Origin: an uncultured Roseibacillus sp. | GTDB taxonomy: Bacteria > Verrucomicrobiota > Verrucomicrobiia > Verrucomicrobiales > Akkermansiaceae | Length of the DNA: 47,434 bases | Reading direction: 5' to 3' | NCBI GenBank assembly: GCA_937949965.1 | Contig: CALFBF010000005.1 | Coordinates: 1-47,434 of the forward strand | Shown: positions 1 through 47,434 of the stretch, one piece after another | Numbering within the stretch: the first letter of the stretch is position 1 | Layout of the letters: every line of letters starts with the position of its first letter | Program-made: the position numbers and the translations under genes | The notes under the pieces: generated by a model | What the model was told of the DNA's origin: nothing | The model's input: the letters and a program-made list of their open reading frames with translations, nothing else | Databases searched by the model: none

Positions 1-525
1 GATTCCCGGAAGTTCGTCGTTCGTATCAAGACGGTAATTCCAGTCATAACGGGGAGTGCCCCAACTTCCCTGGATGGTCATCTGATAAATGCCGGCAAAC
101 CGAACCCCATCGCTAAACCGAAACCCGCTCTGGCCACGCATCCTAATCGTGCAGACTACGCCCTCACGGCTCTCTCCGATGAGAGAGACGTTGGACTCCA
201 TATTCACCTGTGCGTTGATGGTGTATTCTCCATTTCTCAGTAATACCGCCCCTCCCCCAGCTTGCCTAACTCGACGGATCGCGACGTTCAGGTCGCTACT
301 CTCACCCCCCGTCAGCTCTTCGCGTATGACCTGGTCTTGGCGAGGAGGAATGCCGCCTCTTACTCCAGCGGTCGCCCATTCGCGCATTTGCGGGAAATTG
401 AGGTCATCAAAGAGAGCTTCGTTGAAGGTTACGCCAGGATCGCCAACCTGCATCTGACCAGGAGCTAGCGTGTTCTGAAGAATAAACAGAACCATGAGCA
501 AATATTTTGACTGACCGAACTTCAT
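1..525 (-). CDS. Secreted right-handed beta-helix-like protein (3' end outside window)
   Basis: The minus strand is open from an ATG at 525 to the left edge, 175 codons with no stop. The N-terminus MKFGQSKYLLMVLFILQ is a hydrophobic signal peptide. Residues about 80-120 carry an alternation of the kind AIRRVRQAGGGAVLLRNGEY followed by VSLIGES, which is typical of the first coils of pectate-lyase-like or glycosyl hydrolase 28-like beta-helix proteins. The catalytic part lies off the window, so no substrate can be named. The start lacks a clear Shine-Dalgarno sequence, but the signal peptide supports it. It diverges from the moxR gene across an AT-rich gap. Confidence 0.7.
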   Translation of the reverse strand, partial: MKFGQSKYLLMVLFILQNTLAPGQMQVGDPGVTFNEALFDDLNFPQMREWATAGVRGGIPPRQDQVIREELTGGESSDLNVAIRRVRQAGGGAVLLRNGEYTINAQVNMESNVSLIGESREGVVCTIRMRGQSGFRFSDGVRFAGIYQMTIQGSWGTPRYDWNYRLDTNDELPGI

Positions 526-682
526 TTTTCAGATTTTTTGAAAATAACATCCAAGAAAAACATCCTCTAAAAAGCCACGAATCACACTTGCGACAAGAGC
601 TTATTCGAGAAATTACTTCCGCCTTAATAATAATTTTTTAAATATTATCAATAAAATTTATAAAAATCGGAATCACCGTTGA
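526..682. other. AT-rich divergent intergenic region
   Basis: This 157-bp gap separates the divergent beta-helix and moxR genes. It is strongly AT-rich, with runs such as TAATAATAATTTTTTAAATATT around 624-645. It most likely holds both promoters. I could not assign -35/-10 boxes with confidence. Confidence 0.4.
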
Positions 683-1915
683 TTGAGTGAAAACTCGACA
701 GAGGATCAGCACGCAAACCATCCTCTTCTGGACAAAGCGATGGAAGGTCGTAGCCTCCTGAAGAGTAATCTTATTGTAATGTCCGATAATTCTTCTGAAA
801 CGCCGGGAAGTGTTCCCGCTACTCCCTTCCCCTCTGGCAATCCCACTGGGGCCGTATCCTCGGCAAACACGACCGCTCCGACCAACCTGAGCGAAAGCTC
901 CAGCACCAAGCCAAGTTCACAAGATCTTCCAGAAGATGATGTCGCGGCTATTAACCAACTGGGTAAAACCTATCAGTCTTTAAAAGACGAACTCGGCAAG
1001 GTCATTATTGGGCAAGAAAACGTTATCGAGCAGTTAAGTATCTCGCTCTTTGCGGGGGGGCACTCGCTCTTGATGGGGGTCCCGGGCCTTGCGAAGACGC
1101 TGCTTGTTTCCTCCGTAGCGGAGACGCTAGACCTCAGCTTTTCGCGCATCCAGTTCACTCCCGATCTCATGCCTGCTGACATTACGGGCACCGATATTAT
1201 TCAAGAATCGGGAGTGGGTGGAAAGCGGGAGTTCGAATTCATTAAAGGTCCCGTCTTCGCCAATATCGTTCTCGCTGATGAGATTAACCGTGCTCCTGCT
1301 AAAACGCAGTCGGCGATGTTAGAAGCGATGCAGGAAAAGAAAGTCACGGTTCTTGGTCGTTCCTATCCACTCGATCAACCCTTCTTCGTTCTCGCCACTC
1401 AGAACCCGATTGAGCAGGAAGGAACTTACCCCCTCCCCGAAGCACAACTGGACCGCTTCATGTTCCTCATTGAAGTCGATTATCCCTCGGCGGCAGAAGA
1501 AGGCCGCATCGCTCGCGAGACCACGGGTAAAGCTCCGGAAACACTCTCCAAGCTGATGAACGGCGAGCAAATCAAAGCTTACCAAAAACTGGTGCGCCGC
1601 GTGCCGGTGCCCGATCATATCTATGACGATGCGGTGACCTTAGTGCGACGAACGCGACCAAATACGGAAGATGCGCCGAGCTGGATTAGCGAACTCATTG
1701 GCTGGGGCTCGGGGCCTCGGGCGATTCAGAATCTGGTTCTCGCTTCAAAAGCACGGGCCGCGCTCCACGGAAGCTATATGGTGCGTCGCGAAGACCTCCT
1801 CGCAGTCGCTAGCCCGGTGCTCACTCACCGCGTGATTCCAAACTTCGCAGCCGAATCACAAGGGATGACTTCCCAGAAAATTGTGCAGCGTCTGTTAGCA
1901 GAATTGGACGAGTAA
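683..1915 (+). CDS. MoxR-family AAA+ ATPase
   Basis: AAA_3 (MoxR) ATPase, a chaperone-like ATPase that typically works with DUF58 and von Willebrand factor A proteins encoded beside it, as here. Walker A is GVPGLAKT at residues 132-139 and Walker B has D199-E200 in ILADEINRA; a sensor-type ATQNPIEQEGTYPLPEAQ stretch follows. The reading frame opens with TTG at 683, but ATG at 779 (MSDNSSETPG) is an equally good start giving 378 residues. From either start, the first part (to about residue 85) is Ser/Thr/Pro-rich and probably disordered. The DUF58 gene follows after 38 bp on the same strand. Confidence 0.93.
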   Translation: MSENSTEDQHANHPLLDKAMEGRSLLKSNLIVMSDNSSETPGSVPATPFPSGNPTGAVSSANTTAPTNLSESSSTKPSSQDLPEDDVAAINQLGKTYQSLKDELGKVIIGQENVIEQLSISLFAGGHSLLMGVPGLAKTLLVSSVAETLDLSFSRIQFTPDLMPADITGTDIIQESGVGGKREFEFIKGPVFANIVLADEINRAPAKTQSAMLEAMQEKKVTVLGRSYPLDQPFFVLATQNPIEQEGTYPLPEAQLDRFMFLIEVDYPSAAEEGRIARETTGKAPETLSKLMNGEQIKAYQKLVRRVPVPDHIYDDAVTLVRRTRPNTEDAPSWISELIGWGSGPRAIQNLVLASKARAALHGSYMVRREDLLAVASPVLTHRVIPNFAAESQGMTSQKIVQRLLAELDE

Positions 1916-1953
1916 GCTCACTCTAGCCTCCATCACTTCCTGTTAGTTCGATC

Positions 1954-2835
1954 ATGCACGATTTCCTCGACCATGGGCTCCTCGCTCGCCTTTCTGCCCT
2001 TCCGTTAGAAAGCCGCCAGGCGATGATCGGTAGCGTGGCCGGTAAGCATCGCTCTCCTCACCGAGGATCGTCAGTCGAATTCGCAGAGTACCGCAAGTAT
2101 GTTCCCGGGGACGATACGCGGCGGTTAGATTGGAAAGCCTTTGCCCGCTCGGACCGATTCTACATCAAAGAATTCGAGGCTGATACCAATCTGCGGGCTT
2201 ACTTCGTAGTCGATTCCTCTGGTTCGATGAATTTTGCCAGTGGCGAAACAGATACCAAGATTCAATACGCACGGCGCCTAGCAGCCTCACTCGCTTACCT
2301 TCTTGTTAGACAAGGTGACGCGGCAGGGCTCTCGGTTTGCAACGAAAAGATTCACCTCGAAATCCCGCCCTCCCGTTCTGCTTCGCAGCTCCAGCATATC
2401 TTTGACAATCTCAGCAAAGTGGAGCCCACTGGTGAAACTGGTCTCACTGAGGCCCTCCACATCATCGCTGAAAAGATTAAGCAACGAGCGCTCGTCGTCA
2501 TTCTCTCGGATTTCTTCACCGACCCGGAAGAACTGGGAGAGGCCTTCCAGCACCTTCGCTACCGCAAGCACGACATCGCCCTTTTTCATCTATTAGACCG
2601 ACAGGAGTTAGATTTCGCCTTTGACCGTCCACACCGTTTTATCGACTTGGAGGACAACTCCACCCTCGTCGCCGAGCCTAATCTGATCGCTGAAGAGTAT
2701 AATGCCGCTTTGAACGATTACCTCGTCTCTCTCGAAGGAAAAGCTAACGACGCCCAGGCCGACTACCGGCGTATTGTGACCGACCAAGACTACGAGGAAG
2801 TTCTCTCCGACTTCCTCACAAACCGTTTACGATAG
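1954..2835 (+). CDS. DUF58 family protein with vWA-type fold
   Basis: The N-terminal half contains the DUF58 hallmark RGSSVEFAEYRKYVPGDD followed by RRLDWKAFARSD. It leads into a vWA-like domain with the metal-site motif DSSGSM at residues 87-92. DUF58 proteins are the regular partners of MoxR ATPases; this one has no membrane segment and is probably cytoplasmic. Length, 293 residues, is normal. Its stop codon is followed directly by the ATG of the BatA-like gene with no gap, so the two are almost certainly translationally coupled. The exact biochemical role of the family is not settled. Confidence 0.93.
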   Translation: MHDFLDHGLLARLSALPLESRQAMIGSVAGKHRSPHRGSSVEFAEYRKYVPGDDTRRLDWKAFARSDRFYIKEFEADTNLRAYFVVDSSGSMNFASGETDTKIQYARRLAASLAYLLVRQGDAAGLSVCNEKIHLEIPPSRSASQLQHIFDNLSKVEPTGETGLTEALHIIAEKIKQRALVVILSDFFTDPEELGEAFQHLRYRKHDIALFHLLDRQELDFAFDRPHRFIDLEDNSTLVAEPNLIAEEYNAALNDYLVSLEGKANDAQADYRRIVTDQDYEEVLSDFLTNRLR

Positions 2836-4833
2836 ATGTCCTTTCTTCAACCCGCCCTTCTCTGGGGACTGCTCGCAGTCGCTCTCCCCATCATCATTCA
2901 TCTCCTGAATCGGCGACGCCACCGCACGGTCAAATGGGCGGCGATGGATTTTTTGCTAAAGGCCACCCGAGAATCTCGTGGCAAAAAAAAGCTGAAGCAT
3001 ATCCTCATTCTCACCTGTCGCGCTTTGGCTATTGCCGCCCTCATTTTTGCCATCGCACGCCCGCTGTTAGGAGGCTTCTTAGGCTTAGGGGCGAGCGTCG
3101 ATACCGTCGTTCTCATTCTTGATCGCTCAGCCTCGATGGAGCGCCGCGAAGCCGATGGCCAACCCACAAAACGAGAACTTATTCTCGCTCAGGTCAAAGA
3201 TGCCATGGCGGAACTAGAGACCGCGCGCCTAGTTCTGTTAGACTCTGCCACCGGGACCCTTTCGGAAGTTCCCTCTCCCGACATTCTGCCAGAACTCTCG
3301 ACCACTCAGCCCACCGATACCGCGAGTGACTTGCCTAGTCTGTTAGCAACTGCCTTTGACTACTTACGCGAGTCGCAACCCGGGCGGAGCGAAATCTGGC
3401 TCGCTACTGACATGCAGCTCAGCAATTGGCGCACCGAAGACTCTCGCTGGCCTGCCTTTGCACAAACTCTCAACGACCTCCCTTCCCCGACCTCACTGCG
3501 TGTGCTGGCCCTGCCGGCAACTCCACGTGATAATCGGCATATCCGTCTCCTCTCCTCACGAAGAAACAGTGACGGAATCACCTTAGAGTTAGAAATCACG
3601 CGCGACGAATCAACGGGCCGAATCAACTTACCCGTCACCATCAATCTCGATGGCGCACCGACTACTGAGACCCTCGTCGTCGAGGGGCAGACTCTCCGCT
3701 TCAGTCGCACCCTCCCTCTTTCTAGCGCTCAAGCTACGGGATGGGGCCGGGTTTCCCTCCCACCCGATCCCAACCTTCGCGATAATCATCTCTACTTCAC
3801 CTACGGCGAACAACAGCCCTTGCGCACCACCATTGTACACGACGGAACTTTGCCTGAAGAAGCGCTGCAAACTCTCTCCCGTGCAGCCGCTCCTCCCGGG
3901 CTCACCCATTTCACCGTCGAAGAACTCGTTCTCGCTGGCCCCAACCCCGATATTGCGGCGCTTAATCTCACCGAAAGCGCCCTCCTGATTTGGGCAGCAC
4001 CTCTGCCTACTGACACTGCGGCGGTGATTGTGAGAAGCTATCTCGAGAGTGGAGGAGAAGTCCTCTTCCTCCCTTGCGAAAGTGACCTCGAACCCACTTT
4101 CGCAAGTTTAGGATGGGGACCAATCGAGAATGCTCCTGCTGGTAAATTCTTTATCACGAACGAGAACTGGCGACGTGACGAAGGCCCCTTCCGAGACGGC
4201 CAAGACGGAAACTCCATTCCCCTCCAGCAGCTTCGCGCTATCAAGCGGCTCCCTCTTCTCCCAGCCAGCGACGCCATCCCGCTCGCAAGTTGGGATGACG
4301 GTTCTCCCCTCATGGTGCGTAAAATCCTCGGTCAAGGCACCGCACATCTCCTCACCACTTTGCCAGATTACCGTTGGTCCGACCTCGAACAAACAGCCCT
4401 TCACCTCGTGCTAGTACAGCGACTGTTAGAGGCTGGCGCAAAGCGCCTCGACGAGAGCAGCCAAGTAGCCGGACAAACACCTCATACACCCGCAAGCCTC
4501 GTTGAAGCCGCGCTAACTCCAGGCAACTACCCCATCAGTGCGGGAATCTATCAAACTGAGGAAGGCCTGCTTGCGCTCAACCTTCCAGCCGGCGAACTCT
4601 CGCTCGCTAAGCTCGATCCTTCTGAGATCGAGCAAACCCTCTTACCCGACACCAAGGTCAGCTTCTTCGAACAAAAAACAGAAGCAGACCAAAGCCTCTT
4701 GCAGGAAATCTGGCGGCCCTTCCTCATCATCATGCTTCTCCTTCTCTTGATTGAGGCAATCCTGACTTTGAACAAGAAACCTGCTTCTCCAAAAGTAAAT
4801 GTAGATCCCTCGAAATCACCTACTCATTCCTAG
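2836..4833 (+). CDS. BatA-like membrane protein with vWA domain
   Basis: The N-terminus matches the BatA/aerotolerance N-terminal membrane domain: a hydrophobic segment (LLWGLLAVALPIIIHLLNRR) followed by a basic loop and a second segment near residues 56-80. A vWA domain starts at LILDRSASM with metal-site residues D96, S98 and S100. A long beta-rich periplasmic region follows, with a C-terminal membrane helix at about 627-645. It is the third gene of the MoxR/DUF58/vWA set and starts immediately after the DUF58 stop. The set is usually linked to envelope stress or maturation of surface proteins; that function is inferred from the family, not visible here. Confidence 0.88.
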   Translation: MSFLQPALLWGLLAVALPIIIHLLNRRRHRTVKWAAMDFLLKATRESRGKKKLKHILILTCRALAIAALIFAIARPLLGGFLGLGASVDTVVLILDRSASMERREADGQPTKRELILAQVKDAMAELETARLVLLDSATGTLSEVPSPDILPELSTTQPTDTASDLPSLLATAFDYLRESQPGRSEIWLATDMQLSNWRTEDSRWPAFAQTLNDLPSPTSLRVLALPATPRDNRHIRLLSSRRNSDGITLELEITRDESTGRINLPVTINLDGAPTTETLVVEGQTLRFSRTLPLSSAQATGWGRVSLPPDPNLRDNHLYFTYGEQQPLRTTIVHDGTLPEEALQTLSRAAAPPGLTHFTVEELVLAGPNPDIAALNLTESALLIWAAPLPTDTAAVIVRSYLESGGEVLFLPCESDLEPTFASLGWGPIENAPAGKFFITNENWRRDEGPFRDGQDGNSIPLQQLRAIKRLPLLPASDAIPLASWDDGSPLMVRKILGQGTAHLLTTLPDYRWSDLEQTALHLVLVQRLLEAGAKRLDESSQVAGQTPHTPASLVEAALTPGNYPISAGIYQTEEGLLALNLPAGELSLAKLDPSEIEQTLLPDTKVSFFEQKTEADQSLLQEIWRPFLIIMLLLLLIEAILTLNKKPASPKVNVDPSKSPTHS

Positions 4834-4917
4834 CGTCAGGAATGATCAGTTAGCCTGCTATAGACCCTTCTTTTGAGTTGCTCCTCCTCCGGCCCTTCGT
4901 TTCAATCCCGCGCCGCT

Positions 4918-5403
4918 ATGAGCACTGAACCCACCCTCACTCACCTCTCCGAATCTGATCAGCCTCGCATGGTTGACGTCAGCGCAAAAGCAGTCACCAC
5001 CCGGACCGCTACTGCGACCTGTCTAGTGACCCTCGGACCAGAGCTCATCTCACAGATGAATGGTGGCGAACTAAAGAATAAGAAAGGCCCTGTCTTTCAC
5101 ACTGCCATCTTAGCCGGCATCCAAGGCACCAAACTGACCTCACAACTCATCCCTCTCTGCCACCCTCTCCCCCTCGACTCATCTTCGGTAGAAGTGCAAC
5201 CCTTGGATGATCAAAGCGTCGCCGTCTCCTGCACCGCCCGCACCACTGGCAAAACAGGGGTCGAAATGGAGGCCCTAACAGGTGCCTCCGTTGCCGCACT
5301 CACGCTCTACGATATGTGCAAATCCGCTAATCCTGCCATCGTGATAAGCGATTTGAAGCTAGCGACCAAAACAGGTGGCAAATCAGATTATCAAGTCTCG
5401 TAG
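4918..5403 (+). CDS. moaC: Cyclic pyranopterin monophosphate synthase
   Basis: MoaC converts the MoaA product into cyclic pyranopterin monophosphate, an early step of molybdenum-cofactor synthesis. The 161-residue protein has the family signatures MVDVSAKAVTTRTATA near the start, LCHPLPLDSS, and GVEMEALTGASVAALTLYDM. The catalytic Asp/Lys pair appears as D132 and K135 in YDMCKS, spaced as in the E. coli enzyme. A longer frame from TTG at 4873 exists, but ATG at 4918 puts the start at the normal family N-terminus. First gene of a moaC / mobA-moaD / moaE run. MoaA and MoeA are not in the window. Confidence 0.97.
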   Translation: MSTEPTLTHLSESDQPRMVDVSAKAVTTRTATATCLVTLGPELISQMNGGELKNKKGPVFHTAILAGIQGTKLTSQLIPLCHPLPLDSSSVEVQPLDDQSVAVSCTARTTGKTGVEMEALTGASVAALTLYDMCKSANPAIVISDLKLATKTGGKSDYQVS

Positions 5404-5491
5404 CGAACAATTTTTTCAGCGAAAAACCCCCTGAAAACCCACACAAAGCCACCGCCTAATCCTAGACTTTCTCCATCATTCGCAGTCACTC

Positions 5492-6325
5492 ATGAGCTCC
5501 TCTCCTCCTCTCAAAGCCCTTCTCCTAATCGGAGGAAAATCCCAACGTATGGGCAGTGATAAGGCCGCCCTTGTCTTCGAAGGAAAAACGCTGTTAGAGC
5601 GCATTCTCGCGACTATCACTCCGCTGATTCCGGAAGCCTACCTCTCGATTGCCCATGACGATGAGCGAGAATTCTCTCACCCCACCATTCGTGATCTGAC
5701 CCCTAACCCCGGCCCCTTGGGCGGTTTACAAGCAGCCTTTCATCACGATCCCGAGGCCGCTTGGCTGGTGCTGGCCTGTGACTTGCCTCTCTTTGATTCC
5801 ACCACGCTAGAGAATCTGTTAGACAAGGCAGACCCGACTCAGAAAGCGACCTGTTATCGAAACCGGCTCGACCAACGCGCGGAACCCCTCTGCACGCTCT
5901 ATCAACCGGCAGCGGCACATGCACTGACCAACTACCTAGCAGACGATCGCCGGTGTGCTCGCAAATTCCTCGAATCCCTTGAACCCGTGATGCTCCCCCT
6001 TCCTCATCCGCTCGCGCTCGATAATGGGAATCGGCCCGAGCAACTGCACGAGCTCACTATTCTTGCCAAGGAAGGCCTCCAGGAAAAAGAAGTGACGGTA
6101 ACCTACTACGGCAAGCTCTCTGCAGAAGCACCTGCCGCGACGGAGACTCTGACCACCACCGCAGCCACCCTTGCGGGGCTCTATGAAGAACTCCGGCTCA
6201 AGCACTACCTCAGCCTCGATCTCGATACCGTCAAGCCCGTCCTCTCCGATGAATTTGTCGATTGGACTACTCCTCTCCCCGAGGACGCCCAAGTCGCCTT
6301 CCTCCCTCCTTTTGCAGGCGGTTAG
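5492..6325 (+). CDS. mobA: MobA-MoaD fusion: molybdenum cofactor guanylyltransferase with C-terminal sulfur carrier
   Basis: Residues 1 to about 190 are a MobA-type nucleotidyltransferase: LIGGKSQRMGSDKAAL is the glycine-rich GTP-binding loop and LVLACDLPLF carries the metal-binding Asp. From about residue 201 the sequence changes to a MoaD-like ubiquitin fold (VTVTYYGKLSAEA) and ends exactly in FLPPFAGG. The terminal Gly-Gly is the site adenylated and thiocarboxylated in MoaD, so the carrier end is free despite the fusion. The partner moaE starts 26 bp downstream. The fusion is an unusual arrangement; both halves look intact. Confidence 0.9.
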   Translation: MSSSPPLKALLLIGGKSQRMGSDKAALVFEGKTLLERILATITPLIPEAYLSIAHDDEREFSHPTIRDLTPNPGPLGGLQAAFHHDPEAAWLVLACDLPLFDSTTLENLLDKADPTQKATCYRNRLDQRAEPLCTLYQPAAAHALTNYLADDRRCARKFLESLEPVMLPLPHPLALDNGNRPEQLHELTILAKEGLQEKEVTVTYYGKLSAEAPAATETLTTTAATLAGLYEELRLKHYLSLDLDTVKPVLSDEFVDWTTPLPEDAQVAFLPPFAGG

Positions 6326-6351
6326 TAGAAAACATTTCTGACTCACACACT

Positions 6352-6756
6352 ATGTTTCAAATCACTGATAAAGCGATTACTACGAGTGAACTCGTATCAT
6401 TGGCCGAGTCTCCATCTGCCGGCGCACTGGTAGTCTTTGAAGGTCGAGTCCGCAACCATCACCATGGTAAGGAGGTCACTGCACTCGACTACTCCTCCCA
6501 TCCCACCCTCGCGCAGCCGGAAGGCCAAAAGCTGGTAGCGGAAACTCTCGAAAAGTTCCCTGACGTCGAAAAGATTGCCGCGACTCATCGTACCGGTCAC
6601 CTTGCTATTGGTGAGATTGCAGTGTGCATCGTCGTTACTTCACCACACCGTCCCGCTGCTTTCGCTGCCTGTGACTACCTTGCCCTCCAGCTCAAAAACC
6701 GTCTCCCAGTCTGGAAGCACGAGCATTTCGCTGATGGTTCGCAAGATTGGACTTAA
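6352..6756 (+). CDS. moaE: Molybdopterin synthase catalytic subunit
   Basis: MoaE uses the thiocarboxylated C-terminus of MoaD to insert the dithiolene sulfurs into molybdopterin. The 134-residue protein contains GALVVFEGRVRNHHHGK, the conserved HRTGHLAIGE and the C-terminal LPVWKHEHFADGSQDW with K122 in the active-site position. The ATG at 6352 is chosen because it follows the mobA-moaD stop by 26 bp and gives the usual MoaE length; an upstream GUG/ATG extension would overlap the previous gene and adds no conserved sequence. Its stop overlaps that of the convergent ctaB gene. Confidence 0.96.
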   Translation: MFQITDKAITTSELVSLAESPSAGALVVFEGRVRNHHHGKEVTALDYSSHPTLAQPEGQKLVAETLEKFPDVEKIAATHRTGHLAIGEIAVCIVVTSPHRPAAFAACDYLALQLKNRLPVWKHEHFADGSQDWT

Positions 6757-7667
6757 GCCTTATTCCAAAAGCCGAAGAGAGCGATCAGAACAAGAGGTAG
6801 ATAGAGGAGAGTCGCTAAGAAGAACTTCCGAAAGTGCGCCCGTTCTCCGGTCTTAAGAAAACGACGTCCGGACGCCACGAGCATTCCGGCGAGAAGGACG
6901 CCGACTATGACAAAGGGCCAACTCGCGATCCCGAATGGTAAAACCAGAACAGCTAAGACAGCCAAGCCAAGGGAAAAAGCCACGGCGAGTCCTACACTAT
7001 GCTTGCCGCTGACATCCCCATTGGACCACATCTTGTAACCTGCTAATTCATACTCCTCACGGCAAAGCCAGTTGATGGCCACAAAGTGCGGAAGCTGCCA
7101 AAGAAAGAGGAGAGCAAATAAATACCAGCCCCCTACTTCCCAGAGACCACCTCCTCCTGCAGTCCAGCCGATGAGTGGAGGCAAAGCGCCAGGGACGGCA
7201 CCTACTAGAGTATTAGTAGAATGCCACTTCTTCATCGGGGTATAGATGAAGACGTAAGTGGCAATCGTCGCAGCCGCAATCCAGCCGGGGGCGGTGCCAA
7301 CCTTCACCCAAAGGTGGACGATGCCGAAGGCCGAGAGCCCCCAACCAATCATGAAAGCCTTGACGATGCCCATGCGCTGCGAAGGGAGGGGCCGGTCGGC
7401 GGTGCGAGCCATCAAGGCATCGCTATCCACCTCGGAAAGCTGATTAAAAACCGCCGATCCAAAAGCACAGGCCGTGGTCCCGAGAATGAGATGGAGCAGG
7501 GTCCAGAACTCCCACCCACCATGACGGCAAGCAATGGCGTAGCCAAAGAAGGTGGTGATAATTACGAAAAGGTTGAGACGAGCCTTCACGAGCGTCTTGA
7601 AATCCTCCAAGGCACTGGGCACCTCTTTGGCTACCTTTTCACATTTGTCTGGAAGTTTCTCACTCAA
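6753..7667 (-). CDS. ctaB: Protoheme IX farnesyltransferase (heme O synthase)
   Basis: UbiA-superfamily membrane prenyltransferase that attaches farnesyl to heme b to make heme O for terminal oxidases. The signature is visible as NQLSEVDSDALMARTADRPL, the Asp-rich motif with the MxRTxxRPL tail. The protein begins with LVKARLNLFVI after a short charged leader and has about eight to nine hydrophobic segments. The start is a TTG at 7667; no ATG lies in frame upstream, so the exact start is uncertain. It stands alone here without oxidase subunits. It is divergent from the selenoprotein gene and overlaps moaE by 4 bp at the stops. Confidence 0.93.
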   Translation of the reverse strand: MSEKLPDKCEKVAKEVPSALEDFKTLVKARLNLFVIITTFFGYAIACRHGGWEFWTLLHLILGTTACAFGSAVFNQLSEVDSDALMARTADRPLPSQRMGIVKAFMIGWGLSAFGIVHLWVKVGTAPGWIAAATIATYVFIYTPMKKWHSTNTLVGAVPGALPPLIGWTAGGGGLWEVGGWYLFALLFLWQLPHFVAINWLCREEYELAGYKMWSNGDVSGKHSVGLAVAFSLGLAVLAVLVLPFGIASWPFVIVGVLLAGMLVASGRRFLKTGERAHFRKFFLATLLYLPLVLIALFGFWNKA

Positions 7668-7811
7668 GAAGTCGAAGGTGCCCCAAGGCAGGATTTTGAA
7701 AAAGCGTTTTTCCCGATAAAGTGGTCCCCAGCTAAACCGCTTTTAATCCAGCATCAGGGAACGAGTTTTCCTTGGCCAATTTTACCCGAAGGTTCATCGT
7801 CAGGGCACAAA

Positions 7812-8024
7812 ATGATCGAGATCGAATACTGCGCTAAGTGAAACTACCTTCCCGAAGCTGACCGGGTGTCAGCTGAAATTAAGACGGTGACCGAGGAGGC
7901 CATCACCCTCGTGCCAGGAGAAGGAGGGATCTTCGAAATCCGTATGGATGGAAGACTCCTCTTTAAAAAAGAGCGCGGAGGTCACTTCCCTGCAGATGGA
8001 GAAGCCGCCGCGCTTTTCTCGTAA
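7812..8024 (+). CDS. SelW/Rdx-family selenoprotein with in-frame TGA (CxxU)
   Basis: Read through the TGA at 7839-7841, this is a 70-residue Rdx (SelW/SelT/SelH) protein. It starts MIEIEYCAK, has selenocysteine as residue 10, and continues NYLPEADRVSAEIK. C7 and U10 form the CxxU redox motif in the first beta-alpha turn. Downstream ITLVPGEGGIFEIRMDGR and RGGHFPADGEA match the family's second half (PGxGGxFE, GxFP). The stop is TAA at 8022. An AGGG at 7802-7805 sits 6 nt before the ATG. A SECIS-like hairpin lies at 7856-7874. Rdx proteins are thioredoxin-fold redox proteins of uncertain substrate. Standard gene callers would stop at the TGA and miss it. Confidence 0.92.
7856..7874 (+). promoter_or_regulatory. 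Putative bacterial SECIS hairpin
   Basis: AGCTGAC (7856-7862) pairs perfectly with GTCAGCT (7868-7874) around the 5-nt loop CGGGT. The loop begins 21 nt after the TGA and has G at its second position. Bacterial SECIS elements lie inside the coding region just after UGA, with an apical loop roughly 16-37 nt downstream and an early G, so this fits. Binding by SelB is inferred. Confidence 0.8.
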
Positions 8025-8028
8025 AACT

Positions 8029-9030
8029 TTACTTAACAATCACAGTCGCTCCCGGGCGGATGACCTGAGGAATACGGGCCGCATCCCAGTTCGCCAATCG
8101 GAAGCATCCAGAACTACGAGCACGACCAATGGTGCGTGGGCTGTCAGTACCGTGAATCCCAATTCCGCTTTTGCTTAAGCCTGCCCAGAGAACACCCACT
8201 GGGTTGTTAGGTCCTCCCGGAATATTGAGTGCTTCCTTGCTGCGCTTACCTTTGGTGAGGAGCTGCTTGTCGTAGCGCCAAGTCGGCCATTCGACGGTGT
8301 TACGAAGCTTCCAAGTGCCGCGATGAATGAACTTCTCCTGACCGGGGGTGGTTGGGAAGCTGGCGACGAGACGGTAAGAGCTATCCGCACTCGGGAGAGC
8401 GGCAGCTATACTCGCAACCGACTTATCGGGAATCTCGTAAATTTGAATCTGACGTTTCGCGGTATCAATAATGACTTTGCGGCGAGCAAGTGAGCTGCCT
8501 TCTCCTTTGTAGCTGCGACCACGCTTAATTTCTTCAATTTTGAAGGGCTCAACATTAGGCACGATGAGAGTGCGGCCAGGAACAGCCGCCCAAGTGGTCT
8601 TCTTACCATTCAGTTCATAAAGCACGCTCTCTGAAGTGTGATAACGTTCAGCCATGAACTCGTAGTAACTGCGATAAGTAAGAGCCTTAGCCTCGGCCTG
8701 CTCGACGCGCTTGTAGGAAAGCTTGGGATTGACATACTGCTTCGCAATCTTAGGAACCGTTGCGGTAACGTACGTGTGTTCAACTAAAGCGTCCGCCTCG
8801 GCCTGAATACTGACCAAATCGTCTTCGCTACGACCCATAGATTGGTTGTAAGCCGCAATTGCTCGTTGGGTGAAAGTTCCCGGTTTGCCATCAATGAAAC
8901 CAGGGCCGAACATTTTCTGATCGAGTAAAATTTGAACTCGAAGCGCAGCATCACGCTCCGTTCCAAGCGAGATGTCCGTTGCAGAAGCAAACGACGTCAA
9001 AAAAAGGAAGGCCAAGAAAAAAAATTTCAT
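8029..9030 (-). CDS. Secreted L,D-transpeptidase (YkuD domain)
   Basis: Peptidoglycan cross-linking or lipoprotein-anchoring enzyme of the ErfK/YbiS/YcfS/YnhG group, acting in the periplasm. The signal peptide MKFFFLAFLFLTSFASA is clear. Residues about 25-65 (RVQILLDQKMFGPG, then TQRAIAAYNQ) look like a peptidoglycan-binding helical repeat, and 110-140 resemble a LysM segment. The YkuD active site has H293 in IGIHGTDSP and C309 in RSSGCFRL. The usual His before GC is Ser here. Its stop lies 4 bp from that of the convergent selenoprotein gene. Confidence 0.92.
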   Translation of the reverse strand: MKFFFLAFLFLTSFASATDISLGTERDAALRVQILLDQKMFGPGFIDGKPGTFTQRAIAAYNQSMGRSEDDLVSIQAEADALVEHTYVTATVPKIAKQYVNPKLSYKRVEQAEAKALTYRSYYEFMAERYHTSESVLYELNGKKTTWAAVPGRTLIVPNVEPFKIEEIKRGRSYKGEGSSLARRKVIIDTAKRQIQIYEIPDKSVASIAAALPSADSSYRLVASFPTTPGQEKFIHRGTWKLRNTVEWPTWRYDKQLLTKGKRSKEALNIPGGPNNPVGVLWAGLSKSGIGIHGTDSPRTIGRARSSGCFRLANWDAARIPQVIRPGATVIVK

Positions 9031-9162
9031 TATAATAAGGTGAAAGCTACTCGAAGATTAACAATTTATTTAAGAAAAGCAAAATAAATTGCCGCTTTGA
9101 GTGATTTTTTTAGAAGAATCTTTCTCCCCCGAAACAAGAATTCTCTCATATAGAAGACGTGT

Positions 9163-10458
9163 TTAGGGCACGATTTCTTCCATGAAATCGCGTAATTTTC
9201 CATCAATAGAAGGCGAAACAACCGCAGTTAAAAGAACGTCGTTCTCTTCGAAGTCGGTAGCAATCACCTTTCCTTCTTGATGCAGTAAGTTAATGAGATC
9301 CCCCCGGTGTTGTGGAACTCGATAACGACGGCGTTTCACCCGATCAGCAAGCTTGTTCTCCGCAGCCTCTATCAGCTTGTCTATTCCTTGGCCTTTTTTC
9401 GCTGAAATCTCGATTGCATTGGGAAAACGCTCTCGTAGTCGGGTCAATTGGCTCTCTTCTGCGAGGTCCACTTTATTTAATATTGTGAGGGCGGACTTGT
9501 CGCCCGCGCCCAGCTCATCGAGCACCCCGATAGTGGTCTGATAGAAAGCCTCCACCCCGGAATCACTGGCATCGAGCACGTGTAATAAGAAATCCGCGAG
9601 GACAGCCTCTTCCAAAGTCGATTTAAAAGCCTCCACCAAACGGTGAGGTAGATTGCGAACAAAACCTACGGTATCGGTGAGCAAAAGAGGCTGACCTCCG
9701 GGTAACTCGATCCGACGCGTCGTGGGATCTAAGGTCGCAAAAAGCTGGTCGGCCTCGTAGACATTAGAGCCAGACAAGCGGTTGAGCAAAGTCGACTTAC
9801 CCGCATTGGTATAGCCCACGATAGCTGCCGCGGGCACTTCGAAGCGGTCGCGGTCCTTACGCCGAGTGGCGCGCTGACGCCGCACGACTTCGAGCTCTTT
9901 CTTAATTCGTGAAATCTTGGTACGCGCCAGGCGGCGATCGATCTCGATCTGTTGTTCGCCCATACCGCGCGACGCTGCGCCACTCCCTCCCCCACCACCG
10001 CCTTCGCGGTCGAGGTGGCCCCACATCTTGGCCATCCGCGGGAGAGCATATTCCATACGGGCCAGCTCGACCTGTAGCTGAGCTTCTTTCGTGGAAGCGC
10101 GTTGCGCAAAAATATCGAGAATGACTTCTTCTCTATCGATGACTGTGATTTCGGCAGCGCCTTCCCAGTTCCGCTGTTGAGATGGGGAGAGTCCATTATC
10201 AATGATGAGGCAGTCGCAGTCTTTTTCGCGCGCGAGATCAACGACTTCCTGGGACTTTCCGGTGCCGCAGATGAAAGCTTTGTGCTGGGAGCGGACACGA
10301 ATCAGCTCCATCCCCACCACCCCAATGCCGAGCGTATCTACCAGCTCTTCAAGCTCTAACAACAAAGCACGGGCCTCGCCCTCTTCTTCGCTTTTGAAGT
10401 AGAATCCTACTAACATCGCCCGCTCCACTAAGTCAGGCTTTTCTCTTACCTCGAACAT
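9163..10458 (-). CDS. hflX: Ribosome-associated GTPase HflX
   Basis: HflX binds the large ribosomal subunit and splits stalled ribosomes under stress. The N-terminal HflX domain (about 1-175) ends in a long helical linker with the family's Gly-rich stretch GGGGGSGAASRGMGEQQIE. The G domain has G1 GYTNAGKST at 215-223, G3 DTVGF from 262 and G4 NKVDL from 328. Length, 431 residues, is typical. It is monocistronic as far as can be seen, with a 64-bp gap to the upstream protease gene on the same strand. Confidence 0.97.
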   Translation of the reverse strand: MFEVREKPDLVERAMLVGFYFKSEEEGEARALLLELEELVDTLGIGVVGMELIRVRSQHKAFICGTGKSQEVVDLAREKDCDCLIIDNGLSPSQQRNWEGAAEITVIDREEVILDIFAQRASTKEAQLQVELARMEYALPRMAKMWGHLDREGGGGGGSGAASRGMGEQQIEIDRRLARTKISRIKKELEVVRRQRATRRKDRDRFEVPAAAIVGYTNAGKSTLLNRLSGSNVYEADQLFATLDPTTRRIELPGGQPLLLTDTVGFVRNLPHRLVEAFKSTLEEAVLADFLLHVLDASDSGVEAFYQTTIGVLDELGAGDKSALTILNKVDLAEESQLTRLRERFPNAIEISAKKGQGIDKLIEAAENKLADRVKRRRYRVPQHRGDLINLLHQEGKVIATDFEENDVLLTAVVSPSIDGKLRDFMEEIVP

Positions 10459-10522
10459 CGACGTCGTTAATTAATACCGATTCGAGACCTGGAACAAGGA
10501 AGGAGGAAGGGCACGTGAACTC

Positions 10523-11626
10523 TCAATGAGTATTTCTAAGAGACTCCCATTGCATTCCGACCGGAATCCACTCCTTGAGCGAAGCGGCGGCAACAGTGGG
10601 AGCAGAAACGCGCCGTCGTTTTGCAGCAGGATCGCCCACATAGAGAAGATGGGAACCAGCATCTAAAAGAGCTCCCGTGCTTTCGAGGAAGTCCATTCCG
10701 ATGATGCCGTCTACGATACGTCCATTCTGATCGTGGAAATTTTTACGCACTACAGGAAGCGGTATGACCGCGACTTGGAACTCGGTCACCACCAAACGAT
10801 CGAAGACAACATTAGTAAAAGTAGCCGAGCGTGCAGGAGTATCATCACCAGAGGCATCAATAATCCGTGCTGAGCTTGAGGCGGTCTTGAGGCCCAGTTG
10901 ACGGGCACTCTCGGCAGAGAGGACAGAGACTTCTGCTCCGGTATCCACAATCCAAGTGACCAAACGACCGTTCCACTCCGACTCCAAGACAAGATGAGGA
11001 AGACTCTTGGCTGGTCGGAGCGTTAAGACATTAAACCCCAGATCGTTTTTCTCCCCAATCGGTTTAATCCGCTGCAGTTCACTCCCCCCCTGAGGCCGTC
11101 TCGGGACCCACATCTTGCCACTACCCAAATCAATCAAAGCTCCCAAAGCCTCTAGAGCATCAAGGCCAACCTGACCATCGTAACGCGAGGTCGCAGTATC
11201 TCCTAGCGGCTCGTTCGCGAGCATGAAGGGAAAAGGGAGCGCCGAAACTGGTCCTGCAGAGAGCACACCGAGACCGACACTAGAAGTAACGGGGCGACCG
11301 AGGGCACCGCGAGAAATCACTTGCGCACTGGAATCAATCCGTAGCTTGAGCCGAGGTGCTAGATTGGTATCAAGGTCAGTTGAATTCGCTCCCGAATCGA
11401 TGAGCAAGTCGACAGGTTCTCCATTAACTAGAAATTTACCCGAAAAGCGGGTATCCCGGCTAATTTTCTTAAGCGGCAGGGGGGTATAACCGAGTGAAGT
11501 TAATTTCTTTTCTCGGAGAGCGCTCGAAGATCCCGCGAAAGAGCCTCGTTGAGAATTACCCCCACAAGCTGCTAAAAACAGAACAGGGAGAAGGCAAAAA
11601 AGAAGTTGGGGGGCTTTCGAAAACAT
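10523..11626 (-). CDS. Lipoprotein with two retropepsin-like aspartyl protease domains
   Basis: An N-terminal lipobox LAAC places the lipidated cysteine at residue 21, so the protein is membrane-anchored outside the cytoplasm. Two retropepsin-type half sites are present: LLIDSGANST with D77-S-G and WIVDTGAEVSVLS with D228-T-G. Each is followed by the family's later Gly-rich strand (VGLDALEALGA; GIIGMDFLES). A single-chain protein with two such copies could form its own pseudo-dimer, as in pepsins; that is inference. No substrate is indicated by the neighbours. Confidence 0.85.
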   Translation of the reverse strand: MFSKAPQLLFCLLPVLFLAACGGNSQRGSFAGSSSALREKKLTSLGYTPLPLKKISRDTRFSGKFLVNGEPVDLLIDSGANSTDLDTNLAPRLKLRIDSSAQVISRGALGRPVTSSVGLGVLSAGPVSALPFPFMLANEPLGDTATSRYDGQVGLDALEALGALIDLGSGKMWVPRRPQGGSELQRIKPIGEKNDLGFNVLTLRPAKSLPHLVLESEWNGRLVTWIVDTGAEVSVLSAESARQLGLKTASSSARIIDASGDDTPARSATFTNVVFDRLVVTEFQVAVIPLPVVRKNFHDQNGRIVDGIIGMDFLESTGALLDAGSHLLYVGDPAAKRRRVSAPTVAAASLKEWIPVGMQWESLRNTH

Positions 11627-11672
11627 TAGCTGGCTATGAGTCTACGTGCGTGTGATGAAAAAGAAATCATCC

Positions 11673-12320
11673 TTATTCAGGAAAAAGAGCATTCTGGAAC
11701 AGAGATAATGTTTCAAAGACCGCATCTGCCTCCGAAAAGTCACTCACCTTCGTAATTTTATTGGGGATGGCATACGCCCTCATTCCCGCACTTTTGGCTG
11801 ACCGAACTCCATTTAAGGAATCCTCGACCACGGAACAATTCGCAGGAGAAACGTCCAAAGCAGTCGCAGAGGCGAGGTAAAGATCTGGCGCAGGCTTAAT
11901 GCGAGGCGCATCGCCGCGACAGGTGACGTTCTCAAAGAAAGAAGCCATCCCCAAGCGTGCTAACCAACCATCGACCCAACGATGAGACGATGAGGATACA
12001 ACTGCGAGGCGAGTCTGCCCTGAGAGAGTTTGCAGTAACTCAAGAGCACCCTCGATAGGGCCTTGCTCGCGGAGACCAGACTCAATCTCAATCTGGCGCT
12101 CGGCATCCATCGCCTGCCAATCAAATTCGCGTCCGGTCAGTTCTTCGAGATGAGTTTGCGGAGACCAGGTTTGAAAATCCGAACCAATGCATTGCACATA
12201 AATCTCGATCGGAAGCTCCTGCTGATAGCGTTCAAAAGTCCGCACCCAGGCCTGATAGATCGTCCACTCGGTATCAACTAAGGTGCCATCAAAATCGAAG
12301 AAAATGGCCTCAGGAAGCAT
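11673..12320 (-). CDS. HAD-superfamily hydrolase, beta-phosphoglucomutase-like
   Basis: The first HAD motif FFDFDGTLVDTE supplies the nucleophile and general-acid Asp pair at residues 9 and 11. Motif II is VVSSSS, motif III the Lys in RIKPAPDLY, and motif IV VVEDSLNGVRSAKSAG. The helical cap after motif I fits subclass I phosphatases and phosphomutases such as YcjU, PhoE-like or YqaB proteins. The substrate cannot be read from sequence. Its ATG overlaps the end of the upstream membrane-protein gene by 11 bp, so the two are coupled. Confidence 0.9.
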   Translation of the reverse strand: MLPEAIFFDFDGTLVDTEWTIYQAWVRTFERYQQELPIEIYVQCIGSDFQTWSPQTHLEELTGREFDWQAMDAERQIEIESGLREQGPIEGALELLQTLSGQTRLAVVSSSSHRWVDGWLARLGMASFFENVTCRGDAPRIKPAPDLYLASATALDVSPANCSVVEDSLNGVRSAKSAGMRAYAIPNKITKVSDFSEADAVFETLSLFQNALFPE

Positions 12321-12900
12321 TTGAAAGAGGAGTAGGAGGCTGAGATTTGGGCGGCGACTTAACGAACATGAAAATGATTCCTAAGATGAGAAAAATAAAG
12401 CCAACCAAACCAAGAAGAGTCGCGGTCCCTACGATCCCGAACAACTCCTTAAAACCCTCGCCAAAAGTTCCTTTAGTCAGGCTCAGATAACGCTGCTCGC
12501 CGGCTGGGCTCGTAACCACGAGTTCATAGTCGCCTGGCGTTGTTATGTGGAATACGCCCACAAGAACTTTAGAATTATCACCAATCCTCACTGTCGTTAC
12601 CCCGTGAGCGGACCTCATCATCGTCTTCCGACCAGTCGCGACTTCGATAAGCTCAAAACCGAAGCCACTAGGTAAAACAGGGTCATCGTTCACCGTCACA
12701 CCATCGACAACACCTTGATAGTTATGCCATAGAGACACTTTACCCGCTTCGGTGAGGGCGAACTCCGCATTCGCAGGAGCAGTGAGGGTGGCCAAGGTCT
12801 CATTGCGTTCGGACACGACTTTCACAAAGTGAACAATCATCACGCCCGCAAGCACCCAGCAAACGAGGGCCACAATGCAGAATGGAATCCCTTTCTTCAT
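12310..12900 (-). CDS. Membrane protein of unknown function
   Basis: I do not recognise this family. The 196-residue protein has a membrane segment at about residues 5-27 (FCIVALVCWVLAGVMIVHFV), a beta-rich extracytoplasmic domain of about 110 residues, and a second membrane segment near 160-185 (LLGLVGFIFLILGIIFMFV). The tail is PPKSQPPTPL. The frame is open further upstream, but the ATG at 12900 directly precedes the membrane segment and lies 14 bp after the decarboxylase stop. It is sandwiched between the decarboxylase and the HAD gene in what looks like one operon. Confidence 0.75.
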   Translation of the reverse strand: MKKGIPFCIVALVCWVLAGVMIVHFVKVVSERNETLATLTAPANAEFALTEAGKVSLWHNYQGVVDGVTVNDDPVLPSGFGFELIEVATGRKTMMRSAHGVTTVRIGDNSKVLVGVFHITTPGDYELVVTSPAGEQRYLSLTKGTFGEGFKELFGIVGTATLLGLVGFIFLILGIIFMFVKSPPKSQPPTPLSNAS

Positions 12901-12914
12901 CGATATTCTAACAA

Positions 12915-13847
12915 CTAACTCAGACCGAGATCTTCTCGGAAGTAGGCGATCGTCTTTTCCAAACCATCTGCGAGAGGAACTTCTGGTTGCCAAGCGAGCT
13001 TTTCTTGCGCCACGGAAATATCTGGCTTGCGCTGCTTGGGGTCATCCTGAGGCAGCTCTTGGAAGACGAGCTTAGAAGAACCTCCCACTTGTTTGAGAAC
13101 CTCTTCCGCGAGTTCTAACATCGTGAACTCACCGGGGTTTCCGATGTTCATGGGCTGAGTGTAATCACTCTCCATGAGTCCCATGAAACCACGGATCAAA
13201 TCATCAACGTAACAGAAGGAGCGCGTCTGAGTGCCGTCACCATAGATGGTGATGTCTTCCCCCTTGAGGGCTTGCACGATGAAGTTAGAAACCACTCGCC
13301 CGTCCTCCGCATTCATACGCGGACCATAGGTATTAAAAATTCTAACAATACGGATATCGACTCCATTCTGGCGATGGTAGTCCATGAAAAGAGTCTCCGC
13401 ACAACGCTTACCCTCATCGTAACAAGAGCGAATCCCGATTGGGTTCACATTCCCCCAATAACTCTCGGGTTGAGGGTGGATTTCAGGGTCCCCATAGACT
13501 TCAGAAGTGGAGGCTTGGAAGACCCGGGCCTTGGTCCGCTTGGCAAGGCCGAGACAATTAATAGCCCCCATCACGGAGGTCTTAATCGTCTTGATGGCAT
13601 TATACTGATAATGAGGCGGGCTGGCAGGACAGGCTAGATTGTAGATGCGATCGACCTCTACCTTGAAGGGCTCGATGACGTCATGGCGCATGAGCTCAAA
13701 ATTCGGGTTTCCGAAGAGATGAGCCACGTTCGCCTTCCGTCCCGTGAAGTAATTATCCAAACAGACCACATCATCACCCTGCGCTAACAAACGATCAATC
13801 AAATGGGAGCCTAAGAAGCCTGCTCCCCCTGTCACCAATACTCTCAT
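12915..13847 (-). CDS. UDP-glucuronate decarboxylase (UDP-xylose synthase)
   Basis: Short-chain dehydrogenase/epimerase that makes UDP-xylose from UDP-glucuronate for glycan synthesis. The Rossmann motif [10 protein letters not shown] lies at the N-terminus. The stretches [28 protein letters not shown] and [13 protein letters not shown] (YxxxK catalytic pair) are strongly characteristic of the UXS/SUD branch rather than of 4-epimerases. Length, 310 residues, fits the bacterial soluble enzyme. It is the first gene of a three-gene unit with a membrane protein and a HAD phosphatase. Confidence 0.93.
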
Positions 13848-13917
13848 CGCGGGCGCTCTTAGCGGAAAGGTGAACGTTTGACCAGTCCGAACGGATTCGA
13901 GACCAGTGGTTAGCAGA

Positions 13918-13943
13918 AAGCCCGCATCCTACGACGCGGGCTT
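13918..13943 (-). terminator. Hairpin terminator after carbonic anhydrase gene
   Basis: AAGCCCGC (13918-13925) pairs with GCGGGCTT (13936-13943). On the minus strand the stem is followed by TTTCTG, giving a weak U-tract. It lies about 35 bp beyond the stop of the carbonic anhydrase gene and before the decarboxylase start. Confidence 0.65.
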
Positions 13944-13978
13944 CGGGGAAAAGCTACTCTAAGAGTACGAAAACTCGT

Positions 13979-14689
13979 TTAACCCTCTTTCTTCTCATCT
14001 AACAAAGTCACCTCCCCAGTATGGAGAGAGTAGAGCGCGCCTACGATTTTGATTTTGCCCTCTTTTTCAAGATTCGCGAGGGTCTCGCTGCGCTTGCGGA
14101 CATCCGCGACGGTGAGGTGAACGTTTTCTTCCACCACTGCCGCTACGAAGTCAGAATTCTTGGAAGTCTTTTGGTCATCCTCAAAGCCTTCCACCGCGTC
14201 CACTGCCGGAGTGATCTCGGCTAACAGATTCGTGAGATTACCGAGTTCGACATGATCACAAGCGCCTTTGACGGCACCACAAGCCTCATGGCCCAGAACC
14301 ATCACCAGCTTCACGCCCGCTGCGGCAGTGGCGAACTCCATAGAACCGAGCTGATCGATACTCTCCACATTCCCTGCGACACGACCAACGAAGATATCGC
14401 CAATACCTTGATCAAAGACCTGCTCAACTGGCACGCGTGAATCAACGCAAGATAAGACGTAGGCCTTGGGGAATTGACCTTTGGAAGTCTGCTCGATCCG
14501 AGCCTCGATATTGGCCTCGGTCAATTGACCCGACATGTAGCGCTTATTCCCCGCCATCAGATCCTTCAGGACTCCGTCTGGAGTGAGTGTTTTCTGAACC
14601 TCCGCAGAAGGGGCCAAGTTCTTGTCTTCAGCATGGAGAGGGGCAGTGAGCGCAGCAGCACAAAGCGCAAACACGGGTAGTTTTTTCAT
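13979..14689 (-). CDS. Exported beta-class carbonic anhydrase
   Basis: Zinc enzyme that interconverts CO2 and bicarbonate. A signal peptide (MKKLPVFALCAAALTAPLHA) directs it to the periplasm, unlike most housekeeping beta enzymes. The zinc ligands are visible as C81 and D83 in SCVDSRVP, and H134 and C137 in LGHEACGAV. The Asp-Arg dyad D83-R85 is present. Length, 236 residues, is normal once the signal is counted. It stands alone between a hairpin terminator and the divergent OmpA-like gene. Confidence 0.93.
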   Translation of the reverse strand: MKKLPVFALCAAALTAPLHAEDKNLAPSAEVQKTLTPDGVLKDLMAGNKRYMSGQLTEANIEARIEQTSKGQFPKAYVLSCVDSRVPVEQVFDQGIGDIFVGRVAGNVESIDQLGSMEFATAAAGVKLVMVLGHEACGAVKGACDHVELGNLTNLLAEITPAVDAVEGFEDDQKTSKNSDFVAAVVEENVHLTVADVRKRSETLANLEKEGKIKIVGALYSLHTGEVTLLDEKKEG

Positions 14690-14881
14690 CAGTTTACTTA
14701 ATTTTTGTTACAAGTGAACAACCTGAATAGAGATTGCTAGAATCATTCTAATTCTACTTTGGCACCGCGCAACTACTTTGCGGACATTCCTTTTAGACAT
14801 CGCCACATGAGCAAAAATGAGAAAATTCCTGCTGAATACACCCCGGCCGATTGACGTTAAAGACCAGCACACTAAGATACC

Positions 14882-15586
14882 ATGATGACCAAACTACCTT
14901 CCTTGCCGACCCCCTCTTTAAAGATCGTCGCTTTGAGCACAGCCGCAGCCTTCGGCCTTGCTAACTGCACCACTACCAACGCCTACACAGGCGAGCAACA
15001 GGTTTCCAAATCTGCCGTGGGAGCAGGTGTCGGCACCCTCATCGGAGCTGGTCTGGGCGCGCTCATCGGTAGTGCCAATGACGAAGCGGGCAAAGGTGCC
15101 CTCATTGGTGCGGGTGTTGGATTCCTCGGTGGATTGGGTGTCGGTCAATACATGGACCAACAGGAAGCCCTCATCCGTCGTCAACTGCAGGGAACTGGAG
15201 TCAGCGTCACTCGCGAAGGCAATGAGATCATTCTCAATATGCCGCAAGACATCACCTTTGCAGTCGCTCAGGACAGCTTGCGACCTGAAATGGGGAATAC
15301 CCTCAACTCGGTCGCAATCGTGCTCAACAAGTTCGACAAAACCGTGGTTACCGTCGAAGGGCATACCGACTCTGACGGCAGCCACTCTTACAACCAAAAC
15401 CTCTCCGAACGACGCGCCTTACGGGTCTCGAACTACTTAGCGAGCCAGCGCGTCCGCTCCGAACGCCTCATCACACGGGGATTCGGCGAAACCCAGCCCG
15501 TGGCCTCCAATGCCAGCCGTGCCGGTAAAGCGCAAAACCGCCGTGTGGAGATCCACATCGTGCCACCCCAGCAGCCTCGGTCTTAG
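14882..15586 (+). CDS. OmpA-like peptidoglycan-binding lipoprotein with glycine zipper
   Basis: A lipoprotein signal ends in LANC with the lipid site at C29. Residues about 45-100 form a glycine-zipper segment (GAGVGTLIGAGLGALIG, then GKGALIGAGVGFLGG). The C-terminal 110 residues are an OmpA_C domain with VEGHTDSDG and NQNLSERRALRVSNYL plus the terminal RRVEIHI, which binds diaminopimelate in peptidoglycan. This is the YiaD/YfiB-type layout. It probably tethers the outer membrane to the wall. The start could be the second ATG at 14885. Confidence 0.9.
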   Translation: MMTKLPSLPTPSLKIVALSTAAAFGLANCTTTNAYTGEQQVSKSAVGAGVGTLIGAGLGALIGSANDEAGKGALIGAGVGFLGGLGVGQYMDQQEALIRRQLQGTGVSVTREGNEIILNMPQDITFAVAQDSLRPEMGNTLNSVAIVLNKFDKTVVTVEGHTDSDGSHSYNQNLSERRALRVSNYLASQRVRSERLITRGFGETQPVASNASRAGKAQNRRVEIHIVPPQQPRS

Positions 15587-15616
15587 TTGAAGATCCTGCT
15601 GTTCGACTAATAAACC

Positions 15617-16147
15617 ATGACAGACAAAGAAAAAATCGAGGTGATTGTAAATTCTCTCACCATTAACGCCCTTGGTGATATCAATCACGCGTCCGCCGGT
15701 GGTTCGAAGATGGGAGCGTTTATCCTTAGCAGTTGCCTAATCGATGCGATCTCAGGATTCGAGAAGGGCGCAGATACGACTAAGGCTGATTACATCGCCT
15801 TTGTGCAGAAGCGCCTACCTTCATACGACGCGACCAAATTATATGAAGATTTAAGATGCAAGCTTGTTCACAGTTACTCTGAAGGAGGATCGTATTCTTT
15901 TGTTGATGGAAAGCCTCAGCTGAATGGGAATCTGTGTGGGGGTAAGACCATTATTAATCTGGAGAATTTTGTGGATGACATAACCACGGCTTTGTCTGCG
16001 TTTACTTCCGATATTAGAGGTGCAGATCATGCGTTACGAGCGAACGCTATAGCGAGACTAGACGGTAATGGAGTAATTCGGGTTCAGACCGTACAGCTAA
16101 CGGAAGATTCGCTCTCATCAGGATCAATTCCATTGTCGAGTACATAG
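15617..16147 (+). CDS. HEPN-like protein of unknown function
   Basis: This 176-residue, mostly helical protein contains LYEDLRCKLVHSYSEGG at about residues 75-90. The R-x4-H spacing is the core motif of HEPN-fold proteins, many of which are RNases in toxin or defence systems. No antitoxin or nucleotidyltransferase gene lies beside it. Base composition is visibly more AT-rich than in neighbouring housekeeping genes, and it begins an accessory block that continues into repeat elements, which suggests acquisition by transfer. HEPN membership is by motif only. Confidence 0.65.
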   Translation: MTDKEKIEVIVNSLTINALGDINHASAGGSKMGAFILSSCLIDAISGFEKGADTTKADYIAFVQKRLPSYDATKLYEDLRCKLVHSYSEGGSYSFVDGKPQLNGNLCGGKTIINLENFVDDITTALSAFTSDIRGADHALRANAIARLDGNGVIRVQTVQLTEDSLSSGSIPLSST

Positions 16148-16296
16148 AAGATGTCGAACAATACACCCCATGTAAGAATGATTTGCGTATGGGTGATTCG
16201 TGAGCAACGCTTCTGCAACAAGGGTTCCTAGCCATTTATGGGCTTTTAGCTTTGTGCCATCATACTCCGTGAGCTATACATCTATCTGAAAGATCC

Positions 16297-16587
16297 ATGA
16301 AAATAGCTCCTCCAAGTGAGTTCACATCACTCGCGAAGACGAAAGGAGAAGAATTCTTTCTTTGGCAGGCTTCGAGTTACGAATCTGGGAGGTTTTTGGC
16401 TCTAGTAGTCGCAGTCTTTTGGTCTGTGGTTGTATCGAAAGATGACGGTCCATCGGTAATCTCGTTGTTCTGCCTTGCTTCTTGGGCGCTTACGCTGATG
16501 GGGTTTATCTCACACAGCGTTCTACATGTGCTACGGCGTCAGCTTCTCAATACTTCGGAAGAGCATAACGAAGTCGAAGCTCGGTGA
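16297..16587 (+). CDS. Small membrane protein of unknown function
   Basis: The 96-residue protein has two predicted membrane helices at about residues 31-47 (FLALVVAVFWSVVVS) and 54-76 (VISLFCLASWALTLMGFIS), with charged ends. I do not recognise it. It lies between the HEPN-like gene and a repeat pair, in the same AT-richer accessory block. The ATG is the only reasonable start. It could also be a chance frame, but the clean two-helix pattern makes a real gene more likely. Confidence 0.5.
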   Translation: MKIAPPSEFTSLAKTKGEEFFLWQASSYESGRFLALVVAVFWSVVVSKDDGPSVISLFCLASWALTLMGFISHSVLHVLRRQLLNTSEEHNEVEAR

Positions 16588-16650
16588 TCATAACGAAGGG
16601 CATTTCAGCCGCGGTCAACAGTTCAACCCTCAGACGAATGAGCTCACATC

Positions 16651-16892
16651 AGCTCTGAAGGAGCGCTTAGATACCAGAATAGTCCGCAGGGCTATTGAAT
16701 AACGAGCGTCTATCAAGAGGTCTGAAAGACCGTAAGATGCTCTGAGCCCCAGATACAATTAATCACTTGGATACGCTGGTTTATCCTCCGCATTTTTGCC
16801 GCATCCAACGGTCTTTCAGACCTAAAAATTTCATTACTAATGAGATCGTAGCCCTGCGGGCTACGCTGGTATCTAGGCGCTCCTTCGGAGCT
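16651..16892. repeat. REPIN-like inverted repeat pair, copy A
   Basis: Two arms of about 82 bp point toward each other (16651-16732 and 16809-16892). Each arm carries three short palindromes in the same order. They are GCTCCGAAGGAGC (16652-16664 with one change; 16879-16891), TAGCCCGCAGGGCTA (inside 16679-16695 and 16847-16865), and GGTCTGAAAGACC (16719-16731; 16810-16822). The motif ATACCAG lies between the first two. A 76-bp centre separates the arms. A second pair sits at 18932-19217. Together with terminator sequence this fills the 16588-17069 gene gap. Confidence 0.85.
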
Positions 16893-17005
16893 GTTGAACG
16901 AATCTAAACTCTTCAGCGACACCTCATTGTCGTTACTGGGCTGTTAAGCTGAATAACAGTAATTATTCTTGGCAAAGGGTCTCACTGCGGGAACTCGCGC
17001 TAACC

Positions 17006-17038
17006 AAAAAGCCCCACCTGAATCAGGCGGGGCTTTTT
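17006..17038 (-). terminator. Rho-independent terminator after symporter gene
   Basis: AAAAAGCCCC pairs with GGGGCTTTTT around an inner CCTG/CAGG stem with an AAT loop and a single A/C mismatch. The T-run on either strand makes it potentially bidirectional. It lies 31 bp past the symporter stop. Confidence 0.92.
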
Positions 17039-17069
17039 CTTTAAAGAACTTGTGGACGGAGGAGCCGTC

Positions 17070-18674
17070 TTACTGGTGGAAGGAAATGTAAACCACCAAG
17101 ACCACGACAACTAAGATACCACTGACGATCGGAGCCCCTTTCCAAGGAGTCATGTCAATCGGAGTATTGGTCTCAATTTGCCAAGGCTCGGAGCGAGGAG
17201 ACACCTTGGAGGCTACGAACATAATTCCAATCAAGATGGCGAAGGTAATCCCCATCAAGTGGAAGTTACTGAAGCCAGTCACGGTGCTAATGTCGTTTTT
17301 AGTTACCGCAGGGAAGACAATCAAGGTTGAAATCATAATCACTAACCCGGTAATCAAAGCTGATAGGGCGGCCTTGGAAGGCACCCAGCGATTGAGCATC
17401 CCCATTACTACAACCGCGAAGATCGGGATGAAGTAAATCGCGTTCATGGTCTGGAGATAGCTGAAGAGACTTCCAGTCTTCGACAACAGAGGCGCTCCAA
17501 ACATTGCGGCGATGGCAATCACGGTGACGAAGAGTTTTGCGGTCTTAACCGTTTTTTCATCATCAGCCGCTGGATTAATAAAGCTCTTGTAGAGCCCGAT
17601 GGAGAAGAGTGCTGAGGTGGAGTTCAAAGCGGCATTAAAGGAACTCAAAATCGCACCTACCATCACGGCAGCAAAGAAACCAGTGAGGTGAGTCGGAAGG
17701 ACATCCGCTACTAACTTACCGTAAGCATCATCGTTCGCGACATCTTGACCAAAGTAGAGGTGATAGGCAATGAGGCCGGGAAGAACGAGGTAGACTGGTC
17801 CAAGAAGCTTGAGGGCACCAGTGAGGAGAACACCCTTCTGACCCTCGGCGAGGGAGCTCGCCCCGAAGGTCCGCTGGATAATCTGCTGATTGGTGCACCA
17901 GTAGAATAAGTTGAGAAGAGCAACTCCGGTAAAGAGAGTAGAGAAAGGAACCTCTGAACCCGCTTCCCCAGTAGAATCCATCCGCTCAGGATGAACATCC
18001 TTGAGAGTGGTCCAACCGGCAGAGACACCGCCATCACCACCAAGGTGACCGAGTGCAAACCAAGCAATCATAAAGCCACCGATCAAGAGGCCAATGCCAT
18101 TAATGGTATCGAGAACGGCCAAAGTGCGCAGACCTCCGAAACGGGAATAGAGCATCCCTGCGATCCCGATACCGACACAGGTAATCTGCAAGAGAGCATA
18201 CTCGCCCTCGATCCCGGTCAAAGCCTTGAGATCCATGATATTGATAAGACCTTTCGCACCACTATAGAGAATAATAGGGATGAGAAGGAGCGCATAGGCG
18301 GCGAGGAAAACAGAATTGGCAACCGACTGAGTACGCTTATCAAACCGCTGCTCTAGGAACTGAGGAACGGTGGTGATTCCGGTGCGCAGGAACTTAGGTA
18401 GGAAGAAAATGGCCATCAAGACGAGAGCAATCACGGCCACGACCTCCCAAGCCATTACACTAAAACCATTCTTATAGGCAGAACCATTGAGACCGACCAT
18501 CTGCTCGGTTGAGAGGTTGGTGAGGAGGAGTGAACCCGCAATGATGGGGAAGGTGAGGCTGCGCCCCCCTAGGAAGAAACCGTCGGAACTCCCCGTATTG
18601 TCCTTACGCGTCAGCCACCAGGTCAGGCCGGCAGCAAACGCGGTAAAAGCGATGAATGATATGAGTGTTGGCAT
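17070..18674 (-). CDS. Sodium:solute symporter (SSS family)
   Basis: A 534-residue membrane protein with about 14 helices in the LeuT-fold SSS family. Visible signatures are GGRSLTFPIIAGSLLLTNLSTEQMVGLNG at the first core helices, GGLRTLAVLDTINGIGLLIGG, NLFYWCTNQQIIQR, and AAVMVGAILSSFNAALNS, which carries the Na2-site serines of sugar-type members. The closest named relatives are the SGLT/vSGLT branch, so a sugar or sialic-acid-like substrate is plausible but not proven. It is isolated, with REPIN-like pairs on both sides and a strong terminator downstream. Confidence 0.92.
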   Translation of the reverse strand: MPTLISFIAFTAFAAGLTWWLTRKDNTGSSDGFFLGGRSLTFPIIAGSLLLTNLSTEQMVGLNGSAYKNGFSVMAWEVVAVIALVLMAIFFLPKFLRTGITTVPQFLEQRFDKRTQSVANSVFLAAYALLLIPIILYSGAKGLINIMDLKALTGIEGEYALLQITCVGIGIAGMLYSRFGGLRTLAVLDTINGIGLLIGGFMIAWFALGHLGGDGGVSAGWTTLKDVHPERMDSTGEAGSEVPFSTLFTGVALLNLFYWCTNQQIIQRTFGASSLAEGQKGVLLTGALKLLGPVYLVLPGLIAYHLYFGQDVANDDAYGKLVADVLPTHLTGFFAAVMVGAILSSFNAALNSTSALFSIGLYKSFINPAADDEKTVKTAKLFVTVIAIAAMFGAPLLSKTGSLFSYLQTMNAIYFIPIFAVVVMGMLNRWVPSKAALSALITGLVIMISTLIVFPAVTKNDISTVTGFSNFHLMGITFAILIGIMFVASKVSPRSEPWQIETNTPIDMTPWKGAPIVSGILVVVVLVVYISFHQ

Positions 18675-18931
18675 GGATGATTGTAATGTTGCTAGATCCC
18701 GTCACCATCGCGACAGGGCCTAGCACTCTAATGGCCTAATCTTGCCCTTGGAAAGACTGAAATCACCTCCTATGCGCTAGAGCGATCTGCCCCGAGATTA
18801 CGGACTGCGATTTTATCTTTTGTGAGGGGAATATCGTGTCCTTCGTCGGGTCTTCTATTCTGTTTTTTCACGGGAGGGGTTTTACGAGAAGGGTTCGTTA
18901 AAGAGTTTAGACTCATTGAGCAGCATCAAGG
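18675..18931. other. Non-coding stretch upstream of symporter
   Basis: This 257-bp stretch holds the upstream region of the symporter and leads into repeat copy B. I see no conserved gene; short frames here have no family resemblance. An AAGAGTTTAGACTC segment at 18901-18914 recurs, with changes, outside the right arm of copy A and may mark the outer edge of the repeat. Confidence 0.4.
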
Positions 18932-19217
18932 GAGCTCCGAAGGAGCGCCTGGATACCAGCATAGCCCGCAGGGCTATGACCTTATTCCGAGCAGAAGTCC
19001 CAAGGTCTGAAAGACCGTGGGACTTCTGCATCTATCATTTTCAGGGCCAAAAACCGCCATCCGTTTCTTCATGCCGATACAATACGAGGGAATGGTTCAA
19101 AAACATTATCAGACAAGAAGCTCAGACGCATCTTGCGGTCTTTCAGACCTCATGACTGACGCTTGTTGTTCAATAGCCCTGCGGGCTATGCTGGTATCCA
19201 GGCGCTCCTTCGGAGCT
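18932..19217. repeat. REPIN-like inverted repeat pair, copy B
   Basis: Same design as copy A: GCTCCGAAGGAGC (18934-18946; 19204-19216), ATAGCCCGCAGGGCTAT (18961-18977; inverted at 19173-19189) and GGTCTGAAAGACC (19004-19016; 19137-19149). In the left arm the last palindrome is enclosed in a further 11-bp stem, CAGAAGTCCCA (18992-19002) with TGGGACTTCTG (19018-19028), absent from copy A. The centre (about 120 bp) is unrelated in sequence to that of copy A. Confidence 0.85.
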
Positions 19218-19246
19218 GATTGAGCTGATTGAGCTGATTGAGCTGA
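19214..19246. repeat. 9-bp tandem repeat at edge of REPIN-like pair
   Basis: The unit AGCTGATTG occurs three times in a row (19214, 19223, 19232), followed by a partial AGCTGA at 19241. It starts inside the terminal palindrome of copy B, so it probably arose by slippage at the repeat end. Confidence 0.85.
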
Positions 19247-19328
19247 ATACTTACCCTTTGGCGCCGATTAGGATTCCTATTATTTTCCTCCCTAGTATGG
19301 ACGCCTTGTCCCATGTTCCCTCACCAGA

Positions 19329-19772
19329 ATGAGACACCAAATCCTCGTCGTCGGGAAACCCGCGCTCACCTTCGCCAAATCGGGAATCGAAGAGTATCTC
19401 CAACGGCTACGTAAATACGGTCACTACGAACTGCGCACTCTCAAGGACAACAAACCAGAGGCTATTTCCCAAAAGCTCTTATCCGAATCAGCCCACTCCT
19501 TTCGTATCATTCTGGATGAGCGAGGCCAACAGCCCACCACGCGCCAATTTTCCACCCTGATGCAGGGCTGGATCGAGCGACCCGACATTAAGCAAATCAG
19601 CTACCTCATCGGACCAAGCAATGGACACCTCTCCGAGACCCGGCAAGCAGCTGACTATATGCTCTCGCTCTCTTCTCTCGTGCTGCAGCATGAACTCGCC
19701 ACCCTGATGCTTGCGGAACAGCTCTATCGCCTCGCGACGATCCACGCAGGCACTCCCTATCATCGCGATTAG
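19329..19772 (+). CDS. rlmH: 23S rRNA pseudouridine-1915 N3-methyltransferase
   Basis: RlmH is a SPOUT methyltransferase that modifies pseudouridine 1915 in helix 69 of 23S rRNA on the 70S ribosome. The trefoil-knot signatures are LDERGQQPTTRQF, YLIGPSNGHLSE (usually IGGAYG) and the C-terminal LVLQHELATLMLAEQLYRL with GTPYHRD. Length, 147 residues, is close to the usual 155-160. The replacement of the common GGAxG loop by GPSNG is a variant seen in part of the family. It stands alone after repeat copy B. Confidence 0.95.
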   Translation: MRHQILVVGKPALTFAKSGIEEYLQRLRKYGHYELRTLKDNKPEAISQKLLSESAHSFRIILDERGQQPTTRQFSTLMQGWIERPDIKQISYLIGPSNGHLSETRQAADYMLSLSSLVLQHELATLMLAEQLYRLATIHAGTPYHRD

Positions 19773-19835
19773 AGGCTCACTGTTGACGACACATTCTCGC
19801 TTTCCTGTTTCTACAAATCGCGTTTAAACTCTACT

Positions 19836-20492
19836 ATGACCATTCCCCGTAGCTTGGCCTTCGCATTGCCCCTTCTCCTCGCCACTTGTTCCCCCTCAGG
19901 TTCTGGTGGTGGCCTCTTGAGCAGGCACGACCACTCTACCCCTCGCGGAGTGAACGTTTCCCTCATGGTCCCGGCGGGTCAACACGGACGACACAAGATG
20001 CTCCCAATGTCTCCCCGCTACATCACCATTCATACTACCCAGAGCTACGGTGCAGGCGCAGGGGCCCGCACTCATGCCAAGATTCTGCGACGAGGTGGGC
20101 TCAAGTCGAAGAACAACTCTCTGGGCTATCTCACCTGGCACTTCAGTGTCGATTCGCAAGAAATCTACCAAAGCCTCCCCACCAACGAGCAAGGTCAGCA
20201 TGCCGACTACGAAGGAACCGGTAACAAGTATTCTATTGGGATCGAAATGTGCGAAAACCGCGATGGCTCCTTCACTGCGACCAAAGCTCGCACGGCAAAG
20301 CTAGTAGCTCAGCTCATGAAGCAGCATAACATCCCCATCAGTCGAGTGGTCGGTCACAATAACTGGGAACGAATCCGCTACTCCGATGGCAAGAATCTAG
20401 GCTTCAAATCCTGTCCCAAGCCTCTCCTCGATGGGAATAAATATGGCGCTAAATGGAATGCCTTCAAACGGCAGATTCAGGCCGAACTTTAG
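19836..20492 (+). CDS. N-acetylmuramoyl-L-alanine amidase lipoprotein (Amidase_2)
   Basis: Peptidoglycan amidase of the zinc-dependent AmpD/T7-lysozyme fold. A lipobox LATC sets the lipidated cysteine at residue 18. The catalytic domain shows ITIHTTQSYG at the first zinc-ligand position, WHFSVDSQEIYQSLP, SIGIEMCENRDG and VVGHNNW with a later KSCPKP, matching the last ligands and substrate loop. It is probably anchored in the outer or inner membrane facing the periplasm and used in wall turnover or recycling. Confidence 0.9.
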   Translation: MTIPRSLAFALPLLLATCSPSGSGGGLLSRHDHSTPRGVNVSLMVPAGQHGRHKMLPMSPRYITIHTTQSYGAGAGARTHAKILRRGGLKSKNNSLGYLTWHFSVDSQEIYQSLPTNEQGQHADYEGTGNKYSIGIEMCENRDGSFTATKARTAKLVAQLMKQHNIPISRVVGHNNWERIRYSDGKNLGFKSCPKPLLDGNKYGAKWNAFKRQIQAEL

Positions 20493-20582
20493 CTCGTCGT
20501 TCATCACTCCTAATAGTGAAATAAAATCGCGGGAATAAACGATTTCGGCTTTGCTCTCATCATTATCTAACCGAACGAAACA

Positions 20583-20900
20583 ATGTCTGTTGAAATTAAA
20601 AAATTAGGTGATGCAAACTTTGAACAAGAACTCTCACAAGTTACGGGACCGGTATTAATCGACTTTTGGGCTGAATGGTGTGGCCCTTGTAAGCAGATGA
20701 ATCCAGTGCTCGACCAACTTGCTGAAGAAATTGGTGACACCGCTACCATCGCGAAAGTCAATGTCGATGAAAGCCCCTCCCTGGCAGGCAAATTCGGGGT
20801 GCAATCACTTCCAACCTTCTTAGTCTACAAGGACGGCGAAGTGGTCAAGCGACACAGTGGTGTCACAAACAAAGACGCCCTCAAAGCACTGCTTGCTTAA
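20583..20900 (+). CDS. trxA: Thioredoxin
   Basis: Canonical cytoplasmic thioredoxin of 105 residues, reducing disulfides with electrons from thioredoxin reductase. The redox motif WCGPC has C33 and C36 after LIDFWAEW. The cis-Pro region is LPTFLVYKDGE, and the ending DALKALL is typical. No signal peptide. It is followed by a strong terminator, so it is transcribed on its own or from the amidase promoter. Confidence 0.97.
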   Translation: MSVEIKKLGDANFEQELSQVTGPVLIDFWAEWCGPCKQMNPVLDQLAEEIGDTATIAKVNVDESPSLAGKFGVQSLPTFLVYKDGEVVKRHSGVTNKDALKALLA

Positions 20901-20938
20901 CGTATATTCTCGTTGGTTATTTATTGGTTGACCAACTG

Positions 20939-20969
20939 AAAGGGAGAACGTTCGCGTTCTCCCTTTTTT
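20939..20969 (+). terminator. Strong rho-independent terminator after trxA
   Basis: A perfect 12-bp stem, AAAGGGAGAACG with CGTTCTCCCTTT, closes on a TTCG tetraloop and is followed by further Ts. It lies between trxA and the convergent phnE gene, and the A-run on its left side could let it act on both strands. Confidence 0.95.
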
Positions 20970-20982
20970 CGTATTCAGAACA

Positions 20983-22698
20983 TTACTTTTTCAGGCGTAA
21001 CCGCACCAAATCCGAAACAATATCTCCAATAAAAACGAGAAGAGATCCCATGATGATCCAAAGTAAGAGTTCATCATAAAAGAAGCTCACTCTGGCCTCC
21101 GAAATCAAAAAACCCAAAGAACCCACTCCTAACATCCCGAGGATAGTGGCTTCTCGGATGCAAGTCTCCCAACGATAAAATAAGAAGAGAACCATGCGGT
21201 TAAAACCCGTCGGTAAAAGAGCTCCTAACAGCGTCGCACTGCGGTTGCCACCACTCGCAATCATCACTGTCGCGGCACCGCTCCGATTGTTGTCAATGAC
21301 CTCACTCCCGAGACGAGAGAGGATCCCACTGTTGTGGATGGCGAGGGCGAAAATTAAGGCCCACATTGTTGGCCCAAAAATCTGCAGCAACAAAAAAGCC
21401 AAGAGATACTCTGGTGCCGAACGGCCCAGAACGGCTGAGACACGAACTCCTTTTCCAAGGAGGCTGCGCAGACGCCCGCCATCAACTCGAACTTCTCGTG
21501 GGCTCCCGGTTGCCAGAGTACGAGCGCTCAAGACGAGGCCTAACAAAGCCACTGCCCCTGCTAACAAAGCGGCTGCAGTGCCGAGGTGAAAAGTGCGCCA
21601 AAGGGCAACCAGGCCTTCTTCTCGCATCAGTCCCATGAACCATCCCCAGGTGTCCCCCCAGTCCCCAGATTCTCTGACCGGATAAGGCACCAGTTCAGAC
21701 CAGAACCGGCTCAAGTTGGCCATGCGTTGCTCATAAGAAAGAGTCGCGCCCCAACTATCCTCAAGCAACCAACCCACTGCGATCAAGGTCACAAGAGACA
21801 ACAGAGTGAGACGGAGAAACCAGGACTTGCCACGTGCCTGCCACAGCTCTGCCAAGGTGCTCTTCTTTCCGAGATTCACTTTCGGAACAACTCCCTGCAC
21901 TAACATGCGACGAATCCGCCCACCCCACCCCTCGAAGAAAAGAACGATTAATAAGAGCACAAAGACGAAGGTCCAAATTTCGTGGTAATGCCCATCCTCG
22001 AAAGAAACCTTGATCTCGTAACCCAAGGTCGGCACGCCGACAAAGCCCAACACCGCAGAGGACCGCACCGCGCATTCCAAGCGATACATGGCATAAGTCA
22101 GAAGGTCAGGCAAAGCACCGACTGCAGTTCCTAAAAAGGCGGCAAAACCACGCCCGCCTCCCGCTTGCATCACCTGCGCGGCTCCCTGATCGGCCTCGTC
22201 TAACAACTCAGAAAAGACTTTGGCTAATGTGCCACCATAGGGCAAGGCCATCGCCAACATGGCGGCGAAAGGAGAACTCCCGACTGCTGCTAAAAAGAGG
22301 ATGGCCCAAATCAACTCATGAACTGAGCGCAAGGCGGTGGCTAAAAGACGAACGCCTATCCGCAAACTCGTTAAAAAAAGAGAGCCTCGCGTCCACCAAG
22401 CACGGGAACCTAACACCCCTCCGAAAATTCCTAAAATTAAGGCCAAGCTCATTGCCACCACGGCATACTTCACGGTGAGCCAAGCCGCTTTGGCAACCTT
22501 AGTCGCGAAGGGTTCTCCTACGGAACGAATCGCCCGATCCTCGTAATCGAGGGCAGGCCGTAAGGCGGCTCCAAAGAAGTCACTCGCCAGCTGGCGTCCT
22601 CCCTCGGAGGGAACGAGCTCGCGCGGATGAGCCTTGAGCACCCACAGACCGAGAACGAACAAGGCGATGCCTCCTAATAGAAACCAGCGCCTTCTCAT
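20983..22698 (-). CDS. phnE: PhnE-type ABC permease, two fused domains
   Basis: Membrane permease of the phosphonate-type importer. At 571 residues it is about twice a normal PhnE, and two copies of the family's EAA-like region can be seen: AAQVMQAGGGRGFAAFLGTAV at about 185-205 and AATVMIASGGNRSATLLGALL near 470-490. Each is followed by matching text (YRLECAVRSSAVLGFVGV; YRWETCIREATILGMLGV). It therefore supplies both halves of the translocation pore in one chain. The ATG overlaps the phnC stop by 4 bp, so translation is coupled. Confidence 0.93.
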   Translation of the reverse strand: MRRRWFLLGGIALFVLGLWVLKAHPRELVPSEGGRQLASDFFGAALRPALDYEDRAIRSVGEPFATKVAKAAWLTVKYAVVAMSLALILGIFGGVLGSRAWWTRGSLFLTSLRIGVRLLATALRSVHELIWAILFLAAVGSSPFAAMLAMALPYGGTLAKVFSELLDEADQGAAQVMQAGGGRGFAAFLGTAVGALPDLLTYAMYRLECAVRSSAVLGFVGVPTLGYEIKVSFEDGHYHEIWTFVFVLLLIVLFFEGWGGRIRRMLVQGVVPKVNLGKKSTLAELWQARGKSWFLRLTLLSLVTLIAVGWLLEDSWGATLSYEQRMANLSRFWSELVPYPVRESGDWGDTWGWFMGLMREEGLVALWRTFHLGTAAALLAGAVALLGLVLSARTLATGSPREVRVDGGRLRSLLGKGVRVSAVLGRSAPEYLLAFLLLQIFGPTMWALIFALAIHNSGILSRLGSEVIDNNRSGAATVMIASGGNRSATLLGALLPTGFNRMVLFLFYRWETCIREATILGMLGVGSLGFLISEARVSFFYDELLLWIIMGSLLVFIGDIVSDLVRLRLKK

Positions 22699-23459
22699 GA
22701 GACTACGGAGGGGTCTGGCATTGCTTCTCCCCCGAGTCGATAGAGATCGCGCACTCCAGCATCATCCGCCCGGCCATCGAAGACAACACGACCATCACGG
22801 AGACCAATCACGCGGTCAAAGAACTGACGCGCGAGGGTCAAATCATGCAAACTCATTACAAGGGTGACTCCTTCTTCCTTGGCTAAGGTGGAGAGGAGTG
22901 CGACGAGATCGCGAGCCCGTTCGGGATCGACCGCGCTCACGGGCTCGTCTGCTAGAATGGCACTCGGCTGCTGATAAAGGGCGCGCGCGATGGCGACCCT
23001 TTGTTGCTGACCACCGGAGAGATGGTCCGCCCGTTGAAAAATTTTTTCCTCAATTCCCACTCGTTTGAGGAGTTCGTGAATGACCGCTTTCTCACTCGCT
23101 CTCATGCCCAGCAAACTGCGAAGGAGACCCCAGAAGCCCTTCTCTGCCACGCGACCACAGGCCACATTCTGGTGGACACGTAAGCTACTGACTAAGCCGA
23201 GATCTTGTGGAACCCAGGCGATGCGGGAGCGGAGCTTTTGAAGCTCCTTACCGGAGAGCTTGGCGAGGTCAGTCCCTTCTACGGAGACATGGCCACTCGT
23301 AGCGGCAGTACGCCCATTGAGCAATCCGAGTAGACTGGACTTCCCTGCTCCACTGGGGCCGATAAGGCAGACTTGTTCCCCGGACTTGATATCGAGATCC
23401 AATCCATCGAGCGCAACGGTGCCACCGTAGCGTAATTCAACTGATTGGAGAGTAAACAT
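22695..23459 (-). CDS. phnC: Phosphonate-type ABC transporter ATPase
   Basis: ATP-binding subunit powering the PhnDCE importer. Walker A is GPSGAGKSS at residues 34-42, the signature LSGGQQQR lies near 145-155, and Walker B reads ILADEPVSAVDPE with the H-loop in VMSLHDLTLA. Length, 254 residues, is normal. An 11-bp hairpin lies directly upstream of its start, between it and phnD, and the phnE gene overlaps its end. Confidence 0.94.
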   Translation of the reverse strand: MFTLQSVELRYGGTVALDGLDLDIKSGEQVCLIGPSGAGKSSLLGLLNGRTAATSGHVSVEGTDLAKLSGKELQKLRSRIAWVPQDLGLVSSLRVHQNVACGRVAEKGFWGLLRSLLGMRASEKAVIHELLKRVGIEEKIFQRADHLSGGQQQRVAIARALYQQPSAILADEPVSAVDPERARDLVALLSTLAKEEGVTLVMSLHDLTLARQFFDRVIGLRDGRVVFDGRADDAGVRDLYRLGGEAMPDPSVVS

Positions 23460-23467
23460 TGGGAATG

Positions 23468-23498
23468 AAGAAGGGCAGACGCTGAGCCTGCCCTTCTT
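23468..23498 (-). terminator. Hairpin between phnD and phnC
   Basis: AAGAAGGGCAG (23468-23478) pairs perfectly with CTGCCCTTCTT (23488-23498) over 11 bp with a 9-nt loop. It ends 8 bp before the phnC start and lacks a long U-tract. It may work as a partial terminator or mRNA 3' stabiliser that keeps the binding-protein transcript in excess; that role is inferred. Confidence 0.7.
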
Positions 23499-23525
23499 AT
23501 TAAAGTTAGATTTTAAGACGCGAGC

Positions 23526-24422
23526 TTAGCGCATGAGGCCAACCTTCTTAGCCACTTCTTCGATACCCGCAAAGTCTTCATTCTTGGCAGGAATGAGGTC
23601 GTCGCGATTGAAAGCAGCGAGCACGTCCTTGTCCTCACAATCGACGAGCACCTTCTGGAGCTTGTCGAGGAATCCTTCGCCATACATCCCTTCGAGAGCC
23701 GGGTGAGCGGTGAGGTTATAGTCCGCGTAGTCAGGTGTGATCCAGATGATGGGAGCTTTCGCGGGGTCGAGCTTACCGTCCTTCACCATAGAGTCGTATG
23801 TCTTGTAGTTGATGGCACCGACTTGTGCGGAACCACTTTCGACGGCCTTAGCAGTGGCATCGTGTGCGCCGGAGAACTGAACGGGCTTGGAGAAGAAGTC
23901 GTCAGGACCTTTGCCAGTATTCTCGATGATGAAGTGAGTGGGCATGAGGCGACCAGAAGTCGAGCTCTTGCTACCAAAGGTGAAGGTCAGGTCCTTGATG
24001 GCGTCGCCAGGGAACTTATCGGACTTGGTGAGACCAGTGGAAGAATTAGCGATGAAGTAAGACTTATACTGAGGGTCGACATCTCCCTGTGCAATCGCAC
24101 GAGCGCCGGGCACCGCCTTACGAGCTTGCACTCCAGTGAGACCACCGTACCACACTAAGTGCACTTCACCGTTCTTGAAACGAGTCACAGAATCCTCGTA
24201 GCTGCTAGAAAGAGAGAACTCAGTCTCGACCCCAAGCTTGTCGCTAAGGTAAGTCTGCAGGGCCGCAAAACGCGCTTCCTGATTCGAAGCCTTTTCATCA
24301 GAAATGGCCGTAATTACCAAAGTGCCTCCCGTGCCACCAGAAGCCGCTTCTTCACCCTGAGGCTTACAACTAGCCAGAATAGCGAGGGAACTCAGTGCCG
24401 CGAATTTGAATAATGTTTTCAT
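23526..24422 (-). CDS. phnD: Phosphonate-type substrate-binding lipoprotein
   Basis: Periplasmic binding protein of the importer. The lipobox LASC puts the lipidated cysteine at residue 19. The mature part has the PhnD-family (PBP2, COG3221-type) sequence: ISDEKASNQEARFAALQTYL, RFKNGEVHLVWYGGLTGVQA and the conserved TFGSKSSTSGRLMPTHFI ligand-site segment. Ligands of this family include phosphonates, phosphite and other oxyanions, so phosphonate is the default guess only. It is the first gene of phnD-phnC-phnE, with a structured 228-bp leader. Confidence 0.92.
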   Translation of the reverse strand: MKTLFKFAALSSLAILASCKPQGEEAASGGTGGTLVITAISDEKASNQEARFAALQTYLSDKLGVETEFSLSSSYEDSVTRFKNGEVHLVWYGGLTGVQARKAVPGARAIAQGDVDPQYKSYFIANSSTGLTKSDKFPGDAIKDLTFTFGSKSSTSGRLMPTHFIIENTGKGPDDFFSKPVQFSGAHDATAKAVESGSAQVGAINYKTYDSMVKDGKLDPAKAPIIWITPDYADYNLTAHPALEGMYGEGFLDKLQKVLVDCEDKDVLAAFNRDDLIPAKNEDFAGIEEVAKKVGLMR

Positions 24423-24455
24423 CGTTTTAGTTTAGATAGACTTGCGAGCGGGCAT

Positions 24456-24504
24456 TAAAAAAACCGTCGACACAGATAGGCCATAAGCCCCGGTCAGACG
24501 GTTT
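24456..24504 (-). terminator. Intrinsic terminator in the phnD leader
   Basis: On the minus strand AAACCGTC plus GAC (one bulged T) pairs with GTC plus GACGGTTT, 11 bp in all, followed by a run of seven Ts. The run ends about 34 nt before the phnD start codon. It either ends transcription from the HAD gene upstream or serves as an attenuator for phnDCE. Confidence 0.75.
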
Positions 24505-24650
24505 GTCTTCGGCTTGACGCTGGATGTGGACCCACACCCCCTGTGATGGTTTCTCGTCGCTTCCGCTGCATGAACTAGATACCAGTTAGCACCGCTTTCT
24601 CCTGTCCGAAAGGGAAAAATTTACCAAGTTGTGATGCAGAGACACCGGAA
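24505..24650 (-). promoter_or_regulatory. Possible structured leader upstream of phnD
   Basis: This 146-nt stretch lies between the HAD stop and the terminator hairpin. On the minus strand it contains the stem GGTGTG/CACATC with loop GGTC (near 24521-24540) and a possible CTTTC/GAAAG hairpin (near 24595-24615). I could not match it to a riboswitch class. It could be an aptamer working with the terminator, or simply the phnD promoter region. Confidence 0.35.
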
Positions 24651-25427
24651 CTAAGGCCGATGTAGGCCTAGCATCATCTGCAGACAAACGATCGCGAACT
24701 GGGTCCGGTTTCGCCACGGTTTCTCAGGGGTCAAGATTCGCCAGCCTTCTTCTTGGGCCCGCTGCGCAAAGGCTCCCTCGGGATGAATTGCGACTGACTT
24801 TTCACACATGGCAAGCATGGGAAGATCGGCAGGGCTGTCGGAGTAGCCTTCACTGTTAGGTAACACGCCTTCCAATCCTAACTCCTCACGGAGTCGTTTC
24901 ACCTTATTCTCTTTCTTGTTATTCCCGAGGGGAAAGGGAGGAAACCAAGCGAGCTGCTCCCCCACCGTCACCACAGTCCCATAAACATGATCAAAACCTA
25001 ACTTCTCCCCAATGGTCCGTACGTAGAGCTCGGGACTAGCCGACACGAGGATCAAGGTGCGTCCCTCTCGACGATGCCGTTCTACTTCCGCAAACACTTC
25101 TGGGTAAATCAGTTCCGAATGAACGGAACGAGCGAACTCTTCACCCCAAGCGATTAACTTTTCGCGCTCCATCCCCCAAGCAAAGCCCATAAAGATCCGC
25201 TTCATGACCTCCGAGCCCAGAAGCTTCGCGAGTGGCAAAAGAAGAAAAAATGGAATCAAGAGCACCCGGCGCCAACCCTCGCGCCGCAGCACGAAGTTAC
25301 AAAAACAGACTTGGAGGTCCCAAGGGACCAAGGTCTGATCCAAATCAAACAAAGCCCATCCAGGGTTAGCGGTATTGCTCACATTGGACACAGTTAGAAG
25401 CCAAGGCGGTACCGAAAGAGGATGCAA
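24651..25427 (-). CDS. HAD-IB family phosphatase
   Basis: Motif I is ALFDLDQTLVPWD (the second Asp pairs as general acid), motif II LILVSASPELYVR, and motif IV EGYSDSPADLPMLAM, the pattern of HAD subfamily IB enzymes (SerB, CicA and relatives). The unusual DLDQT instead of DxDGT is shared with several IB members. A hydrophobic stretch RVLLIPFFLLLPLAKLLG in the cap suggests contact with membranes or lipid substrates. The start at TTG 25427 is doubtful; GTGs about 36-45 bp inside give a more usual N-terminus. Confidence 0.85.
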   Translation of the reverse strand: MHPLSVPPWLLTVSNVSNTANPGWALFDLDQTLVPWDLQVCFCNFVLRREGWRRVLLIPFFLLLPLAKLLGSEVMKRIFMGFAWGMEREKLIAWGEEFARSVHSELIYPEVFAEVERHRREGRTLILVSASPELYVRTIGEKLGFDHVYGTVVTVGEQLAWFPPFPLGNNKKENKVKRLREELGLEGVLPNSEGYSDSPADLPMLAMCEKSVAIHPEGAFAQRAQEEGWRILTPEKPWRNRTQFAIVCLQMMLGLHRP

Positions 25428-25520
25428 GTCTGGAAAGCTTTTCTTTTTATTTCCACAGTTCCATGTCTATCCTTTCTCCAGCGAAGCGATATTCATTTGA
25501 TCCTCTTCCCCCTTCAATTT

Positions 25521-27242
25521 ATGAAAATTGGACTTTTCTCCTTACTCTTCCTGACTCTTCAAACGCAAGTCTTTGCCCAGGTTTTTGCGATCGTAACGGT
25601 TGCGGCACTGAACCCTGAGCGCGAAGAGCAATTCGTGATTCAACTCGACATTAGTAATGCACCCATGAATGTGGCGAACTTCATGCTTCTTGCCGCTCCC
25701 TCGCGCGATTTTTTCCGTAACTCGGGCAATGCGACATTAACTAATAATCCTTCTGGTAGCTACCGACCCTCCAACGAAATGGGGGCCTTGCTCCCCGGCG
25801 GGGTCGAAACTTATACCATCTCGGTCAACGGAAGCACGGCTCTCTTTAACCTCCCACAGGGATCAGTTGCGATCGTCAACCGGACAGCAAGCATCAATGA
25901 GGTCGCCCGTTTTCGACTCGTAGGTAGCACTTGGGAACCCATCCCAGACCCCTTCAGCCCCTTTACCTTCCGTCTACAATACAATAGCGATTTTTTACGT
26001 TGGGCTCTCGAAGTAGACACCTCAGTCACTTACCTAGACGAATTTGATGGTTCTCTCACTTCAGGACCATTCTACGATCCCCCTACCCTCCCTCGACCCA
26101 TCCCAGTCATTGGTGGCGACCATCCCTATATCTCACTTGGGCGAAGAGACTCCGCTGCCAATCGTCCTCCCGGTTGGGTCATCCAAAACGAGGTCATTGA
26201 TCCCAACTTCAACAACATCCTCAGTAATAGTATTTTTGGAAATCACTTTGCTAACATCGGGGGCAACGTAGGGGCGGAACAACGCTACGCCGTTGCCTTT
26301 GCCAATGATTCTCGTTCCCTCCTTAATACGGCAGCGTCCGAACTGCTCATCACCGGAACTGCAGGTAACCCCGAGTTCGAGGGGCGGCACACCTGTATTG
26401 GTAGAGTAGTAGAGGGAACTTTCCGTAATCCACCCACTACCATCCCAGGGAGTCGTAACCTCGTAGACGCTATTATCTCAGGGGCTCGACCAGCGCAGAT
26501 TCGTTCCATTCGCTTCGAAAACATCGGTCTTAACTTTTCCGCCATCGATTTTGGAAATCGCTTACCCTTGGTCACCGCCTCAGAAGGCGCCGCCCGCCTC
26601 GACTTCTCCGATCGTGAAAATCCATTCCTCTTCGCTAATACAGGGCCAGGACAAATTCGTTTTCTCGATAGTTCTACTGACTTACAGACATGGAGCCGTA
26701 TCGGACAAACCAGTCGCCCCAGCAATGGCGCACCCGAAACTGGCTTCCCACTCCGAAATGCCTTAGCGACTAGTCCTCGGCTGTTCTTCAGCGTGAGTCC
26801 GGTCCAGGTTACCTATCCCGATTGGCCTTCAGAGGACTTTGATTTTTCCGGACTTCGCATTCGCTTTGTCGGTCGTGAAGACGACACCCCAAATACCGCT
26901 CCGCAGGTTCTCAATAACTTTTTTATCAACTTCGACAACAACCTAGACGAGGGCGTGCTCGACGGCTCCACCGGCTTACTCAGTGGTATACACGAACTCA
27001 CTAATGTTTCTTACCAAGCGACAGGGCCATTCACTGGTGAAATTGAGATGGAAAGCGAGACCCTCGCCGAAACGCTCCGCTTCCGACTCTACTTCGACGC
27101 GCACAAGCAGTCCGAAGTCAACTCTGGAACCATCATCGATCGCTACCATCGGCTCGAAGACCGAGTCATTACTATTCTTGGGCAAGACATCGTCATCGAA
27201 AACCAGGTGCAGGAGTTTGGCCTCTGGTCGATCCAGAACTAA
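25521..27242 (+). CDS. Large secreted protein of unknown function
   Basis: From ATG 25521 the protein has 573 residues and a clean signal peptide, MKIGLFSLLFLTLQTQVFA. The first mature segment, EEQFVIQLDISNAPMNVANFMLLA, recalls the start of cyclophilin-type prolyl isomerases (FxxxLxxxxAPxxVxNF), but the remaining cyclophilin motifs are not seen. A later segment (GQIRFLDSSTDLQTWSRIGQT) resembles the LxxSxDLxxW verrucomicrobial secreted-protein repeat. The frame is open back to 25422, but that extension has no signal. It is divergent from the HAD gene. Function unknown. Confidence 0.75.
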   Translation: MKIGLFSLLFLTLQTQVFAQVFAIVTVAALNPEREEQFVIQLDISNAPMNVANFMLLAAPSRDFFRNSGNATLTNNPSGSYRPSNEMGALLPGGVETYTISVNGSTALFNLPQGSVAIVNRTASINEVARFRLVGSTWEPIPDPFSPFTFRLQYNSDFLRWALEVDTSVTYLDEFDGSLTSGPFYDPPTLPRPIPVIGGDHPYISLGRRDSAANRPPGWVIQNEVIDPNFNNILSNSIFGNHFANIGGNVGAEQRYAVAFANDSRSLLNTAASELLITGTAGNPEFEGRHTCIGRVVEGTFRNPPTTIPGSRNLVDAIISGARPAQIRSIRFENIGLNFSAIDFGNRLPLVTASEGAARLDFSDRENPFLFANTGPGQIRFLDSSTDLQTWSRIGQTSRPSNGAPETGFPLRNALATSPRLFFSVSPVQVTYPDWPSEDFDFSGLRIRFVGREDDTPNTAPQVLNNFFINFDNNLDEGVLDGSTGLLSGIHELTNVSYQATGPFTGEIEMESETLAETLRFRLYFDAHKQSEVNSGTIIDRYHRLEDRVITILGQDIVIENQVQEFGLWSIQN

Positions 27243-27244
27243 GC

Positions 27245-28033
27245 TTACTCTTCCCGGAAGCATACCCGCTCTGCTCCAGCATAGAGATTAAAGGTTGGTG
27301 GACGGAGAAATCCCACCAACGTCTGGTTGCTCTCTTGCGCGAATTGCACCGCAAGAGAGGAAGGGGCTGAAATTGCGGAAACTACTGGCAAGGCCACCGC
27401 GAGAGCCTTTTGCATGACTTCAAAAGAAACCCGTCCGGAAACTTGTAACACGAGTTCTTCACAACCGATTTGCTCAGAGAGAGCCCACCCGATCACCTTA
27501 TCAATGGCGTTGTGACGACCCACATCTTCTCGCAGTGCCAGTAGTTCTCCCGTAGAGTCAAAGAGAGCCGCCGCATGGATACCCCCGGTCTCGTCAAAGG
27601 CAGCCTGCGCACGTCTAAGCTGCGCTGGGATATCTAACAGCACCTCCGCTGATAAGGAAAAACCACTACTAGCCGCCTCGTAGTTCTGGCGAATCGCATC
27701 GATACTAGCCTTACCGCAAATCCCACAAGAAGAGGCACTGAAGAGATTACGACTCAAGCGTGATTGGTCAAAGACGACTCCCTTGGCCAAAAAGACGAGA
27801 GCATGATTCTTCTTGTGCTCCAAGTCCACGCGAGCGACTTGTTGCAAACTTGTGATAAAACCCTCGGTCACCAGAAAACCTCTTACTAAGTCCTCATCAT
27901 GACCAGGGGTGCGCATCACCACTGCCACCGGAAAACCATCGACCGTGATCTGGAGCGGTTCTTCCTCCGCAACCAAGTCCTCCAAAGTCTCGCAACCCGC
28001 GACCGTGCGACGTGTGATGGTGAATCGACTCAC
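27245..28033 (-). CDS. fdhD: Formate dehydrogenase accessory sulfurtransferase
   Basis: FdhD passes sulfur from IscS to the molybdenum cofactor of formate dehydrogenase. The cysteine pair sits in SCGICGKASID as C103 and C106. Further family segments are TEGFITSLQQVARV, GGIHAAALFD and REDVGRHNAIDKVIGWAL, and the C-terminal Gly-rich fold has ISAPSSLAVQFAQE. The start is GTG. Length, 262 residues, is normal. No formate dehydrogenase subunit is in the window. Its stop is 2 bp from that of the convergent secreted-protein gene. Confidence 0.96.
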   Translation of the reverse strand: MSRFTITRRTVAGCETLEDLVAEEEPLQITVDGFPVAVVMRTPGHDEDLVRGFLVTEGFITSLQQVARVDLEHKKNHALVFLAKGVVFDQSRLSRNLFSASSCGICGKASIDAIRQNYEAASSGFSLSAEVLLDIPAQLRRAQAAFDETGGIHAAALFDSTGELLALREDVGRHNAIDKVIGWALSEQIGCEELVLQVSGRVSFEVMQKALAVALPVVSAISAPSSLAVQFAQESNQTLVGFLRPPTFNLYAGAERVCFREE

Positions 28034-28093
28034 GGGATGACTGTAGAAAATTGCTTGGAATGGAGAAAGAGGTATTTCTCACTTGGGAAAAAT

Positions 28094-28945
28094 TCACTTC
28101 CGGCTCGCCTCCTGCAGGAGCTTGCGCTCGTCGTCGGTAAGGGAGTGAAGGCCCTCCTCGCTGATCTTATCGAGAATCCGATCGATGTCTTTATTCTTAG
28201 AAGGCGTCACTTTGCTCCGTGGCTTCAACTTCTTCTCGTAAACGCGCTTTTTCGGACTCGCCTTCTTCTGCCGTCGAGGTCGTGACGAGCGTGTTCCTAG
28301 AACATCCTCAACCACCCCCCACTGTCCCACATGTCCAGCTTGACGCATCCACCAGACCGAGAGGTAAACAGTCGAGATAAGCGCTAAGCAGCCTCCCCAA
28401 TTCCTCATCATCGCAAATTGCAGCAACCCCAACGCCACAAAGACGATTGCAAACCATTTAATCGGAAAGCCAAAAAAAGCGGATGGCGCGTTAGGCGTCA
28501 TCGCAATCGCCGCCACTAACACCGCAAGGTGAGGCACATGAGAACCCACCAAAAAACCAGGAACTGATAAAAAATGAGCAAGTAGAACGACTACTGGAGG
28601 AGTCAGAGTAACGGCCAGCAATAGCCGCACATAACTGGAGCGACCAATCACGCCCTCTACCTGACTTCCAAAATGGTAAAAGAAATACAGCCCTAGTAGC
28701 AACCAAACCGAAGGCGCTCCGAAGAAAGGATAACTGATCACTTGCCAAAGACTGCCCTGTGTAAAAGCGTGTGGGTCAAATACTGCAAGTAAATCCATCC
28801 CACTAGGGACCATGACTACGATCAACATCCCGACCACTTCTAACAAAATCACTAGATTAGTGACTGTAATCGGGATCCGTCCTAGGCGGAAAAGAGGCGG
28901 CTGCCAACTTCCCCTTCCTGTCCCCGCGCCGTAGCTAAAACTCAT
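28094..28945 (-). CDS. Rhomboid-like membrane protein, probably inactive
   Basis: About six hydrophobic helices are visible (TNLVILLEVVGMLIVVMV, then LWQVISYPFFGAPSVWLLLGLYFFYHFG). The text QGSLWQVISYPFFG and the EGVIGRSSYVRLLL loop fit the rhomboid fold. The expected nucleophile motif GxSG appears as LVGSHVPH, and the last helices lack the catalytic His, so a pseudo-rhomboid is likely. The C-terminal 70 residues are a Lys/Arg-rich cytoplasmic tail (RPRRQKKASPKKR). The ATG at 28945 is preferred to an upstream non-ATG start. Confidence 0.7.
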   Translation of the reverse strand: MSFSYGAGTGRGSWQPPLFRLGRIPITVTNLVILLEVVGMLIVVMVPSGMDLLAVFDPHAFTQGSLWQVISYPFFGAPSVWLLLGLYFFYHFGSQVEGVIGRSSYVRLLLAVTLTPPVVVLLAHFLSVPGFLVGSHVPHLAVLVAAIAMTPNAPSAFFGFPIKWFAIVFVALGLLQFAMMRNWGGCLALISTVYLSVWWMRQAGHVGQWGVVEDVLGTRSSRPRRQKKASPKKRVYEKKLKPRSKVTPSKNKDIDRILDKISEEGLHSLTDDERKLLQEASRK

Positions 28946-29035
28946 GCCAGACAGATAACACCCGTAAGCAGCCCTCACAAGAGGACAGTCGCCGAAGCAA
29001 AATGTGGAACGACCACTTGCGAAATCTCAAAGTAC

Positions 29036-30010
29036 GTGGACCCTCCTCTTAACATGAGCTCTTGCACCACTCCCGACTGTCAATTCCCCTCCTGGATGAG
29101 AACCGTCCTCATTGCGGCAGGGCTCTATAATTTAGCATTTGGAGTCTGGACCGTAGCTTGGCCAAGCCTCTGGTTCGAATGGTCAGGCATGCCACTCCCT
29201 GAGTATCCCGAGGTCTGGCAATCAGTGGGCATGATCGTAGGAGTCTTTGGCATCGGCTACCTCATCGCATCCTCCAATCCTATCCGACACTGGCCTATCA
29301 TCTTCGTTGGCTTCTTGGGGAAACTTTTCGGACCTATTGGCTTTATTAAGGCAGTGACCACCGGGGCTCTCCCTCTCTCTTGCACCTGGATCACAGTCAC
29401 CAATGATCTCATTTGGTGGATTCCTTTCGGACTCATCCTCTGGCGTGTTGCTCAAGCAAAGGCCGGACGCCCCTTCGATCGTCAAGAGCCATATACTCCT
29501 ACCGAAGCGGCCGAGAACTATCACCTTTCTAGTGGGGAAAGCTTGCGCGACGCCTCTCGTGAACAAACTATCGTGCTTGTTTTCCTGCGCCACTTTGGTT
29601 GCACCTTTACTCGGCAGATTCTACGATCACTACAAGGACTGAAGGAAGAAGCTGATCGCAACGGAGCCCGCCTCGTGCTCGTCCACATGTTACGTGAACA
29701 AGAAAGCCAAGAATATCTCACGGCTCCTTCCGCGCAAAGTATTCCTCACATCGCGGATACCAATTGCGAACTCTACCGCGCCTTCGGTCTTGGGAAGGGC
29801 GGTTTCTTCGAAATCTTCGGACCACAAGTCTGGTTCCGCGGCATGCTCGCCCTCTTCAAGGGATGCGGCGTGGGTCACCTTGCTGGTGACGGTCTCCAAA
29901 TGCCAGGTGCCTTCCTCTACCGAGCCGAAAAGATCGTGGCGGCACAACCAGCTAAAAGTGCGTCTGACCTCCCGGACTTACCACGCCTTTTCTCGAAGGG
30001 GAGCGAGTAA
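29036..30010 (+). CDS. Membrane domain fused to a peroxiredoxin-like (AhpC/TSA_2) domain
   Basis: Residues about 18-140 hold four hydrophobic helices (TVLIAAGLYNLAFGVWTVAW; VGMIVGVFGIGYLIA; IIFVGFLGKLFGPIGFI; DLIWWIPFGLILWRV). Residues 175-310 are a thioredoxin-fold domain of the PRXL2/SelL-like group: IVLVFLRHFGCTFTRQ with peroxidatic-type C189 and Thr at 192, where relatives often have a second Cys. The soluble part probably faces the cytoplasm. The start may be the ATG at 29054. A redox role at the membrane is inferred. Confidence 0.78.
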   Translation: MDPPLNMSSCTTPDCQFPSWMRTVLIAAGLYNLAFGVWTVAWPSLWFEWSGMPLPEYPEVWQSVGMIVGVFGIGYLIASSNPIRHWPIIFVGFLGKLFGPIGFIKAVTTGALPLSCTWITVTNDLIWWIPFGLILWRVAQAKAGRPFDRQEPYTPTEAAENYHLSSGESLRDASREQTIVLVFLRHFGCTFTRQILRSLQGLKEEADRNGARLVLVHMLREQESQEYLTAPSAQSIPHIADTNCELYRAFGLGKGGFFEIFGPQVWFRGMLALFKGCGVGHLAGDGLQMPGAFLYRAEKIVAAQPAKSASDLPDLPRLFSKGSE

Positions 30011-30088
30011 TACTAGCGCAAATTATTCCTCAATTTTTTCTCGATATCACTTGGAATAGTTTCAATTTTTCGCACTCTCATAGGGGTC

Positions 30089-30553
30089 ATGATTAAATCA
30101 ATTACACTCCTCCTCGCTGCTGTCTTTTTTGCCCTTCCTGTCTTTGCACAAGACACTGCAGTTCGTCAAAAGCACTTCAGCCACAAGAAAGGGCTCGCCG
30201 TGCAAGGATACGATCCCGTGGCCTACCACTCCGGCGGGGCCAAGAAAGGAAGCTCTAAAATCACTGCAAGTCACGGCGGTCTTACTTACCGCTTCTCCAC
30301 CGAAGCAAATAAGAAAGCCTTCCAAGCCAGCCCAGACAAATACGAGCCCCTCTTTGGCGGTTGGTGTGCTTGGGCCATGAAGGATGGAGAAAAGACAAAG
30401 GTAAATCCTAAGAACTTCAAAGTCATCAATGGCAAGACTCACCTCTTCTTCAAGACCATCCTCGGCGACACTCGTAAGCTCTGGGACAAGCAAGGTAACG
30501 ACGCAGCACAAACTGCAAAGGCTGCTGCCCAGTGGAAGAAAATCACAGGATAA
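30089..30553 (+). CDS. Secreted YHS-domain protein
   Basis: The signal peptide MIKSITLLLAAVFFALPVFA is clear. The core GLAVQGYDPVAYHSGG, GLTYRFSTEANKKAFQASP and DKYEPLFGGWCAWAM is a YHS domain, usually metal-binding and found in secreted proteins of uncertain role in marine bacteria. Length is 154 residues. It is monocistronic and followed by a terminator. Confidence 0.9.
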   Translation: MIKSITLLLAAVFFALPVFAQDTAVRQKHFSHKKGLAVQGYDPVAYHSGGAKKGSSKITASHGGLTYRFSTEANKKAFQASPDKYEPLFGGWCAWAMKDGEKTKVNPKNFKVINGKTHLFFKTILGDTRKLWDKQGNDAAQTAKAAAQWKKITG

Positions 30554-30576
30554 CTTCTGCTAAGAAAAAATCTAAC

Positions 30577-30612
30577 AACCGAGCTTCTCTTCAAAAGGAG
30601 GCTCGGTTTTTT
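30577..30612 (+). terminator. Rho-independent terminator after YHS gene
   Basis: AACCGAGC (30577-30584) pairs with GCTCGGTT (30601-30608), the stem continuing with CTC/GAG-type pairs around a TTCAAAA loop, and a seven-T run follows. It lies about 24 bp beyond the stop. Confidence 0.93.
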
Positions 30613-30706
30613 TATTCCCACTCACAACCCTTTAGGAAACAGAGTGGATTTAATCTTTAACACGCAACTTCGAAGAAAAACCATGGTTTAATCCTATCCG
30701 TCTATC

Positions 30707-33700
30707 ATGAGACTTTTTCTTTTCCTTTTGCTCACGGCTCATTCTGTCTTTGCAGAGCCCATTCTCGACTCTTGGCTAACCGATCTTTCCGGCCGTTACG
30801 CCCGTATTTACCCGAATACTGAAGCCCAGATCAATCAGGCCAATATGAACACTTGGTCACGTGGTGCTGGCACTCAATCCCAACCGACCTATGCAGGTAT
30901 TCACGAAGTGGCAACTGATGCTAACAACGTCTATCTGCGAGCAACAGGATTGGCCTTCCACATCATGGGGCCATGGCACAAACAAGACGGCAGCCTTTTC
31001 GCAGACTATCCCTCGAACAGTCGCACCCATTTCCGCATCACCCGAAATGCGACCATTCCACCCGTTGGGAGTAAAGAATCAACTGGGAATGGTACCATTA
31101 GTCTCTTCGTCGACGGAGTTTCCATGTTCGGAACTCAAGACACCTTTTCCTACGACACTTCCGCCGGTAGAGACGAGCGACCCGCTACCACTCAACCTGG
31201 AGTCTCCGGCGATGCAATCTGGAATCGGAATGCTTACTTAACCCAAAGAGAGACCTTCGATCCTGCGCTCGCTCATCAAGCGGATAATCTCTACCACTAC
31301 CACGTAAACCCACCGGGCCTGCGCCACCTACTAGAGGACTCGGTCGCTTACGATCCTGTAACCAATACTTACACCGAAGATCCAAACGGCGAACATTCTC
31401 CGATCTTGGGTTGGGTCGGTGATGGGCTCCCCCTCTACGGCCCCTACGGGTACTCTGATCCCACCGATGCGACCTCACCCATCCGGCGTATGATATCTGG
31501 ATTCCAGATCCGGGATGGTTCTAACAGTTCTACTAATCTCAATACTCTTTCAGGAACAGATTCCTCGGGGAGACAGACTGGCCGCACCACTCTTCCGCAA
31601 TGGATCGCTCGTAACGAAGGAACCTCCACCACGCTAAGCCCTGATTCCTTCGGCCCTGCAGTAGACACAGTCATCGACGACGAGACTTATCGCTTGGGAC
31701 ATTACTTACAAGATTATGCCTACAAGGGAGATCTCGTTGGATTCGATCTCTATGAGGGCGTCAGTAATGATGGAGTCTATGACCCGGCAACGGACTTCGA
31801 CCTCAATGAGTATAACGTCCGCTTTTGCGTCACCCCGGAATTCCCCACAGGAACTTGGGCCTACTTTACCAATATTGATGCTGCGGGGAATCCCGTTTTC
31901 CCCTACAATCTCAGCCGCTACTATTTTGGTAGTTATAATGCTGGCGATGTCGACACTCTAACAAGTAACCCAGAAATCCGCTGGGAAGGAGGCCCCGAAA
32001 AGGAACTTACCATCGACTCTCTCGCCACCACCGCATCAACCGACGATGTCGCTATCGTATGGAACTCGGTCGAAGGCGGTCATTACACTATTGAGCGCTC
32101 CGGCACCCTCCTCCCAGAGGACTGGGCACTACTTGATGAAGTAAGAGGAATAGACGCCACCACTCCCATCATTGATAACGGGCGCAGAACGACAGAGCGC
32201 GAGCACTTCTACCGAGTCGGCCTCGACTTCATCGAAGCCTTCGACGACACCGGATTCGTCTACGATGACTCCATCATTTCTAATGGGATTCAAAACAACG
32301 TCCTTCTTCTCATCCTCGACGACTGGGGTATCGACTCCTCAGAACTTTACAATATCGAGCCCGGAACACTCCTCGCCCGGATGCCTAACCTGAAGAATCT
32401 TCTTTTTTCCGATCCCAATGCAACCCCAGCCGACACCCCCGATAAGGGACTTCTCTTCACTCGTGGCTACGCGCAACCCATTTGTTCCCCTACACGAGCA
32501 ACACTTCTCACTGGACGTCAACCCCACCAACACCGAGTTGGCAATCCCACTTCGAACAACACCCTCCCGGCAAGCGAACTGACTTTCCCCGAAATCATCT
32601 CTGCCGAATCCCCAGACTACGGACTCGCCTCATTTGGAAAATGGCACCTTGGCTCAGGAGAAACTGGCCCCTTAGACACTGGTGGCTGGCCTCACTTCTC
32701 AGGAACCTTAGGCGGTGGTGTGCCGAGTTACAACAGTTGGACCCGGGTCGAAATCGAGAATGGTATCCTCACCGACCCCGGCACCACGGTGACCACTTAC
32801 GCCACTAGTGCCCAAGTTGCCGAAGCCACTTCCTTCATCGCTTCTCAGGGGGACGAGCCTTGGGTGGTGTGGATGGGCTTTAATGCTCCCCACTCCCCTT
32901 TCCATGATCCCGCTCCCTTTGTGACGCCCGCTGACGGTTACTCCACCAATGGCACCAGTAACCGAGATCTCTACGTGAGAATGTTAGAAGCTCTCGATCA
33001 CGAAATTGGGAACCTTTTACAAGCGGTCGATCTCGATCGAACGAACATCATCGTAGTAGGCGACAACGGCTCTCCCACCCAAGTGAGTCAAGCACCCGTG
33101 CAAGGAATCGTAGAAGCAAAAGGCTCCCTAACAGAAGGCGGTATCCACGTCCCCTTCTTCGCCTGCGGCCCTAATGTATTAGAAACTGGAACAAGCGACG
33201 AACTCGTCCACGTCATTGATCTCTTCGCAACCATCCTCGATCTCACCGGCACCAATGCGGTGGCCGCTACCGATGGAATCGATATCTCTTCCAAATCACT
33301 CCTTCCCATCTTTGAAGGCTCCGACATGGAAGACCGCTGTATCATCTCGGAGAGATTTGGCCTCAACCCTAGCACCGATGGACGCTCCCTCATCATCGAC
33401 GAGTGGCCAAATTTTAAACTCATTTCTACCCAAGACGTTACCGATCCGAATGACATCCCTGATTATCAAATGTATCTCATCGGAGACAACGGAGTCGAAA
33501 TAGCCCTCCTCACCACACCTCCTAATCCTGGTGATGCATGGGAAGAAGCTTACAATGCCTTACTTGCCAAAGATCAATCACTCCAACCAGTAGTCAGCGA
33601 CACCGAGACCATTTACCTTGAGCTCTTAGCAACAACGGGACCCGCTAGCCCACCTCCTAATCTCAGTATCCAACCAACTTCCGTGACGTATCTTGGCATT

Positions 33701-33892
33701 GAGGTCGACACTATTGAAGGGCGTCTGGACCCCACCGGCACCACCGCTCGCTACTGGGTTGCAATCACCCTTCCTCCAGCAACAACAATCGACCCTAATA
33801 ACCCTCAAGCTTTCACCATTACTTTTCCAAACAATGCAAATACAGGATCTTCACGTATTTTTGATGCCATCTCGATAGCGTCAGCTCCTTGA
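30707..33892 (+). CDS. Secreted YHYH-domain / sulfatase fusion protein
   Basis: Signal peptide MRLFLFLLLTAHSVFA. Residues about 20-430 are a YHYH domain: LYHYHVNPPGL with YHYH at 196-199, and WVGDGLPLYGPYGY. A short strand-rich linker (TIERSGTLLPEDWALL) follows. Residues about 525-960 are a formylglycine sulfatase: LLLILDDWG with metal ligands D538-D539, CSPTRATLLTGR with C593 as the residue modified to formylglycine, and GKWHLGSGE. A further domain ends the 1061-residue chain. The fusion probably acts on a sulfated polymer outside the cytoplasm; the substrate is unknown. Confidence 0.88.
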   Translation: MRLFLFLLLTAHSVFAEPILDSWLTDLSGRYARIYPNTEAQINQANMNTWSRGAGTQSQPTYAGIHEVATDANNVYLRATGLAFHIMGPWHKQDGSLFADYPSNSRTHFRITRNATIPPVGSKESTGNGTISLFVDGVSMFGTQDTFSYDTSAGRDERPATTQPGVSGDAIWNRNAYLTQRETFDPALAHQADNLYHYHVNPPGLRHLLEDSVAYDPVTNTYTEDPNGEHSPILGWVGDGLPLYGPYGYSDPTDATSPIRRMISGFQIRDGSNSSTNLNTLSGTDSSGRQTGRTTLPQWIARNEGTSTTLSPDSFGPAVDTVIDDETYRLGHYLQDYAYKGDLVGFDLYEGVSNDGVYDPATDFDLNEYNVRFCVTPEFPTGTWAYFTNIDAAGNPVFPYNLSRYYFGSYNAGDVDTLTSNPEIRWEGGPEKELTIDSLATTASTDDVAIVWNSVEGGHYTIERSGTLLPEDWALLDEVRGIDATTPIIDNGRRTTEREHFYRVGLDFIEAFDDTGFVYDDSIISNGIQNNVLLLILDDWGIDSSELYNIEPGTLLARMPNLKNLLFSDPNATPADTPDKGLLFTRGYAQPICSPTRATLLTGRQPHQHRVGNPTSNNTLPASELTFPEIISAESPDYGLASFGKWHLGSGETGPLDTGGWPHFSGTLGGGVPSYNSWTRVEIENGILTDPGTTVTTYATSAQVAEATSFIASQGDEPWVVWMGFNAPHSPFHDPAPFVTPADGYSTNGTSNRDLYVRMLEALDHEIGNLLQAVDLDRTNIIVVGDNGSPTQVSQAPVQGIVEAKGSLTEGGIHVPFFACGPNVLETGTSDELVHVIDLFATILDLTGTNAVAATDGIDISSKSLLPIFEGSDMEDRCIISERFGLNPSTDGRSLIIDEWPNFKLISTQDVTDPNDIPDYQMYLIGDNGVEIALLTTPPNPGDAWEEAYNALLAKDQSLQPVVSDTETIYLELLATTGPASPPPNLSIQPTSVTYLGIEVDTIEGRLDPTGTTARYWVAITLPPATTIDPNNPQAFTITFPNNANTGSSRIFDAISIASAP

Positions 33893-33953
33893 ATCATTCC
33901 AAATTATCGAGTCGAGTTGAGGTGAATTCCGAAGTTCTCTCTTGAGATCAAGA

Positions 33954-35603
33954 TCACTTTCCCAAAAGGATTTCCGCAAGATCAGGATCAAGAATTTCCG
34001 AAATCTCCTGCTCACTAGCGTTTGGGTTCTGCTGTAGGTAAGTTCTGAGGTTAGACTTTTCCGTATTGTCCAGTCCGAGTCGGAATGAAAGATCTTCCGT
34101 CCGGCGAAATACCACTTCTTCAACTCTGCGCTGCTCATTTTCACGAAGGTATTCTTGCAGTTCTTGTTGTTGATCCGGCGCTAGAAATTCATCAATTTGC
34201 GCTAATAGCTCAGAATTTTTTTGCCACTCAGCAGGAACAATGCCTTCTGGTGCAGTGGATTCATAATATTCATCTTCGAATTCTCTAAGCTCTACTTCTA
34301 ACTCATCAAAGTAAGATTGTTGCTCTTCATTCAAGGCATCCGATTCCTTAATTAATTCAAGAGCCAGATAGTCGATCATTCTCTCTTCAGTCAGTTGCAA
34401 CAATGTTTCTCCAAATGAAGGGCCTGCTGAATTTTCATAACTTTTCCGAACTTCAAAATTCTCCTCAACTACAGCCTTTAATTGTTCCTTCTGTTCCTCA
34501 TTAAGCCTAAGGCGTAAAGCAATGGCAGTAACTTCACCAAGAACCTTGCCCTTATCGGGAACGTCGCTTGAGTATAGCGTCTTCTCACCTGTCGAAGCTT
34601 GTTCTTCAAGCTCAACGAATTTGAGAAGAGCCTCCGCTCGTTCGAGATAAGATAGAGGAATTATTTTATTCTCATTACTATTATTTATTCCTCTTTCTTC
34701 CCCCGGTTCGATAATCTTACTCGATTTTGTAACGGGGATGATTCCCGAAGACCGTTGTGACTCATCTATCTTCAAAGGGTTCTCTGGATACGATAAATCA
34801 ACTGTGTCTTCCGTTGCTACTTTAGATTTTTTTCCTTCATGTTGGTAAACAGTGTAACCAGCCACTCCAGAAAAAACTACTATTGAGGTAATTAATACTT
34901 TTTGTTTCATAAAAATAATCACTGTACCACCCACTGCAGCACTGGTAGGCAACGTTGCTGCGCCCAAGGAAGTTGCTTGTAAAATACCATTTACAAGCGC
35001 AGGAGGCGCTTGCTGTATCCCCTGCGCGGAGATAGTTGATGCGATCAATGCAGTTGATGAAGTAACTCCTTTTCTCCTAAGAATTCGATTCATCTTTCCT
35101 AGTGCTCGATTAACTCTCATCCGAGTCCCATCAACGCTATAACCAAATATTTCTGCTATCTTCGGAAAACTCTTACCCTCCAAGTATCGCAGGACAACCA
35201 GATCACGATCTCGCGGCCCCAGTTTACTCAATACCGCCATAACGTCATTGAGTAGGTCTTCTGAGACGTGGGACGCCGACTTTTCATCTTCAGATACATT
35301 CATATACGATCTCTCTCGCTCACGACGGCGGATTTCACTCCGTCGTAGATTTCTGGCCTGATTCCGTGTGGCTTGAAAAAGCCAGCCTGTTAAAGAATCT
35401 CTGTTTCGCAAAAATCTTGCCTTCTTTGCCAATTCAATGAATGCCAACTGGCAAGCTTCGTCAGCAAGACCAGCTCCACCCGGCAAAGAAACAACCGCCG
35501 AATAGGCTACATTAGCATGCCGCTGAACAAGGCTTGCAAATGCGAGTTCATCGTTTTCGTCAATAAACTTGGTAAGTAACTCTGAATCCGTGAGGTCATT
35601 CAT
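33954..35603 (-). CDS. ECF sigma factor fused to a membrane segment and extracytoplasmic domain
   Basis: Residues 1-175 are an ECF sigma factor: region 2 with ADEACQLAFIELAKKARFL and TGWLFQATRNQARN, and region 4 with LGPRDRDLVVLRYLEGKSF and IAEIFGYSVDGTRMRVNRAL. A hydrophobic stretch follows, the clearest helix being about 235-253 (KVLITSIVVFSGVAGYTVY). The last 290 residues are highly charged and helical, rich in Glu and Gln, probably outside the membrane. No separate anti-sigma gene is present. The layout suggests a membrane-tethered sigma that may need release or signal-driven change; that is inference. Confidence 0.85.
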   Translation of the reverse strand: MNDLTDSELLTKFIDENDELAFASLVQRHANVAYSAVVSLPGGAGLADEACQLAFIELAKKARFLRNRDSLTGWLFQATRNQARNLRRSEIRRRERERSYMNVSEDEKSASHVSEDLLNDVMAVLSKLGPRDRDLVVLRYLEGKSFPKIAEIFGYSVDGTRMRVNRALGKMNRILRRKGVTSSTALIASTISAQGIQQAPPALVNGILQATSLGAATLPTSAAVGGTVIIFMKQKVLITSIVVFSGVAGYTVYQHEGKKSKVATEDTVDLSYPENPLKIDESQRSSGIIPVTKSSKIIEPGEERGINNSNENKIIPLSYLERAEALLKFVELEEQASTGEKTLYSSDVPDKGKVLGEVTAIALRLRLNEEQKEQLKAVVEENFEVRKSYENSAGPSFGETLLQLTEERMIDYLALELIKESDALNEEQQSYFDELEVELREFEDEYYESTAPEGIVPAEWQKNSELLAQIDEFLAPDQQQELQEYLRENEQRRVEEVVFRRTEDLSFRLGLDNTEKSNLRTYLQQNPNASEQEISEILDPDLAEILLGK

Positions 35604-35693
35604 CTTCTTTGCCTATAGTGTTCACCGAACCAGAAAACCGAACAAAGAATTTCCATTTTCTGTTGAGACGCATTACCACAATGGCGAACGTGG

Positions 35694-36071
35694 ATGAGAC
35701 AACCTCCCTTTCTGGTGACGACTCGAAGAGATGCCATAGATAAGGCCAAGACCCTTGCATTTGAGGGAGCTTCGGCAACTGAGATCCAGACCGAATTAAC
35801 TCTAAAAGGTTTCGGTGAAGAATTAAACCCAGATGAAATTGATCAGATCATCTTGCAAGCTGGTGTTGCGAGAAAATTGATCCGCCACCCTTCATACAAA
35901 TGGCCACGCTTACTGGGAGTCGTGGCCATTCTTCTCGGTCTTGTCGGAATGAGCCTTGGAGGATTCGAATCAGTCTCAAGCCGTTCCCCGACAAGATACG
36001 GAGTCGTCGCGATCATCTTGGGTTTGATCCTAATCATTAAGCCCGACTGGGGCAGCACAGAGGTAAAGTAA
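35694..36071 (+). CDS. Small two-helix membrane protein of unknown function
   Basis: The 125-residue protein begins with a charged helical part (DAIDKAKTLAFEGASATEIQTELTLKGFGEE) that looks like a small three-helix DNA- or protein-binding module. Two membrane helices follow (LLGVVAILLGLVGMSLGG and YGVVAIILGLILII), parts of a near-repeat VVAI(I/L)LGL. It is divergent from the ECF sigma gene across 90 bp, so it could be a target or modulator of it, but that link is only positional. Confidence 0.65.
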   Translation: MRQPPFLVTTRRDAIDKAKTLAFEGASATEIQTELTLKGFGEELNPDEIDQIILQAGVARKLIRHPSYKWPRLLGVVAILLGLVGMSLGGFESVSSRSPTRYGVVAIILGLILIIKPDWGSTEVK

Positions 36072-36100
36072 GAATCTGGTTCAACCGTCTTCTTCTTTCC

Positions 36101-37654
36101 TCACCGAGTCTCGGGACCATGGTGGGTATGATAGCGGTCTTCGGATTGAAGAACTTGTTCGAGAAGTTGACGTTCGGCTTGGTAACTGGCTGGGAGGGAC
36201 TCCCAGTCATCAATCGGTTGGAAGCTGTCTAAGTCAGCAGGAGTTCGCGTGGTGTCCCACCATTTTTTGTTGCCGTCGCGCAGGAGATGTTTGCCCCGAA
36301 CAAGTTGCCGGCCGGCCTTATAAGAATAGATCCAATCTCGGTGCTCCGAAGTATCCGTTGTTAGATAAGGCCAAAGACTTTTCCCTAAAAGACCGTCGGG
36401 GAGTTCTGCCCCCATCACTTCAGCAAGAGTCGGAAGAACGTCGGTGAGATCGGAGATAATATTCTGTCTACCCACCTTACTGAGATGAGCACCAGGCGCG
36501 TAGACAATGAAGGGAACATGAGTTCCCCGTTGTTTCACCTCTTTCCCCTTTCCATAGCCCCAAGTGCCGTTATCGCTGGTGAAGATGAGAATAGTGTTAT
36601 CTTCGATCCCGAGTTCACGCATTTTATTAAGATAACGCCAAACTTGGTAGTCGAGGTATTCCAGATGGGTGTGAACTCCGGGCTCAGTAATGGTACCATG
36701 AGTCTCGTAGTTCCCCTCCGAACCCGTGATATTGGTCGGAAGACGTTTGTAACCAGAGTCCGTCCATTCGAGACGAGGCGTTCCGGGCCATTTCTCACCT
36801 GATTGAGGATTGAGAAAGTCGAAGTTATCATGACCTAAGTTAGCAGTATGATAGACGAAGAAAGGTCGCTCCTCCTCGTGCTTCCGCTCAATGAAGTCGA
36901 AGATAAATTCCTGCAGGACATCCGGACCGTAAGTGTTCAGCCCATAATCTGCCTCTGACTCAGGGGTGTTCGGCCACCACGTTTTTGGTTGTTTGGCCTC
37001 AGGGTGGTTAACGAGCAAAACATTGGGTCGGAAAAGAACACTCGCTTGGGGATAACTGGTTTTCACAGGATTGCCCGTATCATGATTAATGAACTGACGG
37101 ATGCCATCGACGACTCGTGGAGTAACTCGAAAGGTCGAGAAGGGATTAGCGCCGTGAAAGGTCTGCACGATTTCGTCGAAACCAAAACGAGTGAGATCGG
37201 CTTCCCACATCTGAGTTTTGCCCGCCCAAAAGGTATCGTAACCAGCTTTCTTCGCAATATGGCCAATGAGGTTCGGTGAACTTTCATAGAGAGGGTAAAT
37301 CACTTCCTTTCCCTCTTCGTCCGTAGACATTCCGAAGTCGCGGTTGTGCCACCATTTATGAGAGGAAGCATAGCGGCCCGTCATGAGCATCGCCCGAGAA
37401 GGAGCACACACAGTCGCGGACCAACTCGTCTCCAGCCACACGCCCTCATTGGCAATTTTTGAGAGAGCAGGAGTCGCTGCGCGGAAAGCAGGATCACGAA
37501 CAGTTTGCCCCTCGTTATCCGTCCACTGATTAGAGCCGTATATCGGAAGCTCGCGCGCGCTAATATCGTCGGCAAAGATGAGAATAACGTTCGGTTTTTT
37601 AGCTACGAGAAACGGGGTAAGAATCAGACAAAAGCATGCGATTAATATTCTCAT
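36101..37654 (-). CDS. Secreted sulfatase (formylglycine type)
   Basis: Type I sulfatase: signal peptide MRILIACFCLILTPFLVA, metal-binding NVILIFADD, and the signature CAPSRAMLMTGR with C83 as formylglycine precursor, then GKTQMWEADL at the usual GKxH-like position (His replaced by Gln). The substrate side has HDNFDFLNPQ and FTSDNGTWGYGKGKEVKQRG. Length, 517 residues, is normal. It probably removes sulfate from polysaccharide in the periplasm. It starts the run of same-strand catabolic genes, with 122 bp between it and the DUF1552 gene. Confidence 0.92.
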   Translation of the reverse strand: MRILIACFCLILTPFLVAKKPNVILIFADDISARELPIYGSNQWTDNEGQTVRDPAFRAATPALSKIANEGVWLETSWSATVCAPSRAMLMTGRYASSHKWWHNRDFGMSTDEEGKEVIYPLYESSPNLIGHIAKKAGYDTFWAGKTQMWEADLTRFGFDEIVQTFHGANPFSTFRVTPRVVDGIRQFINHDTGNPVKTSYPQASVLFRPNVLLVNHPEAKQPKTWWPNTPESEADYGLNTYGPDVLQEFIFDFIERKHEEERPFFVYHTANLGHDNFDFLNPQSGEKWPGTPRLEWTDSGYKRLPTNITGSEGNYETHGTITEPGVHTHLEYLDYQVWRYLNKMRELGIEDNTILIFTSDNGTWGYGKGKEVKQRGTHVPFIVYAPGAHLSKVGRQNIISDLTDVLPTLAEVMGAELPDGLLGKSLWPYLTTDTSEHRDWIYSYKAGRQLVRGKHLLRDGNKKWWDTTRTPADLDSFQPIDDWESLPASYQAERQLLEQVLQSEDRYHTHHGPETR

Positions 37655-37776
37655 AAATATAAAACTACTCGAAGGAATCTGATATTACACTGAGACTCAC
37701 CCCCAAGAAGAGGAGGGAACCGCCTAAATACTACATTTATAGTAAAAATCGCTGGAAATATTTCTCCTACTCTCTT

Positions 37777-39093
37777 CTAAGACAGCGATAAGGGACCGTC
37801 GACACAGAACTTTTCTTGCCCAAAGGTAGGAAGATGATTCCCGAAAGAATGCGCTAGGCTCATGAGAAATCTGTTATGAGGAGTTTTCTCTTCAAACTTC
37901 ACTAAGCGACCCATCTTATAATCAAGACCTCCGCCGACAGCGAGGAAGGGTATGTTATTGAGGGTATGATTATTTCCCTTCCCGAGCTCGTTCACCCAGA
38001 GGATGGTAGTATTATCAAGCATAGAGCCATCCCCTCCAGGTTCGGGTGTATCGCGCAAGCGACCAGCAAGGTAGGCCAGTTGCTCGGCAAACCAGGTGTT
38101 GATCTTGAGGAGTTGGTTGTAGGCCGATTTATTATCATCTGGTTGATGGCTAAGGTAATGGTGGCCTTCTTCAATGCCCAGCCAACGCATGCGAGAATGA
38201 CTCACAGATCGAGTAAATTGAATCGAACTGACCCGAGCCATATCATTGGCCATGGCGTTAATAAGGAGGTCCATTTGCATGCGAGCAAGCTGCGGAGTAT
38301 TATCGTTGATAAGTTCGATATTGGGGTCGAGATCTGGTTCGGGATGAAGCAGTTCCCCCGCTTGGGTGGTGACTTTCATCTCCTTCTCAAGTTCACGTAC
38401 GAGGTTGACATGCTGGTCTAGTAAAACGCGATCTTCGGTCGAGAGTTTCTGGGCGACTTTCTTGAGATCACGGCCAACTTGATCGAGTAAAGAGGCGTAG
38501 GTCTCACGATCCTTGGAACCTCCATAGAGTTTATCTAACATCTCATACGGGTCCGAGAGAGGAGCCACAGGTTGATTCGAGCCCGCATAGGACATCCGAG
38601 TCCAAGGATCGGCTCGATCCGGAACCGCGACTCCCACCTCAAGTGAACCAAAGCGAGTGCGAGTAGCGGGACTCTTTTGCAGAAAGTTCTTTATCTCTTG
38701 ATCGATGGAAATCGAAGAAGCCCAACCGGCCGGATTTCCACCACCGCCCTTAATATTACCAGGATGGAGGACGTTGCCCGTTAGTAGGCAAGACATGCCT
38801 CGCATATGGCCGTCACCATCGCCCCGGACCATGTTGCAAAGTCCCTCGAGGAGAAGACTCTCTTCCTTGAAAGGTTCGAGAGGTTTAAGAATAGCGGGAA
38901 ACTGCATTTCTCCGTTACCATCTACACTGGGCCAAAACTCATCCGGAAGAGTCCCGTTGGGGGTGAACATAATGATGAGTCTCTGCTTACGAGCACGGAT
39001 GGCATCTGCTCCTAAACTCGGCAAATTAGTCAGGAAAGGAAGGGCCGCGGAGGACACTCCGAGATTGCGAAGAAATTGGCGACGATTGGTCAT
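37777..39093 (-). CDS. DUF1552 family exported protein
   Basis: Starts with a twin-arginine-like signal, MTNRRQFLRNLGVSSAALPFL. The body carries the DUF1552 pattern RLIIMFTPNGTLPDEFWP, EGLCNMVRGDGDGHMRG, SISIDQEIKNFL and the late NTTILWVNELGKGNNHTLNN. DUF1552 genes typically sit next to DUF1592-type cytochrome genes in Planctomycetes and Verrucomicrobia, as here (19 bp gap to the upstream gene). The biochemical role is not established; the TAT signal suggests a cofactor or metal is bound before export. Confidence 0.92.
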   Translation of the reverse strand: MTNRRQFLRNLGVSSAALPFLTNLPSLGADAIRARKQRLIIMFTPNGTLPDEFWPSVDGNGEMQFPAILKPLEPFKEESLLLEGLCNMVRGDGDGHMRGMSCLLTGNVLHPGNIKGGGGNPAGWASSISIDQEIKNFLQKSPATRTRFGSLEVGVAVPDRADPWTRMSYAGSNQPVAPLSDPYEMLDKLYGGSKDRETYASLLDQVGRDLKKVAQKLSTEDRVLLDQHVNLVRELEKEMKVTTQAGELLHPEPDLDPNIELINDNTPQLARMQMDLLINAMANDMARVSSIQFTRSVSHSRMRWLGIEEGHHYLSHQPDDNKSAYNQLLKINTWFAEQLAYLAGRLRDTPEPGGDGSMLDNTTILWVNELGKGNNHTLNNIPFLAVGGGLDYKMGRLVKFEEKTPHNRFLMSLAHSFGNHLPTFGQEKFCVDGPLSLS

Positions 39094-39112
39094 TGTTCTT
39101 TTCAGGTGGCGG

Positions 39113-41371
39113 TTAATTTTGGGCGGTCTCGAAGTTTGCAGGTAAGGGTGCAGTGATTAAGGCGATTTGGCTAATTAAGTTTTGAATATGAAAATCACCT
39201 TTTGTGAAGTCCGAATGTAACTGATCCATCGTCTCTGAACCATAGGCAAGGACTGGCTGATGAACGAGATGGTGGAAGAGGTGCTTGATGAAGGATCTGT
39301 GCGCAGTGGGACTATTGATTGCTATTCGAGCCAAGTCACTGGGACCATTGATTGGAATCGTCCGATCATCTTCAGTAGGATAGATGCTGGTTACGTCAAT
39401 GGGCTTGTTTTTCTCGTGGGAACGAAAACGTCCCACTGCGTCGAAATTTTCGAGGCTAAATCCCACTGGATTAATAATAGCATGACAAGCCATGCAGGAG
39501 GGTGCTTTAGTCAGCTCAGTGACCTTTTCGCGCATGGTTAGATGAGGGTTGAAGTCCGAATCCTTAAATTCAATCGCATTGGGTGGCGGTTTGAGGTAAC
39601 GCCCGAGAACATTACGCCCGATATATACCCCGCGATGAATCGGTGAGGTCTGTTTATGATAAGAGTAAGCAGTGAGCAAGTAGGGATGTGTGAAGATCCC
39701 CGAACGTTGTTTGTCGGGGACGGGGATTCGCTCAAAACCAGACCCGCCAGGGTGTTGCGCTTGGTAAAACTCTGCTAGACGAGGGTTGAGGAAAAGCTCT
39801 CGCTCGCTGAAGAGCAAACGATAGTCGGACTCATTTGACCAGGTCACCTGATGCAAAAAGGTCGTAAAGGAATAGCGGAGATCGGCGACATGTCGCTCGC
39901 TAAAATTGGGATACGTTTCTGGATCCTTGGTAAGATTTTCTTTCTCGGACAGAGCGAGCCATTGGAAGTAAAACCGCTGCACTTTTTGCTGTGTTCGCCG
40001 ATCTTTCACCATCCGAGTAATCTGCTTCTTGAGGCCTTCAAAATTCTGTAATTCCCCTGCAGATGTAGCCTCGCGGAGAACTTGATCCGGTATGGAGTCC
40101 CACAGGCTAAGGGCGAGGTGACTAGCCATGCCGTAGGAGTCATTCGCTTGATTGAGAGAAGGATAAAGGAAGTAGGGTGAGGTCAGAGTGAGCATGGCAT
40201 TCCTTTTCACGGCTTCTTCTGGAGTGTGTTGCGTGAAGAGGTTCTGAACGTAGAGCTTTTTTTGCTCCGGGGTGAGAGGTCGTCCGAAAGCACGTGAAGT
40301 AAATTCTATGCAAAATTCCCTCAACTTCTGAACCCGCGTAGGTTCGTCGTCGTCTTCTCCAATCCCCGCGAGATTTCTGAGATCTCTCATCACGAGCTTG
40401 GCGCTTTGAATGGCTGCTTTCGCAATCGCTTCATTCCAAGCCTTGGAAACAGAGCCACCTCTCTCATAACCTAGCGAGGCGTCATCTGGCGGAAACTTGG
40501 TATCGACAACAGCGACGTTAGGGACAGAAATCAAGGAGAAGTAGCGGTCTGGAATTGGCTCCCAAGCGCCATGAGGAGGTTTCCACTCCAGGATCAAAGA
40601 GCGCTCTTGCTCTTGAAACGTGCGAAAAGAGACCGATATGGGAACGGGATAATTCCCAAGGAGATAGACACTGGCAGTCTCCTCTCGCATCTGATTATTC
40701 GAAGAAACACTCAAGTCGATGAGCGCGGGCGTGCCACTTCCAGCTTGATTAATTGATATTTTAGCCCCGTTGGGCGTGCGTAGCTTGATCTGATAAGTCC
40801 CGGTCTCGGGTGGAGTGAGGGAGCCCTCCCAATTCATTCGAAAGCCATCAGGATTCAGCCCCTCTATCGAGGCCATGACTTCTGCGTCAAGGTAAGGAGC
40901 AGTAGCGCGACGGAGAGGTAAAGATGTCCGACTCCTCTTCCTTCGAACAATAGTGTAAGCGGTCAGGCCTTGCTCTCCTACAAAGCCGATCGGGTCTCGA
41001 AAAGAACCGATGAGATCGGCAATCGAATTCCGATGCTGTTGCTGAGTCCGTCGTAGAAGAGTTTGCCGCACTGGATTATTTCTCTCCTGAGCATCCGGGG
41101 AGTAAAAAGCTTGATGAATATACTCGGAGACCGCAAGAGCGTCTTCCCCCACGACAAGATGCTCGGCAAACTCGGGCATCGTCTCATCAATATATCTTGC
41201 GAGAGCCTTAATCGAACGATCTCCGACTAAGGGCTCATCATACTCATTATCAACGCCTTGACCATTATCTCCATGGCATTCTGCACAATGTTTCTGATAA
41301 ATGGCTAACCCGTCAGGAGCTGCTGGCAGCAGTCCAGTGAGCAGGATAAGCAAAACGAACAAACGACGCAT
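39113..41371 (-). CDS. Exported c-type cytochrome protein of the DUF1587/1592/1588/1585 type with a PA14-like domain
   Basis: Signal peptide MRRLFVLLILLTGLLPAAPDG. The N-terminal cytochrome c domain has CAECH at residues 29-33. Residues about 170-290 look like a PA14-type carbohydrate-binding domain (EGSLTPPETGTYQIKLRTPNGAKISI). The C-terminal half has FTSRAFGRPLTPEQKKLYV, RHVADLRYSFTTFL and SPIHRGVYIGRNVLGRYLKPPP, with a second CMACH heme motif at 626-630 and VGFSLENFDAVGRFR. These fused domains occur together as PSD-type proteins. Electron transfer with the DUF1552 partner is inferred. Confidence 0.88.
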   Translation of the reverse strand: MRRLFVLLILLTGLLPAAPDGLAIYQKHCAECHGDNGQGVDNEYDEPLVGDRSIKALARYIDETMPEFAEHLVVGEDALAVSEYIHQAFYSPDAQERNNPVRQTLLRRTQQQHRNSIADLIGSFRDPIGFVGEQGLTAYTIVRRKRSRTSLPLRRATAPYLDAEVMASIEGLNPDGFRMNWEGSLTPPETGTYQIKLRTPNGAKISINQAGSGTPALIDLSVSSNNQMREETASVYLLGNYPVPISVSFRTFQEQERSLILEWKPPHGAWEPIPDRYFSLISVPNVAVVDTKFPPDDASLGYERGGSVSKAWNEAIAKAAIQSAKLVMRDLRNLAGIGEDDDEPTRVQKLREFCIEFTSRAFGRPLTPEQKKLYVQNLFTQHTPEEAVKRNAMLTLTSPYFLYPSLNQANDSYGMASHLALSLWDSIPDQVLREATSAGELQNFEGLKKQITRMVKDRRTQQKVQRFYFQWLALSEKENLTKDPETYPNFSERHVADLRYSFTTFLHQVTWSNESDYRLLFSERELFLNPRLAEFYQAQHPGGSGFERIPVPDKQRSGIFTHPYLLTAYSYHKQTSPIHRGVYIGRNVLGRYLKPPPNAIEFKDSDFNPHLTMREKVTELTKAPSCMACHAIINPVGFSLENFDAVGRFRSHEKNKPIDVTSIYPTEDDRTIPINGPSDLARIAINSPTAHRSFIKHLFHHLVHQPVLAYGSETMDQLHSDFTKGDFHIQNLISQIALITAPLPANFETAQN

Positions 41372-41426
41372 AAAGACATCCCTACGAAACTCTTATGCAA
41401 ATCTTTCCGACGGATTAACTAAAGGG

Positions 41427-41460
41427 CTTCTGGTAACCTGCTGCCAAGAAAAAATGGTTC
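41427..41460 (+). repeat. Solo end of a MITE-like element
   Basis: The 34-bp segment reads CTTCTGGTAACCTGCTGCC followed by AAGAAAAAATGGTTC. It matches the terminal inverted repeats of the element at 44559-44709, sharing AGAAAAAATGGTTC exactly with the complement of its right end. No second end is seen nearby, so it is a decayed or partial copy. It lies between the DUF1592-type gene and the esterase gene. Confidence 0.65.
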
Positions 41461-41522
41461 GAGATAAGATTGCCAAAACGACGCTGAGAAACGGGTCGAG
41501 ATCTCATCCCTCCAGCAAAAGT

Positions 41523-43028
41523 TCAGCGCTCGGTCGTGAAGCAACTAGCAGGAAGGCCTTCTCCGTTCACCAGGTTTGCCCCCTGAGGATTAGAGGCCCA
41601 AGCGTATCGGACGAGTTTAGGGTTCTGGATCTCATCAGACCAGACGATGACTTGATCACCGTCAATCTGTGTCTGAGCCCAAGCCCAAGTCCCATCTTCC
41701 GACTGGATCTCGAACCGTTGAAGGGAGCCACCATCTCGTGACTTGAGGCCTTCAGCGTAATCAAAGGTAATGATGAAGCGGTTGTCTTCTTTTTGCGCTT
41801 TGCGGTAGAGAGGACCACTCTTCACCACTCCTTCTTTGCCATAATCTTGCGCAAGAGCCCAACGCGCGAGACGGGTAGCGACGTCTTGTTTGTTTCTGGG
41901 ATGGATGTCGCTTGTTTCCCCGATGTCATTGGTCACCGCCATGCCACTCTTATCGATGCTCTCCAGAGCGCGGCGCATCTCATCCTGAACTACTACCCAA
42001 GGGCTTTCTGCTCCGGGTTCCGTGATCACTTTACGGAAGTTCGCTAGTTGGACGTAGTAGAACGAAAGATCGCTCTGCCACCGTTCGCGCCAGTCGGTGA
42101 TCATACAGCCCAGTAATTCTTCATACAGATGCTCGGTACCATTATTGGCATTGTTTTCACCCTGATACCAAATGACGCCTCGTGCCGAGTATCCTGCAAT
42201 AGGAGCAATCATCCCATTAAAAATATTAGTATGAAGCTGAGGGTTGAACAATGGGTCGGGCTCCAAGACTGGTTTACGGCCTTTCTTTCCTCGCCTCTCC
42301 CACTTGGCTGTTGCTTCTACAAAATTCGTAGCAGCTTTTTCCTCCGTCCAGGTTTCCAACGCAGTTTTTTTACGGTCCAAGATGGGGCTCAGCTCTGGGA
42401 CCTTGTTCAACGCTTCTTCACTTGTGAAACCTTCAATCGGCTTACCTCCCCACGAGCACTCAAGAATACCCACGGGTATACTCAACTCCTGTCGTAATTT
42501 TTTAGCATAGTAATAGCCCACTGCAGTCATGCCCCCGGTAGATTCTGGAGACGCGATTTCCCATTCCCCGGCCAAGTCAATTTGCGGCTCTGCATGAGAG
42601 ATGTTCTTCGAGACGTAAACTCGAAGAAGGGGATCATCTGAAGCCGTAATTTCTTCTTCAGCATTATTACTCTTCGCCACCGCCAACTCCATATTAGACT
42701 GACCTGAAGCAATCCACACTTCCCCTACAACAACATTCTGGATGACTTTCTCGCTCGTCCCATCAGTAATGAGAAGGTCCGATCCTTCGTTCGTAGCCTG
42801 AAGGCCCTCGAAGCTTACTTCCCATCGACCCTGCTCATCAGTCTGCGATTGTTCAGTTTGCCCAGCAAAGTGGACGCTGATCTCGCCTCCTTCATCAAGC
42901 CAGCCCCATATCTTGGCTTGGCTTTGCTGTTGCAACACCATGCCATCTGAAAAGAAAGAAGGCAGCTCGATCGCGCCAGTGGTGAGATTGATGGGAATGA
43001 GAATAAAAGAAAAAATAGAGCGATTCAT
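41523..43028 (-). CDS. Sialate O-acetylesterase-like secreted esterase (SGNH fold)
   Basis: Carbohydrate esterase of the SASA/DUF303 family. After a signal-like N-terminus (RSIFSFILIPINLTTG), a beta domain (LPSFFSDGMVLQQQSQAKIWG) leads into VGEVWIASGQSNMELAV, with S111 as nucleophile. The second catalytic block is DIHPRNKQDVATRLARWAL with the Asp-x-x-His pair. Also seen are GVIWYQGENNANNG and KPIEGFTS. It removes O-acetyl groups from sialic acid or other acetylated sugars outside the cytoplasm and fits the neighbouring sulfatases as a polymer-deprotecting enzyme. Confidence 0.92.
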   Translation of the reverse strand: MNRSIFSFILIPINLTTGAIELPSFFSDGMVLQQQSQAKIWGWLDEGGEISVHFAGQTEQSQTDEQGRWEVSFEGLQATNEGSDLLITDGTSEKVIQNVVVGEVWIASGQSNMELAVAKSNNAEEEITASDDPLLRVYVSKNISHAEPQIDLAGEWEIASPESTGGMTAVGYYYAKKLRQELSIPVGILECSWGGKPIEGFTSEEALNKVPELSPILDRKKTALETWTEEKAATNFVEATAKWERRGKKGRKPVLEPDPLFNPQLHTNIFNGMIAPIAGYSARGVIWYQGENNANNGTEHLYEELLGCMITDWRERWQSDLSFYYVQLANFRKVITEPGAESPWVVVQDEMRRALESIDKSGMAVTNDIGETSDIHPRNKQDVATRLARWALAQDYGKEGVVKSGPLYRKAQKEDNRFIITFDYAEGLKSRDGGSLQRFEIQSEDGTWAWAQTQIDGDQVIVWSDEIQNPKLVRYAWASNPQGANLVNGEGLPASCFTTER

Positions 43029-43153
43029 GGCAGGCTTAACTCTACGCAGGATGATTCCTTTCTTATCGTTCTTCGAGCTTCTTTAACGACAATCTTAGCT
43101 ACTTTCGTATTTCTTTCCTCTGGTATAACAGCCTTTTCTCCTTAAGTTATATT

Positions 43154-43852
43154 ATGACTTTTGCACATCTGCTCACCGCCGGATTTGTCGCTTTCCTTGC
43201 GAGTGCACAAGCCTCTGGCCGCGACTTAAAACAACACACCAGTTTTTTTTCCTACAATGAAGGAAGAGCCAAGACCAAAGTCTTCGTGAAAGTTTCTCAA
43301 AACCGTTTCCACGAGCTCACCCTACTCGGCACGCGACTAACTGACCCGATAAGAGTCTTGAATGAAGATGGTCGAATCCATCTCTATGGAGAACCTGAAG
43401 CCAAAGAATTTGGCAAAGAAGAGCACCCACTCATTGGCAGCATCGCCTGCGAACAACAATGGAAACAGGCGGCTCTGGTCTTCAGTCTCCAATGGCAAGG
43501 TAGTCATTGGGCCGCCGAAGGAAGTTCATTCTCCCTTCATCACAGAGACTTTCCGAAAGAAACGCTTAAAATCCTCAACCGAATCCCTTCTTCTTTACGA
43601 GGAACAATTGGCAGTCAAACAATCAATCTTCCACCACGACAAAGCCTCAATTTTCAATTCTCCTCCAATGAACCCGAAGAACTAAATGTCGCTTTTCAAT
43701 ATCAAGAGAAAGGGGAAAATGGCCGCTGGTTACGCTGCTTCTCTACCCGCTGGTTTCACGAACAAGTGAGTGGCCGATCACTTCTTTTCTTTTTCCAAGA
43801 CCCAGAGAGCCTTCTTGTTAATTCGATAACCGTTCCACTGCGGGATCGATAG
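43154..43852 (+). CDS. Secreted protein of unknown function
   Basis: A 232-residue protein with signal peptide MTFAHLLTAGFVAFLASAQA. The mature part is beta-rich without motifs I recognise (KVFVKVSQNRFHELTLLG; FSTRWFHEQVSGRSLLFFF). Its end lies 5 bp from the 3' end of the convergent SRP RNA gene. Function unknown. Confidence 0.7.
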   Translation: MTFAHLLTAGFVAFLASAQASGRDLKQHTSFFSYNEGRAKTKVFVKVSQNRFHELTLLGTRLTDPIRVLNEDGRIHLYGEPEAKEFGKEEHPLIGSIACEQQWKQAALVFSLQWQGSHWAAEGSSFSLHHRDFPKETLKILNRIPSSLRGTIGSQTINLPPRQSLNFQFSSNEPEELNVAFQYQEKGENGRWLRCFSTRWFHEQVSGRSLLFFFQDPESLLVNSITVPLRDR

Positions 43853-43857
43853 AAAAA

Positions 43858-43945
43858 CCAGGGGACCACGGCAATGAAGGACAAGCTACGGCTGCTACGT
43901 TTCCGTCCTGACCGGGTTCACCAGCCTGCACTCCGCGGCCCCTGG
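43858..43945 (-). ncRNA. ffs: Signal recognition particle RNA, small bacterial type (4.5S)
   Basis: Read on the minus strand, the 88-nt RNA begins CCAGGGGCCGCGG and ends GGTCCCCTGG, closing a 7-bp terminal stem. The conserved domain IV is plain: GTGAACCCGGTCAGGACGG, then GAAACGTAGCAGCC, i.e. the GGTCAGG internal loop, a GGAA-type tetraloop region and AGCAGCC, which bind Ffh. A TTTTTCT tract directly follows the 3' end as terminator. The 5' end is set by the stem and could extend a few bases. It forms the SRP with Ffh for co-translational membrane targeting. Confidence 0.95.
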
Positions 43946-44081
43946 CGGGAATAGCCGTAAACGGTAACGCCCACTCCTGAAAGTTGTTTTTCTCTTTTTC
44001 TTCAAAATTGGTAGTCCTCCTTCCCTTTAAAAAACTTTCTGCTCTTGGCTCCGCAAGTATCCATTTATTAGCTTCTTCACT

Positions 44082-44543
44082 ATGCCACGCAAGGGAACCA
44101 CGATCTGCCTCCACCTCCTGCGTTTCTTATTGGGAACCTTCTTTCTAATCGTAGGCCTCATCAAGGTTTGGGACTTAGATCGCTTTACGGAAGATATTTT
44201 CAACTACCAACTCCTCTTTCCTCCTTACGATGGTTACGCCGCTTACCTCGTAGCTTGGTTAGAAGTCTTTGCTGGTCTTGTCGTGCTCATCGGTTGGCGA
44301 GGCACTCTCGGGGGGCTCCTTCTCATCGGAGGAATGCTGGCAGCCTTTATCGGGGCACTCTCCATCGCAGCGGCGAAAGGACTGAACATCAATTGCGGCT
44401 GCTTCGGCTCTTCAGATGAACCCACCAACTTTCCCCTCCATATCGGGATGAATGCGTCCTTACTCCTCATCACAGGAATATTGTTTGTCTGGCAACTGCG
44501 AAGGGGTCTCCCGTCTGACTCTGAACAACCTGATCTCGACTAG
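44082..44543 (+). CDS. DoxX/MauE-like membrane protein
   Basis: Four membrane helices are evident: LLRFLLGTFFLIVGLIKVW, YAAYLVAWLEVFAGLVVLIG, LGGLLLIGGMLAAFIGALSIAA and GMNASLLLITGILFVWQL. The loop motif GLNINCGCFGSS, with its CxC pair, is typical of the MauE/DoxX branch that takes part in disulfide or quinone-linked redox chemistry. Length is 153 residues. It is alone on this strand, followed by a MITE-like element. Confidence 0.82.
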   Translation: MPRKGTTICLHLLRFLLGTFFLIVGLIKVWDLDRFTEDIFNYQLLFPPYDGYAAYLVAWLEVFAGLVVLIGWRGTLGGLLLIGGMLAAFIGALSIAAAKGLNINCGCFGSSDEPTNFPLHIGMNASLLLITGILFVWQLRRGLPSDSEQPDLD

Positions 44544-44558
44544 CTCTCCTTTAGCGCA

Positions 44559-44709
44559 CCTCCGGTAACCTCATTCCAAGAAAATGTCCCCCCAATTGTC
44601 TCAACTCTTTGTCGGTTTGAAACCTGGTGGACTCGTTTAACTGGTTTTCAATCCGCCTCGATCTGAGACAATTGAGAACCATTTTTTCTGGCAAATAAGT
44701 TACCGGAGG
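44559..44709. mobile_element. MITE-like element with 28-30 bp imperfect terminal inverted repeats
   Basis: The left end CCTCCGGTAACCTCATTCC (continuing AAGAAAATG to 44586) is matched by the complement of the right end (44680-44709), CCTCCGGTAACTTATTTGCC then AGAAAAAATG. A second inverted pair lies inside, CAATTGTCTCA (44593-44603) with TGAGACAATTG (44664-44674). The 151-bp element has no coding capacity and would need a transposase in trans. A related solo end is at 41427-41460. It fills most of the 285-bp gap before pyrF. Confidence 0.75.
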
Positions 44710-44828
44710 CATTCTTTATTTCTTACTCAGAACTGTTTTTGGTTTTTGAGTTTTGTTCGCTTTCGGTTTTTGCTTACGGCAGACACCTTGCCGACCACCG
44801 GAAAAAACTCTTTAGTCAGTATCCAGCC

Positions 44829-45608
44829 ATGACCTTTTTAGAAAAACTAAACACCCGCACTGCCGCTGTCGGCAATCTCTGCATTGGATTAGATCCCCGG
44901 GTGGAGAATCATCACAATCGACTTTCCGAGGTCGAAGACTATCTCAACCGCCTTATCGAAGAAACCGCACCTCACGCGGCAGCCTTCAAGCCTAACAGCG
45001 CCTACTTTGAAAGCCTCGGTAGTGAAGGCTTTGCTCTCCTTGAACGAATCGTCGCCCGCATTCCCTCCGAGATTCCTATCGTGCTCGACGTCAAGCGCTC
45101 GGACATCGGGGAAACGCAACGGCGCTACGCCATCGCGTGCTTCGAACACCTGCGAGCAGACGCGGTGACCCTGAACCCTTTTATGGGCTACGACTCCATC
45201 GAGCCCTTCCTCGACTACCCCGGCGGCAAGGGCCTCTACCTCCTGGCACTGACTTCCAACAGCGGAAGTAATGACTTCCAGCGGCTCACCGTAGACGACC
45301 AACCTCTCTATCAACGAGTGGCCTCTTTCGCAGAACGAGCCGCCTCCCAGAATCGTAATTCTTCCGTTGGCCTCGTCCTTGGACTCACCAATGCAGGTCC
45401 CGAAGTCCTACAACGGGTGCCTGATATTCCGCTCCTCATCCCCGGTCTAGGTGCACAAGGAGGCGACCTCACCAGCCTCGCTAACAGCGGGCGACAAGCA
45501 CCGAATTTAGTGAATGTTTCGCGAGGAATCATCTATCCCGCCGAAGGACAACAACCCGCCGACCTCGCCCAGAACTACCGGACACAAATCGCAGCGGCAT
45601 TGACTTAA
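44829..45608 (+). CDS. pyrF: Orotidine-5'-phosphate decarboxylase, type 2
   Basis: Catalyses the last step of UMP synthesis. The 259-residue sequence has the type-2 form: NLCIGLDPRVENHH, AAFKPNSAYFESLG, the catalytic VLDVKRSDIGETQRRYA (Lys between two Asps), and the phosphate-binding VNVSRGIIYP. The start is ATG 44829; a longer frame from TTG 44739 would reach back toward the MITE-like element and adds no conserved residues. No other pyr gene is near. Confidence 0.95.
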   Translation: MTFLEKLNTRTAAVGNLCIGLDPRVENHHNRLSEVEDYLNRLIEETAPHAAAFKPNSAYFESLGSEGFALLERIVARIPSEIPIVLDVKRSDIGETQRRYAIACFEHLRADAVTLNPFMGYDSIEPFLDYPGGKGLYLLALTSNSGSNDFQRLTVDDQPLYQRVASFAERAASQNRNSSVGLVLGLTNAGPEVLQRVPDIPLLIPGLGAQGGDLTSLANSGRQAPNLVNVSRGIIYPAEGQQPADLAQNYRTQIAAALT

Positions 45609-45685
45609 AGGCCTTTCTTCTTGAGAGGACGGACCTGTCCCACCTCTCCCTTTCCATCCCGCTCGCGGTCTGAAATCATCACGCC

Positions 45686-46588
45686 ATGTCGCAGCCCGAT
45701 CGTAGCTCCTATTCTGGGCTTTCGCCCAAAAAAGGATGGGCTCAGCGATCCTATCGCTTTTGGCGTCACCGCATCATTCCCCAGATGTTTCGCCAACCGG
45801 AGGGCGAGACTCTCCATGCCAAGCTAGAACCACCAGCGCAGGGCAAGGTCCGCGTTACTTGGATCGGCCATGCCTCTTTCTTCGTTCAGTTCGAGAATCA
45901 CTCCGTAATCTTTGATCCCAACTGGGCTACCTGGATGGGGCCTGTGAAGCGACAACGGCAACCCGGCCTCCATCTCTCTTCCCTGCCAGAAGTCGATCTT
46001 GTCTGCGTCTCCCACGCTCACTTCGACCACATGCACCGCTCCTCACTGCGGGCGATTCAATCCCGCCAAGGCATCATCGTTCCTCGTGGCTCTGGTTCCT
46101 TGGTGAGGAGGCTCGGCTTTCACCGCATCACCGAGATGTCAGTGTGGGAAGAACAAATCTTGGATGGCATCGACGTCATCCACACTCCTTCCCATCATTG
46201 GGGAGCCCGCTTTGGCCACGATACTCACCGCGACTATGGAGGATTCATCGTGAAGACGCCCTCCTGCAATGTCTACCACGCTGGTGACAGCGCTTACTTC
46301 AAAGGCTTCAAAGAGATTGGACAACGATACCCGATCGACATCGCTCTCCTCCCCATTGGAGCCTACGAGGCACCTAGTGGCCGGGACGTGCACCTCAATC
46401 CCGAGGAAGCGTTGCAAGCCTACCTCGACCTCGGAGCTAAGAAGCTAATCCCAATGCACTATGCCACCTTCCCCCTCGGCAATGAAGAACCTCACGAACC
46501 CGAAGAGCGCCTTCTCAAAGAAGCAGACCGACTAGGGATCCTCGATCAAATCCTCATTCTCGATCCCGGAGAAGGAGCAGAAATCTAA
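45686..46588 (+). CDS. Metallo-beta-lactamase-fold hydrolase, NAPE-PLD/UlaG-like
   Basis: The metal site is HAHFDHMH after VDLVCVS, with VTWIGHASFFVQFEN before it and YHAGDSAYFKG and PMHYATFPL supplying later ligands. SHHWGARFGHDTHRDYGGF is characteristic of the NAPE-phospholipase D / YfhI-like branch. Bacterial members act on phospholipid-like or other phosphodiester substrates; the substrate here cannot be told. No signal peptide is evident. It is followed after 8 bp by ruvX, so the two are probably co-transcribed. Confidence 0.9.
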   Translation: MSQPDRSSYSGLSPKKGWAQRSYRFWRHRIIPQMFRQPEGETLHAKLEPPAQGKVRVTWIGHASFFVQFENHSVIFDPNWATWMGPVKRQRQPGLHLSSLPEVDLVCVSHAHFDHMHRSSLRAIQSRQGIIVPRGSGSLVRRLGFHRITEMSVWEEQILDGIDVIHTPSHHWGARFGHDTHRDYGGFIVKTPSCNVYHAGDSAYFKGFKEIGQRYPIDIALLPIGAYEAPSGRDVHLNPEEALQAYLDLGAKKLIPMHYATFPLGNEEPHEPEERLLKEADRLGILDQILILDPGEGAEI

Positions 46589-46596
46589 CAAACATC

Positions 46597-47019
46597 ATGA
46601 ACTTCGACGATCAGCATCCCATTCTAGCCATTGATCATGGCGAGGCCCGCATCGGTCTTGCCGCTACCGATGACTTCGGAATCGCGGCTCACCCCGTCGA
46701 GACTATTCATCGAGATACTACCGATGCCGTAGGTCGCCTAGCCGAGATCATCGCGCAACGCCGAATCAAGACCCTCCTCCTCGGCCTCCCCCTCAAGACT
46801 GATGGCCGTGAGGGAGAAGCCGCTCAAAAGATTCGTCACTTTGGTGACGAGTTACGAGAGACCTTTCCCCACCTCCCCCTCTTCTTCCACGACGAGTCCT
46901 TCACCACCATTCACGCCGCCGAAAAACTGCGCGCTGCAGGGAAGAAGGCAAAACAGCAACGTGATATCATCGATCAAGCAGCGGCGCTGGAAATTCTGCA
47001 GAATTATCTCGGTTGGTGA
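46597..47019 (+). CDS. ruvX: RuvX/YqgF family Holliday-junction resolvase-like protein
   Basis: RNase H-fold protein of the YqgF/RuvX family, implicated in 16S rRNA 5'-end maturation or junction resolution. The first acidic residue is in ILAIDHGEARIGLAATD, the second in LLLGLPLKTDGREGEAA, and the third in FFHDESFTT; the end has QRDIIDQAAALEILQNYL. Length, 140 residues, is standard. It sits directly after the metallo-hydrolase gene. Confidence 0.95.
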   Translation: MNFDDQHPILAIDHGEARIGLAATDDFGIAAHPVETIHRDTTDAVGRLAEIIAQRRIKTLLLGLPLKTDGREGEAAQKIRHFGDELRETFPHLPLFFHDESFTTIHAAEKLRAAGKKAKQQRDIIDQAAALEILQNYLGW

Positions 47020-47037
47020 TATGAGCACAAAGGTTAG

Positions 47038-47434
47038 CTAACGAGGAACAGGAGGGGCAATAAGCTGAATATTCTCTCCCTCCAATGACTGCAAAATCTG
47101 CAACCCTTCCTTAATCTGACGCTTCTTGTCATCCGGCAAGAGAGAGAGAACCGAAAGCTCTGGCGCCAGAATTTCAGCGAGATTAAAACTTTGGGAACGC
47201 GATTTCAATGAAAGGAAGTCATCATTATTTTCCCCTTTTGGCTGGAAGAACGAGTCCAAAGCGCTTGTCGGTTTTGGAAAGAGAGCGGTATTCAATGTCT
47301 CCATTTCCGCAAGCTCCGTTGCTTTGGCAATCGCTTGATTGAGGCCTCCGAGCTCATCCACCAAACCCAAGCGAAGGGCATCACGTCCGGTATAGACTCG
47401 GCCCCCAGCCATTGCTTCTAACTCGCCTTGCAAC
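47038..47434 (-). CDS. sppA: Signal peptide peptidase SppA-like protease, C-terminal part (5' end outside window)
   Basis: The visible part is the C-terminus of an S49-family protease: AGGRVYTGRDALRLGLVDELGGLNQAIAKATELA is the standard VxxGRVWTGxxAxxxGLVDxxG segment that carries the catalytic-Lys half in this family. About 80 residues of family-variable tail follow. The gene runs off the right edge. SppA digests cleaved signal peptides in the membrane. It converges on ruvX with an 18-bp gap. Confidence 0.88.
   Translation of the reverse strand, partial: LQGELEAMAGGRVYTGRDALRLGLVDELGGLNQAIAKATELAEMETLNTALFPKPTSALDSFFQPKGENNDDFLSLKSRSQSFNLAEILAPELSVLSLLPDDKKRQIKEGLQILQSLEGENIQLIAPPVPR

Follow-up and report, generated by a model that had tools for sequence, protein, structure and literature searches.

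A well-supported SelW-like selenoprotein gene of the Rdx family in an uncultured Roseibacillus sp., and its UxxU relatives

Bacterial SelW-like selenoproteins with a CxxU motif have been published since 2005 (PMC1088965), and in a 2006 survey they appear with very few or zero Cys homologues in Sec-containing organisms (PMC1794560). Literature on Verrucomicrobia, selenoproteins, and SECIS elements led to PMC4807772, whose passages on the subject concern Planctomycetes. PMC12013277 contains no SelW terms, and PMC9402790 has SelW in one legend. Here, we describe a gene of this kind in a window of 47,434 nucleotides, the whole stretch of DNA analyzed, from an uncultured Roseibacillus sp. We consider it very probable that its product is a SelW-like selenoprotein of the Rdx family with a redox role, and that the UGA at 7839 is read as selenocysteine with the help of a hairpin. 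It shares its family (PF10262), its motif, and an internal bacterial SECIS with the known bacterial CxxU proteins, from which it differs only in host lineage and sequence; it brings no new feature and is a well-supported SelW-like selenoprotein of an ordinary kind.

The preliminary description of this DNA had proposed a 71-codon frame with one TGA in a CxxC-type motif, and both the frame and the TGA lie where it placed them. The frame runs from an ATG (7812–7814) to a TAA (8022–8024), giving 71 codons including the stop and 70 residues when the TGA, the second position of the C-x-x-U motif, is read as U. Truncation at nine residues by gene prediction, which had also been anticipated, is only one possible outcome; the mechanical list of open reading frames differs, holding nothing but fragments of the gene, namely a 206-amino acid frame that closes at the TGA and a 52-amino acid GTG frame beyond it. 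When the 60 codons after the TGA were compared with those of the same-genus relative L033, the differences numbered 11, 8, and 36 at codon positions 1, 2, and 3 (24 synonymous and 14 other codon changes), and the corresponding comparison with L039 gave 10, 15, and 33. The excess at third positions against L033 indicates that the region past the TGA is maintained as protein. Features of the locus and its UxxU relatives are collected in Table 1.

Table 1. Features of the Rdx locus in the window and UxxU places among its relatives
Feature	Position or places	Strand	Evidence
UbiA-family gene, upstream of Rdx	6753-7667	-	
AGGG, possible ribosome-binding site, 6 nt 5' of ATG	7802..7805	+	sequence seen
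Rdx/SelW-like selenoprotein gene, 70 residues, CxxU at residues 7-10	7812..8024	+	Pfam PF10262, NCBIfam TIGR02174
In-frame TGA, read as selenocysteine (residue 10)	7839..7841	+	TGA conserved in relatives
Bacterial SECIS-type hairpin, 7-bp stem, 5-nt loop CGGGT	7856..7874	+	fold, covariation, published constraints
L,D-transpeptidase gene, downstream of Rdx	8029-9030	-	
HflX-like GTPase gene, downstream of Rdx	9163-10458	-	
UxxU SelW-like places, order	L018-L023, L025, L026, L034, L037, L038, L077		
UxxU SelW-like public records	19 of 30, among L084-L112		

With the TGA translated as U, the product matched Pfam PF10262 (Rdx) at 58.7 bits against a cut-off of 22.6 (E 6.6e-16) and passed NCBIfam TIGR02174 (47.2 bits versus 34.2). 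The top-scoring NCBIfam model was NF041051 SelTWH_Campy at 77.9 bits, yet this score is under its curated cut-off of 88. An AlphaFold2 model, built from 32 aligned sequences with Cys in place of Sec, had a pLDDT of 96.6 and a pTM of 0.84. Searching with this model, Foldseek returned 2fa8 as the best solved structure (TM 0.89 by query length, E 9.3e-07) and mouse SelW, 2npb, next (TM 0.65, E 1.9e-3), and a profile search of PDB sequences gave eight distinct sequences at E ≤0.01, among them 2fa8 (1.8e-17) and mouse SelW (1.6e-07). 2fa8 is a Cys-form Rdx protein from Agrobacterium, titled in the PDB as putative selenoprotein W-related, and it is like the window product in both predicted fold and profile match. 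The window product passes the family cut-off, carries CxxU after the first strand, and has a predicted thioredoxin-like fold, as befits a member of Rdx. Such a small thioredoxin-fold protein would form a selenenylsulfide/selenol–thiol couple between Cys7 and Sec10, and it would most likely be a redox protein acting toward a small thiol or a partner protein. The GTG frame raises another reading, that the locus makes two products, one a short peptide terminated at the TGA and the other a 52-residue protein starting from GTG 7866. That frame does exist, but its protein would miss the first strand and the CxxU loop, both required by the predicted fold, and the I and Y ahead of the motif, like the N, Y, and P following the TGA, do not vary across the 32 aligned proteins, which makes two products highly improbable.

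Bacterial SECIS elements are described in PMC13188914 as having a loop of 3 to 9 nt, a stem of 4 to 16 bp, a G in the first two loop positions, a spacing of 16 to 37 nt from the UGA, and an MFE of ≤ −7.5 kcal/mol. The window hairpin (5-nt loop, 7 bp, 21 nt, −10.0 kcal/mol) agrees with every one of these published constraints, in line with the earlier proposal of a bacterial SECIS layout. It consists of the arms AGCTGAC (7856–7862) and GTCAGCT (7868–7874) around the loop CGGGT (7863–7867), its stem starting 14 nt and its loop 21 nt from the TGA; the perfect 7-bp hairpin of the preliminary description is therefore present, with the 21 nt given there correct for the loop. Folding energy was dropped as proof of a SECIS. 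On its own, the 25-nt hairpin folds at −10.0 kcal/mol (equaled by 2 of 200 shuffles) and a 44-nt stretch containing it at −10.3 kcal/mol (11 of 200), while a 61-nt stretch is unexceptional (z −0.31, 56 of 200); longer stretches were likewise unexceptional for the relative L020, and the corresponding region of the Cys homologue L015 folds at −13.6 kcal/mol. Energy by itself is weak evidence for a SECIS, and covariation among relatives is the stronger test.

For this test, four duplicates in the hairpin stretch were removed from the 36 short-form sequences described below, leaving 32 distinct sequences in a gap-free alignment. Across them, 88.4% of the 224 cells of the window's 7-bp stem are paired versus 75.5% after shuffling (0 of 500 shuffles as high), and sliding the register by 1 to 3 columns drops the paired cells to 14.3 to 54.0%. 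The covariation score of the stem was 0.472 versus 0.201 in shuffled alignments, with none of the 500 reaching it, and 34 cells were changed on both stem sides versus a shuffled mean of 9.9 (again 0 of 500 as high). Two of the five measures were unexceptional: for pairs with double changes, 123 of the 500 shuffles scored as high, and for pair types 64 did. Counted over all 36 places, seven of seven pairs form in 11, six in 20, and five in 5; a mid-stem mismatch occurs in six, where only two to three inner pairs are unbroken, and a G lies within the first two loop positions in every one. Between the window and L033, a switch of GCT to GCC and one of TCA to TCG, both synonymous, jointly turn a T-A stem pair into C-G. 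The two Cys-form members of the order examined (L015 and L016) are CxxC proteins and, unlike the window gene, have no SECIS hairpin in the window register, where they form 4 and 2 of 7 pairs with none adjoining the loop. Family match, Sec position, hairpin layout, and covariation all support the original reading of a SelW/Rdx-type selenoprotein. We infer that SelB carrying Sec-tRNA-Sec would bind this hairpin just 3' of the UGA, inside the coding sequence, and that the UGA at 7839 would thereby be decoded as selenocysteine.

The gene had been taken to imply selA, selB, selC, and selD in the same genome, whose assembly comprises 2,729,062 bases in 166 contigs and is 90.62% complete. The first three are there: selA (460 bits versus 267.9), selB (340.9 bits versus 242.25), and a tRNA-Sec (63.9 bits versus a gathering cut-off of 47; tRNA-SeC with anticodon tca by ARAGORN). 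For selD, no match in this genome was over the cut-off. As controls, 14 well-known genomes were searched, and the cut-offs were passed in five (tRNA-Sec), two (selB), and one (selA), so the tRNA-Sec score alone is not fully specific. Two weak selD matches, which by the look of their ORFs are presumably thiL and purM, were set aside as candidates for the genome's own selD. Because both same-genus genomes sampled (G088 and G091) have selD, each with one TGA inside, and because the assembly is incomplete, the missing selD is likely a gap in the assembly; the surroundings of selD differ between those two genomes. The machinery also bears on the possibility that the TGA specifies a different residue (Trp, for example) or is passed by general readthrough with no SECIS involved. 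The open frame is all that speaks for this reading; against it, members of the family have Cys or Sec at this position, Sec machinery is present in the genome, and the hairpin is conserved with a fixed spacing, and we give this reading almost no credence.

A survey of 189 genomes of the order found an Rdx match in 31 genomes at 34 places, of which 31 are intact short forms with the TGA, two are stop-free CxxC forms (L015 and L016), and one is decayed (L078 in G012, which keeps the TGA and has extra TAA and TAG stops). G154 (L015 and L075) and G180 (L016 and L076) each have a CxxC long-type Rdx plus a CxxU selenoprotein form. A draw of 387 genomes from the phylum yielded 48 that have Rdx; of the 48 places, 40 are stop-free and were left out, and eight have one TGA, three of them already known and five added to the set. 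The resulting 36 intact short-form places (31 from the order and 5 from the phylum; 24 CxxU and 12 UxxU) all carry TGA at the window's Sec codon. TGC or TGT in close relatives, which according to the preliminary description would mark the TGA as a sequencing error, was looked for and not seen in this set. The lack of short forms with Cys at the Sec position among the 36 agrees with the 2006 survey (PMC1794560). We therefore regard it as very unlikely that the TGA is a true stop or a sequencing error in a broken Cys-form Rdx gene. The absence of selD from the assembly and the existence in the order of a decayed copy with additional stops would fit a broken gene, but the TGA conserved at the same codon in so many genomes already contradicts it, and the third-position bias behind the TGA and the covarying hairpin argue against it as well.

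Genomes with Rdx also tend to have the Sec genes. A selA match is present in 61 of the 189 order genomes and in all 31 with Rdx, 30 of these being over the cut-off (the match in G124 is a fragment under it), and selD is present in 29 of the 31 and absent from two. By a hypergeometric calculation that ignores the relatedness of the genomes, co-occurrence with Rdx has a probability of 7e-19 for selA and 5e-15 for selD. In the order, selD matches mostly contain a single TGA; eight (about 255–301 bits) are TGA-free and lie in frames of about 750 to 806 amino acids, perhaps fusions.

The neighbors of Rdx in the window and in the G091 and G088 stretches include no operon partner indicating a substrate. 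In G091, the transpeptidase and HflX-like genes also lie beside Rdx, and in the G088 Rdx stretch neither was matched. Elsewhere in the window, a single frame at 5492–6325 contains NTP-transferase (MobA-like) and ThiS-family domains and looks like a MobA–MoaD fusion between the MoaC and MoaE genes. A bacterial small SRP RNA (62.2 bits) lies at 43853–43947 on the minus strand, and a perfect tandem repeat of the 9-base unit GAGCTGATT (3.8 copies) lies at 19213–19246.

In 11 of the 31 Rdx genomes of the order, 12 places have TGA at both motif positions (UxxU). These places have a single hairpin whose loop lies 21 to 22 nt past the second TGA and 30 to 31 nt past the first, both spacings being within the published range of 16 to 37 nt. 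In the UxxU relatives as a set, which are mostly Verrucomicrobiota, both redox residues are now probably Sec, with one internal hairpin serving two UGAs 9 nt apart. This single internal element for both codons is unlike the arrangement in eukaryotic UxxU SELENOW, where the SECIS is located in the 3'UTR. A pattern scan of public contigs gave 30 stretches, 19 that continue as Rdx and 11 that do not; a scan of viral contigs gave four further pattern matches, none of them Rdx. By title, the 19 Rdx records, which overlap partly with the genomes of the order survey, comprise 16 from Verrucomicrobiota (two from one isolate) and one each from Chloroflexi, Planctomycetota, and Gammaproteobacteria, the last three assignments being less sure because all are metagenome bins. 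For the CxxU and UxxU forms together (42 rows, 74 columns), the best tree shows three form changes, most of its forks are weak, and judging from these sequences the UxxU form may have had a single origin.

Two Sec residues in the same family are known from eukaryotes, with UxxU SELENOW in amphioxus and Ostreococcus lucimarinus (PMC7539508). The prokaryotic table of PMC13188914 (2026) has SELENOW-like proteins only as CxxU with one Sec, this paper and PMC9312934 have UxxU in other prokaryotic families, and PMC2398784, on ocean data, has UxxU in a Prx-like family and SelW-like proteins as CxxU. No bacterial UxxU SelW was found in the literature searched, a search whose reach did not extend to most subscription papers. 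Because UxxU is known in eukaryotic SELENOW and in other bacterial families, what would be new is the occurrence in a bacterial SelW form and the element shared by its two codons.

The window gene itself, a CxxU form, adds a selenoprotein that standard annotation would break to a lineage with little selenoprotein work in the literature searched. It is the UxxU relatives that deserve to be followed further. If our reading of them is true, they encode a SelW-like diselenide protein of bacteria and provide a case for testing whether a single SECIS can decode two neighboring UGAs, and, if translated, they would offer a way to probe what a diselenide gives a SelW-like protein.
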